A stretch of DNA of 64,000 nucleotides from Planctomycetota bacterium (GTDB lineage Bacteria > Planctomycetota > PUPC01 > JACPCR01), in contig JACPCR010000076.1 in assembly GCA_016179685.1 (NCBI GenBank), positions 1-64,000 of the forward strand. Reading direction: 5' to 3'. The translations under genes were made by a program, and so were the position numbers. Shown in pieces: positions 1 to 64,000 of the stretch. Under the pieces are notes generated by a model. The model searched no databases. It was not told where the DNA came from and worked only from the letters and a program-made list of their open reading frames with translations. Position 1 is the stretch's first letter; the number at the start of each line of letters is the position of its first letter.

Positions 1-375
1 ACAGCCTAAGACTCTAAAGCGCAGCGTCCGAGACCCACGCCAAATCCCAAGTCTCACGCCGCCTACCGCCAGAACTGCCTGCGTTATCCCACGGGGCCTA
101 CCGCCGGACCGAGCACCCGCCGAATGGCTGCGTCATCCCCTTCAGAACACCCGCCCACCCGCCTCCCGCCGCGGATTTCTCCGCCTTGTACACCCTTACC
201 GAAAGGACACGGTACACCGACGTCCGACGCGTGGTACTCGGCCGCCCGACGGGTGGTACATCCTCAAACCGACATTGACAACTGGGCCCCCAAATTGCAC
301 AGTAATTTCTTGGCAAGCCCATGGGCTCTCGGGGTGTCCCGGCCGGACGCACCGGAAAACGGAGGAGGCCTGCTG
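1..375. other. Leader region without a supported gene
   Basis: No convincing gene is seen here. Positions 1-18 read ACAGCCTAAGACTCTAAA, which recurs with one change at 17071-17088. Two imperfect direct units, each beginning CCTACCGCC and ending near GCGTYATCCC, lie at about 63-97 and 99-138. An open frame runs through this stretch in phase with the downstream hydrolase, but it lacks family-like sequence and the strong ribosome site at 361 argues that translation starts at 376. Confidence 0.5.
361..368 (+). promoter_or_regulatory. Shine-Dalgarno site fixing the hydrolase start
   Basis: GGAGGAGG lies 7 bases upstream of the ATG at 376. It selects this ATG over in-frame starts further upstream, whose translation would be proline/arginine-rich and unlike the family. 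Confidence 0.8.
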
Positions 376-2238
376 ATGGACGCGACGACTGCTCAGTGCG
401 GCGCTGCTCCCGCCGAGCAGATGCTCATGGATTACTACAACGAGATGGTCGAGCCGCGTCCGTTCGTGGTCCGGCAAGGCGATGAATTTCGGTATCACCA
501 GGCCAAGCTTCGGAAGCGCATTCTTCGGTGCGTGGGACTCGATCCGCTGCCGGACCGGATTGCGCTGGAGGTTGAGTTCTCATCGCCCCTGGAGCATCCC
601 TGGTGCGAGGTGCGGGCGGTGACCTATCGGCTCTGGCCGGGCATCCGCGCCCGGGCGCTGCTCTACCGGCCCAAGGCTCTGCCGGAGCGGCCTGCGCCCG
701 GCATGCTGTGCCCCGTGGGGCACTGGCAGGGCGGAAGCACGCACCCGGACGTGCAGGCCCGATGTCTGAACCTGGCGCGGCTGGGCTACGTGGTTCTCTG
801 CACCACGCAGCATCATTTCGAGGACCTGGCCGCCGGGTTCTCCCACCAAACGCTGATGATCTGGAACAACATGCGGGGACTTGACCTTCTCGAGGGTCTG
901 CCGGGTGTAGATGGGTCGAGGCTCGGCTGTGCCGGGGCGTCTGGAGGGGGTCTGCAGACGCAGATGCTGGCGGCGCTGGACGAGCGTGTGGGGGCGGCGA
1001 CGATCGTTGGCCTGACCTGCGACTACCGTGAGATTCTGTTCCCGTATCGGTCGCACTGCGTGTGCAATCACTGGCCGGGCGCGATGCAGTTCACGGACCA
1101 GCCGGAGATCGCTGCGCTGGCGCTGCCCAGGCCGGTCCAGTTTTTGACGATGAACGACTGGACCCAAAATTTTGGGCGTGACAATCTGCGGGCGGTCCGA
1201 GCGCTTTATGAAGCGCACGGTATCGGGGAGCGCGTGGATCACCAGTACTGGCCGACTCCGCACCTCTATGACCGGCCGAAACGGGAGCGGACCTATGCCT
1301 GGATGGAGCGCTGGCTGCGCGGCGGGAGGGAATGCGGGGATGCGCTGGCCGAGCCCGAGACTCTGGTCTTTCTCCCGGCGCGTCTCGAAGAGCTTTGCGC
1401 TTGCATCCCGGGACCGAAGGAGGAGGTTCTGGATGCTGCGCAGAATCGGATACGTGAGCACTATCGCCAGCGATGCCAAGCTGACCGAGTTTCACCGGTT
1501 GGCGGATGGAGGCCTCAGGAAACGGACCGGCAGCGTGCTATTCTCCGTGACCTTTTGGGGATGGGTGCAGCGCGTCCGCGCCGCGGCAGCGTTGTGACGG
1601 GCGGATTCGAGGAGTTTCGAGGCCTAGCGCTGGAACGCGTGGCGTTCCCCTCGGAGGGGCCGCTGCACGTTCCGACCCTGCTCGTGCAGGGCAGCGATGG
1701 CGCCCGCCGTGGCATCGTCATCCGTTTGGACGAGGCGTCCAAAGAGGCACGGGCCGATGACCCTGAGATCCTGGATCAGGCTCGGTCAGGATGGCTCGTC
1801 GTCCTGCCCGACGTCCGGTTCGTCGGCGCTCTGAGCCTCGAAGTCCTGAAAGGGAGATGCAAGGAACGGGTTGCCTTTGCGATTGCAGCCCCAACAGACG
1901 AGGCGCTGGACAAGGAATACACGGAGTTTTGGACACGGAACGGCATCTTGTGGGGCCGGCCGCTGCCGGGCATGGCGGTGACGGACCTCGGTGCGGTGCT
2001 GGACGGTGTGCTCGATCGTCTCGGGTCGCCCCAAGCCTATGTACGACTTGTAGCCCGTGGCCCCCTAGCCGCGGCAGCGGTTTTCGCCGCATGCCTGGAC
2101 CCCCGGATTCGGGAGCTCGACGTGGACGCGGGAGGCCGCACGTTCGCTGCGGGAACCCTGCCCCTCGTGCCGGGCATCTTGCGCTGGGGCGACGTGGAAC
2201 ACTGGCTCCGTGTAGCCCGATTCTCTCAAGCCCGATGA
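376..2238 (+). CDS. Two-domain alpha/beta hydrolase, acetylxylan-esterase-like
   Basis: Predicted serine hydrolase of 620 residues. The first half carries a nucleophile elbow GASGGG with Ser189, then a region ending in a PTPHLYD segment that could supply the catalytic His, followed by a helix-rich WMERWLRGG end. This matches the acetylxylan esterase/dienelactone-hydrolase-like group that deacylates carbohydrates. The second half (from about residue 350) looks like a repeat of the fold but shows no GxSxG elbow, so it is probably a non-catalytic duplicate. I see no signal peptide, so it may act in the cytoplasm. It is convergent with the SpoIIE gene, 76 bases away. The family assignment is reasonably safe; the substrate is unknown. 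Confidence 0.7.
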   Translation: MDATTAQCGAAPAEQMLMDYYNEMVEPRPFVVRQGDEFRYHQAKLRKRILRCVGLDPLPDRIALEVEFSSPLEHPWCEVRAVTYRLWPGIRARALLYRPKALPERPAPGMLCPVGHWQGGSTHPDVQARCLNLARLGYVVLCTTQHHFEDLAAGFSHQTLMIWNNMRGLDLLEGLPGVDGSRLGCAGASGGGLQTQMLAALDERVGAATIVGLTCDYREILFPYRSHCVCNHWPGAMQFTDQPEIAALALPRPVQFLTMNDWTQNFGRDNLRAVRALYEAHGIGERVDHQYWPTPHLYDRPKRERTYAWMERWLRGGRECGDALAEPETLVFLPARLEELCACIPGPKEEVLDAAQNRIREHYRQRCQADRVSPVGGWRPQETDRQRAILRDLLGMGAARPRRGSVVTGGFEEFRGLALERVAFPSEGPLHVPTLLVQGSDGARRGIVIRLDEASKEARADDPEILDQARSGWLVVLPDVRFVGALSLEVLKGRCKERVAFAIAAPTDEALDKEYTEFWTRNGILWGRPLPGMAVTDLGAVLDGVLDRLGSPQAYVRLVARGPLAAAAVFAACLDPRIRELDVDAGGRTFAAGTLPLVPGILRWGDVEHWLRVARFSQAR

Positions 2239-2314
2239 CGACCGCAGGGCTTTCTATCGAGTTTCCCGCTTCCGTAGTGGCGGAGCAATGACGCACCGGG
2301 AAACGGGCGACTTT

Positions 2315-4519
2315 TCAGGATGCTCCGGCCAACTGCTTCTTGATGATCAGAAGCGTGATATCGTCGTGCCGAGGTGCGCCGTGCTCGAAGGCCACCACCG
2401 ATTCCACGACCTTCTGCACCATGAGGTCAGCCTGGAGCTGTCGGGCAGCCTGGAGCACCGCCAGAAGCCGGTCGTTTCCAAACTCTTCATGATTCTCATT
2501 CATGGCTTCTTTGGTGCCGTCCGTTGAAACGAAGAGAAACTCCCCCTCTTCGAGCTTCAGTTCGACCGGCTTGAGCGTTTTTTCGAAGAGGTCAACGTCC
2601 GCCATGCCGATGGCCATTCCCTTGGCCTCGCGGACCATCTGGGCCTGACCATCCGATTTCACCCGGATGAGGGGTTCCTGGCCGGCGCGGTAGTGGGAAA
2701 AGGAATCGGTTTGCGGGTGATAGAAGAGGAGGGAAACGGCCACAAAAAGGTCGCATTTCAAGTCCTGGGCCATGTGCCGATTCAGCGCCTTGACGAGCTG
2801 GTCGTCCGGAAGGCCCTGGGTGGCGAGCATGCGGAGCACGCTTCGGATCATGACCATGAGCATGGCGGCGGCGGAGCCTTTGCCGCAGACGTCGGCCACG
2901 GCAAAGATGCGTTCGCCGTTGGGGGCCTCGATGATGTCGTAATAGTCCCCGCCCACGTGCAGGCACGGCTCGTAGAAATAGGAGACCTGGTAAGGCTCCA
3001 TGGAATTGACGGCCTCGGGAAGGAGCGAAAGCTGGATTTCTCGGGCCCGCACCACGTCTGGGCTCTCCTCCACCCGGGCCGGTTCCTTGATTTTCAGCGT
3101 TTGGAGCGTGAGGTCGAGAATACGCCCGCAGAAGAGATGCCGCTTCTCGAAATGGCAGGGGTAAAGCTCGTCTCGCTCCTCCTCGGAGAAAAGGCTTTCA
3201 TCCAGGTTTTGCAGATGAAGATAGCTCGCGGGGCAGAGCGACCTCAGGGCGATCAGCGTCGTCTTGGGATCGTCAATCTGGGAAACATCCAGCAGGATGA
3301 AGGGGGGCTGGAAGCTCTCCGCATAAGAAAGGATTTTCTTGCCGCTTTTGAGAACAATGCAGCTCACTCCCAGCTTGTTCAGGTCCTCGATCAGAGCCCC
3401 GCTTCCCTCGAGGTCCCGGGCAAAAAGAAACAGCGCCAGGGGCGACGGCTGCTGCACGGCCAATGAAAACGATCCGACGAACTTCTCAAGAAATTCCCAT
3501 TGCTTCTGGTTGTCCTGGCGGTCATTCATCTGGATGACCCGGTCGCTGCCGAGTCGAGCCAGGTCGCCAAGCTCTTCCGCATTAAAGATTCCCACCAAGT
3601 CCTGCCCCATGGCGAGGGGGTCGACCACCTTCGTTCGCACCTCGTCGAGGAGCATGGCGGACCTTTTTTCGAGAGGAATGCCCTTGAGGACCAGGTGCAC
3701 GGCCTCAGCCAAGGTGACTTTTTCACCGACGATGAGCTCCAAGCCGTCCTCTCCCAGGGTATCCAGGATACGTGTGGAAACATGGCGGACGTCGCCGAGG
3801 TCCTTGCTCATGAGGAGCGGCATCACGGCATAGAAGCACTGACGGGTGATGGACCGTACGCGTTCGGAGTCGCCGGTCTCATGAAAGGCGTCCATGGCCT
3901 CCTTGCAGCACTGGGCCAGCCCGTCAACCAGGGACTCGATAACGGACATCGGCATGGAGATGGCGTTCTCGGCGGACTCGACCGGCATATCCCTATCGAA
4001 AATATCATGGAGGCATTTTTCGAGCGCACTGGTCTTGCCTCCCTTGAGAATCCCCAATTTCAGCTTGTTGATCCGGATATGGGTGAGTCCCTGGAGGTGC
4101 TCGTCAGCCACTCTTCCTCCGACGAGCACGTCGGATGGCCGCAGGGAGAAGAGGCGGGTCAGCACGGCAATCTCCGCCAGGGTCACGCCTTTCTCGAACT
4201 GGATCGATTCGACGTTCAGGTTGTCAATGATCTTCAGGATCGTCTGGACCGGGCTGTCCAGGTCCTGGATGGGAATTCCATTGACGGACAGCCGCCGGGT
4301 GATCGTGCTCAGAGTCAGGGTGGGCGTCTTCTCCAAGATGTCCTGGAGGTCTTGAAGAATAATCTCTTGGACCGTATCGATTTTTCGGTGCCCGCCCGGG
4401 TACATGCTGGCGAACTTACACGCCTTGGTGACGTTGGCCAGAATCCTGAGCACCTGATCGATCCGGCCGCGGGAGCCGGGACTCAACTGGGCCGTTTCCA
4501 GGCTCGTCGGTGCGTGCAT
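2315..4519 (-). CDS. SpoIIE/RsbU-type PP2C protein phosphatase with long N-terminal region
   Basis: A 734-residue protein. The C-terminal 230 residues form a SpoIIE domain: AREIQLSLLP at the domain start, the metal-binding VGGDYYD, ADVCGKG with following AAAMLM, STDGTKEAMN, and the closing DDITLL. The N-terminal 480 residues are mostly helical and unassigned; a segment around residues 370-430 (LALFLFARD, ILLDVSQIDDP) resembles a receiver-like fold. Such phosphatases typically dephosphorylate anti-sigma antagonists in partner-switching cascades. No partner (STAS protein or RsbW-like kinase) is encoded in the window. It lies 1 base downstream of the zinc-ribbon gene, so the two are almost certainly co-transcribed and probably translationally coupled. 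Confidence 0.9.
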   Translation of the reverse strand: MHAPTSLETAQLSPGSRGRIDQVLRILANVTKACKFASMYPGGHRKIDTVQEIILQDLQDILEKTPTLTLSTITRRLSVNGIPIQDLDSPVQTILKIIDNLNVESIQFEKGVTLAEIAVLTRLFSLRPSDVLVGGRVADEHLQGLTHIRINKLKLGILKGGKTSALEKCLHDIFDRDMPVESAENAISMPMSVIESLVDGLAQCCKEAMDAFHETGDSERVRSITRQCFYAVMPLLMSKDLGDVRHVSTRILDTLGEDGLELIVGEKVTLAEAVHLVLKGIPLEKRSAMLLDEVRTKVVDPLAMGQDLVGIFNAEELGDLARLGSDRVIQMNDRQDNQKQWEFLEKFVGSFSLAVQQPSPLALFLFARDLEGSGALIEDLNKLGVSCIVLKSGKKILSYAESFQPPFILLDVSQIDDPKTTLIALRSLCPASYLHLQNLDESLFSEEERDELYPCHFEKRHLFCGRILDLTLQTLKIKEPARVEESPDVVRAREIQLSLLPEAVNSMEPYQVSYFYEPCLHVGGDYYDIIEAPNGERIFAVADVCGKGSAAAMLMVMIRSVLRMLATQGLPDDQLVKALNRHMAQDLKCDLFVAVSLLFYHPQTDSFSHYRAGQEPLIRVKSDGQAQMVREAKGMAIGMADVDLFEKTLKPVELKLEEGEFLFVSTDGTKEAMNENHEEFGNDRLLAVLQAARQLQADLMVQKVVESVVAFEHGAPRHDDITLLIIKKQLAGAS

Positions 4520-4520
4520 A

Positions 4521-5522
4521 TCAAGGCTCGCTCGCTAGAAACAGAGATTCTTGCATCTCGGCAGGTAGGCGGGCAAGGACGTATTCCCGTTTCTTCTTCC
4601 AGATTTCCACGTTGGGGACCGGGATCAGGGCGTATCGAAGTAAACGGTTCTGAGTCACGAAAGGGGAGAGCGATTTGACCTTGAAGGCGGCCTCTCCGAT
4701 GGTCTCGCCCGTTTTCCCGACGAATTCATAATGGATGAGGGTCCCGGCAGCGTAGAAATTCCGATCGGCGATGTCCACGCTGGCCTCACCGAGCCGGAGA
4801 ACCGCGCTGGCCGAAAAATCGGGCTCCTTGAGAAACTGAAGAATGTGGGCTTCATACAGGAGAAGTTTGCCGGTGGCCTCGACGCTCAGGTCGGCGCAGG
4901 TCGGACACCTGCCCTCGATAGGCTGTCCGCAGACACGGCATTTCTCTTTGAGCTGGGCGACCGGCATGAGGAATTGCAGGAGCGAGATGTTTTCCCGCAG
5001 GGGGTCCAGTTCGGACTGGTAAGGGAGCGTCACACGCGTCCTGCACTTGGGACATTCGGTGTCCATGCCCCGGTAGCTCTCTTTCTGGATCAGGGGCGTC
5101 CGGCACTGCGGATTCGAACAATAAAAGTAGAGAAAGCCGTGAAGCTCGCAGGGCCTGGCCGGGGTATCCCCCTCGATGATCTTGCTGGTGACCCCGCAAT
5201 AGGAGCACTTGACGACGATGCCATGAAAGCCGGCCGCGATCCGGAAGGCCTTTCCGCACTTGCACGTGTACGGGACGTAGGAGGTCGAAATTCGATACCG
5301 CGTCCCGCACTGGGGACAGGCCGTTTCCTTGCCGGAGTCGAGGCAGGGGACGGAGACGATCTCCATGCAGTTTTTTTGAGGACAGAGCGTATAGAGCCAT
5401 CCGCCGCAATGAGCGACATGGGGAGCGGGGAGCGGACGGGTCTTCGGGGCCGCCTTCTCCGGTGACTGGGTCGAGGTTTTTTCCAGTTTTTCGTCCACAG
5501 GAGATCCCTTGGCGGTAGCCAT
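4521..5522 (-). CDS. Multi zinc-ribbon protein of unknown function
   Basis: A 333-residue protein with a string of cysteine pairs in its first 210 residues: CPQKNC, CPQCG, CKCG, CSYCG, CSNPQC, CPKC, CRVCG and CPTC, which should form at least four zinc ribbons. The last 120 residues have no cysteines and look like a small alpha/beta domain. I do not recognise a named family. It sits directly upstream of the SpoIIE phosphatase with a 1-base gap, so it may be its regulator or sensor; that is inference from position only. No signal peptide or membrane segment is visible. A proline-rich, charged linker (residues 1-35) precedes the first ribbon. Confidence 0.75.
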   Translation of the reverse strand: MATAKGSPVDEKLEKTSTQSPEKAAPKTRPLPAPHVAHCGGWLYTLCPQKNCMEIVSVPCLDSGKETACPQCGTRYRISTSYVPYTCKCGKAFRIAAGFHGIVVKCSYCGVTSKIIEGDTPARPCELHGFLYFYCSNPQCRTPLIQKESYRGMDTECPKCRTRVTLPYQSELDPLRENISLLQFLMPVAQLKEKCRVCGQPIEGRCPTCADLSVEATGKLLLYEAHILQFLKEPDFSASAVLRLGEASVDIADRNFYAAGTLIHYEFVGKTGETIGEAAFKVKSLSPFVTQNRLLRYALIPVPNVEIWKKKREYVLARLPAEMQESLFLASEP

Positions 5523-5580
5523 CCGGCCGCCCCGGCCAGATTCCGCGACAGCGCCCGGGACGCCGGTGAATCCTGCCGGG

Positions 5581-6609
5581 TCACGCGGGGTTATTCCGCA
5601 GGGTGTGCATTCGCGGGGTCAGCTCATAATGGATGGGCTGGCCGGAAAAGAAACGTTCGAACTCGTCCACCATCATGTCGAAGTAACGAGGGAATGCGTC
5701 CGGTGCGTACCAGGCGATATGGGGCGAAAGAAAAACGTTGGGGAGTTTTCGCAACGGGCTGTCTTTCGGCAGAGGCTCGGGATCGAAGACATCGAGCCCG
5801 GCGATGATCTCACGTTTCTGCAACTTGCGGAGAAGGGCTTGGTGGTCGATGACGGGGCCACGGCAGCAGCTGATCAGGATCGAGCCGCGGCGGAGCAGGT
5901 TGAGCTCTCGTTCGCCGATCATCCCCTTCGTGGAGGGCGTATGGGGCACCTGGATGACCAGAATCTCCGCATGGCGAATCACGTGCGGGAGGTCGGCTCG
6001 CTGGATACCCAGCCGGGCCACGGTCTCCTCCGGCAGGAAAGGGTCGCAGACGCGAAGCTGGACGTGGAAGGGGCCGAGCAGCTCGATGAGTCGCTGCCCC
6101 ACGTGGCCGCAGCCGACGAGGCCTACCTTTCGCCCGGTGAGCTCGCCATTGACGAATTCCGCGTTGAGGGTGACGGCCCATTGCTCGGTGCCCTCGATCA
6201 TGCGGCTGAAGACCTCGCCAGCATTGCGAAGGCAGGCGAGGACCAAGGCGAGGACCCACTCGGCGACGGGCTGGGAAGAAGCGATATTGGAAACGTCAGT
6301 GATGGTGATGCGACGCTGGCGAGCCGATTCGAAATCGATTTCCTTGGAGAATCGATCGCCCCAGAGGCCAACGATACGGAGGGCCGGCAATTGCTCCAGG
6401 AGGCGCGGGGTCAACACCGGCGTCCGATCGCCCCATTTCATGAGGCCATGTGCTTCACGAGCGGCCTGGCAGAACTCTTCGTCCGTATAAGGGTCCCGCC
6501 GATCGCGGCCGACGGGCTCACAGACTTTTTCCAATCGCTCCCAGTTGCCGGGAGTCACGCAGTGCTGGTAGACCCAGGGATTGAGATCCAGGATGACCTT
6601 GGGACGCAT
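5581..6609 (-). CDS. D-isomer-specific 2-hydroxyacid dehydrogenase, NAD-dependent
   Basis: About 342 residues from the ATG at 6609. The Rossmann motif VGLVGCGHVGQRL, the catalytic Arg in SCCRGPVID, the Glu in DVFDPEP and the His in SPHIAWY are all present and correctly ordered, so it should be an active reductase or dehydrogenase of a 2-hydroxy acid (the phosphoglycerate dehydrogenase/glyoxylate reductase superfamily). Substrate cannot be read from sequence. An earlier in-frame ATG at 6672 would add 21 residues of low-complexity character; 6609 gives the usual N-terminus RPKVILDLNP. The gene lies 58 bases upstream of the zinc-ribbon gene on the same strand and 325 bases downstream of the oxygenase gene, with palindromes in that gap. 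Confidence 0.88.
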   Translation of the reverse strand: MRPKVILDLNPWVYQHCVTPGNWERLEKVCEPVGRDRRDPYTDEEFCQAAREAHGLMKWGDRTPVLTPRLLEQLPALRIVGLWGDRFSKEIDFESARQRRITITDVSNIASSQPVAEWVLALVLACLRNAGEVFSRMIEGTEQWAVTLNAEFVNGELTGRKVGLVGCGHVGQRLIELLGPFHVQLRVCDPFLPEETVARLGIQRADLPHVIRHAEILVIQVPHTPSTKGMIGERELNLLRRGSILISCCRGPVIDHQALLRKLQKREIIAGLDVFDPEPLPKDSPLRKLPNVFLSPHIAWYAPDAFPRYFDMMVDEFERFFSGQPIHYELTPRMHTLRNNPA

Positions 6610-6639
6610 TGGCTGTATCTCTTGGTGGATGGACGTCGT

Positions 6640-6661
6640 GGGCTTCAGACAGCCGAAGCCC
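6640..6661 (-). repeat. Small hairpin ahead of the dehydrogenase start
   Basis: GGGCTTC at 6640-6646 pairs perfectly with GAAGCCC at 6655-6661, leaving an 8-base loop. It lies about 30 bases upstream of the ATG at 6609, so it would fall in the mRNA leader. Role unknown. Confidence 0.4.
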
Positions 6662-6858
6662 CGGCAGTTCATATTTTAGCACCCGGCATCCTTCTCGGCA
6701 TCTGGGGCCGAGTGAGGCGAAGGCCCCCGCCCCGTGCTCCACAGGAAGAGGATCACCGCCAAGGACGCAAAGAGCGGAGAGGAAGACAACTTTCCCGGCG
6801 ACGCGCAAACCGCGCTGGTGGACTTCATCAGATAAATAAGTTATGCGATCTCTCTCTT

Positions 6859-6934
6859 GGCGGGGCTGCTTCGGCGAAGCCGAACCAGCCCCGTCCCTGA
6901 AATCCGCGGAGCCCGGATGGCGGAACGGATTTCA
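6859..6934 (-). repeat. Dispersed double-hairpin repeat R1, copy A
   Basis: Read on the minus strand, TGAAATCCG at the start pairs with CGGATTTCA, followed by a second hairpin whose arms are GGGGCTG/CAGCCCC around an inner TTCGGC/GCCGAA stem. The unit begins directly after the oxygenase stop codon (6935-6937). Two further copies with the same two-hairpin layout are at 35889-35968 and 45670-45747. It could act as a transcript end or stability element; there is no T-run, so it is not a standard rho-independent terminator. Confidence 0.75.
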
Positions 6935-7855
6935 TCAGACGCAGCCGGGGAACTCCCGGCCGCGGACCAGAGGGAAGCCGTTGTGCGGGTCGGGTCGGTC
7001 CGTGGCGTGGATTTTCCACAGGTGCGCGTCGTCCTGCGGAGTGCCGATGTAACGGGCCTCCGCGGGGACATAGTGGAGCGCCCAGCCCCAGCGGCGCTGG
7101 GGGGTCGGGTTAGGCCCGCTGCAATGCAGCGTGAGACTGTGGTGGAAAACGACGTCACCAGCATCCAGTGGAGTCATCCTTTCTCCGGCCAGGACATCCC
7201 CTGTGAGTAAATAGGGGAGGTGATCCCAGTCGATGAGCCCGAACTCGTGGCTGCCGGGGATGTAGCGCACGCATCCGTTCTCCACCGTGGCGTTGTCGAT
7301 GGCGATCCAGGCGGTCAGGAGGTTCTTGGATGCAAAGAAATTCCAGAAGACCGAGTCCTGGTGGTAGCGGTTGGCGGGCCCGTACGGCGGTTTAGCGAAC
7401 ACCTGGTCATAATAGAGCTTGATGTTCGGGCTCATCAACTCGGCGACGACATCGACGATCTTCGGGTGTCGCACGAAGGGGCCGAGCACCTCGTCCTGTC
7501 GTAGCACCCGGAGGTGGCTGACGGCGTCCAGGGGATTCTGGACGGGGCCCCAAAGCTGCTCGGCGTAAGGCTCACCGCCGACGGGGAACACCTGGGTGCC
7601 TCGGCGGAGGTGCGTGGCCGTGTGCTGCTGCGGCGGCTCCGGCGAGGTGGTCGGCCTGGAGGAGACGTTCCCGAAGCTGCCCCGGCCCGGCACGTCACGA
7701 ACCGTCACCAAGTCGGCCGGAATTCCTGAAACCGTCCCGAGCACGATCTGCTCGAGGCGGGTCCGGATGAGATCGACCTCATTGCTCGTCAGGACCTGGC
7801 GAACCACGAGGTACCCATCACGGTCGTAATGCTTCTTTTGTACTCGGGTCAGCAT
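6935..7855 (-). CDS. Phytanoyl-CoA dioxygenase (PhyH) family oxygenase, first copy
   Basis: A 306-residue Fe(II)/2-oxoglutarate oxygenase-like protein. The metal-binding HxD is in YHQDSVFW, the distal His in HHSLTLHCSGPN, and the typical YIPGSHEFG strand precedes it. The N-terminus RDGYLVVRQVLT is typical of PhyH proteins (KxGFvvvrgvls pattern). A strong SD (GGGGA) precedes the ATG at 7855. It starts 27 bases after the stop of the 1313-residue secreted protein and is probably in its operon. PhyH proteins hydroxylate varied small molecules and recur in PVC glycan loci; the substrate here is unknown. Confidence 0.88.
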   Translation of the reverse strand: MLTRVQKKHYDRDGYLVVRQVLTSNEVDLIRTRLEQIVLGTVSGIPADLVTVRDVPGRGSFGNVSSRPTTSPEPPQQHTATHLRRGTQVFPVGGEPYAEQLWGPVQNPLDAVSHLRVLRQDEVLGPFVRHPKIVDVVAELMSPNIKLYYDQVFAKPPYGPANRYHQDSVFWNFFASKNLLTAWIAIDNATVENGCVRYIPGSHEFGLIDWDHLPYLLTGDVLAGERMTPLDAGDVVFHHSLTLHCSGPNPTPQRRWGWALHYVPAEARYIGTPQDDAHLWKIHATDRPDPHNGFPLVRGREFPGCV

Positions 7856-7882
7856 GAGGGTCCCCTTCGAATTCGGGAGAGG

Positions 7883-10800
7883 TCATGGAACTTCATACAG
7901 CCTTGCGGCGACCTTGCCCCAGTTGTAGTTGTAGAAAACGCCATCACCGTAATAGCCCGTGTCGCCAAACTTGTCCCCGTAGATGCCGACCCACAGGTTC
8001 TGATAGCCCGGCTCGCCGCTCAGGTCATCCTCGAAGAATCCATCCTGAGCCGCGATTTCCCGTTCTTCGAAGACCACCTGTACGCGGCTTCCGGCGGCCA
8101 GGCCAGGGACGTTGAACCGCACGCGCCGGAGTTGGTCCGGCGGGACGCCGACGGACCCGTCGCACAAGACGGTTTCCTTCCCGCCCTGGACGAGGAGGGT
8201 GCGCTCCCACCAGGCGCGTCCCCCACGGCTGAGGAAGCCGAAGCCGTCGATCACCTTGCCGCCGAGCCCCAGCGTCTGGACGGGCACTTCGAGGCGCGCC
8301 CATTTTCCCGCCGGCGGCAGCGCCCCCAGGGAATGGAACTGCTCGGCGGTAAAGATGAACTTGACCAGATTCTCCTGGTGCGGGTCAGAGCCTTCGGGCC
8401 CGCAGAAGCCGACGGTCCCCCAGAACATCTGGTGCATGTCCTTCGCCAACCACATGCGCACGCCGCTGTCCGTGAATTGCCCGTGATCGAAAGCGCCCCA
8501 GACGGCGTGGTGGCTCCAGTCACCGTTCCCTCGAACCATCAGAACCAGGGAGGAGATGGGAACGCCAGGCGGGATGAAGAGGTACTGGACGATGGTATCG
8601 CCAGGCTGTACGGACCTTGGCTGGCCATCCCTGTAGAAATGGCTGTGGTAATCCTTCAGGAAGTCATGGAATCGACTCCACAGGGCGTCGCCCGAGTGCG
8701 AAGCCGCGCCCTGGTCGCGGATCTCGGTGTTCCACTGCCAGTCGCCGCCAATGACCGGGCCAGCGTTCGTGGCCAGGATGTATGTCCTGCCTTCCCAGGC
8801 ACGCACCAGGTGTTCGACGGCGGGCTCGATCGACACGTCCCTCGGCTTCTCCTTGCCGAAAAGGATGGGCTCGATGAATCGAATCTCGCCGTTCATGCCA
8901 CGAAATAGGGTGCTGTCGCCAGGAATGCCGATGATCGTGTAGCCGGTGTGGCCGCGGACGATCTCCGTCCAATGCTCGAACCGCTGCACTTTCCAGGGCA
9001 TGTCGTTGAAGACGTTCGGATAGGTATTGAGGACGTAACGCTCGCCGCGGGCACGTTTCTTGGCACCCACCTCCTGGGCGAGCTGTGAGGGTTGAAAGTA
9101 GGAGTTGTTCTCGGGAGCGAACAGGTCGTGCTCCAGATAGGCTGGATAAACGACGCCATTGACCGTGGGCGAGTACCACCCGGCAGAAATCCAGAGCGGC
9201 CGGCCGCCAAGGAGCCCCTTGATCTCCCTGGCGTAACGCACGTTGTCGTCGGCGCTGCCGCCCTTCGGAGCGCTTTCCCACTCGATGAAATTGATTCCGA
9301 GAATCCCTGGATGGGTGATATCGGCCTTGACCGTATTCCGGGTCTCATCCTTCATGGGAGGAACCGGCTCGACCATCTGCGTGATGACGTAGAGGCCCAG
9401 GGCATCCCAGGCCGTCTTGAGGTCTTCCGGCGTGTAGCGCCGGCCGACCCCCGTGGTGTTGAATCCGTATTGCCGCCAATTGACAAAAGGCTTGCGGGAG
9501 AATGCGGAGGGACCGAAGTGCTGCGGCATCCGAATGTGCCCGCGATTGAAGAAGGGCTTGCCATTGACGAGGAGGTAATTGTCGGGGCTGATCTCGACCT
9601 TTTGGATGGGCTCGAATTTCTCGTCGTGGACTTCCATGCGGCCGAATCTGGGGCTTCGGCCCTCGAAGAGGACCTGGCCCGCGGCGTCAATGCCCTGCGC
9701 AAGGATGTAGTGGTCTCGGACAGGCTTCGTTTGTGGGTGGATCGGGAGTGCCGCGACGTCGAGGCTGAACTGGCAGAAGTTCGTGCTGTCGCCCTGCCAG
9801 GCCTGGGGCAGCGGGGAAAGGTTGAAGCCGGCGGCCAGCGCCTGAAAGTCCCCGACGTCCCTGCTGAGGACGCGCTGATCGTCACGGGCGCGCCGCACCT
9901 CGAGTCGGAGGGTGCGCGTGCGGTCGAGCCTGGGCCGCGCGATTCCGAGATTCAAGGAGACCGTCTGCTGGGTTTCGTCGGGGGAAAGGTAGCACTTTTC
10001 GACCTCGACAAGGGCGGCCTGACTCCAGGTGCCGAAGGTGAGCAGGGTGTCGCCGACGCCATCTACGGCGACGCGAACCCGGTATTCATGACGCCAGTCT
10101 TCAAGAAGCCGGGTCAAGGTGTAGGGCAGCACGGCAGTCGTTCTTTGTCCAGATCCCAGGTTGAACGCGAACGCGGCAGACTGGTCCGGCTGGCGGGCCG
10201 GGGGCGGCAGGAGGCGGTCCTGACCCGCGGCCCCCATGGCATACCCCGATTTGCGGGGGTCGTCCTCCCGGAATGGGCCCAATAGGGTCATTTGAACGCT
10301 GCCGGCCGCGGCGGCTTGCCCCCTGTTCACCAAGGTGACGGAGACGGCGTTCTCGCCGAAGAGGCGTTCGCCGAGGTCGATGTTCTCGACGGTTAGACCC
10401 GCGGGCTGGGCAGCTATTTCGAATGTCCTGGCGCCTCGAGCCCGCACGGCGTCCGCAGCCGTATCCACCTCGAGGAAGGCAACGTTGTCGATCCACAGGA
10501 CTCCCGCATGGTTCACATTGATCCACTCGTTGATGTCGTCGTGATTCGAGCCGTTGACCCCGCGAACGCCGATGCGGACGCTGCAGGACTTCAAGGCGAT
10601 CGGATCGCCCGCGTAGGAGGCCTCGCCGACGCCGCCGTGCGTGGCTCGCGGGTTGATGGGCCGCGGGATGAACTCGGCCTGGTAGGCGTGCCATCCACCG
10701 GTCGTGCCCGGGGAGGGGGAGTCGAAGAAGACCTCTCTGCCCTGGTCGTCCAATACCTGAATGAGGAGGTTGGCCAGCAAGTAAGCGTTGTAATCGAACC

Positions 10801-11824
10801 GGATGGCCATGCGCTGAGGGCCAGGCTGATTGAGGGCAATCGGCTCGGATTCGACGTATTTCTCATCTCCCGGCGCAACGTTCATCCGGAGGGATCGGCG
10901 TCCGGCGGCGGCGACGAGCGAGTCGAGATGGTTCTCGCCCCTGGGTTCGCCGAGATAGTGATACCAGGAGCGCCAGATGTAGTACCAGTTGGAGCCGACA
11001 TGGCGGAGGGACTTCCGGACGGGCCGCCAGGCGACGGGCCATCCCGACGCGTCCGTCTCTTCGAAGCCCGGGTTGGCGGCAAGGGAATAAGGGGGTGGTA
11101 GGACTGGCCGTTCCAGGGAGACGTCATCGACGAGCACGTCCTTCGATGCCTCGCTGGTCTTGAGGGAGAGCGTAATGGAGATGGCCCCGGCGGGTTTCTC
11201 CAGGCTCTTGAGCGCGATGCCCGCGGCCTCTTGGGCCAGTTCGAGAGCATGCCGCGCCCACTGGGGCGAGCACGAGAAAGTCTTTTCGGCCCGTGTCACC
11301 TCGACGCCAGCAGACGAGGTGAGAATCAGGGAGACTGAAAGCGAGTCGCCGTCCGCCGTACCTCGGGCCCAGAAAGAGAGAGCGAGGGGCGCCGAGGGAA
11401 CGCTGCCGGAGGTATGTACCCCGTAGCCGATTCCGGCCTGGGACAGGGCCTTGCCCGGGAGCACCCTCATCGCGTAGCTGCCCGAGTGCCCGCCGGACAC
11501 GCGCTGGCAGCCTTCGATCACGGCGCGGCCGGACCAGGCCATGTCCTCGCCCTGGACACGAGCCGTCACCCATCCGTCGGGCACTCCGTCGGCCTGGCCG
11601 AAGGTGACGCGGGCCTGGACTGGGCAACTCATGACTTCGCCTCGCGGGTTGTCCCAGTCGAGCTCGAAGCCGCCGTTTGAAACGAGGTTGAAGCCGCTGG
11701 CGGGTCTGACCTCCTGGGCCAGGGCGGTGGAGAGGATCACTGGGCCGCGCCCGATGAGCACGACGCCGAGGAGAAAAGAAAACGCGGCAAGGACCTTCAA
11801 GCATTTCATTTGAACATGATCCAT
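7883..11824 (-). CDS. Large secreted multidomain protein with CBM-like and glycosidase-like barrel domains
   Basis: 1313 residues. A signal peptide is evident (KCLKVLAAFSFLLGVVLIG, ending near ALAQ). Two jelly-roll modules resembling carbohydrate-binding domains follow (SNGGFELDW at about residue 50; NPGFEET and onward at about 250-450). A beta-rich middle comes next, then a barrel-like segment starting at LLVNGKPFFNRGHIRMP, the pattern that opens the GH2/GH5-type barrel, with HPGILGINFIEWES where the acid/base region would be. The C-terminus is beta-rich. No exact GH family can be assigned; it may be a new one. Met6 (11809) is an alternative start. The stretch coding for MKCLKVLAAF is nearly repeated at 14200-14227. 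Confidence 0.75.
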   Translation of the reverse strand: MDHVQMKCLKVLAAFSFLLGVVLIGRGPVILSTALAQEVRPASGFNLVSNGGFELDWDNPRGEVMSCPVQARVTFGQADGVPDGWVTARVQGEDMAWSGRAVIEGCQRVSGGHSGSYAMRVLPGKALSQAGIGYGVHTSGSVPSAPLALSFWARGTADGDSLSVSLILTSSAGVEVTRAEKTFSCSPQWARHALELAQEAAGIALKSLEKPAGAISITLSLKTSEASKDVLVDDVSLERPVLPPPYSLAANPGFEETDASGWPVAWRPVRKSLRHVGSNWYYIWRSWYHYLGEPRGENHLDSLVAAAGRRSLRMNVAPGDEKYVESEPIALNQPGPQRMAIRFDYNAYLLANLLIQVLDDQGREVFFDSPSPGTTGGWHAYQAEFIPRPINPRATHGGVGEASYAGDPIALKSCSVRIGVRGVNGSNHDDINEWINVNHAGVLWIDNVAFLEVDTAADAVRARGARTFEIAAQPAGLTVENIDLGERLFGENAVSVTLVNRGQAAAAGSVQMTLLGPFREDDPRKSGYAMGAAGQDRLLPPPARQPDQSAAFAFNLGSGQRTTAVLPYTLTRLLEDWRHEYRVRVAVDGVGDTLLTFGTWSQAALVEVEKCYLSPDETQQTVSLNLGIARPRLDRTRTLRLEVRRARDDQRVLSRDVGDFQALAAGFNLSPLPQAWQGDSTNFCQFSLDVAALPIHPQTKPVRDHYILAQGIDAAGQVLFEGRSPRFGRMEVHDEKFEPIQKVEISPDNYLLVNGKPFFNRGHIRMPQHFGPSAFSRKPFVNWRQYGFNTTGVGRRYTPEDLKTAWDALGLYVITQMVEPVPPMKDETRNTVKADITHPGILGINFIEWESAPKGGSADDNVRYAREIKGLLGGRPLWISAGWYSPTVNGVVYPAYLEHDLFAPENNSYFQPSQLAQEVGAKKRARGERYVLNTYPNVFNDMPWKVQRFEHWTEIVRGHTGYTIIGIPGDSTLFRGMNGEIRFIEPILFGKEKPRDVSIEPAVEHLVRAWEGRTYILATNAGPVIGGDWQWNTEIRDQGAASHSGDALWSRFHDFLKDYHSHFYRDGQPRSVQPGDTIVQYLFIPPGVPISSLVLMVRGNGDWSHHAVWGAFDHGQFTDSGVRMWLAKDMHQMFWGTVGFCGPEGSDPHQENLVKFIFTAEQFHSLGALPPAGKWARLEVPVQTLGLGGKVIDGFGFLSRGGRAWWERTLLVQGGKETVLCDGSVGVPPDQLRRVRFNVPGLAAGSRVQVVFEEREIAAQDGFFEDDLSGEPGYQNLWVGIYGDKFGDTGYYGDGVFYNYNWGKVAARLYEVP
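11781..11802. repeat. 22 bp repeat, left copy flanking the LxDxxGxDxY gene
   Basis: AACGCGGCAAGGACCTTCAA and the following GC recur at 14200-14221 with a single change (A to C), in the same orientation. This left copy lies within the signal-peptide codons of the 1313-residue gene. The pair brackets the plus-strand gene at 12017-14197. Confidence 0.7.
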
Positions 11825-12016
11825 CTTACGCTCTCGTCCTCAAAACACAAACGAGGCCCGACCTCGGGGCCACCCGCTCGAATGGAAGCTGAGAAGCGCC
11901 CAGGCTGCCCCGCCAAGAAGGATGGGTCTCACGGAAAACTCCGGACACTTTTGGAATCCTTTGAACTTGTTATGCTTATATTTTTGCACAGAAAACTGAA
12001 ATTTTGAAACCGTTCT

Positions 12017-14197
12017 ATGAAACAATTGATCTGGCCTATGGCTTTCGCCGTCGGACTGGGGCTCACTCGGGCGAGGTCCGAAGAAACGACCCGGCCGTCC
12101 GATCGCCTCGCCGAGGCGTTGAAGAGTGTGGGGCTGGACAAGGCCGATCTGGGCTTCCGCCCGAAGGGCTATTGGTCCCGATTCCCTGACCCTCAGCGAA
12201 TGCCTTACAAGATGCATTTTTTCGATTCCCTGTACGCGGAGCCGCTCCGAGTCTACGATTTCACCCTCGTCCTGGCTCAGGCGGTCCGCGACTGTCTTTC
12301 GGTTGAAAGACTTGAGAAAGAGCCGGATTCGCTCTTCAAGCTGTGCTTCTTTCTCGGCATCGAACACAAGGTCGGCGGCTTCCGTGGCTACAGCGCAAAT
12401 CTGGACCCCGTGCCGGCGGGCGATGCTCCGCTGCTTTCCGCGGTCCGGCGCGCTTATGAGGTCACGGGAAGCCAGATGCGGACCGTGGTCTTTGGCAAGA
12501 AGGCGGACTGGCCGGACCCGGAGGCGGACCTGAAGAAGCAGATGGAAGGAGTGGATACGGAGATGGAAAAACTCCTCGCCTCTCTGCTGCTGAACGTGGT
12601 GGACGCGTACGCCTGGCGCAAGATTGCGCTTCGCAACGCTCATCCGGAAAGGTTGCGTGCCGTCTTCGCCATGCGTGACTTTCACGGGCATTCGACGGAT
12701 GGTCAGAGCTATCCCTTTCAGGTGGATGATGCGGCCCGAGACCTCGATGAGCAATCGCTTTACTACGCGGCGCAAAAGACGGTTCAGGCCGCTCAGGACG
12801 CCGCGGGTGGGCTCAAAGCGCTTGTCCTCAAGAATCCGGATAAATATAAGAAGCTTTCGATCAATGTCCTCACACCACTGGGGAGGATCGTGGCCGCTGG
12901 AACGGGAAACGAGACGCATTCCAGTGGCGACTGTGCGGTGCTGGTGGACCTCGGCGGCGATGATACCTTCATCGGGGCCACAGGTGCGACCTCCTCCCTC
13001 GACGTGCCCATCTCCATCGCCATCGACCTCTCCGGCAACGATGTCTACCGGTGCGACGACGAGCGCCAGATTTCGCAGGGCGCGGCTATCTTCGGGGCCG
13101 GAGTCTTGATCGACCTTGCCGGCAATGACACTTACCAGGCGAAGAGAGGCGCGCAGGGATACGGCCTTTTTGGCCTGGGAATGCTCGTGGACTACCAGGG
13201 CGATGACCAGTACATCCTCGAATACTCCGGTCAAGGAGCGGGCTACTTCGGCATCGGTCTGAATCTGGATGGAGAGGGGAGTGACACCTATTCCCTTTAT
13301 GGCGACGGACAAGGTTTCGGCGGGCCTGGCGGTGTCGGCGTGCTGGCAAACCAGACGGGGAACGACACTTATACGGCGGAGCCGCTCGCGGAAAAGGCGG
13401 GCCGGCCCGATTACCATTCGCAAATGAAGATCGCGGTGAGCCAGGCCCAGGGATGTGGAGCAGGCAGCCGCGCCGACGGCTCCCACGGCCATGCGTGGGC
13501 CGGCGGACTCGGCGTCCTCATCGATATCCAGGGCAACGACAGATACGAATCCGGCAATTGGTCGATAGGGACCGGTTACTGGTTTGGGACCGGCATCCTT
13601 TATGACGGCTCGGGCGACGATATGTATCGGAGCGTCTACTTTACCCAGGCCTCGGGCGCTCACTTCTCGATCGGCGTCATCATCGACGAGGGCGGCAAGG
13701 ACCAGCACATCCTTTATGAAACGGGCGGAGCGGGCATCGCCTTCGGCTGGGATTTCACCGTCGCGCTCCTCATCGACAAGGGAGGCGATGACCTTTATGC
13801 GGCCCGGATGATCAGCATCGGCTGCGCCCAGATTCGTTCCAACGCCCTCCTCATCGACCTCGGCGGCAATGACACCTATGGCCTCCCGCCCGGCGCGGAA
13901 GGGATGGGGTCGGCCACTTTCCTGGACTCCTATGCCAAGCCTTCTTATTCCTACGGGCCCTACAGCCTCTATGGCAACTCCATCGGCCTGCTCCTCGACG
14001 TCGGAGGCAAAGACCAGTATCTCGAGGAGGATTTCACCACCGCGGCGAAGAAGCCCTCGGCCTTGGCCGCGGATAACAAAATCTGGTTCAAGCCTCCGAA
14101 GGAATCGCCCAACTTCGGCTATCGCAGTTTCGGAATCGGCTTGGACGTCGAGACCGGCACGGTCCCGGATTTCTTCCTGCTGGAAAACCGGCGTTGA
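12017..14197 (+). CDS. Secreted protein with a repeated LxDxxGxDxY motif (predicted beta-helix)
   Basis: 726 residues with an N-terminal signal-like stretch (KQLIWPMAFAVGLGL). Residues about 40-300 are helical. From about residue 310 the motif LxDxxGxDxY recurs at least ten times with a 25-35 residue spacing: LVDLGGDDTF, AIDLSGNDVY, LIDLAGNDTY, LVDYQGDDQY, LNLDGEGSDTY, LIDIQGNDRY, LYDGSGDDMY, LIDKGGDDLY, LIDLGGNDTY and LLDVGGKDQY, with gly-rich turns (GQGAGYFGIG) between. The regularity points to a right-handed parallel beta-helix with possible calcium sites, as in RTX-like repeats, but this is not the canonical GGxGxDxUx nonapeptide. No enzymatic motif is seen. It is the only plus-strand gene between 2315 and 34347 and sits between minus-strand glycan genes. 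A long open frame on the opposite strand is a codon-bias shadow. Confidence 0.85.
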   Translation: MKQLIWPMAFAVGLGLTRARSEETTRPSDRLAEALKSVGLDKADLGFRPKGYWSRFPDPQRMPYKMHFFDSLYAEPLRVYDFTLVLAQAVRDCLSVERLEKEPDSLFKLCFFLGIEHKVGGFRGYSANLDPVPAGDAPLLSAVRRAYEVTGSQMRTVVFGKKADWPDPEADLKKQMEGVDTEMEKLLASLLLNVVDAYAWRKIALRNAHPERLRAVFAMRDFHGHSTDGQSYPFQVDDAARDLDEQSLYYAAQKTVQAAQDAAGGLKALVLKNPDKYKKLSINVLTPLGRIVAAGTGNETHSSGDCAVLVDLGGDDTFIGATGATSSLDVPISIAIDLSGNDVYRCDDERQISQGAAIFGAGVLIDLAGNDTYQAKRGAQGYGLFGLGMLVDYQGDDQYILEYSGQGAGYFGIGLNLDGEGSDTYSLYGDGQGFGGPGGVGVLANQTGNDTYTAEPLAEKAGRPDYHSQMKIAVSQAQGCGAGSRADGSHGHAWAGGLGVLIDIQGNDRYESGNWSIGTGYWFGTGILYDGSGDDMYRSVYFTQASGAHFSIGVIIDEGGKDQHILYETGGAGIAFGWDFTVALLIDKGGDDLYAARMISIGCAQIRSNALLIDLGGNDTYGLPPGAEGMGSATFLDSYAKPSYSYGPYSLYGNSIGLLLDVGGKDQYLEEDFTTAAKKPSALAADNKIWFKPPKESPNFGYRSFGIGLDVETGTVPDFFLLENRR

Positions 14198-14199
14198 GA

Positions 14200-14221
14200 A
14201 CGCGGCAAGGCCCTTCAAGCT
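14200..14221. repeat. 22 bp repeat, right copy
   Basis: The right copy starts 3 bases after the stop of the repeat-protein gene. On the minus strand it follows an ATG that overlaps the stop of the GH89-like gene as ATGA, and reads as codons for MRSLKGLAAFS, close to the MKCLKVLAAFS start of the 1313-residue gene. Confidence 0.65.
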
Positions 14222-14223
14222 CC

Positions 14224-16893
14224 TCATGGGGTCACTTTTCTTGCCTCAGGCGGGCGGATGTCGAAATTGAAAAACACCGGCCCACGGCCTCGAACCGCGA
14301 GGGCTGAGATACGGTGTCGGCCTGGCAAGCTCCCTGGGGTATATTCCCCCCGGGCAATGCCGTCGAGGTCCGTCGTGAAAGCCACCGAGGTGAGTTGCCC
14401 GGCCCCGCGGAGAATCTCCATCGTGCCCATGAACCCGCCAATCCCGTTGCCGTCCTTGTCGCAGAGTTTGACCGCGAGAGGGACAGGCAACTTCTGTCCG
14501 GCCAGGCCTCGCTGGTTATTACCGCTGAGTATTCCGAGGTGGTCCGGCGGGCCGACCTTCACCGCAACGTCCGAGGGACGCAGCTTGACGTCTGGATTGG
14601 ACTGGAGCGCCGCGTAGGCCTCCGTGACGGCGTGCCACATGGGTCCATCGTAGGGCTGCGCCTGGCGCTTCGGATAGCCTTCCGTATCCCAGGCCAGCTC
14701 GATCGGCCGATAGAGCTTGTCCAGTTCCTCTTTCCCGGGCTTTTCACCCTTCCGCATCTTTTCCCGGGTCAACTGGAGAAAGGCCTGAACCCGGGGACGC
14801 CAGTAGAAGCGAAGAACTTCATAAAAGTCGCGGCTTCCATAATCGATGATGGTCGGGTAGGACGTGGCAAAACTGAGGTTCTTCCGCAGGGTTTCCCTCA
14901 TGGCCGCGAGCCGGGGATTCCTTCGATGCCGGGCCAGGGAACGTGCCAGGTCCTCCACGCGGCAGCTCGGTCGACTGGACAGAACACCTTCGACCTGGGA
15001 AAGGATGAAAAGCATCGCGCTGGCGTGCCGATCGAAGCGGCGCTCGTCCCTGGCAGCGAAGGCCTCATCGAGCGCCAGGAAGTGGGCGTTGAAGAGCTCG
15101 GTGGCATACTGGCGGAAAGCGTCCACAAGGTCGTTGCCAAAGCACTCTTGATCGCGGAGGCTGGCCGCAACAGGCAGCACGGCATCGAAGAACTTTTCGA
15201 GGCGTCTAGCGGTTTGGACCGACCAGCTCATGGGCATGAAGCGGATGGGGTAGTTGGGAAGCGGTTGCATGTGGGGGTACATCCGATGCTGGTACATGGC
15301 GCTGGAGGTGACCCAATCGGTGTACACCACGTCCGCCAGAGTCCGGAGCGCCTTCCCGCCGCGCGTAGCGTTCTGTGCTCCGTATCGTCTAAGGGCAACA
15401 TCGGCGAGATGCTTGGAATAGTCGATTCGGCCTGGCTGCCACGCCAGGCGGGTGATGAAGTCGTAATAATGCACGTTGTAGCGGAGGACTTCCGTGGCGA
15501 TGCCGATGCCGCAGCAGTTAGCCGCCTTCCGGTCGCCGGCCAGGCGTTGGACGGTCTCGATGCTCTTGGGGATATTGCCGTGGAGATAGTCGTCGCCTCC
15601 GAACTCGTTGAGGAAGGCCAAAGCGAAGGGCAGCCCTCGGTAATAATTGACCCGCTCCCCTTCACAGATTGGTCTGGGGGTCCACTCGATCCCTTGGCAC
15701 CAGGCGATGGCCTTTTCGGGAGGGTTCACGTTCCTGAGGAAGCCCTGGATCACTTTCTTCGACCATGCACAGGTGTAATTGAACACCCAGCCCCAGTCGT
15801 TGAAGACCCAGATGCCTTCCGGGTCCGCCGCCTGGATTCCGGCCATGACCCCGAGCGGCAGGGAGATCATGATGGCGTTTCGTTCCTCGGGACTCGTGTT
15901 GAAGCTCGATTCGCTGTAGGGATCGCTGCCGGTGTAGAGGTGCCAGGTCCCGTAGATTTCCGTCCAGCAGCGAACATAGGTCTCCACCAGCTTCCGGTAG
16001 AGGGGATCAGTGGGGAAAAGGTTCGGTGACAAGGTGGGCTCCGTCGCATCCCCCTGGGGACAAAACCATCCCTGCCGGAAGTAGCGGCTTTGAGGGTGGG
16101 CCCGCTCGAATTCCACGGTCACCCCGGTAGTGGGGATGGGTGTGATGGCATCCATGTCCAGCGTTCGCAGGTAATCGAAGATGCGCCGGGCAAATCGCAT
16201 CGCTTCCAGGTCTTTCTCGGGGATCGGCCGCTGGCCCAGTCCCATCCGTTCCTCGACGATTTTCCCCACCATGGCCATGCCGATGTTGGGGATGATCGCG
16301 TTGAACTTGTTTTTCATGAGCCAGTCGATCTCGGTCTTCCACTCTTCAAAACCCCACAGGCTTCCGAAAGAATAGCCCGCTGCGCATCCGCCATCGAAGG
16401 AGAAGCGGAGCCGAAAGCGGGGGCGTTCGGAGATGTCGATTTTGGGCAGTCGGATGCTGTTCATCCTGGGCACATGGTCGCCGTCCCAGAAGAATCCGAC
16501 GTGCAGGAATTTTTCCAGGAGCTGATAAACGGCATAGAGCGTGCCACGGTCCCGGGACCCGCCCAGGACGAGGTCACGGTCAAGCGTCTTGATGATGAAA
16601 CCGTCCGTGCCGGGCCAGGTGTTGGTCAAGCGCACTGCCCCCCGACGGACATGTTCCTGAATCCTGTGGTGGGTTTCAGGTCTGCCGATGAGAATGAGCG
16701 CGTGTCCGGTGGGGATGGGCTGACCGCCTTCCCTGGCGATGGGCAGCCGGACTCCGCTCATCTGCTCCACGTAGCGCGACAGTTCCCCAGCCGCATGCTT
16801 CTCGGTGGCCGTCGCCTTTTGGCCGAGGAGGAGGATGCTGTGAGGTTTACCCTCGTGTACGACCGTGAAGGAGGGCAGCTTGTCTTTCTTCAT
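14224..16893 (-). CDS. GH89-like alpha-N-acetylglucosaminidase, paralogue A, with C-terminal Ig-like domain
   Basis: 889 residues. The N-terminal 130 residues match the alpha/beta fold found before GH67/GH20/GH89 barrels (ATEKHAAGELSRYVEQMSG). The barrel starts near residue 170 with YSFGSLWGFEEWKTEIDW, comparable to the YSxxWWxWxRWExEIDW pattern of NAGLU enzymes; YGTWHLYTGSDPYSE and FLNEFGGDDYLHG correspond to the substrate-site segments (FGGN in NAGLU). The last 110 residues form an invasin/Big1-like Ig domain (KVGPPDHLGILSGN to GRHRISALAV). No signal peptide is visible, so export is uncertain. A paralogue lies at 23365-26013. GH89 enzymes remove terminal alpha-GlcNAc, for example from heparan-type glycans; the exact activity here is inferred. 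Confidence 0.72.
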   Translation of the reverse strand: MKKDKLPSFTVVHEGKPHSILLLGQKATATEKHAAGELSRYVEQMSGVRLPIAREGGQPIPTGHALILIGRPETHHRIQEHVRRGAVRLTNTWPGTDGFIIKTLDRDLVLGGSRDRGTLYAVYQLLEKFLHVGFFWDGDHVPRMNSIRLPKIDISERPRFRLRFSFDGGCAAGYSFGSLWGFEEWKTEIDWLMKNKFNAIIPNIGMAMVGKIVEERMGLGQRPIPEKDLEAMRFARRIFDYLRTLDMDAITPIPTTGVTVEFERAHPQSRYFRQGWFCPQGDATEPTLSPNLFPTDPLYRKLVETYVRCWTEIYGTWHLYTGSDPYSESSFNTSPEERNAIMISLPLGVMAGIQAADPEGIWVFNDWGWVFNYTCAWSKKVIQGFLRNVNPPEKAIAWCQGIEWTPRPICEGERVNYYRGLPFALAFLNEFGGDDYLHGNIPKSIETVQRLAGDRKAANCCGIGIATEVLRYNVHYYDFITRLAWQPGRIDYSKHLADVALRRYGAQNATRGGKALRTLADVVYTDWVTSSAMYQHRMYPHMQPLPNYPIRFMPMSWSVQTARRLEKFFDAVLPVAASLRDQECFGNDLVDAFRQYATELFNAHFLALDEAFAARDERRFDRHASAMLFILSQVEGVLSSRPSCRVEDLARSLARHRRNPRLAAMRETLRKNLSFATSYPTIIDYGSRDFYEVLRFYWRPRVQAFLQLTREKMRKGEKPGKEELDKLYRPIELAWDTEGYPKRQAQPYDGPMWHAVTEAYAALQSNPDVKLRPSDVAVKVGPPDHLGILSGNNQRGLAGQKLPVPLAVKLCDKDGNGIGGFMGTMEILRGAGQLTSVAFTTDLDGIARGEYTPGSLPGRHRISALAVRGRGPVFFNFDIRPPEARKVTP

Positions 16894-17121
16894 TGGGACC
16901 TCTTAAGCGGGCTATCGCCCGCAACACAAGTTGGAGTAACGGCTTTAGCCGTTGTCGGAACAACACCACGCTTAAATCCCTCCCAAACTTGTCCTCCCAA
17001 TGGGACAGGTCCGGGAGGCGTGAATTCAACATCTCCGCCGGGTGCCCGCGCTAGCGGGCGCGGCAAAGTTACAGCCTTAGACTCTAAACTACGCCCCAAT
17101 AATGAAGTCGTTACGCATGAC
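16894..17121. repeat. Intergenic cluster of REP-like hairpins
   Basis: Three short perfect hairpins occur between the TPR gene end and the GH89-like start: GCGGGC-TATC-GCCCGC (16907-16922), AACGGCT-TT-AGCCGTT (16938-16953) and GCCCGC-GCTA-GCGGGC (17044-17059). The motif ACAGCCTTAGACTCTAAA (17071-17088) follows and matches the first 18 bases of the window with one change. This mosaic looks like REP-type repeats rather than a gene. GAGG 6 bases before the ATG at 16893 is the ribosome site for the GH89-like gene. Confidence 0.6.
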
Positions 17122-18876
17122 TCAGTCCTTGCTCACACCGCCGCCGGTCACCACCAACCCGTAATCTTCGAGCTTCAAGTGGGCCCAAGAGGCTGCCGGG
17201 GTCCCGGGATAGTGGTCGAGGATCGATTTCAACACGGCGACTGCGCTTTCCCTGTCTTTGAAGGTGGCGCTGTTGCGCACCTCATAGATGGATGTGACCA
17301 TGAACTGCATGGCTGGGATGCGGCTGCCATCGAAAAAATTGATGATTTCACGGCAGGTATCCAACGCGCGGTCCCACTTCTGCCAGGCGCAATAGCATTC
17401 TGCGACCCGGAAGAGATGGGTCGGCGACTCATACTCGCTGAGCGTATAGGCCTTGATGGCTTTTTCGTAGTCCTGGGTGAGGAACTGGTGGACCTGGCCG
17501 ATCTGATAATAGGCGATGCTGATGCGGCCAAAGTCGCTATTCAGGACGTCTTCATAGGCCTTGACTGCTTCTTCGGCTTTTTTTTGGCGATGGAATGAGG
17601 CGGCTACCTCCCACTGGCCGTTGAACTTATTCTCCATCTTCCTGTACTGGGACCGTGCTTCGTCCCATGCCCCGGCGGGCTTCTCCAGGTAGAGCCCGAA
17701 TTCCAATCGGGTCCCGTCGTCCCCGGGCCATTTCTTCAGGTAAAGCGCATACCACTGCCGGACCAAATCCTCATTCTTGAGGCTCTTGTAGATTTCGATA
17801 ATCCTCTTGAGACAGGAGGGGAAGTGCCGGGTGGCCCAAGGGTTTCGGTTGGGGAATTCCTGAAGCCACCTTACCGCCTCTTCGTGTTTGCCCATGCCCA
17901 CGTAACAGCCCGCGGCAAGGAATTCACTCTCAACGATCTTCTCGCGTTCCTTGGGAAACCGCTTTGGAAACTCCTGATACTGCTTCACCGCCTCGTCGGG
18001 TTTCTCCATGTCCAGGAAACAGTCTGCCACCAGGAAGTGGCAGCCGATCACACGATCGTGTTCCCTGGGAAAGTTGATGCCAAAATTCCGATAGATTTCT
18101 ATGGCCCTTTGAAGATACTCATTCCCTTCTCCGTGCTTGTCTCTTGCCCGGAGTTCCTTCCCCCGCCCCCGGTAGAGCCCTGCCATGTGCATTTCCGTGT
18201 CCTCTTTCGAGCGCACGCGCCAGCTCATCTCCCGCGCCGCCACAGGGTCCTTTTCCTCCAGCGCATAACGGACGACGAGCCAGTCTATCGCCTGGCGATA
18301 GAGCGGATGGCCTTTGAACTCGAAAACGATGCGTTTCCGCTGTTGAAGGGCGATGTCGGCCTTCCCCTCCGTCAGATTCAGGTCCGAAAGCGTCCACAGT
18401 GCGTGGGCCGCCAGGGGATGTTGGGGATAAGCGTCAATGAGCTTTTGATACTCCGCCGGGGCCCGCTCCGGCTCGCCGATTCGCGCGTAGCAAAGTGCGA
18501 TGGCCCACTGGGCCTGCGGGGCCTCGGGACTATCCGGATAGTAATCCAATACCTTCTGGTATTCCTTGATAGCCGTGTAGACGTGACGGTGTTGCTGACA
18601 GCACACCCCCATCATGAACTGGGCGAAGGAGGCAGCGGGGATGTTGGGATAGAGTTTCAGGAACTTGTCGAACTCGTTGAGAGCCAGCTCCATGTTGCCG
18701 GATTGATACGCCCTTTCCGCCAGCTCGTAGGCGTAGCGTTCTTCTTCCCGGAGCTTCTTGAAACGGTCGAGGTCAAGCCCTTCTCCGGCCGCTGGCACGG
18801 GAGGTAATAGGGCAAGCATGGACAAGGCGAGGATGGCTTTGATCTTCCGCATGAGGTAACCGACTCGGGATTTCAA
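17122..18876 (-). CDS. Secreted/periplasmic TPR-repeat protein
   Basis: 584 residues with a signal peptide (IKAILALSMLALLPPVPAAG) followed by TPR-type helical repeats, for example AYELAERAYQSGNMELALNEFDKFL, then YPDSPEAPQAQWAIALCYARIG, repeated with a period of about 34-37 residues to the C-terminus. This resembles YbgF/outer-membrane assembly TPR proteins, but no specific family is certain. It starts 20 bases after the stop of the GH42-like gene, with AGGA in between spaced 9 bases from a TTG at 18876. An internal ATG at 18852 is an alternative start. Operon position suggests a scaffold or sugar-processing accessory role, which is inference. Confidence 0.85.
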   Translation of the reverse strand: MKSRVGYLMRKIKAILALSMLALLPPVPAAGEGLDLDRFKKLREEERYAYELAERAYQSGNMELALNEFDKFLKLYPNIPAASFAQFMMGVCCQQHRHVYTAIKEYQKVLDYYPDSPEAPQAQWAIALCYARIGEPERAPAEYQKLIDAYPQHPLAAHALWTLSDLNLTEGKADIALQQRKRIVFEFKGHPLYRQAIDWLVVRYALEEKDPVAAREMSWRVRSKEDTEMHMAGLYRGRGKELRARDKHGEGNEYLQRAIEIYRNFGINFPREHDRVIGCHFLVADCFLDMEKPDEAVKQYQEFPKRFPKEREKIVESEFLAAGCYVGMGKHEEAVRWLQEFPNRNPWATRHFPSCLKRIIEIYKSLKNEDLVRQWYALYLKKWPGDDGTRLEFGLYLEKPAGAWDEARSQYRKMENKFNGQWEVAASFHRQKKAEEAVKAYEDVLNSDFGRISIAYYQIGQVHQFLTQDYEKAIKAYTLSEYESPTHLFRVAECYCAWQKWDRALDTCREIINFFDGSRIPAMQFMVTSIYEVRNSATFKDRESAVAVLKSILDHYPGTPAASWAHLKLEDYGLVVTGGGVSKD

Positions 18877-18896
18877 TTTTGCTGTTCCTATCTCTT

Positions 18897-21674
18897 CTAC
18901 TTTTCGACTGCGATGAGATGAGTATAGGAAACCCGCGGGTAGACGGCGACCAGGTCATCTCCGTCCATCCTGAATTGACAATCGCCATACCTGGCGGACG
19001 AGACCTTCTTGACCGGGCCCGCGTGCTTCACCCTGAACTCGACACCTTTCAACTCCTTGGCGCCGAGATCGACCACCCAGATGACATAGCCCCGGGGGCC
19101 TTCCATGAGCGAGGTATAAAGGCCCGGCACCGATGCGGTGAGCGGCCGCTCGAGGCCGATAGGGTCGGCCAGCACGGTGGCCATTTTCCTTGCCTCTGCC
19201 CCCAAGTCCATTCGCTCGACCTGGCCATAGCCCATCTTCCCGCCCTGCCAGTGCAGGTTGACGTAGGCCTCGCCCACGAACGCGCCCACGAGAAGGGCGC
19301 TGCCTTTCCCGAACGGGTTGTAGATGAGACCGGGCTGACCGTCTCCATATTGCCCCAGGACCGTCCCCGTGGAGGGCTCGGCGGCCATTTTGGCCCCGAT
19401 GACAGGGAGCTTCAGCGCGGGCATCCAGGAGTTCCCGGTCACCGTCAGGGTATCGATGTTACGGAATCCCAGCTTCCACAATCCGGAGAGCCACGGCGCC
19501 CGAGGCGAGACCTGCCAGCCCTCTTGCAATTGCATGTGCCGGCGCTTTATACCGAAGACAGGGTTGAGAATCTCGGCAGGTTGGTTGTATTCATTCCAAC
19601 CGGCGGCCCCGAGTCCGGCCCAGAGATGCCCGCCCGCACCGACCCATTCTGCGATTGTTTTCTGAGCCGCCTCCCGGACCTGGGGATCGGTGATGAAGAG
19701 GAGTGAGTAATTCTTGAGGCCATCCCCTTCCAGGATATCGTCCTCGGAGATCAAGTCCACATGCAGGTAGTCGTGCTTCAGACAGATGTAAAGGTGTTGC
19801 CGCTCAGGACCGAAGTAAAGCCCGTTCACCTGCATGATATCGGACGTATTGGCAACGAGTATTGCGGCCTTGGCCGTCTTGACTTTCCCATCGGCGATGA
19901 GATCCTCGAATTTCGAGACGAGCCGCGTCATGCCCGCGATCTGGGCCATCTCGCCCGGGGAGTCCGCCCAAGCGGGTCCGATGGTCGTCACGGGTCCATA
20001 GAGATACAGGCCGATGTCTTTGCAGCCCTGCATCATCCAGGCGAAGAAGCGGGGCTCGGCCCAGAAACCGACGAGGAGGCCCACCGTTTTCATATTTCGC
20101 TTCCGTGCTGCGCAGCGGAGCAGGTCTGCCCCAAAGCAGACCATGCCGACGGCGAAGTCGTTGGTCGTGACCCAATCCTCCACCTGAAGACCCTCGAAAG
20201 CCCCGAGCCGGGCCAGCTCGAAGATATCCATGTTGTTCGGACCATCGAGGCCGTTACTGTTTCCCATGACGCCAATCTGGACCGGCCCAGCCTGCAGATT
20301 AACCGTAACGATTTCAGCTTTGGGAAACTGTTTCAGGACGGCTTTCGTGGCTGCCCGGTATGAGAGCGCCGTATAGTGGTTGACGAATCGGCGAGTCCAG
20401 TAGTAATGCTGTAATTCACCGGTGGCGGGCTGTCCAGGCCCTGCGATGGCTGGCCGAACCTCCAGCCCCGTCACCTCGTCCCAGGACTTTTTGCCAAAAA
20501 ATTCGGGGCTGAATCCCTTCTCCTTGAGGTAAAGGTGGAAGGCATCCTTCAGCTTTGGCACCGTGAGATAGCCTACGTCAATGGCCGGGCCAACCTCATC
20601 TCCGAGATTGACGGAACGGGCGTTCTGGAAGGCAGCGCCCGCTCCGAATTTCTCCTTCAGCAAGGCGAAGCTCTCGTCATTGACCCTATCCAGCGTCTGC
20701 CATATCGTTTCCTTGTCGTTGAACTGCTGCCAGGGAACACGGACGATTCCGCCATAGTCGCCCCAGCCTCTGAAACCGGTTGTCAACAGGCCATACTTCG
20801 GCGCCAGCTCACTCCACCAGGCGTCTTCAATGCCCTGCAGGGTATGGATGCCGAAATCCGGGGCGTTGACTCCCAGCATTTCCATGATCTGGAATTCCAT
20901 TTCTGCCCGACCCCGGCTGACTTTTCCCCCAAACCAACGCGTCGGGCCGACATCCACATTCGTTCCAACAAACAACTTCTTGAGATGAGCCGGCTTCTGA
21001 TCGCCCACGGCCTTGACCAAACCCTCGTAGCGCATTCTCGCCCACTCGGTGTAGGTCATCACACGGTTGAGTTGCTCCAGCCCTCCGCCAGTGGGCATGA
21101 GTACGCCGGCAATGCCATCCGAGCTGAGCTCTTCGTCATAGGCGTGGAAGATAAACTTTTGGGATGGTTTGGTGGCGAATTCAAGGTGGAGCTTCATGCC
21201 TGGCTGGGGGGGCTTGACGAAAAAGGAGGTATTCCACTGGGCACTGCCCGACCGAGGAAGTTGAATCCACTGGGAATACTCCCCGGCCCTCAGCAGGCCG
21301 CTATCCTCCCCTGATTCCTGCTTTTCGGGGCTCTCCTCGGCCTCGCTTTCGTCCTCCCCTTGTCCCGGTTCAAGCCCGGGTGACTTGGCGGCTTCGGGCG
21401 GCTTGACCGGCCGGGAGAATTCCCCCACTTTTTGAAATTCCGCTCCGTACGGGTTGACTTCGCACTGGACGAGCACGGAATAACGGAAATTCTTGGGCTC
21501 GTCGATCTTGAAACGGACGTAGACCGTCCCGTCAAAATCTTTGAAATTTTTTTCGTATTCTTCGGGGCTGACGGAGGCCGCATGTCCGCGCGGGTGAAAC
21601 ATGGCCAGAATCAGCAGGGCCGGAACAGTCCAACGAAGGAGGAGAGACCAGGCCGTGCAGGATGGTTTAGGCAT
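18897..21674 (-). CDS. Secreted GH42-like protein with GATase-like trimerisation domain
   Basis: About 925 residues. A signal peptide (WSLLLRWTVPALLILAMF) is followed by a charged Glu-rich segment near residue 110-130 and a beta-rich module. A barrel-like region (TYTEWARMRYEGLVKAVG to YLYGPVTTIGPAW) contains NLGDEVGPAID, a candidate active-site Glu. A GATase-fold domain resembling the beta-galactosidase trimerisation domain starts near AILVANTSDIMQVNG and ends about AEWVGAGGHLWAG. A beta-rich tail closes the protein. The start is the ATG at 21674, 9 bases after GGGAG; an earlier TTG at 21683 is less likely. It begins a probable operon with the TPR gene. Enzyme specificity is not assignable. 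Confidence 0.7.
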   Translation of the reverse strand: MPKPSCTAWSLLLRWTVPALLILAMFHPRGHAASVSPEEYEKNFKDFDGTVYVRFKIDEPKNFRYSVLVQCEVNPYGAEFQKVGEFSRPVKPPEAAKSPGLEPGQGEDESEAEESPEKQESGEDSGLLRAGEYSQWIQLPRSGSAQWNTSFFVKPPQPGMKLHLEFATKPSQKFIFHAYDEELSSDGIAGVLMPTGGGLEQLNRVMTYTEWARMRYEGLVKAVGDQKPAHLKKLFVGTNVDVGPTRWFGGKVSRGRAEMEFQIMEMLGVNAPDFGIHTLQGIEDAWWSELAPKYGLLTTGFRGWGDYGGIVRVPWQQFNDKETIWQTLDRVNDESFALLKEKFGAGAAFQNARSVNLGDEVGPAIDVGYLTVPKLKDAFHLYLKEKGFSPEFFGKKSWDEVTGLEVRPAIAGPGQPATGELQHYYWTRRFVNHYTALSYRAATKAVLKQFPKAEIVTVNLQAGPVQIGVMGNSNGLDGPNNMDIFELARLGAFEGLQVEDWVTTNDFAVGMVCFGADLLRCAARKRNMKTVGLLVGFWAEPRFFAWMMQGCKDIGLYLYGPVTTIGPAWADSPGEMAQIAGMTRLVSKFEDLIADGKVKTAKAAILVANTSDIMQVNGLYFGPERQHLYICLKHDYLHVDLISEDDILEGDGLKNYSLLFITDPQVREAAQKTIAEWVGAGGHLWAGLGAAGWNEYNQPAEILNPVFGIKRRHMQLQEGWQVSPRAPWLSGLWKLGFRNIDTLTVTGNSWMPALKLPVIGAKMAAEPSTGTVLGQYGDGQPGLIYNPFGKGSALLVGAFVGEAYVNLHWQGGKMGYGQVERMDLGAEARKMATVLADPIGLERPLTASVPGLYTSLMEGPRGYVIWVVDLGAKELKGVEFRVKHAGPVKKVSSARYGDCQFRMDGDDLVAVYPRVSYTHLIAVEK

Positions 21675-21778
21675 GGCGTTCAACTCCCTGGATGTGGAAC
21701 GCGAAGAGCGGGGTCTGGTTTCAGCATGAATCTCCCTTCATCATGTGTCCACGCCGTAGGGGAAGGAATTTCATCTTG

Positions 21779-23176
21779 TCACTTCACCTCGTCGAGATAT
21801 TCCGGCACGATCTTGTTGGTCTGACCGGTTTTCTTGAGCAGTGCGGCGATCTTTTCGTCGAGCATGTGGTACAGGAGAATTTGGTTTAACCCGCTGACGG
21901 CGGCCATTCGCTTTGGAGGAAATGGAATCTCGACCTCCGAATCTACGCCGCGCCATTGCTGGTCCACATGCGCAAGAGCGCCGGACGCGTCCACGCCGCG
22001 CCATTGCTGATGGGTGGTCGCAGGCTGAGTGGCCTCGTTGTCCTGTGGGGGAACATAGCAGGTGATCTTGTCGATCTGCGCCTCGTCAATATGCTTGTCC
22101 ACGCCGGCGATCATTCCGACGTAACTGAACCAGATCAGGAGGTCTCCCTCCGCGAGGTTCTCTTTGAAGATGCCCGTATCGCCATAGGGATTTTGGAAGG
22201 GCTTGATTCCGGAAATATGATCGCCGATGATCTCTTCGCCAAAGGCGTGACAACAGCCGGAAATCCCAACCTGCCGCCCTGATTTCATGCGCGCCACGAT
22301 GATCTCGGCCGCCTTGGACAATTCTTCGTCCGTCTTCTTGTTGGACACCTCTTCCAGCAACCGTCGCACACGAGCCGCGTATTGCGCCGCCAGTCTCCCG
22401 GCAGGTATTGGCGCGCCGCCATAGTCGAACAGTCGGTACCGCCCCTCGTCCGTCTGGATGTTTCGCGTCCACTCCTCGCCACCCTCGGCTTGGATCGAGC
22501 GGAAAATACCGGGATACTTACCCCGCCGGGTCATGGCGGCGGCGAATTCGCAGACCCACATCCAGGAGTTCATGGTGTTGGCCAGATCGTTTACCCGCGC
22601 AAGGCGTTTGTCGCCCGATGGAGCGAAGTTATCGATCAAGAAATCAATTTCTCCGTGGAAGTCATGCGCATTGAAATCCTTCGGCATCCCGGATCGGGAG
22701 GCAAACAGGAGCAACTTGCTTTTGTGCTCTTTCTTGCTCGCCAGAAAATCAGCGACAAGTTTGAACGTTCGGGGGTCATCCCAGGAGCGGATGCTGGCGA
22801 TGACGAGATCCTCGGACGTATTCGGCTTCGTGAAATTGCCCAGTGGGACGACTCGCGCCAGTCCACCAGAACGGTTATGCAGTTCGTCGAAGAATCCGTT
22901 TTCATACTGCCATATCGCCCAGAGGATGGCATCCGGATGATCCATGACCACGTCGGCATGGGCCTCGGCGACAAGGCTAATCTTCGGAATGTTCTTTTCC
23001 AAGGGTTCCAGGCGGGTCTTGAAATCCCCCAGGGTGCCGCCCAGTAATTGGCGACAAAGGGCGATACCAAGGATGGCAACCCCTATAGCCACCCTTCGCG
23101 ATTGAAATTCCGATACTATTATTGTTGGCTTAGTGTACATCCATCGGGGCCGCGATCGGGTACACTTCGGATTCAT
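21779..23176 (-). CDS. Exported or anchored protein of unknown function
   Basis: About 465 residues. A hydrophobic segment (VAIGVAILGIALC) near residue 25-40 suggests a signal peptide or anchor. The body (DVVMDHPDAILWAIWQYENG, LVADFLASKKEHKSKLLLFASR, VGISGCCHAFGEEIIGDH) is alpha/beta; it faintly resembles SIS-fold phosphosugar-binding proteins but I cannot confirm this. Near the C-terminus QQWRGVD occurs twice, 16 codons apart, due to a local 20-base duplication (21942-21961 and 21990-22009). The start at 23176 has GAGG upstream that overlaps the stop of the gene remnant at 23187; 23140 (ATG) is the alternative. Confidence 0.6.
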   Translation of the reverse strand: MNPKCTRSRPRWMYTKPTIIVSEFQSRRVAIGVAILGIALCRQLLGGTLGDFKTRLEPLEKNIPKISLVAEAHADVVMDHPDAILWAIWQYENGFFDELHNRSGGLARVVPLGNFTKPNTSEDLVIASIRSWDDPRTFKLVADFLASKKEHKSKLLLFASRSGMPKDFNAHDFHGEIDFLIDNFAPSGDKRLARVNDLANTMNSWMWVCEFAAAMTRRGKYPGIFRSIQAEGGEEWTRNIQTDEGRYRLFDYGGAPIPAGRLAAQYAARVRRLLEEVSNKKTDEELSKAAEIIVARMKSGRQVGISGCCHAFGEEIIGDHISGIKPFQNPYGDTGIFKENLAEGDLLIWFSYVGMIAGVDKHIDEAQIDKITCYVPPQDNEATQPATTHQQWRGVDASGALAHVDQQWRGVDSEVEIPFPPKRMAAVSGLNQILLYHMLDEKIAALLKKTGQTNKIVPEYLDEVK

Positions 23177-23186
23177 AGGACTTGCC

Positions 23187-23313
23187 TCACCGCGTCTGGA
23201 CGAACAGCGCCCGAATCTCGCCAGGGGCCAGCTTGACCGTGCTGATGGTGGCGTCGCCGTCCTGCTTCCACTCGACCTGGATTGGCTGGGTGTACTGCGG
23301 CAGCCACTCGTTG
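23187..23313 (-). pseudogene. C-terminal remnant of a copy of the 28567-31251 gene
   Basis: The minus strand encodes NEWLPQYTQPIQVEWKQDG and continues in the same frame to a TGA, matching the last 42 codons of the intact gene at 28567-28695 with only a few substitutions (by eye about 90 percent at DNA level). Homology stops abruptly at 23314 and no upstream part of the gene remains. The intact and broken copies are in the same orientation and flank the GH89-like B and vWA genes. This is too short to be functional and is best read as a decayed gene end. Confidence 0.85.
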
Positions 23314-23364
23314 CCATCATCAGCAGAAAGCGGTTAGAGCTGGAGAAGAGGTTCATCGGGTGTC

Positions 23365-26013
23365 CTATGGGGGTTGGATGATGAAATCAAAAGTAACGCG
23401 GTTTCGGCCGCGGATCGCCTGGGCGCGGATGGTGTGCCGGCCGGGCACATTGCCGGGGGTATATTCGCCCCGCGCCAGGCCGTCGAGGTCCGTGGTAAAG
23501 ACGACCGAGGTGAGTTTGCCGGCCCCGCGGACGATGTCCATGGTGCCCATGAACCCTCCGACCCCATTGCCATCCTTGTCGCAGAGCTTTATGACCAGCG
23601 GAGCCGGCAGCTTTTCGCCAACCTTGCCGTTCTGATGATTGCCGCTGACAATCTCCAAGTGGTCCACGGGTCCTGCCTTCACCCGGATGTCCGTAGGCCG
23701 CAGTCTGACGGCGTGATGGGTACGGACGGCGTCGAAGGCGGCCTTGACCGCCCGCCACATGGGGCCCGGATAGGGCGGCGCCTGCCGCGGATCATAGCCC
23801 CTCTCATCCCATTTCACCTCGATGGCCCGGTAAAGCGTGTCCAACTCCTCCTTGGTGGGCCGGGCCCCGAGGATCATTTTCTCCCTCATGAGTTTGAGGA
23901 ACGCTTCGACCCGAGGCCGCCAATAGAACTTGAGCTGTTCATAGAAGTCCCTGCTTCCGTAGTCGATGATGCTGGGATAGGAAGTGGCGAAGCTGAGATT
24001 CTTACGCACCGTTTCCCTCATCTTGTCGAGGCGGGGATTTCTCCGGTGGCGGGAAAGGGAGCGGGCCAGGTCCTCGACGCGGCAGCTTGGCCGGCTGGAA
24101 AGGACCCGCTCCACATGATCCAGGAGGAAGAGCATGGCCGCGGCGTGGCGGTCGAACCTTGCCGCGTCTCTGGCCGAGAAGGCGGAATCAAGGCCGAGGA
24201 AATGGACGTTGAAGAGTTCGGTGGCGTACTGACGGAAGGCGTCGACCAGGTCGTGGCCGAGGAAGGGATTCGCGCGGACGGCTGGGGGCAGGGAGAGCGC
24301 CATCTCGATGAAGCGGCCCAGGTATTGGGCCGTCCGCACGGACCAGTTCATGGGCATGAAGCGCACGGGGTAGTTGGGCATGGGCTGCTGGTGGGGATAG
24401 AGGCGATGCTGGTACATGGCGCTGGATGTGACCCAATCGCGGTAAACGGCATCGGCGAGGACCCGGATGGCCTTTTGCGATTCTTTAAGCGATTGTTTTC
24501 CATATCGGCGGAGAGCGAGATCGCCGAGGTGGGATGGGTATCCGATGCGCTGGGGTTGCCACGCCAGGCGCATCAGAAAGTCGTAGTAATGCACGTTGTA
24601 ATGCAGGACCTCGTTGACGAGGCCGAAGCCGCGGCAGCCGGCCGCCTTCGGGACCGCGTCAAGGTCTCGAACGAGGGCAAGGCTTTTGGGGAGGTTGCCG
24701 TGCAGGTAATCGTCGCCTCCAAACTCGTTGAGGAAGCCCAAGGCGAATGGCCGCCCCGCGTAGTAGTCCACCCTCGCTTCCTCGAAGATGGGCCGTGCGG
24801 TCCATTCGATCCAGTTGTTCCAGACAAGGGCTCTCTCGGACGGACGGACGTTTTTCAGGAAGCCCTGGATGAGTTCCTTCGACCAGGCGCAGGTGAAATT
24901 AAAGACCCAGCCCCAGTCGTTGAATATCCAGATGCCTTCGGGGTCCGCGTCCTGGATACCGGCCATCACCCCCTTGGGAAGGCCCATAAGGACCTCGTCA
25001 CGCTCCTCCGGGGTCGTATCAAAAGTCGCTTCGCTGCCCGGGTCGACGCCCCAGTACAAATGCCAGGTCCCGTAGACTTCCGTCCAGGTGTGGATGAATG
25101 TTTCGACCAGCTTTCGGTAGAGGGGATCGGCTGGGTGGATGTTGGGATGGAGTGCGATCTTTTCGGCCGAGCCTTCTGGGATGGTCCACCCCTGGCGGAA
25201 ATAGCGTCCCTGAGGATGGCGACTCTGAAATTCTTTCGTGACGTTCGTGCCCGGAAGCGGGGTGATGGCATCCATATCGAGGGTCCGCATGTAACCGAAG
25301 ACCCGCCGGGCAAGCCGCATGGATTCCCGATCCTCCTTCGAGATTTCACGTTTAGGCAGCCCCATTCGTTCATCGACCATTTTGTCGACGATGGGACGGC
25401 CGAGGCTGGGGATCACCGCGTTGAATTTGTTTTTCGCGAGCCAGTCCAGCTCGGTCTTCCATTCCTCGAAACCCCAGAGGCTTCCGAAGGAGTAACCCGC
25501 CGCGCATCCGCCGTGGAAGGAGAAACGCAGGGAGAAGCGGGGCTTCTCGGGCAGGTTGATCCGGGGCAGGGCGATGTTCCTCGTTTTGGGGACCTGGTCC
25601 CCGTCCGAAAAGAATCCGACATGGAGGAACTTTTCGAGCAGGTGGTATACGGCATAGAGGGTGCCGCGGTCGCGGGACCCGCCGAGGACCAGCTTATTTC
25701 CCGCGGTGTGGATGACAAATCCATCCCCGCCGGGGTAATCTCCGGAAAGCTTGAGAGCCCCCTGAAGGACGAGTTCCAGGATCCTCGGGTTGGTTTCCGG
25801 CCTGCCGATCAGGATGACCGTCTGACCCGGCCTCGTGGTGGTCTCACCGTCTTGGACCACGGGCAGCCTTGCGCCGCTCGTGCGTTCCACATAGCGCTTC
25901 AGTTCGTCAGCCGCGTGTTTCTCCGTGGGGGTGGCTTTTCGCCCGAGCACGATCAGGCTGGATGGCCTGCCGTGGGCGACCAGAGTGAGCACGCGGGAAT
26001 CTGTCTTTCTCAT
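23365..26013 (-). CDS. GH89-like alpha-N-acetylglucosaminidase, paralogue B, with C-terminal Ig-like domain
   Basis: 882 residues, collinear with paralogue A over its full length; long stretches are alike (for example SRPSCRVEDLARSLSRHRRN and YGSRDFYEQLKFYWRPRV). The same layout holds: N-terminal carbohydrate-binding alpha/beta domain (EKHAADELKRYVERTSGARLP), barrel from YSFGSLWGFEEWKTELDW, LNEFGGDDYLHG, and a C-terminal Ig-like domain with GNHQNGKVGEKLPAPLVI. No signal peptide is seen. AAGGAA lies 9 bases ahead of the ATG at 26013. Divergence between paralogues looks like an old duplication, not a recent amplification. It stands between the vWA gene and a duplicated gene end. Confidence 0.72.
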   Translation of the reverse strand: MRKTDSRVLTLVAHGRPSSLIVLGRKATPTEKHAADELKRYVERTSGARLPVVQDGETTTRPGQTVILIGRPETNPRILELVLQGALKLSGDYPGGDGFVIHTAGNKLVLGGSRDRGTLYAVYHLLEKFLHVGFFSDGDQVPKTRNIALPRINLPEKPRFSLRFSFHGGCAAGYSFGSLWGFEEWKTELDWLAKNKFNAVIPSLGRPIVDKMVDERMGLPKREISKEDRESMRLARRVFGYMRTLDMDAITPLPGTNVTKEFQSRHPQGRYFRQGWTIPEGSAEKIALHPNIHPADPLYRKLVETFIHTWTEVYGTWHLYWGVDPGSEATFDTTPEERDEVLMGLPKGVMAGIQDADPEGIWIFNDWGWVFNFTCAWSKELIQGFLKNVRPSERALVWNNWIEWTARPIFEEARVDYYAGRPFALGFLNEFGGDDYLHGNLPKSLALVRDLDAVPKAAGCRGFGLVNEVLHYNVHYYDFLMRLAWQPQRIGYPSHLGDLALRRYGKQSLKESQKAIRVLADAVYRDWVTSSAMYQHRLYPHQQPMPNYPVRFMPMNWSVRTAQYLGRFIEMALSLPPAVRANPFLGHDLVDAFRQYATELFNVHFLGLDSAFSARDAARFDRHAAAMLFLLDHVERVLSSRPSCRVEDLARSLSRHRRNPRLDKMRETVRKNLSFATSYPSIIDYGSRDFYEQLKFYWRPRVEAFLKLMREKMILGARPTKEELDTLYRAIEVKWDERGYDPRQAPPYPGPMWRAVKAAFDAVRTHHAVRLRPTDIRVKAGPVDHLEIVSGNHQNGKVGEKLPAPLVIKLCDKDGNGVGGFMGTMDIVRGAGKLTSVVFTTDLDGLARGEYTPGNVPGRHTIRAQAIRGRNRVTFDFIIQPP

Positions 26014-26122
26014 GGGGCATTCCTTTCCATTGGCCTTCTACCCAGGGCGGCCATCGGCTCGCTCGGCTGCCCTGGGCTTTGCTTGTTCAACCCTTTCGGG
26101 GTAGGAGTAACAGAGGGGGGGC

Positions 26123-26201
26123 CATGGGGTCGGTCCTTGTTTTGGTGTTTGTCGGCGGAGGGAAAGAATAGCCAAGTATCAAAACAAGGACCGACCCCAT
26201 G
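26123..26201. repeat. 22 bp perfect inverted repeat with 35-base loop
   Basis: Arms at 26123-26144 and 26180-26201 are perfect complements; the core is GGGGTCGGTCCTTGTTTTG. From memory, similar GGTCxGTCCTTGTTTTG arms flank REP-associated (IS200-like) transposase genes in other genomes; no transposase is present here, so this may be a solo or miniature element. It lies in the gap between the vWA and GH89-like B genes. Confidence 0.75.
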
Positions 26202-26211
26202 CCTTCCGAAA

Positions 26212-26261
26212 GCATCCACGCCATCATCAGTAAAAAGCATTTGAACGAGGGGTACGAGTTC
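26212..26261. repeat. About 50 bp dispersed motif, copy 1
   Basis: This stretch (from CATCCACGCCATCATCAG to GAGGGGTACGAGTTC) aligns with 33497-33546 with about 80 percent identity and one length difference. Both are intergenic, upstream of minus-strand genes of the glycan region, and one reading frame gives a similar IHAxIxxKxxxEG peptide in each. A gene fragment or a mobile-element end are both possible. Confidence 0.5.
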
Positions 26262-26320
26262 ACAGCTATGGGCTCCTAGCGCAAAGGGGTCAAAGCCTTA
26301 TGACGTTCCGACTCGCAGAA

Positions 26321-28474
26321 CTAAATTCGGGGATTGCCACCACCCCCTCCTCCGGAAGAGCTAGAGCTACCCGGGCAGGGGATGGGTGTAATTTTCTTGA
26401 TCAGGTTTTTGTTGACCGTCTTCGACCCTTTATTGGCAACCGAAATGGTAATCATATTGTGGTCTCCTTCGCTCACGGTGGCCTGGTATTTCTGGCCACT
26501 GCTGGTCTCGACGATGGCGCAATAGGCCGGGGGCGAAGGACGATAATGAGAAAACTTGAAACCGTAAAAGAAGGCATTCGAATTCGGATCAAACTGTGAC
26601 GCCACGCGGCCCCACGGCGTCCGCGGATGGCGGTCCGCTACAAAACGCATGGCCCGAATCACCATTTCCCGGTCATTGGCCTCGTCCTTCGTGGCCTTCA
26701 CTGGCTGATTGGCGACAAACGTAATGACGTTGCCAGCGGGTAGGGGATGGGTCTCCTCCAGGAAGTCCTCCAGGCACAATTTGAACTGACGGATGCGGTG
26801 GCGCGCCAAGACCAATGAGGCCATGACGAGATCGGCGTTGGCCGGCCAGCGCCGGTTTTCAGTGAGGTTTTCCAGTTGGCTGGTGGGCATGATCGCATTC
26901 TGCTCCATCCCTTGAATCAGGTCCCCCGTCAGGCTCAACTTCTTGTTGCAGTCCGCGATCTGAACGCGGGCCTCCGATACTCCGAACCAGACCCATCGGG
27001 GCCCGCCCGTGTTCATTTTTTGAATGACCGCTTCGACGGCGGCTTTATAAGGATTCCTCATGGTGCGTTTCTGATATTCTTCTCTCGAAACCAGCTCCGG
27101 CCGGTAAACCTCCATGAGGTCCCAGTCATACATGGTCTGCTTTTCAGCCTCCGGCATCGGATCGAGAATGTAGTAGGCCCCGCCGGAATAAAAGGCGAGG
27201 CGGCTGATGTCGTAGATGCCAAAGCCAGACAAGACATTTTCAACACTATAAAAACCGCCCCAGGAGACACCCGTACCCTCGGGGTAGGCGGTTTCAGGGC
27301 CCCTGTGGACCGTCCCCATGCCTGAAAATTTCTCGCCATCCCTATCGACAAATTCAAAGGGTTCTAAAAGGTATTGGCTCTGGAATGGGCACTCGCGGTT
27401 GATCACGAACAGGGTCGTCTGCGTCTTGCGCAATTCCGCCAGAGCTTTTTCCAAAAGATCGCTGTCGTCCGGGCTGTCGTCGTCCACCAGCACCAGCACC
27501 TTTTTCCCCTTGTGCGTGCTCTCGGCAAACGTATTCGCCGCATAGATGACTGCGGCCATCGTGTTCTCTGTTGTCCCGGGCGGACTCAGCTCGATGGCGT
27601 CAATCGCTTGCATCACCCGGTCCACGTCCGACGTGGGCTTGAGCCATAGGTGTGGCTTGTCGCTGTAATAGACGACCGCCTGCATGAGCTCTCCGGCGCC
27701 TTCCTGTTCCCTGAACTTCCGATCCATCTCCCAGAGCCGTTCCTTGATGGCTCGCTGGTCATCCAGCATGCTGAGGGAAGCATCGATGACCCAAACGAGA
27801 AGCACGTTCCCGTTATACCTGCCACCTCGTGAAATCTTGCCGAGGCGGCCTGTCAGGTGGCGCATGATGCCCTGGTAGCCGGCGCCGCGGGCATTGAAGC
27901 CGGACTCTCCAATGCCGATCACGTCGGTGGACTCGAGTTCTCCCATGCCCGCGCCATCCCCGATCTCGCCGGTCTCCTCGATTCCCGTGAAGCTCTCATC
28001 CGCCGGAACGATGCTCTCCGCTGTCTGCACCAGATCGCTCGTTTCCACGGTCGTCGTCTCCGTAACCTCCGTCACTGGCTGATGGACCAGGGTGGGAGCG
28101 TGGACCACGGGCTCGGTCTGTTCCACTTTGGTGTTTTGGAAAACTCGCTCAATCTTCTTGAGGTCAACGGGCTTGATGTCTTCCGTCCGGATTTCCGTGG
28201 TGACGATGAGATCGTCTTCAGGCGGCGGCCTCGACATCATGACGATTTTGCCGAGGATGAGAATCGCGGCGACATGGAGCGCGATGGAGATGACCCACCA
28301 GGGAGTGGCCCGAACATATTCGGCAATCTTGGCCCGCCATTGGGAAGCCCGTAGCACGAAATTCAGCGAAGTCACCTCGGCCGCCTCAAGACCTTCGTCC
28401 CGGCCCGGAGGACATTCCTTGTCCAGGTCCTCTGCAACATCTTCAAGGGATTCATCCTGGTTTTCGCTGGCCAT
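26321..28474 (-). CDS. Membrane-anchored vWA-domain protein
   Basis: About 717 residues from the ATG at 28474. Residues 1-70 are cytoplasmic and acidic, then one membrane helix (WWVISIALHVAAILILG), a Thr/Glu-rich linker (TEVTETTTVETSD), and a von Willebrand A domain from about residue 225 with an intact MIDAS DASLS and later VLVDDDSPDDS. The C-terminal 300 residues are unassigned; the extreme end is a Ser/Gly run (SSSSSGGGGGG). The N-terminal helix resembles the TonB-like anchors on PVC vWA proteins. The domain should face the outside and bind a metal-dependent ligand; partner unknown. No protease or ATPase partner (MoxR) is adjacent. Confidence 0.85.
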   Translation of the reverse strand: MASENQDESLEDVAEDLDKECPPGRDEGLEAAEVTSLNFVLRASQWRAKIAEYVRATPWWVISIALHVAAILILGKIVMMSRPPPEDDLIVTTEIRTEDIKPVDLKKIERVFQNTKVEQTEPVVHAPTLVHQPVTEVTETTTVETSDLVQTAESIVPADESFTGIEETGEIGDGAGMGELESTDVIGIGESGFNARGAGYQGIMRHLTGRLGKISRGGRYNGNVLLVWVIDASLSMLDDQRAIKERLWEMDRKFREQEGAGELMQAVVYYSDKPHLWLKPTSDVDRVMQAIDAIELSPPGTTENTMAAVIYAANTFAESTHKGKKVLVLVDDDSPDDSDLLEKALAELRKTQTTLFVINRECPFQSQYLLEPFEFVDRDGEKFSGMGTVHRGPETAYPEGTGVSWGGFYSVENVLSGFGIYDISRLAFYSGGAYYILDPMPEAEKQTMYDWDLMEVYRPELVSREEYQKRTMRNPYKAAVEAVIQKMNTGGPRWVWFGVSEARVQIADCNKKLSLTGDLIQGMEQNAIMPTSQLENLTENRRWPANADLVMASLVLARHRIRQFKLCLEDFLEETHPLPAGNVITFVANQPVKATKDEANDREMVIRAMRFVADRHPRTPWGRVASQFDPNSNAFFYGFKFSHYRPSPPAYCAIVETSSGQKYQATVSEGDHNMITISVANKGSKTVNKNLIKKITPIPCPGSSSSSGGGGGGNPRI

Positions 28475-28566
28475 GGTCTGGGTTCCCAAGAGTTGGCCCG
28501 AACACGCAAAATCAACCGTCAGGCGCTATATTCCAGCAGAAAGTTTGTGGGATTTTGCGGCTCGTC

Positions 28567-31251
28567 TTACCTCGTTTGGATGAACAGCACCCGAATCTCG
28601 CCAGGAGTCAACGTGACCGTGCTGATGGTGGCGCCGCCGTCCTGCTTCCATTCGACCTGGATGGGCTGGGTGTACTGCGGCAGCCATTCGTTGGGATAGG
28701 ACCAGGCCTGCGGCTGCTCGCCCAGCCAGTCCTGAGTGGTCAGCGGCTTCTCTCGCAGGCGGAGCGTCACCGTGGAGGCCTTACCCGCGTCCATGACGGC
28801 CGCAGAGTGCGAAAGCTTGGCGATGCCCTCGTTGTTCGACACCACCACGACGTAGCCCTTGGGATGCAGGTTGACGTAGTACTGGCAGTTGCCCGTCACC
28901 TGAACCGGCAGCAGGCCGCTGGTCACTTGCTGCAGCAGCCGGGCCATGTAAGGCATGGGGACGCCGTCGTGGCCCAGCAGGTAGGAGGGTGTGGTCAGGA
29001 TCACTTGCCCCTTCCCGACCTTGCTGATCACTGCCACCGGGTCGCCGCCTGGGGTTTTGGCGATGACGTTTGCCTCGGCCTTTGGCGTCACCAGCAGGTA
29101 CGGGAAAACCGTGCCCGAGAGTTTCTGTCCGTCAGGCTGGCACTCGACCTCGGTATCCTCCTTCCAGGTCTTGCTCAACGTGACGCCCAGGAAGGCCTCA
29201 TCCATGCCAGCAGCCGCCTGCTCGACGTTGAGAACCAGCGTGCCGCCGTTGCGGACATAGGCCTTGAGCGCCTCGACCCACCTGGCGTCCAGGCGGGTGT
29301 CGCCGACGCAGAAGACCACGGGGTAGGCGTTGACCGCGTCGGTCATGGTCGGCGAGGTCACCAGAATGTCGAAGATGTCCCCGAAATAGCCGTTCGGCCA
29401 AGGCACGTTGAGATCGTCCACTGGGTCGCCCTCGTTGTGCGGGAAAGGGAAGTACGCGACGTTGAAGAAGCCGTCGATCATCCGGTCTGATCGCTGAAGC
29501 GCCTGCCGGCCCCAGACGTGCATGCCGGTGTATTCGTACTTGTCCCAGCCGTGGGCGTGGTCGAGCAACACAGCCACGGGCGTATAGGTTACGCCGCGAT
29601 CGGGGTGGCGTGTGGCCAAGCGCATCATCTCGTCATAGGACCAGCCCATGGGATTGAGCGTGCCGTCAGCGGCGAAGAGGTTATAGCCCTGTTCCGGGTA
29701 GAAAAAGCTGGCGCCCTGGAGATAAGCATGGAGTAGAGTACGGCGGATGTGGGCCAGCGACGGGCCGACCTTTTCGTTGCGGTTGTCAACGCTCAGCCCC
29801 TCGAGTGACAGGACGTAGGCGTACTCGGCCGTGAAGGTGCGGATGGCGTCGCCGAAGGACGCGCCGAAATACCACAACCAGCGACGCCCGTATTGCCTCG
29901 CTGCCCCGCGGGCGAATGCCATCTGCAGGTCGATGTAGGGCATCGCTCCGGCCGACTCCGCGCCGAGCACCTGGACGCCGCTTTCAGCCCAGCGGTGAAT
30001 GTGCGGCAGGGTGCCCACGCTGCTGCAGAGGATGAACTTCGCGAAGGGATCAGCGATGGGCGTGGCCCAGTCCTCGCTCAACCGGTTTTGCCAGACGCCC
30101 CTGCCCTCGCCGAGAATCCAGCGGTAGTTCGACTCCTTGAAGTCTGGCCCGAGCGGGACGTTCTCCGGTGTCAGCGGAACGCCCAGGTAGCTCCCCTCGC
30201 CGGAGATGATGCCGACCCACAGGTCGCCGAAGACCTTCTTCATCTCGTTGTAGGAGTCGGGGACCTTTCCGGCGGAGGCATAGTTGCCCCCGATCACGAA
30301 AGGCACCTTCTTCTCGAGGACGTATTTCCGCATGGGGTCGTCGGGCTTGAGCAGGCCCCCGACTCCTCCGATGGCTAACCTCCCGGCGCAGCGGGGCGAG
30401 CCGAAGACCGGCGCGGACTCGGGCTTTTCGGAGTAGGCCTTGATGAAGTTAGGCAGCGTCTCGGGCGCGTTCATGCCCTCGACGCTGATCAGCCGGGGAA
30501 AGCGGCTATCCAGCGAACCACCGAGATACCAGAAGTCCTGTCCAGCGACGGCCGGGAGCGTCCAGCCCTGGGGCACGGCGGGTTTGGGCGACGCGACCAG
30601 GGGTGGGAGCGGCTGGCGGTTCTGTGCCCACTGGAGCAGGTACTCGGCGTAGGCCATCGGCGGGAAAGCGCGCCCTTGGGGCTGCCAATGAGCGTCCGTG
30701 GTCAGCACCAGCGCGTCCAAAGCCCGGCGTACCGGCCCCGCACCGGCCAGCACCACGCGCACCATGGCAGGCCCCTTCTTCAGGCCGACGGTCCCTTTGT
30801 CCCACGCGTAGTTCCATGGGAAGGGCGGCGCGGCAGCCGCCACGACGTCGCCGCGTCCAAAGGCGGCCCGAGCTTCGCCGCCGGGGTGCTGGACCACGAC
30901 ATCGAACGGCTCGGCCTTGCCAAGATAATCCTCGTACCGCGCCCAGAGCGTATAAACGTCGGATTGCGGCACCGTGATGGGGATCGAAATCTCGCCCTCG
31001 ACCGCGGCCGCGTCGCCTTGCGCGGCCCACCAACCCGAATCGCCTCCGCGGCTCCACTGCGGCCACCAGGCCATGCGGTGCGTCCAGACCTCCTTCCCCT
31101 TGTACGCGCCGAAACCCTCAAAGTCCTCCACCTCGAGTTTCAAATAGACCGGGGAAGCCGACTTGACCTCCCCTGGGGACGCGGCAGCGAATGTAGCCAT
31201 CACCGCTAGGGTCACACGACATGGCCATCCGGAGAGGAAATGGGGTTTCAT
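28567..31251 (-). CDS. Secreted glycosidase-like protein with CBM-like and GATase-like domains
   Basis: 894 residues from the ATG at 31251. A signal peptide (PCRVTLAVMATFAAASPG) and a CBM-like jelly roll (residues about 35-200, with YTLWARYEDYLGKAEPFDVVV) are followed by an alpha/beta region (ISVEGMNAPETL, IISGEGSYLG, YRWILGEGRG). The latter contains several Glu that could be catalytic. A GATase-fold segment (YPVVFCVGDTRLDARWVEALKAYV) and a beta-rich C-terminus complete it. I cannot place it in a known GH family. Its last 42 codons are duplicated at 23187-23313. It is followed at 92 bases by the vWA gene. Confidence 0.7.
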   Translation of the reverse strand: MKPHFLSGWPCRVTLAVMATFAAASPGEVKSASPVYLKLEVEDFEGFGAYKGKEVWTHRMAWWPQWSRGGDSGWWAAQGDAAAVEGEISIPITVPQSDVYTLWARYEDYLGKAEPFDVVVQHPGGEARAAFGRGDVVAAAAPPFPWNYAWDKGTVGLKKGPAMVRVVLAGAGPVRRALDALVLTTDAHWQPQGRAFPPMAYAEYLLQWAQNRQPLPPLVASPKPAVPQGWTLPAVAGQDFWYLGGSLDSRFPRLISVEGMNAPETLPNFIKAYSEKPESAPVFGSPRCAGRLAIGGVGGLLKPDDPMRKYVLEKKVPFVIGGNYASAGKVPDSYNEMKKVFGDLWVGIISGEGSYLGVPLTPENVPLGPDFKESNYRWILGEGRGVWQNRLSEDWATPIADPFAKFILCSSVGTLPHIHRWAESGVQVLGAESAGAMPYIDLQMAFARGAARQYGRRWLWYFGASFGDAIRTFTAEYAYVLSLEGLSVDNRNEKVGPSLAHIRRTLLHAYLQGASFFYPEQGYNLFAADGTLNPMGWSYDEMMRLATRHPDRGVTYTPVAVLLDHAHGWDKYEYTGMHVWGRQALQRSDRMIDGFFNVAYFPFPHNEGDPVDDLNVPWPNGYFGDIFDILVTSPTMTDAVNAYPVVFCVGDTRLDARWVEALKAYVRNGGTLVLNVEQAAAGMDEAFLGVTLSKTWKEDTEVECQPDGQKLSGTVFPYLLVTPKAEANVIAKTPGGDPVAVISKVGKGQVILTTPSYLLGHDGVPMPYMARLLQQVTSGLLPVQVTGNCQYYVNLHPKGYVVVVSNNEGIAKLSHSAAVMDAGKASTVTLRLREKPLTTQDWLGEQPQAWSYPNEWLPQYTQPIQVEWKQDGGATISTVTLTPGEIRVLFIQTR

Positions 31252-31370
31252 AACGTCTTGGCCCAATGGGGGATGAATGGTGAGATGAAAGGTGACACTC
31301 GATGCCTACTTATTTTGGAAAACAGTGGGACATGGCATTCCCATCACAGGCCTGCTGTGCGGCGCAAACG

Positions 31371-33437
31371 TCATTCAAGGGAAGGAGCCTCCACATCACG
31401 AAGAAGATCAAGGGCCAAGTTGCCCTCTCGGCCATCGCGGGACCACTGAGCCGATCCCCCTTGCTGCAAGCCTATCGTCAGCCGATCAACATGACCTTTG
31501 AATTTCACTGTCACTGTGGTGCGGCCATCAGGGGCGTTCGATATCTGGGCAACTAACCCGGGCACGCGTTTCCTATAGGGGACGAAAAGCGTCGCGACGA
31601 TAAGGGGCAGTTCGGCCTGCCAAGTGTATTCGAGCTGAGGCGCCGGGATCATCGTGCCGTTTTCAGGGGAGAACCAGCCGCGAAGAGGTTCCCTGGAGCC
31701 TTCCCAGATGCGGAGATGCGCGGCCTGCGGCAGAAAAGGGAGAATCCGGACGTTGGCGTCGTCATTTTGCGTATGCACCCCAAGGCCGTCACTTTGAATG
31801 ACAACCCGGGAAGGTGTGAGCAGCCAGCGCAATGAGAAGCCGTGCTGGCCGCTTCCCTGCACAGCATCGATGACCAGCCAGTAATGAGATTTTGCGAAAA
31901 GAAGTCCTCGCTGATGCCGAACGTCGGGGGCATTGTCGAATCCTGCGGGGTGGGTGCCCCAGGCAAAGTCAACGTCTGGGCTGAAATGCCAGGTGTTCTT
32001 CTGAAGGCCGGGTGAGCGCTGGATGGGCGTGGCAACGCCCCACTCTTGCTGGAAGGAATCGTCCACCATGAGGGTGTTGTAGCCCGCGTTGATGAAATAG
32101 TGATACCACTCCGGCTTGTAATAGCCGTATCGGCCGCATCCGGTGACCAAGGTTCGCCCGAAGGCGTAGAGGTCGATGGCAAGACTGCTGCGTTCCTTGC
32201 AGCCCAGCCCGTTACCGTTATGAAAGCAGGCAACCATGGACTCGCGCTTGAAGCCGTCGCGCAAGATGAAGGCGCCTGCGTTGGGGAGCAGAATGCTGGT
32301 GTGGCCGGGCAGCGTTCCTTCTTCGCCGGCGGAAAGCACATAGAGCCAGTCCGGCCGGTCGAAGAACTTGGCCGCTGTCCGCAACCATGGAGTGCAGCCC
32401 TGGATGTCGGAGGCATTGATCTGTGGGAGTGTGTGGTCTGGCTTCTGGACGTTGACGAGCCAGTGGATGGAGCGTTCGAGGGCTTTTCGGGCCGCCGGCT
32501 CGAGGAGATCGGGACAGCCCAGTTGACTCAAGTGCTGGGCCAAGACGACGGGAATGCAGAACGCTGTTTGATAATGGGGACAAAAATCGTGGGTATCATA
32601 GGTCCCGTCTTCGCGGGATTCCGCCACAATCCAGCCATTCACATATTCGGCGCACTGCCTTACCCACATTTTGGCGGATTTGCATTCGGGGAACAGCATC
32701 CCGACGTAACCGAGCGCGCATCCGATGTGAAGTCCCCATGCACGGGTTTCCGGGCCTCGTTTCTGGATGGCTTCGGCTTGGCGGAGAATATCCAGAAAAA
32801 GGCGGAGCTTGAATCCCTCGGGAACAGATGAGGAATTCAGAAATGTGTACCAGGAAAAGGTAAGGCCCGAGATCGTCAGGGGATTTCCACCGAGCCGGCA
32901 TGCTGCGGTAAGGGACCATTCGCCAGTGTGGGTATCCACGGGTTGGGACCACCAACTTTCAATGAGGCTGACGAAACGGTGTGATGCCCGCTCTTGCAAG
33001 GCTTCCGAGCCATGGAGATAGGCGAGGTCAAGGGCCCGAAGCCAGCACATGCGGTGGAGAAGTAATCGCGCCTGCGCGTAGGGGTCTCTGCTTGTGCCTT
33101 GCGTTAGCGCCGAATAATCGAATCGCCATTCGGTACCCTCGGGCTTGGAGAAATCAAAGAGGTGGCCCGATGAGTAAAGGAAACCCGCGGCCACATTTTC
33201 TGGCGTGTTTTTCCAGAGCTGGCTGGCGTCGGGAGCTGCGCCCCATGGCATTGGAGGAAAGGCCTCCTGGCCCATCCTATCTAAGATGGAGACGCAGCGG
33301 GCGCTGCGGTGTATCTGGTAATAACCGAGCAACAGGTCCGCAGCCTTCCTATCATCGCCGCTTTCGTGGGCTGCCCTGACCCCCTCCAGTCCCGGGTATT
33401 GAAAGTCCAGAAAATCAAAAAGGTCCTTGAGTTCCAT
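31371..33437 (-). CDS. Heparinase II/III-like polysaccharide lyase
   Basis: About 688 residues. The N-terminal 350 residues are alpha-helical (alpha/alpha toroid) with WWSQPVDTHTGEW and FCPHYQTAFCIP; the C-terminal half is an antiparallel beta-sandwich beginning near ILRDGFKRESMVACFHNGNG. The segment HNGNGLGCKERSSLAIDLYAFG and the following GYYKPEWYHYF resemble the His/Tyr-bearing core of the heparinase II/III family (PL12/PL15/PL17/PL21). No signal peptide is seen. Such lyases cleave uronate-containing glycans by beta-elimination; substrate unknown. The ATG at 33437 is preferred to a GTG at 33449. It lies 118 bases downstream of the second PhyH gene. Confidence 0.8.
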   Translation of the reverse strand: MELKDLFDFLDFQYPGLEGVRAAHESGDDRKAADLLLGYYQIHRSARCVSILDRMGQEAFPPMPWGAAPDASQLWKNTPENVAAGFLYSSGHLFDFSKPEGTEWRFDYSALTQGTSRDPYAQARLLLHRMCWLRALDLAYLHGSEALQERASHRFVSLIESWWSQPVDTHTGEWSLTAACRLGGNPLTISGLTFSWYTFLNSSSVPEGFKLRLFLDILRQAEAIQKRGPETRAWGLHIGCALGYVGMLFPECKSAKMWVRQCAEYVNGWIVAESREDGTYDTHDFCPHYQTAFCIPVVLAQHLSQLGCPDLLEPAARKALERSIHWLVNVQKPDHTLPQINASDIQGCTPWLRTAAKFFDRPDWLYVLSAGEEGTLPGHTSILLPNAGAFILRDGFKRESMVACFHNGNGLGCKERSSLAIDLYAFGRTLVTGCGRYGYYKPEWYHYFINAGYNTLMVDDSFQQEWGVATPIQRSPGLQKNTWHFSPDVDFAWGTHPAGFDNAPDVRHQRGLLFAKSHYWLVIDAVQGSGQHGFSLRWLLTPSRVVIQSDGLGVHTQNDDANVRILPFLPQAAHLRIWEGSREPLRGWFSPENGTMIPAPQLEYTWQAELPLIVATLFVPYRKRVPGLVAQISNAPDGRTTVTVKFKGHVDRLTIGLQQGGSAQWSRDGREGNLALDLLRDVEAPSLE

Positions 33438-33496
33438 TTTAGAATGCACTGGAGTAGTCGACCCGAGTTCTTCCGCGACCGCGGCGCATCACCCCA

Positions 33497-33546
33497 TCAT
33501 CCATGCCTACATCGGCAGAAAGCGTTCGAGCGAGGGGTGTCGAGTT
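33497..33546. repeat. About 50 bp dispersed motif, copy 2
   Basis: Counterpart of 26212-26261, in the 118-base gap between the lyase start and the PhyH end. Shared blocks are CATCCAYGCC, GAAAGCGTTCGAGCGAGGGG in this copy, and CGAGTTC. Confidence 0.5.
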
Positions 33547-33555
33547 CTTGTCAAT

Positions 33556-34347
33556 TTACCCCCCAGAAAGTTTTTGCCTCTCTTTGATCATCTTGTCGAT
33601 GTACTCGTAGGAGTACTCGACGGGCTTGAGTCCGAAAATCTGTTTGCGAAGATCATTGCGGGCCAGTCGATCGGTATCCTTTGGCGACTGAGGCTTATCG
33701 AGGAACTTGACCCAAGCGTGGCAGTAGCCGTATTGAACCGCCTTGCGGGTCCGGTTGGACCGATTGGGCAGTCGAGCGTGAAGGCCGTAGGCGTTGAAAA
33801 TGACCGCGGTACCCGCTCGAACGGCGAATTCCACGCAGTTGGGCATCTTCTTCGGATCGTCGAACTTGGGAGGGTGAACGAGCGCCAGGGTGTCCAGTCG
33901 ATGGCTTCCGGGAAGATAAGCGAAGGCGCCTCCGCCCGGCTCCACGTCATCCAGAAAGTAAATGACGCGGGCGAAGTAGCAGTCGTGGGTAAGGTCTACA
34001 CCCGCGAAGTGCCAAAGGTCCGAATGCCAGTAAACGGGTGAACCCCCAGGCGGAGTCGTGAAGGCCTGGACCATGGTCAGCACCAGGTCTGGCCCGATAC
34101 CAGCCGTGAGTATAGGAAGGACTTTAGGGTTGTCGGCCATGTCCACGAATACGTCATCCAGGTCCAACGGGTTCGCCAGGGAGAAGCTTTCGACCTTACC
34201 AGGGGTGTTCTCCTTACGAGCCGCCTGAGCCTTCTCCATTTCGCTATCGAAGACCGTGCGCGCCCGCTGCAGCTCCTCGGGAGAGAGGGCGTCTTCAACG
34301 ACAACGAAACCAGCATTCTGCCAAGAAATCCGCTGCTCTTTGGTCAT
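33556..34347 (-). CDS. Phytanoyl-CoA dioxygenase (PhyH) family oxygenase, second copy
   Basis: 263 residues from the ATG at 34347. The Fe-binding HxD is in YWHSDLWHFAG, the distal His in NAYGLHARLPNRS, and YLPGSHRLDTL marks the usual strand. RSNRTRKAVQYGYC supplies Arg residues that could hold 2-oxoglutarate. A TTG at 34389 would add 14 residues without family similarity. It has a different sequence from the copy at 6935 and is not a close paralogue. It lies at the head of a probable PhyH-lyase transcription unit and is divergent from the AraC regulator across a 630-base AT-rich gap. Confidence 0.88.
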   Translation of the reverse strand: MTKEQRISWQNAGFVVVEDALSPEELQRARTVFDSEMEKAQAARKENTPGKVESFSLANPLDLDDVFVDMADNPKVLPILTAGIGPDLVLTMVQAFTTPPGGSPVYWHSDLWHFAGVDLTHDCYFARVIYFLDDVEPGGGAFAYLPGSHRLDTLALVHPPKFDDPKKMPNCVEFAVRAGTAVIFNAYGLHARLPNRSNRTRKAVQYGYCHAWVKFLDKPQSPKDTDRLARNDLRKQIFGLKPVEYSYEYIDKMIKERQKLSGG

Positions 34348-34489
34348 GGCCAGTTCCAGTGGTGAAGAGTTAGGCACTTGTGACGCCAAACTTGAAAAAC
34401 TTTCAATTTAAACCCTTTTAAATTGGTCACTTATGGAATATCGAGTTTCCTTATTTCGCCTCGAAGCCCCCCGGGAGGGATTTCATTTG

Positions 34490-34533
34490 GTAGACGAGTC
34501 AGCAAGTGCCGATGCACTTGCTGACTCGTCTAC
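34490..34533. repeat. 44 bp perfect palindrome R2, copy 1
   Basis: Twenty-base arms (34490-34509 and 34514-34533) starting GTAGACGAGT are perfectly complementary around a CGAT loop. The second copy is at 42026-42069 with two arm mismatches. No T-run follows, so it is not a usual terminator, and here it lies between divergent genes. Confidence 0.85.
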
Positions 34534-34944
34534 TAGCTAGCTGAACCGGTCAGAATTAACTTGGCACTATTTCCGAACTAGCTTACTTGACGAAACTCTG
34601 TAAACTGAAGGATTCTACTGCGATGTCTTCTGTCACGAAATGAGTATATTTGCTTGACCACGATAACCAGAGGCCAAAAATGACAGAAAAAACCCGCATA
34701 ATAATCTGTCAAGCGCACAAATTTAGGTGTCGCATGATTTTCATTCCAGATCACCAATCTAAACCCACACTTTACATGTAACATATTTGTATTAAAACTC
34801 TTATATGCTGATACATCACACCTGGAATGGTCCGAGGTTTTCTAGACCGACGCACGATATGTGCCCAAAATGAAGGCCTGAATATCGAAGAATTTTCATA
34901 TTTTAAAATATTCTAACTGTTGGTGAACAACTGTCCATATAGAC

Positions 34945-34972
34945 TTGTCCTGTTCTCATGTTGAATTATACT
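34945..34972 (+). promoter_or_regulatory. Sigma70-like promoter for the AraC gene
   Basis: TTGTCC at 34945-34950 and TATACT at 34967-34972 are separated by 16 bases. The start codon at 34980 is 8 bases beyond the -10 hexamer, so the transcript would begin at about the ATG, suggesting a leaderless message. Confidence 0.55.
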
Positions 34973-34979
34973 GATCCGT

Positions 34980-35852
34980 ATGACGAAAGATGAAATGCAT
35001 AGGCTCCAATTGGTCTTGCAGGAGGCGCTGAATTTCGAATACCTCGACGGGGAAGCGGTTGTGGCCGCCGTTTACCCGGAGAGCACCGGTTGGCGTCAGC
35101 TTCCCTTCACGGTCGCCGTGCACATCGTCAGCGGGGAGACTCTGCTCGAGATTCATCCGGCGGAGGGGCGGGTAGCGGGAGTTGGGAATGCCCTCATCAT
35201 CCCGCCGGGCTGTCAACATCGGATCAGCCTGACGCCGAATGGAGGGGGGCTCGTCTCCTCTTGGTCACACCTTCGATTCTCTCTCTTCGGTTCTGTGGAC
35301 CTTTTCTCATTCTTGGATGTCCCGCCTGTGCTGGCCGGACCGGTAGCCCAAGAAATCGGGGAAATCCATGGGGCCCTGGCTGAACTGGCCTTGGGCCGCA
35401 GGGAAAATATGCTCGACAGTGTGGCCCGACAGAAAGCTCTCGGTTTCCATTTCCTCTCGGCGATCCTGGCCGAGTTGAGTTTCAAACCTGGCTGGGACAC
35501 GTTCCTGGAGAGCGCTTCCCGGCTCTCGCCGGTGTTGCGCTACATCCGTGAGAACCTGGCGCGGGGCATTTCTCGAGGGGAGTTGGCGAGCATGGTCTAC
35601 CTGTCCCCGACGCGCTTCCACGCGGTATTCAAGAATGCGACGGGGCTGGCCCCCATGGACTACGTGAAGAGGCTGCGGTTGAAGGAGGCTCAGTTGCTGC
35701 TGGCGCGGACGGACGATGCGATCGCGGAAGTGGGGCGGCGTGTGGGCTACCGGGACCCCTTCCACTTCAGCCGCCTGTTCAAGGCCTTCTGCGGAATGAG
35801 TCCTCTGGAGTATCGGGGGAGTAACCGCTGGCTTCAGGGAAGACCTGTGTGA
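34980..35852 (+). CDS. AraC-family transcription regulator with cupin-like sensor domain
   Basis: 290 residues. The N-terminal half is a cupin-type sensor (VHIVSGETLLEIHPAEGRV, IIPPGCQHRISLT), the C-terminal 100 residues two AraC helix-turn-helix motifs (RGELASMVYLSPTRFHAVFK and AIAEVGRRVGYRDPFHFSRL, then FKAFCGMSPLEYR). It is presumably a sugar-responsive activator. The divergent PhyH-lyase unit is the most likely target, judging by shared upstream DNA only. The start ATG at 34980 lies at the predicted transcription start; the next in-frame ATG is 34995. Stop is followed at 36 bases by repeat R1 copy B. Confidence 0.9.
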   Translation: MTKDEMHRLQLVLQEALNFEYLDGEAVVAAVYPESTGWRQLPFTVAVHIVSGETLLEIHPAEGRVAGVGNALIIPPGCQHRISLTPNGGGLVSSWSHLRFSLFGSVDLFSFLDVPPVLAGPVAQEIGEIHGALAELALGRRENMLDSVARQKALGFHFLSAILAELSFKPGWDTFLESASRLSPVLRYIRENLARGISRGELASMVYLSPTRFHAVFKNATGLAPMDYVKRLRLKEAQLLLARTDDAIAEVGRRVGYRDPFHFSRLFKAFCGMSPLEYRGSNRWLQGRPV

Positions 35853-35888
35853 TTGACACCCGTGCTGCGATACGGTTATCCTGTCTAT

Positions 35889-35968
35889 TGAAATCCGCTG
35901 CGTCTTTCGGGCTCCCGGATTTCAGAGCCCGGGTAGGCCCGGCTTCGCCCGACCCAACCCTGCGGGTC
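35889..35968 (+). repeat. Dispersed double-hairpin repeat R1, copy B
   Basis: TGAAATCCGCTGCG opens the unit and pairs with the later GGATTTCA; the second hairpin is GGGTAGGCCCGGCTTCGCCC with its partner. Same layout as copies A and C. It follows the AraC gene stop. Downstream to 36149 the DNA is a mosaic of further repeat pieces (36028-36054 and 36081 onwards). Confidence 0.75.
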
Positions 35969-36027
35969 AGCAGAAGTTTCCAACTCAAATTCCCAACTCC
36001 GGTGTTGAGCTTGGAGCATCTCGATTG

Positions 36028-36054
36028 AATGCGCGTCGGGATCGAAATCGAAAG
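36028..36054. repeat. GGGATCG-type simple repeat, short copy
   Basis: AATGCGCGTCGGGATCGAAATCG shares its first 16 bases with the longer microsatellite-like copy at 61939-61977 apart from one base. Intergenic, function unknown. Confidence 0.5.
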
Positions 36055-36135
36055 AGTTCTCAAACCGTGAAACTGCAACTCAAACTTAAAAGGGTCTTTC
36101 AACTTTGTCGCCCCAAGCGTCTAACTGCCTTCAAC

Positions 36136-36140
36136 GGAGG
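36136..36140 (+). promoter_or_regulatory. Shine-Dalgarno site selecting a TTG start
   Basis: GGAGG lies 9 bases ahead of the TTG at 36150 and is the only strong ribosome site in the 5' part of the DUF2760 frame. A TTG at 36105 has none. Confidence 0.65.
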
Positions 36141-36149
36141 AATTTCACC

Positions 36150-36659
36150 TTGTGTCGCCCGTGGTTCGCTTTCCGGTGCTTTTGTCGAATCCTCACGGAT
36201 ACGACCTTTTTTGAGAAGCTCTGCCGACTGACAGCCTCTGAACCAGAGCCAGAGGAAAAGGAGGATAAGAAGGGGGATATAAATTTTGAAGCAGTCCGCG
36301 TCCTTTCGCTTTTCCAGAGGGATGGCCGTCTCGTGGACTTTCTCCGTGAGGATATCCAGTCGTACGAAAACGCGCAGATCGGGGCCGCTGTGCGAAGCGT
36401 ACACCAGGGATGCCGGAAAGTCCTCGATGACTATTTTTCGCTCGAACCGGTAATGACGGAACAGGAAGGCGCGGTCGTGACGGTTCGCGCTGGTTTCGAC
36501 CCCTCGGCTGTTCGGCTCGTGGGGCAGGTGGCGGGGCAGCCTCCCTTTCGAGGTACGGTGAAACACCACGGCTGGCGCGTGGTTCGGTCGGCGCTGCCGG
36601 CTTCTCCGGAAGGTCAGGACAAGCACATCATAGCTCCAGCGGAAGTAGAGATTTCATAA
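36150..36659 (+). CDS. DUF2760-family protein
   Basis: 169 residues from the TTG at 36150. Conserved features of DUF2760 are visible: an acidic stretch after the N-terminus (ASEPEPEEKEDKKGDI), LSLFQRDGRLVDFLREDIQSY, GAAVRSVHQGCRKVLDDYF and PFRGTVKHHGWRVVRSALP. DUF2760 genes typically sit directly upstream of Hsp70-family genes, as here (1 base before the next start), so translational coupling is likely. Function is unknown, probably linked to the Hsp70 proteins. The N-terminus is hydrophobic (WFAFRCFCRIL) and could be a weak membrane anchor. Confidence 0.85.
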   Translation: MCRPWFAFRCFCRILTDTTFFEKLCRLTASEPEPEEKEDKKGDINFEAVRVLSLFQRDGRLVDFLREDIQSYENAQIGAAVRSVHQGCRKVLDDYFSLEPVMTEQEGAVVTVRAGFDPSAVRLVGQVAGQPPFRGTVKHHGWRVVRSALPASPEGQDKHIIAPAEVEIS

Positions 36660-36660
36660 G

Positions 36661-38490
36661 ATGGAAGCGACGCGCTATGTGGTAGGCATTGACTTGGGAA
36701 CGACGAACTCCGCTCTGGCCTGGGTCGATACAGGCGCTGGGGCGGGGCAGAACACTCGGGTCCAGGTGATGGCGATTCCTCAGCTCGTGCATCCGGGCGA
36801 GGTGCAGGAACGGCAGCTCTTGCCGTCGTTTGCTTATTTGCCGGGCTCGCAGGACCTGCCAGCAGGCAGTTTGAAGTTGGCGTGGACTTCGGCGCAGGAC
36901 TATGCGGTGGGCGAGCTGGCGCGTCTTCAGGGGGCGCTGGTGCCGCGGCGGCTGGTGGCGTCCGCCAAGTCCTGGCTCTGCCACGGCGGGGTGGACCGAA
37001 AGGCGGCCATTCTGCCCTGGGGCAGCGGGGACGACGTGGCCAAGATTTCGCCTGTGGAAGCTTCAACACGATACCTGGCACACCTCCGCGACGCCTGGAA
37101 TCACCGGATGGCCCGGGACGCCACGGCTCATCGCCTCGAGCTTCAGGAGGTCTATCTGACCGTTCCGGCGTCGTTCGACGCCGTGGCGAGGGACTTGACC
37201 ATGCAGGCGGCGGCCGCCGCCGGACTCGAACGCGTGACCCTGCTGGAGGAGCCTCAAGCCGCCTTCTACGCCTGGCTGGATGCCATGGGCGATGCCTGGC
37301 GCAAGGAGGTCAGGGTCGGTGACGTGATCTTCGTGTGCGACATTGGGGGCGGTACCACGGATTTTTCGCTGATCGGCGCAGGGGAGGAGGGCGGGAATCT
37401 GACGCTTCAGCGACTGGCGGTGGGCGAGCATATCCTGCTGGGCGGCGACAACATGGACCTGGCGCTGGCGCACTCGGTGAAGGCGAAGCTGGAAGCCAAG
37501 GGAAATCACCTGGACATGGGACAAACGCTGTCTCTCTGGCACGCATGCCGGATGGCCAAGGAGCGGCTCTTGAGCGAGCCCGAATGCGAGCGGCTGCCGG
37601 TGACGGTGGCCGGCAGGGGCAGTCGCCTGGTCGGCGGCACCCTCCAAGCGGAGCTGTCGCGGGACGAGGTGATGAAAGAAATCCTGGGGGGCTTTTTCCC
37701 GGCCTGTGGGGCGGAGGATCGGCCCTCGGCCCAGCGAAGGGCGGGTTTCCAGGAGCTGGGACTTCCTTATGCCTCGGACCCGGCCGTTCCGAAACACATC
37801 GCCCGCTTCCTTGGCGAGAGCCTGAAGGCTTCGGAAGGCCGCGGCCGGAAAGGCTCGAGCTTCGTGCACCCGACGGCGGTGCTGTTCAACGGAGGCGTAT
37901 TGAAATCCCCGTCGATTCAACTGCAGATCGTGGAGCTGCTCAATCGATGGCTCAAGGCGGAGGGCGGCAAGCCCGCCCGGGTGCTGAAGGGGGTGGACCT
38001 GGACCTGGCCGTAGGGCGTGGGGCGGCGCATTACGGGCTGGTCCGGCGCGGCACGGGCGTTCGGATACGGGGCGGCACCGCCCGAGCCTATTATGTCGGC
38101 GTCGAGACGGCCATGCCCGCGGTCCCGGGCAAGCGGCCGCCCATCAAGGCCCTGTGCGTCGTCCCGTTCGGCATGGAGGAAGGATCGGAAGCTGACGTTC
38201 CGGGTCCCGAATTCGGCCTCGTGGTCGGTGAGCCTGCGGAGTTCCGTTTCCTCAGCTCGACGACGCGGCGAGGCGACCAGGTCGGCACCCTGCTGGAGAC
38301 CTGGGAGGAGGAAGGGATCGAGGAGCTATCGCCCCTGGAAACGGTTCTGAAGGGGACGGGCCAGGAGGGCAGCGTCCTGCCGGTGCGTCTTCGAAGCCGC
38401 GTGACGGAGGTCGGAACGTTGGAACTGTGGTGCGTCGGGCGCGAACGGTCAGCTCGGTGGAAGCTGGAGTTCAATGTTCGCGCCGAATAG
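36661..38490 (+). CDS. Hsp70-family ATPase, first of two
   Basis: 609 residues. Actin-fold ATPase signatures are intact: GIDLGTTNSALAWVDTG (phosphate 1, residues about 9-25), CDIGGGTTDFSLI (phosphate 2), LLEEPQAAFYAW, GGDNMDLALA and VLFNGGVLKS (adenosine site). The C-terminal 150 residues are a beta-rich substrate-binding-like part; the usual DnaK helical lid is missing. This is the non-canonical Hsp70 group found in PVC and related bacteria, often with DUF2760, not DnaK itself. It is followed, after a decayed module, by a longer paralogue. No dnaJ or grpE is present in the window. Confidence 0.92.
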   Translation: MEATRYVVGIDLGTTNSALAWVDTGAGAGQNTRVQVMAIPQLVHPGEVQERQLLPSFAYLPGSQDLPAGSLKLAWTSAQDYAVGELARLQGALVPRRLVASAKSWLCHGGVDRKAAILPWGSGDDVAKISPVEASTRYLAHLRDAWNHRMARDATAHRLELQEVYLTVPASFDAVARDLTMQAAAAAGLERVTLLEEPQAAFYAWLDAMGDAWRKEVRVGDVIFVCDIGGGTTDFSLIGAGEEGGNLTLQRLAVGEHILLGGDNMDLALAHSVKAKLEAKGNHLDMGQTLSLWHACRMAKERLLSEPECERLPVTVAGRGSRLVGGTLQAELSRDEVMKEILGGFFPACGAEDRPSAQRRAGFQELGLPYASDPAVPKHIARFLGESLKASEGRGRKGSSFVHPTAVLFNGGVLKSPSIQLQIVELLNRWLKAEGGKPARVLKGVDLDLAVGRGAAHYGLVRRGTGVRIRGGTARAYYVGVETAMPAVPGKRPPIKALCVVPFGMEEGSEADVPGPEFGLVVGEPAEFRFLSSTTRRGDQVGTLLETWEEEGIEELSPLETVLKGTGQEGSVLPVRLRSRVTEVGTLELWCVGRERSARWKLEFNVRAE

Positions 38491-38557
38491 CGGGATTTCG
38501 AAATAGGGCGACCCCTTTTTAAGGCGGGCGAAGCGCGCAAACCAACAAGGCTGAAAA

Positions 38558-38603
38558 GGGTGTCTGGTGTCTGGAATCATCTGACACCCGACACCTGACA
38601 CCT
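38558..38603. repeat. Tandem and inverted GGTGTC repeat
   Basis: GGGTGTCTGGTGTCTG is followed after a short spacer by TGACACCCGACACCTGACAC, so two tandem septamer-like units face three inverted ones. The right end coincides with the truncated end of the nucleotidyltransferase remnant at 38602. Confidence 0.6.
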
Positions 38604-38772
38604 ATTCGAAATTTTGAGGATGGACGGCTATCCAGATGTCCAGGTCGGCAGCGGCCCGATGGTAGCCATGATCAGCCACCGCATATCCCCCGATGAGCAG
38701 GTGCTCAACTTGATGTGCGCTCAACAACTTCAAGAATTCTTTGAAGTCCGGAGGCGGTTTGACTGTATCCAT
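38602..38772 (-). pseudogene. Truncated nucleotidyltransferase (MNT-like antitoxin) remnant
   Basis: An ATG at 38772 opens 56 codons: PPPDFKEFLKLLSAHQVEHL, then IGGYAVADHGYHRAAADLDIW and a stop inside the GGTGTC repeat. The GGYAV...DLDIW block is the start of a minimal nucleotidyltransferase fold, whose family members are about three times longer. The catalytic second half is absent, so it is non-functional. It overlaps the 3' end of the 79-codon frame by 68 bases, an arrangement of a two-gene module. Confidence 0.75.
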
Positions 38773-38944
38773 AGTTCAGTTGACGCAAGGTCTCGACCCA
38801 TTGCAGGCGTTTCTCTGGTGATTGAGTGAGCCAATAGTCCTTCTCGCCTGATGGGTCACCGGGCGATGTAACCTGGAGAACCGTCTTATTCAACCCGGGA
38901 TGAACTAACTTGAGCGTCCATAAGGGTTTGCCCCCTGCTCGCAA
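38705..38944 (-). CDS. Small protein of nucleotidyltransferase module (possibly inactive)
   Basis: 79 residues with VTSPGDPSGEKDYWLTQSPE and WVETLRQLNYGYSQ, then LQRILEVVE. This pattern (TSP...YWL...SPEERL...VE.LR....G......LQR.L.VVER) is known from the gene preceding minimal nucleotidyltransferases in many bacteria. The start is a TTG directly after an in-frame TGA, and no good ribosome site is seen, so the N-terminus may be lost. It overlaps the truncated nucleotidyltransferase by 68 bases in a different frame. Function of the family is not known to me; it may be part of a toxin-antitoxin-like pair. Confidence 0.6.
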   Translation of the reverse strand: MRAGGKPLWTLKLVHPGLNKTVLQVTSPGDPSGEKDYWLTQSPEKRLQWVETLRQLNYGYSQTASGLQRILEVVERTSS

Positions 38945-39006
38945 TCAGGAAGACGAATCCCGCGTCCCTTCAACCGATAGCATAACGTGATTTGAATCCA
39001 CAGGCC

Positions 39007-41841
39007 ATGCCTGCATCCCGTTACATCGTTGGCATTGATCTGGGCACGACCAACTGTGTCGTCGCCTACTGGGACACCGGGCGTTCTGCGGGACCGAACG
39101 CGAGAATCCCGGTATGGGACATCCCGCAGGTCGTTGCGGCGGGTTGCGTTGAGGGCCGGCCGCGCCTGCCCTCGTTCCTTTACCTTCCCAGCCGCCACGA
39201 ACTGACACCGGGCGGTCTGGCGCTGCCCTGGGACCACAGCCGGGCCGAAGTGGTGGGCGAATTTGCACGTCGCCGGGGGTCCGAGGTGCCCGGCCGTCTC
39301 GTTTCTTCTGCCAAGTCTTGGCTCTGCCACGCAGGAGTGGACAGGAACGCTCCCATCCTGCCCCGGGGTGCGCCCGAGGACGTGGCCAGCGTCTCGCCCG
39401 TAGAGGCCTCGGCACGATACTTAACGCATCTCCGGGAGGCCTGGCACGCAGTCGTGGCGGGTAGCGACGAGTCTGCGCTCCTGGAGCGCCAGGAGATCAT
39501 CCTGACGATCCCGGCGTCGTTCGACGAGGTGGCCCGTGAACTGACGGTCGAGGCCGCCAGGCTGGCCGGGCTGGACCGCGTGACGCTCATCGAGGAGCCC
39601 CAGGCGGCCTTTTATGCGTGGCTTTCGCAGCACGAGGCTGAGTGGGAGAAGTTGGTGAAGCCGGGTCAGCTCATCCTCGTCTGCGACGTGGGCGGGGGGA
39701 CGACGGATTTCTCTCTGATCCGGGTCGAGCCGCGGAAAAGTCAGATAGGCTTCCGCCGTGTGGCAGTGGGGGAGCACCTGCTCCTTGGCGGGGACAACAT
39801 GGACCTGGCGCTGGCGGCGGAACTCGAACCGGTATTGGCCGGGCAGGGCCGCCGACTGGATGTGGTGCAGTGGTCGATGCTCCGGCATGCCTGCCGTTCG
39901 GCCAAGGAGACTCTCCTGTCGCCCGCGGGTCCCGAGAGCGTGAGCGTGTCCCTGCCGGGCCGAGGCAGCGCCCTGGTGGGCGGCACGCTTCGATGCGAGC
40001 TTCGACGCGAGCGTGTGGTCCGGTGTCTGCTCGACGGGTTTTTCCCCCTGACGGCGCGAAAGGAGATGCCGCGGCGCGAGACCCGGACTGCGCTCCAGGA
40101 GTTTGGACTGCCTTATGCCCAGGACCCGGCGGTCTCCCGGCATCTTGCCGCGTTCCTGAGGACGCCAGGGACAACAGGCGGGGAAGGCTGGCGTCGGCCC
40201 GATCTCGTTCTTTTCAACGGAGGGGTATTCAAGGCCGAAATCATTCAAGAACGGATTCTGAAGTTGCTGGTCTCTTGGTTTCCGGAAGGCAGGGTGCCGG
40301 CGCTTCTGCGCGCGGAGGCCGACGATCTGGACCTGGCTGTGGCCCGGGGCGCGACCGCGTACGGCCGGGTCCGGCGCGGCCGAGGAGTACGCATCGGAGG
40401 GGGAAGCGCGCGGAGCTTCTACATCGGGCTGGCCGTCTCCGCCCCGGAAGACGTGGCGGGCGCGCCGACAGCGCCGCTCGAGGCCCTTTGTGTTGCGCCA
40501 CAAGGTCTTGAAGAAGGCGAAGAAGTCGAGGTGGCCGGCAGAGCATTCGAGCTGCGCATCAAGAGTCCCGTCGCCTTCCCTTTCTATACCTCGAGTACGC
40601 GGCCGCTGGACCGCTTGGGCGAATTGATACCCGTGCAGCCCGAAACCCTGCGGCCGCTGCCGCCCGTTCAAACCGTGCTGCAGGCGGGCCGGAAATCCCA
40701 AGAGGAGCAGGTCCGGGTCCGACTCCAATCGGTCCTGACCGAAGTGGGGACCCTGGAAATCTGGTGCGTGAGCCTGGACGGCAGCAGGCGCTGGCGGCTG
40801 AGGTTCGATGCCCGCCTCGGCGCGGAACAAGAGTTGGCCGAGGCATCCCGGGCCGGGCCCGTTGCCGAGGAGGAACTCGTGGATGCGGCTCGGCTCGAGC
40901 GGGGCCGTGCCCGCATCCGGGAAACCTTTGCGTCGCATCCGGCCACCGCGGGCCGCGAGCAGCGGCCCGCGGGGCTGATGAAAAACCTGGAAACCGTCCT
41001 CGAACTTGGCCGGCAGCGTTGGCCGCCGGGCGCTCTTCGCGGCCTCTGGCCCGCGGTGCTGGAAGCGGCCGGACGGAGGATGGCTGACCCCGCCTGGGAG
41101 ATTCGGTGGCTCAATTTGGCTGGGCTGGTGCTTCGGCCCGGTTACGGCTATCCCCTGGACGAATGGCGCATCCGGCATCTCTGGCGGATTTTCGACGAAG
41201 GCATCGCCCATCCCAAGGACGTGCAGGCACGCATCGAATGGTGGATCATGTGGAGGCGGGTAGCCGGCGGGTTGTCCCGCGCACAGCAGGCCGAGCTGTT
41301 CCGGAGGATGTGCCCTCACCTGATTCCGGATGGCCATGGCGGGCAGCAGGGGCACGGGACGCGGAAGCCGTCCCAGGAAGATGTGGAAAGATGGAGGGCG
41401 GTGGCGAGCCTCGAACGATTGTCCGCCAGGGAGAAGCGCCGCCTGGGTGACCTGCTGGCGGCCCGGGCGGGCAGCGGTCGCGTCCTTCCGCATGAAATCT
41501 GGGTGCTGGGCCGGCTGGGGGCGCGGATGCCCTTCTACGGCCCCCTGGATACCGTGGTGAGCCTCGAAGCGGCGGAGTCCTGGATTCGGAAACTGCTGGC
41601 GCACCGGAGCGCGGCGGCGGCGGGAACCTGCCTGGCTCTGGTGGAGCTAGCCCGGATGAGCGGTGACCGCGAGCGCGACGTGGGAGACGGTCTGAGGGCC
41701 GAGGTGCTCGAGAGGCTGCGGGCCGATAAGGCCCCGGCCCGCTTCATCCAGCTTGTCCGTGAAGTCGTCCCTCTGCACGAGGATGAGCAGGCCCTGGTCT
41801 TCGGAGAGTCGCTACCGCCCGCGCTGAGACTGGTTACTTGA
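39007..41841 (+). CDS. Hsp70-family ATPase with long C-terminal extension (DUF3731-like)
   Basis: 944 residues from the ATG at 39007. The first 600 residues parallel the preceding Hsp70: GIDLGTTNCVVAYWDTG, CDVGGGTTDFSLI, GGDNMDLALAAEL and VLFNGGVFK. The additional 350-residue C-terminal region (from about ELVDAARLERGRARIRETF) is helical with WPAVLEAAGRRMADPAWEIRWLN and WIMWRRVAGGLSRAQQ, matching the DUF3731 region known from this Hsp70 subgroup. It is a paralogue of the upstream gene in the same direction, now separated by 516 bases holding the remnant module. Likely a chaperone-like ATPase with an own substrate-recognition part. Confidence 0.92.
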   Translation: MPASRYIVGIDLGTTNCVVAYWDTGRSAGPNARIPVWDIPQVVAAGCVEGRPRLPSFLYLPSRHELTPGGLALPWDHSRAEVVGEFARRRGSEVPGRLVSSAKSWLCHAGVDRNAPILPRGAPEDVASVSPVEASARYLTHLREAWHAVVAGSDESALLERQEIILTIPASFDEVARELTVEAARLAGLDRVTLIEEPQAAFYAWLSQHEAEWEKLVKPGQLILVCDVGGGTTDFSLIRVEPRKSQIGFRRVAVGEHLLLGGDNMDLALAAELEPVLAGQGRRLDVVQWSMLRHACRSAKETLLSPAGPESVSVSLPGRGSALVGGTLRCELRRERVVRCLLDGFFPLTARKEMPRRETRTALQEFGLPYAQDPAVSRHLAAFLRTPGTTGGEGWRRPDLVLFNGGVFKAEIIQERILKLLVSWFPEGRVPALLRAEADDLDLAVARGATAYGRVRRGRGVRIGGGSARSFYIGLAVSAPEDVAGAPTAPLEALCVAPQGLEEGEEVEVAGRAFELRIKSPVAFPFYTSSTRPLDRLGELIPVQPETLRPLPPVQTVLQAGRKSQEEQVRVRLQSVLTEVGTLEIWCVSLDGSRRWRLRFDARLGAEQELAEASRAGPVAEEELVDAARLERGRARIRETFASHPATAGREQRPAGLMKNLETVLELGRQRWPPGALRGLWPAVLEAAGRRMADPAWEIRWLNLAGLVLRPGYGYPLDEWRIRHLWRIFDEGIAHPKDVQARIEWWIMWRRVAGGLSRAQQAELFRRMCPHLIPDGHGGQQGHGTRKPSQEDVERWRAVASLERLSAREKRRLGDLLAARAGSGRVLPHEIWVLGRLGARMPFYGPLDTVVSLEAAESWIRKLLAHRSAAAAGTCLALVELARMSGDRERDVGDGLRAEVLERLRADKAPARFIQLVREVVPLHEDEQALVFGESLPPALRLVT

Positions 41842-42025
41842 ATCGTGTGAAGCTCGCCCGGGATTTTGGCAGATCGCCCGCTGGACGGCCGAACGGACCC
41901 TGGAAGCGCCTCCCTCCGCAGAATCCCCTCGGGAAACGGAGTCCCTCCGGAAGGCATCTTGCCGGCACCATGGGTCCCCGGGCTGCTAACCTTCGAATCA
42001 GCAAGAAAAAGCCAGCGAGACGCTG

Positions 42026-42069
42026 GTAGACGAGTGAGTAAGTGCGGGTGCACTTGCCCACTCGTCTAC
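42026..42069. repeat. 44 bp palindrome R2, copy 2
   Basis: Arms 42026-42045 and 42050-42069 start GTAGACGAGTGAGTAAGTGC and pair with two mismatches around GGGT. It lies between the convergent Hsp70 and FucU-like genes. Arms and loop length equal those of copy 1 at 34490. Confidence 0.85.
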
Positions 42070-42117
42070 TTGAAGGCCCGAAAAGGCGTCAGATTTCAGG
42101 TGCTGCGGAAAGACAAT

Positions 42118-42549
42118 TCAGCAGGGCGTGACACCCTTCTTCAGAATGAGATTTCCATACTTGGCCGTCTCGCCCGTCATCACCACCGCGAAGGCGCGGC
42201 GCGCTCGGTCGTAGAAGGCGAAACGGTCGATGAACGCAATGGGCGGCGTCTTGGGCCAGAACTGGTCAACGACCCGGCGGTAGCCAGCGGCAACCGCCGG
42301 ATCAGCGGCGTCCCCGGGCACGCTGGCCATCATGACTAGCGGACACGGGTCATAAGCGTCCAGGACGAACAGAGGCAAGATGCCGCTGAGGAGATCGGCG
42401 ATGCGGATGCCGTCCGCCCGAAGGACTCGGGGATTGCAGCTTTCGCCGGGGAAATGGGCGTCGGCCAGCACGATTTCGTCGCCATGCCCCATCCGATGCA
42501 GGGCGGCCAGCATGTCCGGGCCGATGAAGGAAGAGATGCCGAGAAGCAT
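42118..42549 (-). CDS. RbsD/FucU-family sugar mutarotase
   Basis: 143 residues. The N-terminal LLGISSFIGPDMLAALHRMG and the catalytic-region HGDEIVLADAHFPGE (His22 the likely catalytic His), plus the C-terminal FYDRARRAFAVVMTGETA and KYGNLILKKGV, are the hallmarks of L-fucose mutarotase/D-ribose pyranase. It interconverts anomers of a monosaccharide after uptake. It begins 18 bases after the stop of the upstream membrane-protein gene (AGGAG is present), so the two form an operon. FucU is preferred over RbsD because of the YGN...KKG C-terminus, but I cannot separate them reliably. Confidence 0.85.
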   Translation of the reverse strand: MLLGISSFIGPDMLAALHRMGHGDEIVLADAHFPGESCNPRVLRADGIRIADLLSGILPLFVLDAYDPCPLVMMASVPGDAADPAVAAGYRRVVDQFWPKTPPIAFIDRFAFYDRARRAFAVVMTGETAKYGNLILKKGVTPC

Positions 42550-42567
42550 GGTCAGGGTCTCCTGTGC

Positions 42568-44580
42568 CTAGAAAAAGGAGGTAATGTAGTTTCCTCGAAC
42601 ACCGGTCAGGCCGTCCAGGATGACCCAGAGGGCGGCGGTGACGACTTCTCCCAAGATGAGGCCGTAAAAGAAGGGGCGGGATTCCGTGAAAATCCTCGGT
42701 CCCCCGTACTTGAGGATGGCGGCCTTGACGGCGAGCGCGGCTACCGCGCTGAACCAGAGGACGTTTCCGGACCAGTGAAAAGTGACGACGAGGGCGCCCG
42801 GGTGGATGGGCCACTGGGGTATCCAGTGGGCGGCGAGGAGAAGAACGACCATGAGGGCCGCTCCGGCCGCCATGAGGGAAAAGCCTTCGGAAACGGGGCC
42901 ACGGGCCTCCGTGATTCGGCGCGAGGCGTCCAGCCAGCTATACTGGGCGGTGTTCGTGAAGGTCCACTTGTCGAGGTTCAGCGCCCCGTCGCGATAGGGG
43001 AAGTAGATCATCAAAGACATAGCGACCAGGTAGGTGGCGGCGACTCCGAGAAGAATGGCCCAAAAGAGCCGGCGCTTGGGGCCCCGGAAGCTGTCGGTGG
43101 TCACCTTGAGCCCATTGGCGGCGTGGGAGAGCAGGAAACATCGCATTTCCGCGTGGAACGGGTACGTGAAACCGATGGCGGTGAGATTGGACGGGGAAAG
43201 GGCGCTGGAGCCGACCAGGCCCACGAGAAAGTCGCCGGCGACGACGGGCGGAAGGGCGGTGGGCAGACCGGCCTCGGCAATGACCCGCGCCAGCGCCATG
43301 AAGATGATGAAAGCAAGGCCGAGGTAGAGCACGGCTTCCCAGCGGGTCATGCCCGCTCGAACGAGCCAGACCACAAGGAAACTGCCGCCAAGGAGCAGGC
43401 CGATGCAGGCTCCCCGGTAGGAGAGAATTTCCTCCGAGTCGTCGGCTCTTGGCCCGATCCCGAGTGCGGCGGCGAGGGCGCTCTTGAGATGGGACCGGGC
43501 AAAATACAGGATGCGGGCCACAAAGACGAGCAGCGCCCCGGCGCCGAAGAAGGCCTCGACGGGGTCGTAGGACCAGATTCCGAGCTTAGGGACAAAAGGA
43601 TAGCTTCCGGTCGTTCGTGTCCATCCCTTCAGGAGGCTGAGCACGAGAGGGAAGATGGAGAGACCGAGCAGCATATCGCTTCGGCAAAAGTAGAGGAGTG
43701 CGAAGGAGATGGGGCTGAAGCGCAGGTACAGCGCGGTTTCTCCATGAAAAAGCGGGATGGTCTGGGCGAGATCGAATGAGACCAGGTAGTCTTTGTAGTA
43801 GTACGCGAATCCCTGGTAGGAATAGACGATGAAGGGGACGGCAAAACCGGCCCACAGGAGCTTCGAACGCCAAATGGGGCGCGGAGCGCCCGGCTCACCA
43901 CTGCGGACGAATTCGAGGGGGAGCTGCATCATGGGGAACACGATACGCTCGCGTTCGACCCACTGCTTGCGAAAGAGAACAGCGAGGCAGACCATGACGG
44001 CCGAGAGGGCCAGACACAGGGCGAGCCAGGCGAGAACGGGCGATGACCAGGCCCGCCAGGGGATGGAATCTCCCGGTGGCAGCCCCTCATAATAGGCGCG
44101 CACGATCTCGGGACCCCGGGGCACGATCCAATCCTGCTTCTGAACATGGGGCAGGACCAGCTCGCTCCAGCGGTTCTCAGCGGTGGCGTAATAGGAGGCA
44201 CCCGTGACGACGGGCCCGATCATGCTGACGAAGCCCCGAGTCGGGATGGCCGCCGCGGTCAAGAGGATCACGAAAACCGCAGTAAGATCGGCCCGGCCCA
44301 GGGGCCAGCGTGGCCCCAAACGACCCAGGATCGGATTGAGGCCCGCGGCCACGACGAAAAAGAGAAAGACGGACACGGGGGCGGAGTAATCATTCGCCAT
44401 CGGCGAGGCATGGATAATCATCTCGCCGTATGCTGCCCACCACGCGAGAAAGAGGCAGAATACCAGGCCGACGACCAGGCCTTTCCATGTAATGCCTCGC
44501 CTGGAATCCGGGCACGGAAGCGCGGCTGCACTGCCGTGCCCGGATTCCAGGTAGAGACCCCGACGGAATTGGTGAGCCAT
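42568..44580 (-). CDS. Polytopic membrane protein, DUF6785/DUF6784-like
   Basis: 670 residues with at least 12 predicted membrane helices, beginning GLVVGLVFCLFLAWWAAYGEM and VSVFLFFVVAAGLNPILG. The pattern NDYSAPVSVF and FKLIPTRGFVSMIG-like AAAIPTRGFVSMIGPVV matches the DUF6785 group of uncharacterised transport-like proteins common in planctomycetes and verrucomicrobia. It heads an operon with a sugar mutarotase, so sugar uptake is a reasonable guess only. A perfect 18 bp palindrome (44500-44551) lies inside codons 10-27, giving a Gly/Ser/Ala-rich insert before the first helix. The ATG at 44580 is the only in-frame start ahead of the first helix that I see. Confidence 0.8.
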   Translation of the reverse strand: MAHQFRRGLYLESGHGSAAALPCPDSRRGITWKGLVVGLVFCLFLAWWAAYGEMIIHASPMANDYSAPVSVFLFFVVAAGLNPILGRLGPRWPLGRADLTAVFVILLTAAAIPTRGFVSMIGPVVTGASYYATAENRWSELVLPHVQKQDWIVPRGPEIVRAYYEGLPPGDSIPWRAWSSPVLAWLALCLALSAVMVCLAVLFRKQWVERERIVFPMMQLPLEFVRSGEPGAPRPIWRSKLLWAGFAVPFIVYSYQGFAYYYKDYLVSFDLAQTIPLFHGETALYLRFSPISFALLYFCRSDMLLGLSIFPLVLSLLKGWTRTTGSYPFVPKLGIWSYDPVEAFFGAGALLVFVARILYFARSHLKSALAAALGIGPRADDSEEILSYRGACIGLLLGGSFLVVWLVRAGMTRWEAVLYLGLAFIIFMALARVIAEAGLPTALPPVVAGDFLVGLVGSSALSPSNLTAIGFTYPFHAEMRCFLLSHAANGLKVTTDSFRGPKRRLFWAILLGVAATYLVAMSLMIYFPYRDGALNLDKWTFTNTAQYSWLDASRRITEARGPVSEGFSLMAAGAALMVVLLLAAHWIPQWPIHPGALVVTFHWSGNVLWFSAVAALAVKAAILKYGGPRIFTESRPFFYGLILGEVVTAALWVILDGLTGVRGNYITSFF
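44500..44551. repeat. 18 bp perfect palindrome inside a coding sequence
   Basis: CCTGGAATCCGGGCACGG at 44500-44517 is perfectly inverted at 44534-44551 around a 16-base loop. It lies in the N-terminal codons of the membrane-protein gene without breaking the frame, and resembles the intergenic GC-rich palindromes. Confidence 0.8.
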
Positions 44581-44849
44581 CTCGATTCAACAGATGGTGC
44601 ACGATCGCCGGAAGGATGGGGTGCGCCGCACCACCGCAGGCATGCACTTTTCGCCATGATAACACCCTGGCAATGCCCTTTCCATGGCTATTTCCTTCTT
44701 CTCACTCGGCGCTTCTTGCTCAGAATTGGATGAATGCGCATGGTTTAAACGAAAGGACAGCGCGTCGTCCCGCTGCCGTGCGCCGGTAGTGCACCCCACA
44801 CGTGCACAGGTGTGAGTTGTTCATCTCTGAGCCGAGCCTGGAGCTGAGT
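44581..44849. other. Gap between membrane-protein gene and MITE-like element
   Basis: No gene is supported. It contains the start region of the divergent unit, a weak inverted GTGCAC pair near 44790-44808, and no clear promoter. Confidence 0.4.
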
Positions 44850-45030
44850 CCCCGCTTCGTGGCTTCTCAATAAGTTCGGGGAGGGCGATCAGGCTAAATC
44901 CATGAATTATGAAGTAGCCGAAGCCCTTACGCGCTTCGCTGCGAAAACTCGTGAAGTGCTGAATCATTATCGATGACGAAATCGGGCGGGGCCACCTCCC
45001 CAAACTTATTGAGAAATTACCCCGCTTCAT
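44850..45030. mobile_element. MITE-like element with 21 bp inverted ends and flanking direct repeats
   Basis: Inverted ends at 44864-44884 (core CTCAATAAGTTCGGGGAGG) and 44995-45015 match with one mismatch. Just outside both ends lies a direct repeat: CCCCGCTTCGT at 44850-44860 and CCCCGCTTCAT at 45020-45030. The interior of 110 bases has no gene. It is placed 10 bases after the lexA stop. It looks like a miniature non-autonomous transposable element; no transposase in the window has matching ends. Confidence 0.7.
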
Positions 45031-45040
45031 CCACTCTGGA

Positions 45041-45655
45041 TTAGAGCGCTCGAAGAACGCCAACCACCTTGCCCGCGATGTGCAGGTTGGCCTGGTCCTT
45101 GTAGACATAGATGGGCTGCATGGCTGAATTTGCCGGCTGGAATCGGACGCGATCCCCCTCATGGTGGAAATACTTGATCGTGGCTTCATCGTCAAGGATA
45201 GCCGCCACGATATCGCCATCTTGCGCCGTCTGCTGCCTCCGCACCATCACGATATCGCCCCCCAGGATGCCCGCATCCTTCATGCTGTCTCCTTTTACGC
45301 GGAGCGCAAAGATTTCCTCCGGGCGACCAAAATAACTCGGGTCCATCGGAACTTCCCCTTCCAGTTCCTCATGAGCCGTGATGGGTTGGCCCGCGGCTAT
45401 CCGACCCAAAATGGGAATGCCCGTGGTCTGACTCCGCGCATCCCGCTTCAGAATCTCAATACCTCGGGAGGTCCGGCTGTTTCGGCTGATATACCCCTTG
45501 CGCGCTAATGCTCGCAGATAATCACGAACCGTGCCGGTCGAATTCATCAGGAACTCCTCGCCTATCTCTCGAATAGTCGGTGGAAAGCCTCGCAGCTCCT
45601 GCTGCTGGCAGATAAACTCGAAGACCTTGCTCTGCCGGTCCGTCAAATCCTTCAT
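45041..45655 (-). CDS. LexA repressor
   Basis: 204 residues. An N-terminal winged helix (RQSKVFEFICQQQELRGFPP, then IREIGEEF and TVRDYLRALARKGYI), the Ala88-Gly89 self-cleavage site in RIAAGQP, Ser124 in VKGDSM and Lys161 in EATIKYF are all present, so it should be a RecA-stimulated self-cleaving SOS repressor. AGGAG (45663-45667) precedes the ATG by 7 bases. Repeat R1 copy C begins just upstream of this ribosome site and would lie in the mRNA leader. I could not identify a credible LexA box; a short palindrome TGGTT-AA-AACCA at 45862-45873 is only a candidate. Confidence 0.95.
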   Translation of the reverse strand: MKDLTDRQSKVFEFICQQQELRGFPPTIREIGEEFLMNSTGTVRDYLRALARKGYISRNSRTSRGIEILKRDARSQTTGIPILGRIAAGQPITAHEELEGEVPMDPSYFGRPEEIFALRVKGDSMKDAGILGGDIVMVRRQQTAQDGDIVAAILDDEATIKYFHHEGDRVRFQPANSAMQPIYVYKDQANLHIAGKVVGVLRAL

Positions 45656-45669
45656 GAAAAAACTCCTAT

Positions 45670-45747
45670 TGAAATCCGCTGCGCCCTCCGGGCTCGCTGA
45701 TTTCAGAGCCAGGGTTGGCCCCGCTTCGCCGGCCCAACCCTGGCGGG
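45670..45747 (+). repeat. Dispersed double-hairpin repeat R1, copy C
   Basis: TGAAATCCGCTGCG opens the unit (45670) and the second hairpin ends near CAACCCTGGCGGGG. It overlaps the lexA mRNA leader. A CAAACTT-(13)-AAGTTTG stem (45776-45802) follows directly, similar to the AAACTT motif after copy B (36081 onwards). Confidence 0.75.
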
Positions 45748-45775
45748 GAAACGGAAACCTTTAAAAAGTGCCACT

Positions 45776-45802
45776 CAAACTTAAAAAGCTTTTCCAAGTT
45801 TG
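45776..45802. repeat. CAAACTT/AAGTTTG stem motif
   Basis: CAAACTT at 45776-45782 pairs with AAGTTTG at 45796-45802. Inside the loop is the palindrome AAAAGCTTTT. Related sequence is at 36081-36105 and, weaker, at 34388-34424 upstream of the second PhyH gene. Confidence 0.5.
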
Positions 45803-46038
45803 AAGTCCCAGGCGCCTATTTATCTAACTCCGGACGAGTGGGCGCGTGGGACATGGTTACCTGGTTAAAACCACCCTACGGTTCGTCCGGTCCTTAACTC
45901 TATATAAACAAAAGAGAAACGCTTGCCACGCCAATTATTATATCCACACACCTGTGCGGTTTCCACAAAAATGTTGGATTGTTATGTGGTTGATTTTCTG
46001 CCAGAATCCACGACGGATTCACCGAGAAAGGAATCGTC
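45803..46038. other. Divergent lexA-yceD regulatory region
   Basis: No gene. It contains inverted CCGGACGA (45829-45836) with TCGTCCGG (45882-45889) and TGGTTAAAACCA at 45862-45873, plus an AT-rich stretch around 45900-45950. Promoters for both genes are expected but not assignable with confidence. Confidence 0.4.
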
Positions 46039-46575
46039 GTGAAAATCAACGTCGATGGGATCAATGAGGGCTCCCGAGTCCTCCAAGCCAATTACACCGC
46101 GCAGGCCATGGGGTTTGGTGATTCTGACTTCGATTTTCAGAAGACCGTGGACCTGACCGCTAAGGTCACCCGGATGGGCCTGGATGTCCTGGTCGAATGC
46201 GAGATTCGAACGGTGGTCACGCAGTCGTGTTGCCGCTGTCTGGAGAATTTCGGCCTCGAGGTGGCCACGGCCTTCCAGACGCTGTTCGTTCCAGAGAAGC
46301 CGCCGAAGTCGTATCGGCACGACATCCGGAGGCCCCTCGTTTCAGATGAGGACGATAAGGTCACGCGCTACAAGGGGAAGGAGATCGACCTGTCCCGGGG
46401 GATTCTGGAAGCGATCCAGCTTTTCCTGCCGATGAAGCCCCTGTGCCACTCGGGCTGCAAGGGGCTATGTCCCTCCTGTGGAGTGAACCGCAACGTCTCG
46501 ACCTGCCGTTGCGGAGAGGGTGCCGGGAGCGCACAGTACCATCCGTTCCGCGACCTGAAGTGGAAGGCTGAGTGA
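46039..46575 (+). CDS. YceD (DUF177) family protein
   Basis: 178 residues from a GTG start with AAAGGA 7 bases upstream. Features are the DUF177 core CCRCLENFGLEVATAF and a C-terminal GCKGLCPSCGVNRN with CxCG afterwards, a metal-binding-like ending. YceD proteins influence 23S rRNA/large ribosomal subunit maturation and are usually encoded directly upstream of rpmF (L32). Here no rpmF follows; the next gene is a secreted protein 37 bases away. It is divergent from lexA. Confidence 0.88.
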   Translation: MKINVDGINEGSRVLQANYTAQAMGFGDSDFDFQKTVDLTAKVTRMGLDVLVECEIRTVVTQSCCRCLENFGLEVATAFQTLFVPEKPPKSYRHDIRRPLVSDEDDKVTRYKGKEIDLSRGILEAIQLFLPMKPLCHSGCKGLCPSCGVNRNVSTCRCGEGAGSAQYHPFRDLKWKAE

Positions 46576-46612
46576 GAGCATTCCGGGTCCTTCCTCACGA
46601 AGCCGCTTTCTT

Positions 46613-49600
46613 ATGTCTCAGGTTCTCGTCAAAACGCGTCACCGGGCCTTCTCCGCAGCCGTATCCGTCGCGGCATTGCTCCTCGTTTTTCAGTCTGTTT
46701 CAACCCAGGACATGGAAGGCCTCGTCGAGACGGATTCGGATGCCCCAGCCGGCGATGAGGATGTGGATGCCGACTTGAAAGAACCGGAGCTGCTTCTCTA
46801 TGTCCCTTTCGACGGGTCGACAGACGGGTTCACTCCGGGATGGATCGAAAAAAGCCTGGCTCGGAGAAACCGGGCACCGCTGCCACAAGCCTTCGCCCCG
46901 GGCATCGTTGGCAAGGCTCTCGCCGGCGGCGAAGGCGCGATTTATCCGATCCACGGTTGCATTCGCCCGGAGGCCGGCAGCCTCTCTCTCTGGTTTCATT
47001 GGGATGCCGGTCGAAAAGAGGGCAACTTCGGATCGTTCATTTCTTTCGACGTGCTTCCGATAGGCCCCGGTCACGACGGCCTGAAGTCCATCCGAGGAGA
47101 CGGCCGGTGGCATCACATCCTGGCAGTCTGGGAACGTGAAAAAACCTCTTTGCGGCTTTTCTTGGATGGCAAACTCGTGTCCGAGGAGACCCTCGCGAAG
47201 GCTTTCTTTCGTGCTCCCCCTCTGGACGAGAATGGTAAACCACTCCCCGTATCCCATGCCTTGAGCGTGGGCGTCGGCCTCCCCGGCCTTCTGGACGAGG
47301 TCTATATCTGGGACTATCCACTCGACGAGCCCACGGCCCGCGCCGCCTATGAACGGGGCATGAAGGGACTCACCAGTTGGCCAGCGGAGAAACTTCCTCG
47401 TCCTCGGGTCTGGCGGGCCGAAGCTGCTCTCCGCTCCGCCGGGGTCACCCGCCCCGCCTTGAAAGGCCTGTCTCCGCCGTCGCTTCCGCCTGAAGAGACG
47501 CCCGGCCACGCCACTCGTCACCGCTATTCTTTGAACGGCATCTGGCGCTGCCAGCCGGTGGGCTGGACTGAGTATGTGCCGACCTCGACTTCGACTTCAA
47601 AGGCTTTTTTCGCGCAGAGGGCGCAACTGGCCGAGTGGGGAGTGCTGCCCGACTCATGGATGCTGGTGAGCGTACCGGGCGACTGGCGTCTGAAAGGTGA
47701 TCCGCCGCCTCGATGGTTTGGCTCAGCCCTGGACGGCTATGACGCGGCCTGGTTCGAACGAGAGGTCGAGGTCCCCGCGGCCTGGAAGGGCCAGGCGGTT
47801 TACCTGGGTATCCACGGAGGCGTTTCCGGGGAACCGACCTTTGTCTTTGTTAATTCAAAATGCGTCGGTGAGCTTTTCGGGGACGAAGCTTTCCCGCTGG
47901 AACTTTCCGATGCCTTGGACTGCGGGAAATCCAATCGGCTCTCACTCCTCGTGGGAAATCCAGAATTCCCGAATTCGGCTGCCGCCGGGAACGTCTGGCT
48001 TCTGATGCATGACGCCAGGGGCCCCTTGCTCGGACACACGCTGGTGACGCCGCAAGAGGGGCCCGAAAGCCTGGACTGCACGCTGGAAATCCAATCCCAC
48101 GCGCAGGAGGAGAAGGTCGTGGAGCTGGAAGCCCTGGTCTGGCCTGATTCCCACCCGGACGCCGAGCGCGTCTCTCTGGGACGGCCAAAAATTTCCCTGA
48201 CACCCAACAGTGAGCGCTGGTATCCCTTCAGCGTTCGCTTTCCTCATCCGCACCGGTGGAATCCCGAAGACGCATTCCTCTATGGCCTTGTTGTCCGGGT
48301 CTATTCCGAGGATGGCAGGCTGCTGGACGAGTCCACGCCGGTCCGTTTCGGCTTCCGCACCTTCGCGGCGGCAGGACGTGACATCCTCCTGAATGGAAAG
48401 CCGGTGCACCTGCGCGGCATGTCGCATAATGGTGGCGGGCCGGCCAACGGCGGCTTCGAGTTCAAGAAAAAGATCGGGTTGAACGCGGACCGCAACCTGG
48501 CCGGTTACATGCCGGAACATGACGACGCCTGGCTTTCGGAATGCGACGAGGCAGGCTGGCTTCAATGCTATCACGTGAACTTTAATTTCTACTGGAGGGA
48601 CAGCCAGGACGCTTCCGAGCGTGACTTCTTCTGGCGCAAGATGCGCCTGCTGTGGAATCACCCTTCCCTGGTGGCCTGGTTCGTCTGGGGCAACGGCTAT
48701 GTTCCGGGCCCTCACGGCCACCCGCGGCAGATCGGGGCGACGCCGGGCGTGGATTACGAGCCGGACTTGCCGGAGGTGAAGAAGGCTTATGCGGCCCGGG
48801 ACGAGTACCACCGCTACTTGCCTGGCCGTCTGTTTTTCTTCTATCGGCTGGGCCTGGGCGGCGACGTTCGGGGCATCATGCATTACATGGGATGGGGCAT
48901 TCCTCTTCAAGCCAGGGAGGAATGGCCGCGCTACTGGGCCGAGCACTGCGGGGAGCCTTTCCTGCTGGCCGAGGGCGACCTGCCGATGTTCTTCAATGAC
49001 CTGCTCTGGCAGTGGGGCCGCGGCTTCAACAAAGAGTTGGTCGCCGGCTCCAACGCTGCCGCGGAGCATGCGGCGCGCTATTTCGGCGAGGAGGCCTATC
49101 AGGACCTCAGCCTGAACTTCGCCAAGACCCAGGACCTGATGGACCACTTCAAGTCTTTCAAGGAGAAGCCGAAGGCCGAGTGGGGTCCCGAGGCGGCCCC
49201 ACAGGACCCGCTCAAGGGGCAGGAAGCGGGCCAGCAGAAACGCGGAGATGGAAAGCTGGAAACCAGCGAGCTGAAAATAGAGGAAAAGAAAGGTCAGAAC
49301 GTGCCGGGTCAGAGCCCGGACCCCACGCCGGAGACATCCGAAGGCCAGTGGAGTGCGGCATCTTCCGAAGAGGGATCGGGGGATGTGGCCTTCGTGCCGG
49401 AATTCGTGCCTCCGGTGCGGACCCGTCTGAAGGCTCTCGCCATGCGACGCGTGCTCAGCTCCTGGCGCGTCTGGGGCATGAGCTACCTCGTGCATGTTTG
49501 CCTGAAGCCCGACGAATTGCGCGGCGAGGGTCCCCGCGGCCTCAATGCCTTGGGCGAAGTCGCCGCCCGCTATAACCACCCACTCCTCTTCATCCTCGCC

Positions 49601-51283
49601 GGTCCGCCAGAGGATTTCACTCGAAAGGACCACGCGTTCACGTCTGGAGAAAAGGTCCAAAAACAGATTCTGGTTCGCAACGATCACTTCTCGCCGGTCC
49701 AGGTGAAAACGCGGTGGAGGGTCCATGACCTCGATTCAGGGGAAGAGATCACCCAGGGCGAGGCTGCATTCGACGTGGACGTCGGTGCCCTGCACCGGCA
49801 GACGGTGGAGTTCGCTGCGCCCGCGGCTCGAACGAAACGGCGACTCCGGTTGTCCGCTGCGGGTACCGTTCAAGAGCGCCCCTTGCCCGAGGAGAATTTC
49901 GATCTGCAGGTATTCCCTGAACAGGCGGCGTTCCGGCCCGCTGCCGCCAGGGTCGGGCTCATCGACACCGTGGGTCACACGGCGAAACTGCTCGGGCAGA
50001 TGGGCCAGCCTTTCATCCGGCTGGACGAAGGCGGCGGCCTGCCGCCCCTGGACCTGCTGGTCATCGGACGCTGTACGTATAGCCAGGCCCTTCTCGAGCG
50101 TCTGAAAGGAATGAGATTCAGCGAAAAAGTCCGCCAGGGCATGAACGTCCTCTGCTTCGAGCAAACGCAACGCTGGGTGATGGGCCTCCTTGTCGAGCAT
50201 TTCGACCTGCGGAACGCGTTTATCCGGCGCGGGCGTTCCCCGCTGTTCGACGGGTTGTCGAGCGAGGACCTCGCTGACTGGCGAGGCGCGTCCGATCTCA
50301 TCGATGCCTACCCCGACTGGGACCGGACCCGCGACTACACCCAGGGCAATTTTTCCAAGCACGGCATGGGCAATGAGTTCGGGCAGGGCCGATTCTACCA
50401 TTGGAGCAATAATGGCATGGTCTCCACGTATTGCATCCACAAGCCTCAGGTGGGCAATAACCAGGTCATGATGGACGCCGGCTTCGACCTCCTCTACACG
50501 CCGCTTCTCGAACAGCGGCTGGGCCGCGGTCGCATCCTTTTCTGCCAACTCGATGTGACCAACCGATACGGCACGGACCCTGTGGCTTCGCGGCTCGTGG
50601 AGCGTCTCCTCCTCCATTATTCCAAGCCCGTGCCGGGGCCCGAGAGGAGTCTCCAGTACCTCGGAAATGAGCAGGGCCGGCAATTTCTCGAGGACCTGGG
50701 CTACGCACCCGAGACCGTGGGAGGTCCGGAAGACCCCCTGGATGCCGGGGCGGTCCTGGCGCTGGACCTCCGAGCCTTCGACGCTATGCCATTCCAGCAA
50801 AAGCTGGAGGAATTCGTGAAAGCGGGCGGCATCCTGGTGGTTCTGCCTTTCTCCAAATCCGACTCGACTCGGGCGCTGCCGGTGAGGATTCAGCGCCGGG
50901 ACAGGCAGGTTCACCTCACTCGCCATGTGGCGGAAGAGCCCTTGTTCGAAGGGCTGGCTATCAGTGATTTCTTCTGGCGCCGGGCGCTCCCCATGACCAC
51001 GTTAGACTGCGACAGCCCCGGGTCCTGGGTTGCGGATTCGGGCGCCCTCGCGCGGATTCCCTGTCAGAAGGGACAGATCGTCTTCTGCCAGATCGACCCC
51101 CGAGTATTCGAATGGGGCTGGCAGTCGGGCAAGGCCACGCGCATCTGGACCACCCTCCTGGGCAATCTGGGTGTGGTAAGCCGATTCGAATTCGATCCGT
51201 TCAAGGAAGGCACGGAAACGCAGGGTCTCGTTTACCGGCAGCCGACCCTGCCGTTCGACCCCGATGCGCACGTGGTCTGGTGA
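46613..51283 (+). CDS. Very large secreted LamG/GH2-like protein
   Basis: 1556 residues. Signal peptide (FSAAVSVAALLLVFQSVS), then an acidic linker, a LamG/concanavalin-like module (about residues 55-225), a GH2-type sugar-binding jelly roll (SLNGIWRCQPVG to RLSLLVGN, about 300-450), an Ig-like module, and a GH2-type barrel (LLNGKPVHLRGMSHNGGG, residue about 590). At NHPSLVAWFVWGNG (682-695) the residue after Asn694 is Gly695, where GH2 enzymes have the catalytic Glu. A charged, low-complexity insert (about 860-950) and a C-terminal GATase-like plus beta-rich part follow. Probably a galactosidase relative, possibly inactive or with an altered mechanism. Its TGA overlaps the next gene start by 4 bases. 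Confidence 0.78.
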   Translation: MSQVLVKTRHRAFSAAVSVAALLLVFQSVSTQDMEGLVETDSDAPAGDEDVDADLKEPELLLYVPFDGSTDGFTPGWIEKSLARRNRAPLPQAFAPGIVGKALAGGEGAIYPIHGCIRPEAGSLSLWFHWDAGRKEGNFGSFISFDVLPIGPGHDGLKSIRGDGRWHHILAVWEREKTSLRLFLDGKLVSEETLAKAFFRAPPLDENGKPLPVSHALSVGVGLPGLLDEVYIWDYPLDEPTARAAYERGMKGLTSWPAEKLPRPRVWRAEAALRSAGVTRPALKGLSPPSLPPEETPGHATRHRYSLNGIWRCQPVGWTEYVPTSTSTSKAFFAQRAQLAEWGVLPDSWMLVSVPGDWRLKGDPPPRWFGSALDGYDAAWFEREVEVPAAWKGQAVYLGIHGGVSGEPTFVFVNSKCVGELFGDEAFPLELSDALDCGKSNRLSLLVGNPEFPNSAAAGNVWLLMHDARGPLLGHTLVTPQEGPESLDCTLEIQSHAQEEKVVELEALVWPDSHPDAERVSLGRPKISLTPNSERWYPFSVRFPHPHRWNPEDAFLYGLVVRVYSEDGRLLDESTPVRFGFRTFAAAGRDILLNGKPVHLRGMSHNGGGPANGGFEFKKKIGLNADRNLAGYMPEHDDAWLSECDEAGWLQCYHVNFNFYWRDSQDASERDFFWRKMRLLWNHPSLVAWFVWGNGYVPGPHGHPRQIGATPGVDYEPDLPEVKKAYAARDEYHRYLPGRLFFFYRLGLGGDVRGIMHYMGWGIPLQAREEWPRYWAEHCGEPFLLAEGDLPMFFNDLLWQWGRGFNKELVAGSNAAAEHAARYFGEEAYQDLSLNFAKTQDLMDHFKSFKEKPKAEWGPEAAPQDPLKGQEAGQQKRGDGKLETSELKIEEKKGQNVPGQSPDPTPETSEGQWSAASSEEGSGDVAFVPEFVPPVRTRLKALAMRRVLSSWRVWGMSYLVHVCLKPDELRGEGPRGLNALGEVAARYNHPLLFILAGPPEDFTRKDHAFTSGEKVQKQILVRNDHFSPVQVKTRWRVHDLDSGEEITQGEAAFDVDVGALHRQTVEFAAPAARTKRRLRLSAAGTVQERPLPEENFDLQVFPEQAAFRPAAARVGLIDTVGHTAKLLGQMGQPFIRLDEGGGLPPLDLLVIGRCTYSQALLERLKGMRFSEKVRQGMNVLCFEQTQRWVMGLLVEHFDLRNAFIRRGRSPLFDGLSSEDLADWRGASDLIDAYPDWDRTRDYTQGNFSKHGMGNEFGQGRFYHWSNNGMVSTYCIHKPQVGNNQVMMDAGFDLLYTPLLEQRLGRGRILFCQLDVTNRYGTDPVASRLVERLLLHYSKPVPGPERSLQYLGNEQGRQFLEDLGYAPETVGGPEDPLDAGAVLALDLRAFDAMPFQQKLEEFVKAGGILVVLPFSKSDSTRALPVRIQRRDRQVHLTRHVAEEPLFEGLAISDFFWRRALPMTTLDCDSPGSWVADSGALARIPCQKGQIVFCQIDPRVFEWGWQSGKATRIWTTLLGNLGVVSRFEFDPFKEGTETQGLVYRQPTLPFDPDAHVVW

Positions 51284-53964
51284 TTCGTCTCATGAGCCTT
51301 CTTCTCGCTCTGATCGGCTGGACACCTGTGGCCTGCGCTCGATGGGAGGAGGAAGCCCGGGAGCTTCCGGCCTGGGCCCAGCGGGGCCGGATCATCTTCC
51401 TTCGCAGCGATGGGCAGGTTCCAGAGCCGCTTTCGGAAATGCTCTCGCAGTGGCAGCCGGTCATGCACCTCCACGGGGCCAGGAGTCCAGGCGAGTGGGT
51501 GGTCCGGAGAAAGGCTCTAGGAATACCGACCAGTTTGAGACTCGAAGCAGTCATGTTCTTCGGCGACGACCGGTGCGTACAAAAGGTCTACCAGACGGCG
51601 TCACACGGCTGGGTCGAGCATACCTGGTACTGGCAGTACAACTGGTGGGTCCGCGACCCTGCTTTCCGCCAGGCCGCCCTCGTCAGGCGGGACGGCCGCC
51701 CGATGATCGAATACTGGGGCAATGCCCGCACGGAACGTGAGGCAGGCAACCCGCTCAGCCCCTTGCTTCTCCGAATGCGGGAAGAGGTCTCTCAGGCCGT
51801 GTTGACCCTGCGGCAGGACGCGGCCAGCACGGGGAATCCGCTCTATCCCCAGTTTCCCTACGGAAGCAATCGGTTCGGCGATGTGGATTTCGATGACAGC
51901 CGCCTGGGCCGCGGTCCCAGCCGCGAGTACTACCCGGTCTTCGGCCACCTCAGCATGCTCTGGTATGACAATCCGACCTATTGGGCGGACTGCTCGGAGG
52001 ATTCGCAAAAGCAGTGGCAGGAGCACTTCAAGAAGGTTTTTGACATGGCGATAGCAGACCCTGCAAGCCACGCCGACGAGCTGGTCCGCCGGGAATGGGT
52101 CCGCTTCTGGGCCGAAGCCTATGGCCGTTACCTCGACCGCTATTACGAGTTCCACCAGCAGAACATTCAGAAGACAGGGGTCCCCGAGACCTGCACCGCT
52201 CTGGACGGGAGACGGCACTGCACGGTGGGAATGAATGGGAGCGCGGTCAGCTCGCCCTGGGGCGCCCAGGAGCTCTACCTCTTTCACTACCATAAGGGAA
52301 GCGATTATCCAGGGATGCTGGTCGAGTACTATCCCATTTTCACTGCTGGCAAGAGCGCGCCTCTCATGAAATGGGCCATGGCCTCGAAACGGGGCCGGCC
52401 CACCGGAAATGCCAGCAGCTCTTATATCCATGATGGTGAGGCGCTGGCTCTCAATGCCGCCATCGTCGCCGGCGGGGTTTCTGACCGTACCCAGGCCTAC
52501 CTCCAATTCCAGTATGACCTTCGCGGCCTGTTGACCAACGCTATGCCCGGCGGCACCACCGGCATCCTTTACAACATCCGGTCCGGCCTGGTCACGGAGA
52601 CCCTCATCAACGGCTACGAACTGGCCCTCCAGCTCGACGAAATCGGCTGTCCCTTTGAGGTCGTCATCGAGGAGGACCTGAAGCCGGAGAACACCGAGGC
52701 CCTTGGCCAGTTGCAGACCCTGCTCGTTCCCGGAGGTGAATTCGATGCTGAAGAGATCGATGGGTTGAAACGCTACGTCGAGGCCGGGGGGCATCTGGTG
52801 CTCATCGGCGACGTGCTCGAGGAGCAGGCCCAGGCGCTCAAGGTGGACCCCTCCGAGCCTCCGCGCGGTCGATTTCGACCCGAGATTCCGATGGCCGGAC
52901 GATGGGGAAGCGATGGATTTTCCGATGGGCAGATGAAAAGCGGGAAAGGTCTGGTCACGGTTCGGGAAAAGCAGATTCTCACGAACGCGGAGCTTCGGGA
53001 AGCCCTCGAGCCTCGGCGAAAACGCTCATACCAGGTGCTGGACCCCATGGCAGGAGGCGTGTTCGCCCATGTGCTGCGGCAACCCCGCGCGAGAAATGCC
53101 ATCCTTATCGGCCTGGTCAATTACACGGGCGAGGCCCAGAAAGAGATTCGGCTGGCCGTGCCCGAGGGAATCGAGCCCTCGGCGGCGGTGGCCGTATCGC
53201 CTGACGGCCTCGCTCAGGTCTTGACTGTCCGAGATTCGCAGGTCACTATTCCGGAGCTTTACAGTTATGCTGCTGTCCTTCTCGGAGACCGGGCGGTCCT
53301 GCAGCAGGCGCTCGAAGCGGTGGGGCCGAAGATGGAGGCGTTGAGCAGAAGCCGGGAAACATTGCAAAAACTGCAAGGAGGAGAGATTGCAAAGACGGCC
53401 GTGAGGCCTGAAGATGTACCGGGCGGCATGCGGCTTTCCCGAGTGCGGGCGGGCAGCTTTGAAAGCGGGACGTTCATCGCCTTGGACTCCTTGGCACCGA
53501 GGCAGGTCCGGCCTGGGCAACCTGTGAGGGTCACGATGAAAATCTTGAGTACGGGTACGCACTACACGGGTAGCGCCGCCTTCGAGTATTGGCGTCTGCA
53601 GGCTGTCAACATGGAGACTGTGGAAGGGTTAGAGACTCATCCCGTGGGGGCCGTTGATGCCATCAAGGGGGCGCCCGTCTTCCTGCTCGACGGCGAGAAG
53701 CTGGCGTCGGCGCCGTCCAGGGGCAATGAACTGAACGGTAAGGTTCTGGTGTCCGAATTCATCCTGGAAAAACCGGGCCGATATCAGCTTTTTGTGGACT
53801 ATCTCTTCCATAACGTCTTTCTTCAGGGGGACGCCGGCCCGGCGGTGTCTCCGGCGTTTCCCGGGGATCGTCCCGGGGCCGGTGCGGTGTTCCCTGGCCG
53901 CGCTCTCAAGAAACTTTACCTCCGCCACAAGCTGCCGAGGCAAATCGTGCAGGTCGTTCCTTGA
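51280..53964 (+). CDS. Secreted GH42-like protein
   Basis: About 894 residues from GTG at 51280 (GTGA overlap with the preceding stop), or 890 from the ATG at 51292. A signal peptide (MSLLLALIGWTPVACA) is followed by a barrel-like region (GRIIFLRSDGQVPEPL, WYWQYNWWVRDPAFRQAAL, SYIHDGEALALNAAIVAGG) and a GATase-like trimerisation domain (LQTLLVPGGEFDAEEIDGL to GGHLVLIGDVLEEQ). The last 300 residues are beta-rich. No specific family is certain. Architecture is like the 18897-21674 protein, suggesting a related class. Co-transcribed with the preceding gene. Confidence 0.72.
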   Translation: MIRLMSLLLALIGWTPVACARWEEEARELPAWAQRGRIIFLRSDGQVPEPLSEMLSQWQPVMHLHGARSPGEWVVRRKALGIPTSLRLEAVMFFGDDRCVQKVYQTASHGWVEHTWYWQYNWWVRDPAFRQAALVRRDGRPMIEYWGNARTEREAGNPLSPLLLRMREEVSQAVLTLRQDAASTGNPLYPQFPYGSNRFGDVDFDDSRLGRGPSREYYPVFGHLSMLWYDNPTYWADCSEDSQKQWQEHFKKVFDMAIADPASHADELVRREWVRFWAEAYGRYLDRYYEFHQQNIQKTGVPETCTALDGRRHCTVGMNGSAVSSPWGAQELYLFHYHKGSDYPGMLVEYYPIFTAGKSAPLMKWAMASKRGRPTGNASSSYIHDGEALALNAAIVAGGVSDRTQAYLQFQYDLRGLLTNAMPGGTTGILYNIRSGLVTETLINGYELALQLDEIGCPFEVVIEEDLKPENTEALGQLQTLLVPGGEFDAEEIDGLKRYVEAGGHLVLIGDVLEEQAQALKVDPSEPPRGRFRPEIPMAGRWGSDGFSDGQMKSGKGLVTVREKQILTNAELREALEPRRKRSYQVLDPMAGGVFAHVLRQPRARNAILIGLVNYTGEAQKEIRLAVPEGIEPSAAVAVSPDGLAQVLTVRDSQVTIPELYSYAAVLLGDRAVLQQALEAVGPKMEALSRSRETLQKLQGGEIAKTAVRPEDVPGGMRLSRVRAGSFESGTFIALDSLAPRQVRPGQPVRVTMKILSTGTHYTGSAAFEYWRLQAVNMETVEGLETHPVGAVDAIKGAPVFLLDGEKLASAPSRGNELNGKVLVSEFILEKPGRYQLFVDYLFHNVFLQGDAGPAVSPAFPGDRPGAGAVFPGRALKKLYLRHKLPRQIVQVVP

Positions 53965-54268
53965 GAGCGCGGTTTACGAGGCTTGAGGACTCGCTCCGTA
54001 GTGACAGACAGAAAAAAAATCGGTTTGAACAACGGAGAGCACGGAAAAACCAGCAAAGGTATTGATCAGAATCCCTCCGTGTCCTCCGTGGTCCACCTTA
54101 AGTTCGCATCCTCGCTATGATGAAAGTTCCTGCGCCTTGGTGGCTGATGCACAGTCTCCGTTCGGGGTGTTCCAAGCCCATAACCAGAGCAAAGGGGCAA
54201 AACGTAAGTGTTTGCATAGAGGGCTCTTATCCGTTTGTTTCTTAGGAGTTTCAACTTTACGGTCTGTC
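53965..54268. other. Intergenic, decayed tandem phrases
   Basis: No gene is supported. It holds AACGGAGAGCACGG (54030-54044), TCCGTGTCCTCCGTGGTC (54075-54092) and GCGCCTTGGTGGC (54133-54145). These are CCxCGGAGxxCACGG-like phrases that recur in many bacterial genomes as degenerate repeats; related GCCAAGGACGCAAAG is at 6752-6766. They may be remnants of a dispersed repeat. Confidence 0.4.
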
Positions 54269-57200
54269 ATGCTCCTTCCTCTTGCTTGCCTGAATCTCGC
54301 TTTGAGCTTGGTCATCCCCATCTTCGGCGAGCCGGCCATGGACCTCAAAGGCGTCCGTGTGATGGTCGGCGCCGGTTATTTCGACCTGCTGAACATCCCG
54401 GCGGTGAAGCGATTGAAGGACGCGGGTGCAGAAGTGCGGCAGGGAAACCTGGCCGATTTGAAGTGGGAGACCGCGCAGCATTTCCACCTGATCATCGGGG
54501 TGGGGCAGAATCCACCCGAGAATCCGGCGAAGCGGGATGAGGCCGTCAATGCCTTGGAGCAGTTCGTTAAAGCGGGCGGCGGACTCCTGTTCTTCCGGCA
54601 TGCCTTTGAAAGCCAGTCGGCGGACCAGTATCTCAAGCCCTTCGGCGCTTCCCTGCCCTGGGAGTTGATCCAGGACCCCGCCCATTCGTTCCGGTCGCCG
54701 ACGGGCTTCAATCTGCCCTACGCCTTCACCGAGAGCATCACGGCGGGACACGCCGTGACCGAGGGCGTCGTCCGCGTCTGGTATTCTGCTGAGAAGCGCT
54801 TTCTTTTTCATACGAGCCCCCTGGTAGTTTCCGAAGTTTGGACGGTGCTGGTGAAGGCGGCGCCGGAGGCCAGCTCGATGCGGGTCGGGGGTCTTCACGA
54901 GGAGCATCAGAGCGGTCCCGGCGGATTCGCCGCGGCCCCGCCCATCGCGGCCGCCCGCGAGCTCGGCGCGGGCCGCATCGTCCTGGTCGGCATCAGCCCC
55001 ATGGAGGTTTTCCTCGGACAGGGCCTGCCCGCCTACCAGGACGTGGCCATGGAGCGCGGCGACGGACTCCGACCCAGCCACACCCGCCGGCTCTGCGAAA
55101 ATGCGGTCCGGTGGCTCGCTGAAAAGGCGCTGGCCTCGAAGGAAGTCGGTCAGGGCGACCTGACGCCGGTGGTCAACAACTGGGCCAAACCGGACGTTCC
55201 GGACTGGGGCCGAGACCCTTTCGGCGGCGATCTCTGCACGAACCCGGCCCGTGGCGTCATCGGCGCACATTCGACGCTTTCCGACGGCGGAGCGGCCCCT
55301 GATGCGTTCATCGCCAAAGCGAAGTCGCTCCGACTCCAGTGGCTGGCGTTTACGGAGCGGCTCGAGGATTTCTCCAAGGGGAAATGGGAATCGCTCCGCA
55401 AGACGTGCAAGGAGGCCTCGACGCCGAATTTCGCCGCTCTCCCGGGTCTGGACTACGCGGACGCGGCGGGCGCACGCTACGTCGTGTTCGGCGACTTCGA
55501 CTGGCCGCCGGAAAAGGTGTTCTCACCGGATCAGAAACGCATTGTCGAGCCGACGTGGTGGTTCAACATCCAGTGCGCCCCCAACGGACCCTATGACGCG
55601 GGCCACAGCCCGCTCCGCCCGTGGGATTTTTCCTTGTACGACTTCTGGCCCGTGTGGACCACGCGGGATGGCCGACTCGTCGATGAGGCGCTGGAGTCGT
55701 ATCGCTACCTCCACGGCATCCAGGACGATCCGTTCCCCATGGCAGTCGATATGGCCCTGGACGAGGCGCAGCTCGAAGCGGCCGCGGGTCGCTCCTGCAA
55801 CTTCATCACCCAGGACCAGCCTGGCGACCTGACGAAGTTCTATCGCGACCTGAACTACTACGGCTCGTCGCGCGGTTTCGTGAGCGACGGACCCAGAGTC
55901 ACCGACTGGCGTGCGTGCAACCAGAACCGGATCACCGGCGGCTCGTGGTGGCTGCCCGGAACGGAGCAATACCGGGTGAAGCTCGCGGTCCGCTCGGACG
56001 CGGCCATCACGGACGTCCGCATTCATGACGGGCCCACGCTTCTCCGACGATTTTGTCCGAACCAGGATAAGGTGACGCTGACGTTCGACCTCCCGCACGA
56101 TCAGCAGAGGAATCTCGTTGCCGAAATCACCGACGCCAACGGCAAGCGGGCCGTCACCGGCGGCCTGTTCGTGCGGGACTGGCTCAACTGGCGGTTCATG
56201 TGCAGCGATCGCGGCAACTCCATCTGCGACGCTATCCAGGTGGACGACGCCGGGGCATACCTCACGGGTCCCACCGCGCCTTACCAGCGCAAGATGACGG
56301 TCTTCGGAATCTGCGCGGGCTACGGGGAGCGCCACTTCGTCATGCTGCCGCCCGATTTCGACGGCGGGATGCGGCCAGTCGGCATGCACATCATGCCTCG
56401 CTTCCAGGTGGCCGATCAAACCTTCTGGCCGCCGAACTGCACCCTCGAAGCCCGGATGGGGGTCCCGGTCTGCTCCCGAGACGGCCTGCTCCAGCACGAC
56501 AGCGTGGTCGGTTATTTTCCAGACGACAGCAACGCCAGCGCGTGGAGTCCCAAGCGCCCGCCGAAGGACATCGAGGGTGTGGCGATTCATTACCGCTACC
56601 TCAACATCACGCCTCGGGCGCACGATCCCGGCGTGGTTCTTCTGGAGGGCTCGCTGCGCTTCGATCACCCGGCGAAGCTCGAAAGCCTGAGCCTTTTCAG
56701 CATCTTCCACTCGAGCCAGCCGGGCGAGGCCGATCACTACGCCCTGGTGACGCCGGAGACGACCGTGGCCGGGCTGGCCGCGGGAGAGCCGTTCAACGCT
56801 TCCGGCAGGATGGCCCCCGGCAGCTACGCGTGCGTCTTTCCCTCGCTCTGGGGCTCGACCGGCATCCTGGCGCTCGATGACGGTTATCAGGCCGGGGTCT
56901 ATGCCCAGACGATGAACGTGCACGTCAATGGCTCACTGGCCGATATGCCCCGTTCGCTGAAGGCCGGGGAGGAGTTGAACTACCGCCTCTTGCTCCTGCA
57001 CGGCCGGGCGCGGGAGCGACCCAATACCGCCGAGTGGGAGAGCTTCGCAAAGCTCATGGGACTGCGCGGCCCGCCCGGCTATCAAGTCAAGGATGTGCGA
57101 GCAGGACAGGTGAAGGCCACCCGATTCCTGCTCGAGCTTCAGCCCCAGGATGGTGGTTTTGCAGGTACCGTGACCGCCGCCGACCTTCCCGCCCGCCTGC

Positions 57201-57562
57201 CGGTCCGCGTGGCCGACATGAACCCGAACTGGACCTTCGCCTGGTTCGACCTGGACCGGCGCGAGTGGTATCCGAGCGCCGTCGATCCCGCCATTCGTCA
57301 GGGGTACTTCAGCCTGGACACGCGCCGCGGCCATCACCGCTTCTTTGCCGGTCATCCGGTCCTCGCGGACCAGCCTGACGTGCGCATGGCCGTTTTTTCG
57401 GATGGAAAGTCGGAAATTCGGGCCACGCTCAACAACGTGGGCGACGATCCTCTGAAGGTGACCGTGAGGCTTCACCCCGCGCTGGGCGAGGCCCAGCCGC
57501 ACCCTCTGGAGCTGGCGCCCGGCGGGTTCGTTACTGTAACTTTCCCCATTTCTACGAGATAG
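54269..57562 (+). CDS. Secreted protein with GATase-like and PHP-like domains
   Basis: About 1097 residues from the ATG at 54269 (signal-like LLPLACLNLALSLVIPIFG). The first 300 residues contain a GATase/ThuA-like fold (VMVGAGYFDLLNIPAVKRL, LEQFVKAGGGLLFFRHAF). A PHP-like module follows at about residues 325-440: NPARGVIGAHSTLSDGGAA corresponds to the first PHP motif, where HxH is replaced by HST, then LQWLAFTERLEDF and LPGLDYADAAGARYVVFGD. Usual metal ligands are thus partly missing, so phosphoesterase activity is doubtful. The remaining 650 residues are beta-rich and unassigned. It follows the GH42-like gene by 304 bases. Confidence 0.62.
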   Translation: MLLPLACLNLALSLVIPIFGEPAMDLKGVRVMVGAGYFDLLNIPAVKRLKDAGAEVRQGNLADLKWETAQHFHLIIGVGQNPPENPAKRDEAVNALEQFVKAGGGLLFFRHAFESQSADQYLKPFGASLPWELIQDPAHSFRSPTGFNLPYAFTESITAGHAVTEGVVRVWYSAEKRFLFHTSPLVVSEVWTVLVKAAPEASSMRVGGLHEEHQSGPGGFAAAPPIAAARELGAGRIVLVGISPMEVFLGQGLPAYQDVAMERGDGLRPSHTRRLCENAVRWLAEKALASKEVGQGDLTPVVNNWAKPDVPDWGRDPFGGDLCTNPARGVIGAHSTLSDGGAAPDAFIAKAKSLRLQWLAFTERLEDFSKGKWESLRKTCKEASTPNFAALPGLDYADAAGARYVVFGDFDWPPEKVFSPDQKRIVEPTWWFNIQCAPNGPYDAGHSPLRPWDFSLYDFWPVWTTRDGRLVDEALESYRYLHGIQDDPFPMAVDMALDEAQLEAAAGRSCNFITQDQPGDLTKFYRDLNYYGSSRGFVSDGPRVTDWRACNQNRITGGSWWLPGTEQYRVKLAVRSDAAITDVRIHDGPTLLRRFCPNQDKVTLTFDLPHDQQRNLVAEITDANGKRAVTGGLFVRDWLNWRFMCSDRGNSICDAIQVDDAGAYLTGPTAPYQRKMTVFGICAGYGERHFVMLPPDFDGGMRPVGMHIMPRFQVADQTFWPPNCTLEARMGVPVCSRDGLLQHDSVVGYFPDDSNASAWSPKRPPKDIEGVAIHYRYLNITPRAHDPGVVLLEGSLRFDHPAKLESLSLFSIFHSSQPGEADHYALVTPETTVAGLAAGEPFNASGRMAPGSYACVFPSLWGSTGILALDDGYQAGVYAQTMNVHVNGSLADMPRSLKAGEELNYRLLLLHGRARERPNTAEWESFAKLMGLRGPPGYQVKDVRAGQVKATRFLLELQPQDGGFAGTVTAADLPARLPVRVADMNPNWTFAWFDLDRREWYPSAVDPAIRQGYFSLDTRRGHHRFFAGHPVLADQPDVRMAVFSDGKSEIRATLNNVGDDPLKVTVRLHPALGEAQPHPLELAPGGFVTVTFPISTR

Positions 57563-58071
57563 CGTCTAACTCCATCGCGGCTCTTTCGACGATTTTTTGT
57601 GCCTTTTTGAGGCTCATTCTTCCTGAGCCTTTTTGAGGCCCGGTTTTCTTTTCGCGCCCGCTGCAGGCGAAAATGGAGGAGCATGGCGTTCAATGGGTAA
57701 CTCGGATAACCTCCACCGATCCGCTGGTGAACGTGGGAACGCTTGGATCAGCGCGCTTCTGGGAATCCTTTACGAACACGAGTTGAGCCCGGATTCGCCG
57801 TCCTGATCGCCTCTGCGAGGCCGCCCATTCGGATGAGTCGTCCAGCCTCGTGCCCGGTATCCCGGTCCTTCTTGCACTCGCATGGAGAGAAGGCAATGGG
57901 TGCTTCATCGCGAAGGCCGGTTCACTTTACCTTCTGACCCCGGTTTGACTTCACCCGGGCCAGCGCTTAACATCCAAAGAACCACCTCCGCGCAATGCCG
58001 TGCGGTCCGGTCCCTTGCTGAGGCCACCGCTTGCAACGTCGCGATGGTCATTTCGAGCCAGTCAAGCAGTC
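57563..58071. other. Intergenic region
   Basis: No gene is supported in 509 bases. Only the terminator-like structure at 57610-57634 is seen; the rest has no obvious signal. Confidence 0.5.
57610..57634 (+). terminator. Possible weak terminator
   Basis: AGGCTC (57610-57615) pairs with GAGCCT (57625-57630) around a 9-base loop, and TTTT follows to 57634. It lies 48 bases after the preceding stop. The stem is short, so efficiency is uncertain. Confidence 0.4.
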
Positions 58072-58968
58072 ATGAAGATCGTGCAATTTCACGTGCCCGG
58101 CGAGGGCCAGCGCGTCGGCATCTGGGAAGGCGAGACGGTGACGGACATTACGGCATCGGACGCCGGGTCCACGCTGACTTTGGTCCGCCGGGCGGCCGAG
58201 ACGCACGAGCCGCTGGACTTGATCCTGGGGCGCTGTGCCCGCGGAAAATCATACGGTTTCCATGACCTGAATCGTGAGCCCCACGCGGAGTGCCCGCACC
58301 TGCTCCTGCCCGTCGATGCGCCGGAAGTCTGGGGGTGCGGAGTGACCTACTGGCGAAGCGCCAGCATGCGGGACGAGGATTCCTCGCAGGACATCTACTC
58401 GCGGGTCTACCGCAGCCAGAGGCCCGAGATTTTCTTCAAAGCCACGCCGAGCCGGTGCGTGGGCCCGAATGGGGACGCCGGCATTCGAGGAGACTCCAAG
58501 CTGACGGCGGCCGAGCCGGAGCTGGCCTTTCTTCTGGGCCGGCGGGATCAGATTCTGGGGTACACGATCTGCGACGATGTTTCAGCCTGGGACCTGGAAC
58601 GGGAGAATCCGCTGTATCTTCCACAATCGAAAACTTTTGCAGGCTGCTGCGTCCTGGGTCCCTGCGTGGCGACGCCGTCGAGCGTGCCGGACCCCGCGAA
58701 GCTGGCAATCACGTGCCGAATCCTGCGGAACGGGAAGACCCTGTATCAGGGGGTCACGAACTCGTCCCAGATGAAGTACCGGCTCGAAACGCTTGCCGAG
58801 TTTCTCTCGCGGCACAATCCGGTGTCCGCGGGCACGGTCGTCTCCACGGGAACGGGGATCATGGTGCCGAACGATTTCGCCCTGCGGCCGGGCGATCGCA
58901 TCGAGATCGAGATTGAGGGCATCGGGATTCTAGCGCACGGCGTCCGCCTGCTGGCCGATGACGATTGA
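58072..58968 (+). CDS. Fumarylacetoacetate hydrolase (FAA) family enzyme
   Basis: 298 residues from the ATG at 58072. GCGVTYWRSASMRDEDS, RPEIFFKATPSRCVG, SKLTAAEPELAFLLG, YTICDDVSAWDLE and TVVSTGTGIMVPND are the conserved FAA-fold blocks, with the metal-ligand acidic residues E and D in AAEPELA and TICDDVS. The VTYxRS start resembles 2-keto-3-deoxy-sugar-acid enzymes (for example 2-dehydro-3-deoxy-D-arabinonate dehydratase), so it probably acts in sugar-acid catabolism. The stop overlaps the metG ATG by 11 bases. Confidence 0.85.
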   Translation: MKIVQFHVPGEGQRVGIWEGETVTDITASDAGSTLTLVRRAAETHEPLDLILGRCARGKSYGFHDLNREPHAECPHLLLPVDAPEVWGCGVTYWRSASMRDEDSSQDIYSRVYRSQRPEIFFKATPSRCVGPNGDAGIRGDSKLTAAEPELAFLLGRRDQILGYTICDDVSAWDLERENPLYLPQSKTFAGCCVLGPCVATPSSVPDPAKLAITCRILRNGKTLYQGVTNSSQMKYRLETLAEFLSRHNPVSAGTVVSTGTGIMVPNDFALRPGDRIEIEIEGIGILAHGVRLLADDD

Positions 58969-61123
58969 GGGAGGCGTCGGGTGTCCCGTCTCGGGAATCA
59001 CCCGGCAACAACTGTTTCAGGAATCGACGGGCTTGCCCAATCAGAAATTCCTCGTCACCAGCGCCCTGCCTTATGCGAATGGCCCATTGCACCTGGGCCA
59101 CATCGCCGGGGCATACCTGCCGGCGGATGTCTTCGTCCGATACCAGCGCCTGAAAGGGAACGACGTCCTTTTTATCTGCGGATCGGACGAGCACGGAACG
59201 GCAATCACGGTGCAGGCGGACTCCCAGGGCGTCACGCCCCAGGCGCTGGTGGACCGGCATCACGCCGTTCTGAAGAAATCGTTCGAGGATTTCGGCATCC
59301 GGTTCGACAACTATTCGCGGACGAGCCTGCCGCTGCATCACGAGACGTCGCAGGAATTTTTCCTCCAAATTCACCGCAAGGGCGTGCTGGTGCGACGCGC
59401 CGTGAAGCAACTCTACTGCCCGCGCTGCCAGCTCTTTCTGGCGGACCGGCTGATCACGGGGACCTGCCCGCACTGCCAGCAGCCGGGTGCGAAGGGCGAC
59501 CAGTGCGAGAAATGCGGGAAGCCCATCGATCCGCTCGAAATCCGTGGAGCGCAGTGTGTGCGCTGCAAGTCGCAGCCGGAGGCGCGGGAGTCCCTGCACT
59601 GGTTCTTTCCCCTGGACCGATACCAGGAGCGGCTGCGGGAATGGCTGGCGTCGAAGCCGCACTGGAAGGCGAACGTTCTCAACTTCTGCAAGGGCGTCTT
59701 CGAGAGCGGCAAGGGGCTCGAGGAGCGCTGCATCACCCGCGACCTGCCCTGGGGTGTGCCCCTGCCGCTCCCGGATTCCGCAGGCAAAGTGCTCTACGTC
59801 TGGTTCGACGCGCCTATCGGATACATCTCGTCAACGAAGGAATGGGCCGCCCGGACGGGCAATCCGGACCGGTGGAAGGAGTACTGGTGCGATCCGACGG
59901 TGCGGCTGGTCCATTTCATCGGGAAGGACAACATTTTTTTCCATGCCTTGCTGTTTCCCGCGATGCTCATGGAGCACGGCGGGTTCGTCCTTCCGGACCA
60001 GATTCCGGCGAACGAGTTTCTGAACCTCGAGGGCGAAAAATTTTCGACGAGCCGGAATTATGCCGTCTGGCTGCACGAATACCTCCAGCGTTTCCCGGCG
60101 GATGCGCTGCGGTACAGCCTGGCGCGGATAGCGCCGGAGGCGAAGGACACGGACTTCAGTTGGCGTGAGTTCCAGGGGCATCACAACAACGAGCTGGCGG
60201 ACATCCTGGGGAACTTCATCCACCGCAGCCTGACGTTCGCCGGGCGGTATTTCGGGAATCGGCTGCCCGTGCGGGGTCCGCCGGACGCGAGTGATTCGGC
60301 GTTCCTTGACGCGATGGAGAAGGCGCCGGGAGAAATGGGGGCGCTGCTGGACAACTTCCAGGTCCGGGACGCCGCGGTGCGGATGATGGACCTGGCGCGG
60401 GCGGGCAACCTCTATTTCGACCAGCAGCAGCCTTGGAGAACGCGGCGCGAGAATCCCGAGCGGTGCGCAACAACCCTCCATCTGTGCGTGCAGGCGTGCC
60501 GGGTCCTGGCCACGCTGACGCAGCCGATCCTGCCGTCGTCCTCGGACGCGCTGTGGCGGATGCTGGGACTTCCGGGCCGGGCGGCGGACCATCCCTGGGT
60601 GAGCGCGGACCCGCGGGCCCTGCCCGAGGGTCACGCCCTGGGGCAGCCGGAGATTCTGTTCCGCAAGATCGAGGACTCGATGATCGAGGCGGAGATCGTG
60701 AGGCTGAAGAGCATGGCGCGGCCGGCGGAGGCCGTCGCCTCCGCCACTTCGCCCGCCCCTGCCGTCCAACCCCGAAAGCTGGAGGTGCCTCTGGTGACCG
60801 AGACGATCAGCTACGACGAGTTTGCGCGTCTGGACCTGCGGGTGGCCGAGGTGGTCGCGGCGGAGAGGATCGCCGGCGCGGACAAGCTGCTGAAGCTGAC
60901 GGTCCGGCTGGGGCCGGAAACGCGGACGATCGTGGCGGGGATCGCCCTGCACTATGCCCCAGAATCGCTGTTGGGGAGGCGCATTGTGGTCGTGGCGAAC
61001 CTGAAGCCGGCAAGAATCCGCGGCGTGGAGTCCCAGGGCATGCTCCTGGCCGCGTCGGAGGCGGAGAAGCTGGCGCTCGTGACCCTGGATGGAGCGATCG
61101 AAAGCGGCAGCCAGGTGAGGTGA
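58958..61123 (+). CDS. Methionyl-tRNA synthetase
   Basis: 721 residues. The class I signatures HLGH (45-48) and KFSTS (361-365), a zinc-binding knuckle with two CxxC pairs (CPRCQ, CPHCQ, CEKCG, and CVRC later), the anticodon domain and a C-terminal tRNA-binding (Trbp111/EMAPII) domain (YDEFARLDLRVAEVVAAERI onward) are all present, so it should be complete and charge tRNA-Met. The annotated ATG at 58958 overlaps the FAA gene; a TTG at 59033 (LPNQKFLVTSALPY) would give the more typical N-terminus, so the start is uncertain. Confidence 0.96.
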   Translation: MTIEGGVGCPVSGITRQQLFQESTGLPNQKFLVTSALPYANGPLHLGHIAGAYLPADVFVRYQRLKGNDVLFICGSDEHGTAITVQADSQGVTPQALVDRHHAVLKKSFEDFGIRFDNYSRTSLPLHHETSQEFFLQIHRKGVLVRRAVKQLYCPRCQLFLADRLITGTCPHCQQPGAKGDQCEKCGKPIDPLEIRGAQCVRCKSQPEARESLHWFFPLDRYQERLREWLASKPHWKANVLNFCKGVFESGKGLEERCITRDLPWGVPLPLPDSAGKVLYVWFDAPIGYISSTKEWAARTGNPDRWKEYWCDPTVRLVHFIGKDNIFFHALLFPAMLMEHGGFVLPDQIPANEFLNLEGEKFSTSRNYAVWLHEYLQRFPADALRYSLARIAPEAKDTDFSWREFQGHHNNELADILGNFIHRSLTFAGRYFGNRLPVRGPPDASDSAFLDAMEKAPGEMGALLDNFQVRDAAVRMMDLARAGNLYFDQQQPWRTRRENPERCATTLHLCVQACRVLATLTQPILPSSSDALWRMLGLPGRAADHPWVSADPRALPEGHALGQPEILFRKIEDSMIEAEIVRLKSMARPAEAVASATSPAPAVQPRKLEVPLVTETISYDEFARLDLRVAEVVAAERIAGADKLLKLTVRLGPETRTIVAGIALHYAPESLLGRRIVVVANLKPARIRGVESQGMLLAASEAEKLALVTLDGAIESGSQVR

Positions 61124-61129
61124 TCCCGA

Positions 61130-61672
61130 ATGCGTTACGTGCTCGTTGACCTCGAGGCGACGTGCTGGGAGAAGGGGACATCGCCCGCTCGCATGGAGAT
61201 CATCGAGATTGGCGCGGTGATGCTGGACGCCGCGGCGGGACCCGTCGCCCGCGAGTTCTCCCAGTTCGTCAAGCCCGTGGCCGAGCCAGTCCTCAGCGAC
61301 TTCTGTACGCGGCTCACGTCGATCCGCCAGGTGGATGTCGACGGGGCAGACCCCTTCCCGGTCGTGTTCCCACGTTTTCTCGACTGGATCGGGTCCGAGG
61401 AGTTCCTCCTCGGCTCCTGGGGCGCCTATGACTTGAAGCAGTTTCGCACGGACTGTGCACGACACCGCATGGAACTGCCGGCGGCGTTCGAGCGGCACGT
61501 CAATCTCAAACAGGAGTTCGCCGCCTGGAAGGGAATCGAGCCCTGCGGCATGAAGCATGCCCTGCGGGTCTTGGGTCTCCCGCTCTCCGGGACGCATCAC
61601 CGCGCGGCGGATGACGTTCGCAACATTGCCCGGATCGCCCAGCAGCTCCTGCCCATGGTCGAACGAAGATAA
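61130..61672 (+). CDS. DEDDh 3'-5' exonuclease, KapD/3'hExo-like
   Basis: 180 residues. ExoI-type D7-L-E9-A (LVDLEATCWEK), EIIEIGAVML, LTSIRQVDVDGADPF, WGAYDLKQF and HHRAADDVRNIARI supply all five catalytic positions (D, E, D, H, D). It resembles the KapD/ERI1-type exonucleases that trim RNA or DNA 3' ends. It begins 6 bases after metG with GGTGAT upstream and likely shares its transcript. Role in this organism unknown. Confidence 0.88.
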   Translation: MRYVLVDLEATCWEKGTSPARMEIIEIGAVMLDAAAGPVAREFSQFVKPVAEPVLSDFCTRLTSIRQVDVDGADPFPVVFPRFLDWIGSEEFLLGSWGAYDLKQFRTDCARHRMELPAAFERHVNLKQEFAAWKGIEPCGMKHALRVLGLPLSGTHHRAADDVRNIARIAQQLLPMVERR

Positions 61673-62270
61673 TTTCCTGTCGTGACTTGTCCCGTCGAGA
61701 CGCAGGACGGCAACGCGCCCCTAGCGGTCAACTGAAGAGGCGATCGCTCCAGAAGCCTGCCGGTGGTGGTTAGTGGCACGTGGTTGGGAGCCCGGCATCT
61801 GATGGACTGACAGCCTGCTTCGGGTAATGAGTAGTCCAGGATCTGACGACTCGAAATTTGAGGATGATCGCGATTCGGCGGTCTTTGGTCCTTGAAAAAG
61901 AAGGCGGACATTTGGAAGCTCTTGACTCTTCGCGTTCCAATGCCCGTCGGGATCGGAATCGGGATCGGGATCGAAGGAATCTTCATGCCATTGGGCCATG
62001 AGCAGTTGGGTGTCTATCGGGTGGCCAACGAGAACGGGGATACTCCGTTCACGAGGAAGCTGGGTCCTACCGAACGGAGAGCGTCGATCCCGACCTGCCT
62101 GCCCTGTCTGCGCCGTGCTGTCGCACAGCGCGGCAGGCAGGCGCGCCGGGCGCGGCGCAGACAGGTAGCGATCCCGATCCCGGCCGCGCTTTGGATACCG
62201 ACGACCAGCCGTAATCTCTCACGGGTCAGAGAAAGACGCGCGCTGAATCGCGATGAGCCAGACATCCGGA
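61673..62270. repeat. Repeat-rich intergenic region with microsatellite and cruciform
   Basis: No gene is supported. A hexamer-like GGGATCG array lies at 61939-61977. A large structure at 62094-62165 contains three overlapping inverted pairs: CCTGTCTGCGCCG (62103-62115) with 62153-62165, CCTGCCTGCC (62094-62103) with 62132-62141, and GCTGT-CGC-ACAGC (62117-62129). CGATCCCG flanks it on both sides. This is the largest gene-free stretch apart from 34348-34979. Confidence 0.55.
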
Positions 62271-64000
62271 TTAAGTGTGCACCGGCGATGAACCCGCGGG
62301 TGATGGGGCCCGAAGTTGAGTGAGGACCGACGTGATCTGGCTGGCGACGTGACTCCAGGAATAATGTGCAATGAGATGCGCCGTGGACGAGTGGGACTGC
62401 GGTGTCGATTCCCGAAGCATTTGCTGAATCGTCTCGGCGAGTCTGGTGGGGTCATGAGGCGGAACGCCCCGGATGACTCCCTGGCTGTTGCGGATGATCT
62501 CGGACAGACCGCCGACGTCGGAGGCGAGGACTCGTGCACCGCACGAGGCGGCCTCGAGGGCGACCATGCCGAATGGCTCGTACCGGCTCGGCATCACGAC
62601 CAGGTCCGCGGCGCGGTAAAGGGCGCCGAGGACCTTGTCCGAGAGGTGCCCGGGAAAGAAGACGGCGCCTTCTCCTGGGGAGTGTGCAAGTCGCTCCTCG
62701 AAGGGCTTGCGCAGCGGGCCCTCCCCGGCCATGACCAGCTTGATGTGAGGATCGTTTGCGGTGAGAAGCAAATAGGCTTCCGCGAGGTCCTCGACGCCTT
62801 TCATGGGGGATAGTCGGCCCGCATACACGAGAAGTCTTTCACTTTCCCCGGCGAAAAGTCTGCGGAAATCGGGGACGTGGGTGCGGCTGGAGAAACGCTT
62901 GGGATTGACTCCGCAAGGTACGATGGAAATCTTGGCCTGGGGAACGGCACAGGTTCGCTTTAGCTCCAAGCTCATGAACTCGCTGGTGGTAAAGACGTGG
63001 CGGGCGCGCTCGCAGAGCCAGGTCTCCATTTCGGCGATATAGGCCTGGGGCGGGTCGAGCTGGCCTTGCCGTTTTCCCGCCTCGGTGTCATGCATGATGA
63101 GAAGCCAGGGTAAGCGCACGGCGGAGCTGACCGCGTGGGCCGCGAAACCCGCAAGCCAGTCATGGGACAGGAGTGCGTCGAACGGGCCTGCTTGTGACGC
63201 CAGGCCAAGGCCGCGCTCCAGCAGGGGGATGTTGTTGAGAATGGCGTCCCCCGTCCACTCGAAGTGCTTGAGGGGACTTGGGTTAAGCATGTCATGGACG
63301 TGAACACCGTCCTCGATGCGCGTGGGACCCTCGCCCAGGCAGTTGCAGGTGATGACATGGACTTCATGGCCCTGTGAGGCCATGGCTGCCGCGAGCTCGC
63401 TCGCATACCTGGCCAATCCATAGCCCTGGGCAGGCGGGTACTCGGTCGCGAGCATCAAGATCCGAAGGCTCCCTGACTGTGCCTTGCCCGCAGGTAGTGG
63501 AATCTTCGGAGCCGGAACAGATGGACCTTCTTGGGGCGTAATTTCTCGTTGCGAAAGCAGGGACATGGCCGAAGTCGAGCCGGCTTCGAGTCCCCTCGAT
63601 GTGACTCGGGACACGTTGCCGGGGTCTCCGATTTGCCTTGAGCGGAGCGAGGCGCCGGTGGCGATGGCCTCGTACCGGGCGTCCTGCTCGTGTTGGCGCG
63701 TGAGCGTCTTGGGATGCCGGATCGCGGCGTCGGGCCACAGCATCACTTGTTCGGGTCTGCGGCCCACGGGTTCGGGCGTTTCATGCACGCGCCCGCGCCA
63801 TGGAATCCCGCGTCGGAGCAGGCGGAATTGGGGGTCGAGATTGCCCAACGTCCCCTTAGCGACGCCCTTGGTGGCGTCGTGGCGGCTCTCCCGCGACCTG
63901 ACCAGCCCCTCGGGAGTCCACTGTTCGCGGGGGATATCGTTGACGACGACGCCTTCGAGGGTGTTGATCCTCGGGAAGCCGCAGACGGTCTTTCCGTTTC
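62271..64000 (-). CDS. GT2-GT4 glycosyltransferase fusion, 5' end beyond window
   Basis: The frame is open from the TTA stop at 62271 to the window edge (576 codons). Next to the edge, VCGFPRINTLEGVVVNDIP and LDPQFRLLRRGIPWRGRVHE resemble the C-terminal half of a GT2-type glycosyltransferase. After a linker (about 100 codons) a GT4/GT-B unit begins: LRILMLATEYPPAQGYGLAR, LVYAGRLSPMKGVEDLAEAY, FFPGHLSDKVLGALY and MPSRYEPFGMVALEAASCG (the E7E motif). Probable function: transfer of sugars to a surface polysaccharide or glycogen-like acceptor. A separate start at MSLLSQRE (63567) cannot be excluded, but no stop separates the two halves. Confidence 0.8.
   Translation of the reverse strand, partial: NGKTVCGFPRINTLEGVVVNDIPREQWTPEGLVRSRESRHDATKGVAKGTLGNLDPQFRLLRRGIPWRGRVHETPEPVGRRPEQVMLWPDAAIRHPKTLTRQHEQDARYEAIATGASLRSRQIGDPGNVSRVTSRGLEAGSTSAMSLLSQREITPQEGPSVPAPKIPLPAGKAQSGSLRILMLATEYPPAQGYGLARYASELAAAMASQGHEVHVITCNCLGEGPTRIEDGVHVHDMLNPSPLKHFEWTGDAILNNIPLLERGLGLASQAGPFDALLSHDWLAGFAAHAVSSAVRLPWLLIMHDTEAGKRQGQLDPPQAYIAEMETWLCERARHVFTTSEFMSLELKRTCAVPQAKISIVPCGVNPKRFSSRTHVPDFRRLFAGESERLLVYAGRLSPMKGVEDLAEAYLLLTANDPHIKLVMAGEGPLRKPFEERLAHSPGEGAVFFPGHLSDKVLGALYRAADLVVMPSRYEPFGMVALEAASCGARVLASDVGGLSEIIRNSQGVIRGVPPHDPTRLAETIQQMLRESTPQSHSSTAHLIAHYSWSHVASQITSVLTQLRAPSPAGSSPVHT

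Follow-up and report, generated by a model that had tools for sequence, protein, structure and literature searches.

A 126-bp in-frame copy of a gene's 3' end in a Planctomycetota genome is probably the tail of a lost second gene copy

Introduction

Integrative elements can insert into the 3' end of a protein-coding gene and provide a replacement end. A literature search for elements that rebuild gene ends found no paper. According to Liu et al. (2004, PMC522871), the pseudogene fragments of prokaryotic genomes comprise disabled native duplicates as well as horizontal transfers that failed. The locus considered here, from the draft genome of a Planctomycetota bacterium, carries the end of one gene twice, on either side of a segment with two other genes, and is compared below with both kinds of system. 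The window (the whole 64,000-nucleotide stretch of DNA that was analysed) had been the subject of a preliminary description, which proposed that this repeated end arose either by an insertion restoring the 3' end of its target gene or by an ancient tandem duplication with loss. Genes are named here by their lower coordinate where no family name applies.

The repeated gene end and its limits

According to the preliminary description, the last ~125 bp of the 28567 gene recur at 23187-23313 with ~90% identity and an abrupt edge, and a vWA gene, the GH89-like gene B, and a 22-bp inverted repeat lie between the copies; blastn and a repeat search confirm the recurrence, and all three intervening features are present (Table 1). 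The blastn alignment pairs 23186-23313 with 28566-28693 (128 bp, 89.8% identity, gapless, E = 4e-43), and the repeat search of the window returns the direct repeat 23181-23313 / 28561-28693. Across the whole 7.2-Mb genome the repeated end is found in these two copies and no others. The fragment (126 bp) is homologous to 41 of the about 899 codons of the 28567 gene and is in frame with it, with no internal stops and no indels; neither a start codon nor the bulk of the coding sequence is present, and a TAA stands in frame a short way upstream.

The homology is sharply bounded on both sides. Its inner (5') edge is abrupt, at AACGAG inside the 28567 gene, and no in-register similarity extends beyond this point. 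Its 3' edge is the stop codon, which is preserved in both copies (TGA in the fragment, TAA in the 28567 gene), and the bases past the stop match at chance level (P = 0.13, against random places). The longest exact run between the two copies is 23 bp and lies near the inner edge; as a candidate for a duplicated attachment core it is indistinguishable from the effect of constraint on the conserved NEWLP.YTQP motif.

Table 1. Coordinates of the features at the locus (positions in the window).
Feature	Position	Strand	Remarks
Intact gene of ~900 aa (28567 gene)	28567..31266	-	no curated family above cut-off; DUF4350 weak, below cut-off
3' end of the 28567 gene matching the fragment, 41 codons + TAA	28567..28692	-	repeat search, blastn
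vWA-domain protein	26321..28489	-	paralogues in same genome
Inverted repeat, 22-bp perfect arms	26123..26201		arms 26123-26144/26180-26201; single copy in genome
GH89-like protein B (GH67N + NAGLU + NAGLU_C)	23365..26013	-	66% aa identity to A
Spacer between GH89-like B and fragment, 51 bp	23314..23364
Fragment, 41 sense codons + TGA (NEWLPQYTQPIQVEWKQDGDATISTVKLAPGEIRALFVQTR, then stop)	23187..23312	-	homologous to 3' end of the 28567 gene; own start absent
21779 gene	21779..23173	-	weak SIS/sugar-isomerase similarity; likely start ATG 23173
GH89-like A	14224-16893		about 6.5 kb from GH89-like B

Genes and repeats around the fragment

Read along the minus strand, the order is a heparinase-like gene (31371-33449), the 28567 gene, the vWA gene, an intergenic stretch containing the inverted repeat, GH89-like B, the 51-bp spacer, the fragment, the 21779 gene, the 18897 gene, a TPR gene, and GH89-like A. 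Comparison of the 18897 protein with the 28567 protein reveals no homology, and a search of solved structures turned up nothing related to either the 28567 or the 21779 protein. The vWA gene has two paralogues elsewhere in its genome, one at C83 (68%, partial) and one at C106 (47-49%), and the other genome of the taxonomic family contributes three more members to this gene family. Besides the GH89 pair itself, no gene copies are shared between the surroundings of GH89-like A and those of GH89-like B.

The TGA of the fragment is 11 bp before the ATG at 23173, which is the spacing expected for consecutive genes of an operon, and GGTGAGG precedes this ATG at a fitting distance. An ORF at 21779-23356 crosses the fragment in a different frame; its start is probably wrong, the true start more probably being ATG 23173 or an ATG near 23143. 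With translation of the 21779 gene probably beginning at ATG 23173, the fragment is therefore probably non-coding today, and automatic start calling will stretch the 21779 gene across the remnant.

Several other repeats are present in the window. The arms of the inverted repeat at 26123-26201 (perfect arm CATGGGGTCGGTCCTTGTTTTG, 35-bp gap) extend to 29 nt at 90% identity and are followed by a short ORF (MPSESIHAIISKKHLNEGYEFTAMGS, then stop); we take the structure to resemble a REP doublet, though as a single copy in the genome it was rejected as a dispersed repeat family. A hairpin at 26042-26110 (CCCAGGG...CCCTGGGCTTTG and CCCTTTCGGGG) has a 76% match at C117:6270-6328 on another contig and may be a dispersed intergenic repeat. 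A dispersed intergenic repeat of ~80 bp (TTGAAATCCGCTGCG...GGATTTCAGAGCC...CCCAACCCTG) occurs at 35885-35966, 45666-45747, and 6872-6934 with 78-87% identity, and its core, TGAAATCC...GGATTTCAGAAG, recurs upstream of the C106 vWA gene. A palindromic element of ~47 bp (GTAGACGAGT...ACTCGTCTAC) has two intergenic copies, at 34488-34534 and 42024-42070. Within the 21779 gene, at 21942-22009, a 20-bp stretch occurs twice with 48-bp spacing and gives a repeated QQWRGVD peptide.

Substitutions in the fragment

The fragment has diverged from the 28567 gene in the manner of coding sequence: seven of the 12 sense differences are silent and five are replacing (dS about 0.29, dN about 0.055, dN/dS about 0.19). 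Under an all-neutral model, five or fewer replacements arise in 0.5-1% of cases (0.5% in simulations with 13 random substitutions). A model in which the fragment is neutral and the gene constrained yields P about 0.05-0.11, with a likelihood ratio ranging from 0.2 to 5 according to the dN/dS assumed; a fragment truncated from the outset and neutral from then on is thus disfavoured rather than rejected, 41 codons being few.

Two of the five differing residues in the fragment (K in VKL, A in IRA) are those of the 57% homologue of the 28567 protein (L010, see below), so these states are possible in a functional gene; at these sites the two 51% homologues (L011 and L012) agree with the 28567 gene. 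The substitution pattern and the residues shared with L010 together lend moderate support to the view that both copies were once working genes.

Comparison with other genomes

The family-level comparison comprises one other genome, and further searches were made at the class and phylum level. The other genome of the family encodes a homologue of the 28567 protein at 29% identity. Three homologues exceed 50%, that of an Acidobacteria MAG (57%) and those of two genomes of the window's own phylum (51% each), and all three belong to other classes or phyla. The 28567 gene family is patchily distributed, and a second, diverged copy obtained by acquisition or by duplication is therefore plausible. 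In the stretches read beside the three 50-57% homologues there is no 21779-, GH89-, or vWA-type gene, and homologues of the 21779 gene at 35-37% lie in other gene settings. Among the loci examined, all from distant relatives, none has a 28567-type gene next to one of the 21779 type, whether the segment is present or not, and none shows a full-length second copy.

Both genomes of the taxonomic family have genes of this vWA type adjoining a gcvH-like gene (L032:6781-11706, L031:8303-9977); in the genome other than the window's (G001) two of them stand in tandem. Because the 68% relative at C83 and a copy in G001 both adjoin this gcvH-like gene (named from sequence), the window's vWA copy may be the displaced one.

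Origin of the fragment

The fragment is probably all that survives, at the 3' end, of a second homologue of the 28567 gene that was once full-length and lay directly upstream of the 21779 gene. It most likely represents ordinary debris in the genome and not the trace of a new mobile element. The second copy, which would have arisen by an earlier duplication or have been acquired separately from within the patchy family, would formerly have been the cistron immediately preceding the 21779 gene. A deletion or rearrangement would have joined GH89-like B to its tail, stripping about 95% of the gene from the 5' side, so that just the final 41 codons with their stop remained; the tail may have persisted because it runs into the likely ribosome-binding site of the 21779 gene. 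The dissimilar 3' flanks of the two copies count against this reading, as a simple tandem duplication does not predict them unless its breakpoint was the stop codon.

It is unlikely that the fragment arose by partial duplication, in which a copy of no more than the final ~126 bp of the 28567 gene would have been placed beside the 21779 gene and would then have drifted without function, the vWA and GH89-like B genes being placed between the copies simultaneously or afterwards. The models above leave some room for neutral drift confined to the fragment, and a 10-bp sequence common to the 51-bp spacer and the vWA/28567 spacer (CAGCAGAAAG, at 23321 and 28534) flanks the segment and could be a footprint of such an event (P about 0.003-0.005 for the two spacers). 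Against this, replacing changes are few and stops and indels absent from 126 bp despite 10% divergence, and two residues of the fragment are those of the L010 homologue. Bases 23314-23331 of the spacer also match 26221-26238 (16/18 bp, P about 0.003-0.017); both this match and the 10-bp one may be footprints of rearrangement; both are marginal and were picked out among several comparisons.

An insertion that supplies a new gene end, as first proposed, is slightly more doubtful still. An element would have entered near the NEWLPQYTQP codons of the 28567 gene, supplying a new 3' end and displacing the old one to a position beside the 21779 gene, with vWA and GH89-like B as cargo and a recombinase since lost. 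Homology that halts at the stop codon fits a replacement 3' end and speaks for the proposal; the 23-bp identical stretch does lie close to the inner edge, and coding-like divergence is equally expected. No recombinase, transposase, or tRNA came up in the segment or in those genes of the window that were scanned, and an Rfam search gave no match. The segment's spacers (77 and 51 bp) are too small for a recombinase gene, paralogues of its vWA and GH89-like B genes occur elsewhere in the genome, its base composition does not distinguish it, and silent changes are not scarcer near the supposed crossover. A plasmid search gave one 28% partial match, and viral contigs gave none. A small recombinase-free unit with vWA and GH89-like genes that enters the 3' end of a host gene, rebuilds this end, and leaves the old one behind is very unlikely.

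Tandem duplication of a whole block containing a 28567-type and a GH89-type gene, followed by loss, is more improbable again. GH89-like A and B are clear paralogues a short distance apart (Table 1), and their dS is about 1.3, against about 0.29 for the fragment pair, so that the two divergences hardly record the same event unless gene conversion has kept one pair alike; on these values the GH89 pair separated well before the two fragment copies did, and the lack of any other copied gene between the two neighbourhoods also tells against a block. The earlier proposal of tandem duplication with loss is thus not supported for a block with GH89 A/B, and it fits when narrowed to the 28567 gene, whose second copy would have been truncated. 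That two strains or loci were wrongly joined at the repeat during assembly, conceivable in a draft genome of 137 contigs that is about 90% complete, is scarcely credible for copies with unique flanks that differ at 10% of positions, and the longest exact run of only 23 bp makes collapse or misjoining unlikely.

Relation to known systems

Taken alone, the fragment has little significance; as a scar, it suggests that repeated copying and loss of genes built a cluster with genes of glycan-degradation type in a poorly sampled lineage. Like integrative elements at the 3' ends of genes, the locus has an intact gene with a working 3' end and a second, diverged end beyond a gene-bearing segment. Unlike them, it is without an integrase, its segment genes have paralogues in the genome, and there are no recognised terminal structures. 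The fragment resembles the pseudogene fragments of prokaryotes (PMC522871) in being the remnant of a coding gene, startless, and divergent from its intact homologue in a coding-like way. It differs from them in its clean 5' truncation and in its 41 codons free of stops and frameshifts, its origin lying either in duplication or in transfer.

Follow-up and report, generated by a model that had tools for sequence, protein, structure and literature searches.

The junction between the two tandem Hsp70-like genes of the window (the whole stretch of 64,000 nucleotides that was analysed) probably records the entry of a foreign two-gene nucleotidyltransferase module, the enzyme gene of which was then cut at the edge of a hairpin element. 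What is left of the module are two small ORFs on the minus strand, lying between the plus-strand genes A and B. The features of the locus are as follows:

36105–36659, plus strand: DUF2760 gene, the first in the conserved cluster and outside the insert (Pfam PF10816, E 8.7e-51)
36661–38490, plus strand: Hsp70-like gene A (609 aa), flanking the insert on the left (Pfam HSP70, E 7.4e-16)
38519–38610, plus strand: hairpin element, short-form copy (match of covariance model R1 to 38519–38607, 103 bits; 38608–38610 by comparison)
38602–38772, minus strand: start of a DUF6036/DUF2204-like nucleotidyltransferase gene, of which the 5' third remains (56 of about 150 codons; match to an intact homologue, E 1.9e-17)
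38705–38944, minus strand: partner ORF, 79 codons from TTG (alignment; match to the partner ORF that precedes an intact homologue, E 2e-10)
38886–38921, minus strand: ATG preceded by GGGGG, opening a frame of 11 codons and a stop (frame translations and ATG position)
39007–41841, plus strand: Hsp70-like gene B with DUF3731, flanking the insert on the right (Pfam HSP70, E 2.8e-17; DUF3731, E 6.4e-83); ATG start at 39007, with TTG 38992 as a possible alternative

A truncated nucleotidyltransferase with an overlapping partner of 79 codons, both running against the Hsp70 genes, had been predicted here. Its coordinates proved to be exact, and both ORFs score far above the best of 500 sequences obtained by dinucleotide shuffling of the 516-nt gap (73.6 vs 24.3 bits for the nucleotidyltransferase remnant and 55.8 vs 21.9 bits for the partner). 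The GC content of the insert is 0.53 vs 0.61 for the whole window. The GC3 values of its two ORFs (0.60 and 0.48) are lower than those of the Hsp70 genes (0.80 and 0.78), which is consistent with foreign origin. Promoter and terminator scans of the Hsp70-Hsp70 gap revealed none of these signals.

The Hsp70-Hsp70 junction in relatives

The synteny of the cluster was compared in 15 loci with DUF3731 from the same phylum and in 9 loci from outside it. The order DUF2760-Hsp70-Hsp70(DUF3731) is conserved; a homologue of the DUF2760 gene is present in 17 of the 24 relative loci searched, and Hsp70 A shares 66% identity with its homologue from G001. The Hsp70 genes are in tandem in 9/15 in-phylum loci with an estimated gap between –32 and +69 nt (0 nt in G001 of the same family, as well as 48, –32, 69, –8, 67, –9, 52 and –19 nt), whereas in the window they are separated by 501 nt. 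As for the remaining in-phylum loci, gene A is missing in the stretch or the locus is cut by contig ends in L043, L048, L050, L052 and L053, and at L045:4229-9488 (G110) the Hsp70 genes are divergent rather than tandem. Neither the nucleotidyltransferase nor the partner was found at the Hsp70-Hsp70 junction of any of the 24 relative loci. This supports the original prediction, in which the pair is often adjacent elsewhere and appears to be split here. A weak partner-like match near the Hsp70 locus of L040 lies inside a hydrolase-like ORF (named by eye) and was dropped as a chance hit.

Outside the phylum the gap could be measured in 8 of the 9 loci and amounts to 18, 39, 112, 209, 230, 172, 142 and 389 nt, so a long junction by itself is not unique. 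The longer junctions belong mostly to Desulfobacterales MAGs, and some of them hold other hairpin repeats; e.g., the junctions of L085, L086 and L088 (Desulfobacterales) contain a hairpin repeat of another kind, with the heptads GGTTCAG / CTGAACC. On a more tentative view, repeat-rich Hsp70-Hsp70 junctions in other lineages would mean that elements of this sort settle at the junction repeatedly. No genome of the same genus was present among the relatives searched, and for this reason neither the insertion nor the cut can be dated.

The nucleotidyltransferase remnant

The 56 residues of the remnant are 56% identical to the intact protein of G002, and the window's partner matches (E 2e-10) the ORF that overlaps the start of this G002 protein. 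The alignment with intact homologues shows that it corresponds to the first ~54 residues of a nucleotidyltransferase of ~150 residues. The last homologous residue is Asn54, while the final two codons and the stop of the ORF are read into the adjoining hairpin repeat. About 100 codons are gone, among them those around the last catalytic carboxylate (RIE/RVD in the homologues), and the ~28 nt that separate the repeat from the stop of Hsp70 A hold no visible trace of the lost part. The active site of nucleotidyltransferases consists of a GG motif, a D-x-D motif and a later carboxylate. The remnant retains GG and DLD, but the later D/E falls in the lost part; therefore, judging by its sequence, it should be catalytically dead, which would leave no catalysis in the window. 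The conserved stretches of both small ORFs are free of stops, which speaks against much decay apart from the cut itself.

In a direct HMM search the remnant reached no Pfam or NCBIfam family, and it is absent from the 14 PF01909 matches of the genome. Since it matches no curated family itself, it is identified through the intact homologues and is filed here as a remnant of these proteins and not as a family member by HMM. The intact homologues align over most of the models of the DUF6036 (PF19502) and DUF2204 (PF09970) nucleotidyltransferases with scores around the cut-off: 24.9 bits vs 23.6 (DUF6036) and 21.5 vs 20.3 (DUF2204) for L094, 23.1 vs 20.3 (DUF2204) for L097, and 20.2 vs 23.6 (DUF6036), i.e. 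below the cut-off, for L010. They are thus not clearly members of either family, and the remnant matches neither of the two. A search of the structure database with the sequence of the intact L094 enzyme gave no match. The proposed check of the remnant by HMM was negative when done directly, and it succeeded through the intact homologues, which are nucleotidyltransferases near DUF6036/DUF2204. The designation "MNT-type" has to be changed in that the protein is not an MNT of the HEPN-partnered kind.

The hairpin element at the break

The right end of the element, as judged from other copies, directly adjoins the point where the nucleotidyltransferase gene is cut, and the stop codon of the truncated ORF comes from the element; on the other side, ~28 nt separate the element from the stop of Hsp70 A. 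Five GGTGTC/GACACC words are found in 38559–38602, which is the densest cluster of the 40 present in the window. They form one hairpin with arms of 21 nt (81% complementary), and the folding z-score of the region 38490–38615 is –4.9. The break does coincide with the GGTGTC repeat, as had been noticed before; the repeat itself turned out to be the second hairpin of a dispersed element and hence one copy of a large family.

Some 40 copies of this element are recognizable at the DNA level in the genome G000. The covariance model R1, built from 18 copies, gives at least 150 matches in this 7.2-Mb genome (one pair among the matches listed overlaps on opposite strands). Among 10 relatives, one marginal match was found in each of G001 and G004 and none in the other 8. 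Comparison of the flanks of 41 copies, the window's included, shows that in the full form a third hairpin is present and the 3' end is shared, resembling CCCTAAGACTCT. The third hairpin is missing from the copy in the window, which is thus a short form; some others (L061, L069, L180 and L186) are of this type too. Copies with two to three hairpins were seen at L054-L073, L140 and L143-L189 of G000. The covariation counted for the two modelled helices is weak support, because the alignment had been fitted to the structure and because the palindrome matched itself on the reverse strand in 24 of the 67 rows. No Rfam family scored above the threshold in 38300–39100, the single match near the site being below it.

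Placed between Hsp70 A and the cut end, the element forms the outer margin of the insert, only ~28 nt from the Hsp70 stop. Such a position is also what would be expected if the fragment had arrived already cut, i.e. if a copy of the element together with the joined nucleotidyltransferase start and the partner had been pasted between the Hsp70 genes (for example, by recombination or by mobilisation of the element), the module never having been whole at this junction. The element is numerous and therefore evidently spreads, which would favor this route. On the other hand, the other edge of the insert carries no copy of the element and no matching repeat, and no nucleotidyltransferase or partner sequence was recognized by eye beside the 40 other copies with flanks; an arrival in the cut state is unlikely. 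Of the original proposal that the module was inserted whole and then decayed, the splitting of the Hsp70 pair is supported by the data, and arrival of the whole module before its decay appears to be the simplest order of events.

The partner ORF and intact pairs in other genomes

Partner and nucleotidyltransferase genes were searched for in a sample of 294 genomes of the phylum. The partner gave 19 matches in 18 genomes, and in 14 of these matches (that of the window included) it is overlapped by a whole or cut nucleotidyltransferase gene. Two matches (G274 and G046) appear to be partner-only, and three (G146, G149 and G248) are weak and have no recognized nucleotidyltransferase. The homologous enzyme is commoner than the partner (128/294 genomes), although its weaker matches may include other groups of nucleotidyltransferases. 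In the intact modules the gene of the partner (60–85 residues) precedes that of the enzyme, and its end overlaps the enzyme start; in L010, for instance, a 70-aa partner overlaps an intact nucleotidyltransferase of 153 aa by 71 nt. The overlap is 53–83 nt in all 14 aligned pairs, and its length is always 2 modulo 3 (the nucleotidyltransferase start was trimmed in 4 of the 14 rows). With 68 nt in the same frame, the two ORFs of the window fit the 53–83 nt of the 13 other pairs.

Among the plasmids searched, the partner was found in two records from outside the phylum, and phages gave 0 matches. In a cyanobacterial (Geminocystis) plasmid a homologous pair is embedded in the operon of a type I restriction system, next to VapC. 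A partner-only copy was seen on a Pseudanabaena plasmid. Partner genes without an adjoining nucleotidyltransferase of the homologous family are located at L092:1492-1701 (G274), L098:1465-1698 (G046) and L190:2501-2722, so the partner may exist alone. A second cut nucleotidyltransferase of the same family was observed at L095:1471-1873 (G216), where the partner is intact and an unrelated tail follows after ~42 residues of the enzyme; this gene is downstream of a Y1-transposase-like ORF (835–1344) recognized by eye.

No credible Pfam family was found for the partner (12 aligned homologues were scanned), and none of the members tested belongs to an NCBIfam or PADLOC family, the one PADLOC match (E 0.035) being not credible. 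A search of the structure database by sequence with the partner profile likewise gave nothing credible, its top rows being stretches of 12–13 residues of designed barrels.

The conserved part of the window's partner begins near 38893, and its frame is open from TTG codons only, while the ATG at 38921 is out of frame with it. This ATG may be the old start of the partner. As it is preceded by GGGGG and opens another frame, it suggests, without proving it, that the partner too is disrupted at its N-terminus. The same features bear on the possibility that only the nucleotidyltransferase is dead and that the partner remains functional by itself, as an antitoxin to which no toxin is left. Its conserved ~60 residues are indeed free of stops, the family residues Trp29, Arg37, Glu42, Arg45, Gly50 and Gln59 are kept, and the partner-only copies mentioned above seem to exist. 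Against this, the displaced ATG leaves only TTG starts, the nearly invariant Glu36 is changed, and no sigma-70-like promoter was matched in 38450–39050 (a weak argument, since 0.4 matches are expected by chance). A partner still at work is quite unlikely.

Interpretation of the locus

The genome is a draft of 137 contigs (90% complete) and the break falls at a repeat, but a false break created by joining contigs through this repeat is highly improbable, since a random join would not leave Hsp70 A and B flanking the break in the order and direction seen in relatives, and since the element copies are distinguishable (the others are at most 87% identical to that of the window, except for three stretches of 26–49 nt of one locus with 88–94%).

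The preferred explanation, entry of a whole module followed by the cut, can be presented as follows. A two-gene nucleotidyltransferase module of foreign origin would have entered the tandem Hsp70 junction of the DUF2760-Hsp70-Hsp70 cluster, facing the other way. Where a copy of the lineage-specific hairpin element ends, the enzyme gene would then have been broken off after about 54 codons, and the last ~100 codons would have been lost. By analogy with known modules, translation of the partner and the nucleotidyltransferase may be coupled in the intact module, and the small partner may act as an antitoxin or an activator of a nucleotidyltransferase toxin or modifier.

The locus offers a clear example of a mobile module of two genes that landed in a conserved cluster and was broken at a repeat. 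Such a fossil is real and of an ordinary kind; the partner family, which has no name, and the amplification of the element are newer. The conserved small partner has no family model among those searched, and it makes the intact pairs testable as toxin-antitoxin systems. The copy number of the element, about 150 or more with hardly any copies in relatives, is a separate and perhaps more unusual feature of the lineage. A bolder reading would see in the partner an unnamed family that forms, with DUF6036/DUF2204-like nucleotidyltransferases, a widespread toxin-antitoxin-like module, and in the locus a record of how a recently amplified element of three hairpins inactivated this module; we regard it as tentative and rather doubtful.

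Comparison with known systems

REP/RAYT and MITE-type repeats are short, dispersed, palindromic hairpin elements of bacteria. The element of the window resembles them in being short, dispersed and palindromic, in its number of copies and in having no visible coding capacity; it differs in its core of ~90 nt, in the third hairpin of its full form and in having no Rfam match at the window copy. The linkage to a Y1 transposase gene that marks RAYT-type REPs was not seen, as the motif of the first hairpin occurs at 0/8 Y1_Tnp loci (up to ~1.5 kb on each side), and mobilisation by the Y1 transposases of this genome was rejected on these grounds.

The combination of a nucleotidyltransferase with a partner gene recalls the AbiE and MenAT systems (AbiEii, type IV), as described in the accessible parts of PMC3985639 and PMC11375011. 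The defence-system library gave no match to the ORFs of the window and only weak, partial AbiEii matches, below the cut-off, to the intact homologues. No AbiEi model of PADLOC or Pfam matched the partners scanned. In the portions of the literature on DUF6036 nucleotidyltransferases and toxin-antitoxin systems available to us, no function of the intact pair was found and DUF6036 is not mentioned; the available portions of that on nucleotidyltransferase pseudogenes with REP/MITE and on DUF3731/DUF2760/Hsp70 contain nothing on this locus.

Classical MNT (PF01909) was considered and rejected, since neither the remnant nor any of the intact homologues scanned matched it. A HEPN partner was rejected as well, there being no HEPN match in Pfam for the window's partner or its 12 aligned homologues. 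The MNT-HEPN systems (type VII), as far as the available parts of PMC2701414 and PMC11586414 describe them, are nevertheless similar in that a small nucleotidyltransferase belongs to a mobile two-gene module, sometimes located inside operons. The difference is that the partner here has 60–85 residues and no HEPN match in Pfam and stands before the enzyme gene with a long overlap. By likeness to such modules, the pair of the window probably is of the toxin-antitoxin type. More specifically, the analogy with MNT-HEPN (PMC2701414) and MenAT (PMC11375011), both as covered in the accessible text, makes it the likeliest reading that in the intact module a growth-modulating or toxic nucleotidyltransferase would be restrained by its translationally coupled partner. 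We give this reading about an even chance; the Geminocystis plasmid lends it thin support from context. According to the part of PMC2701414 available, MNT-HEPN pairs interrupt operons of one strain, and the sister strain lacks them; insertions of MNT-type modules into operons have thus already been described, and the event proposed here is of a known kind.
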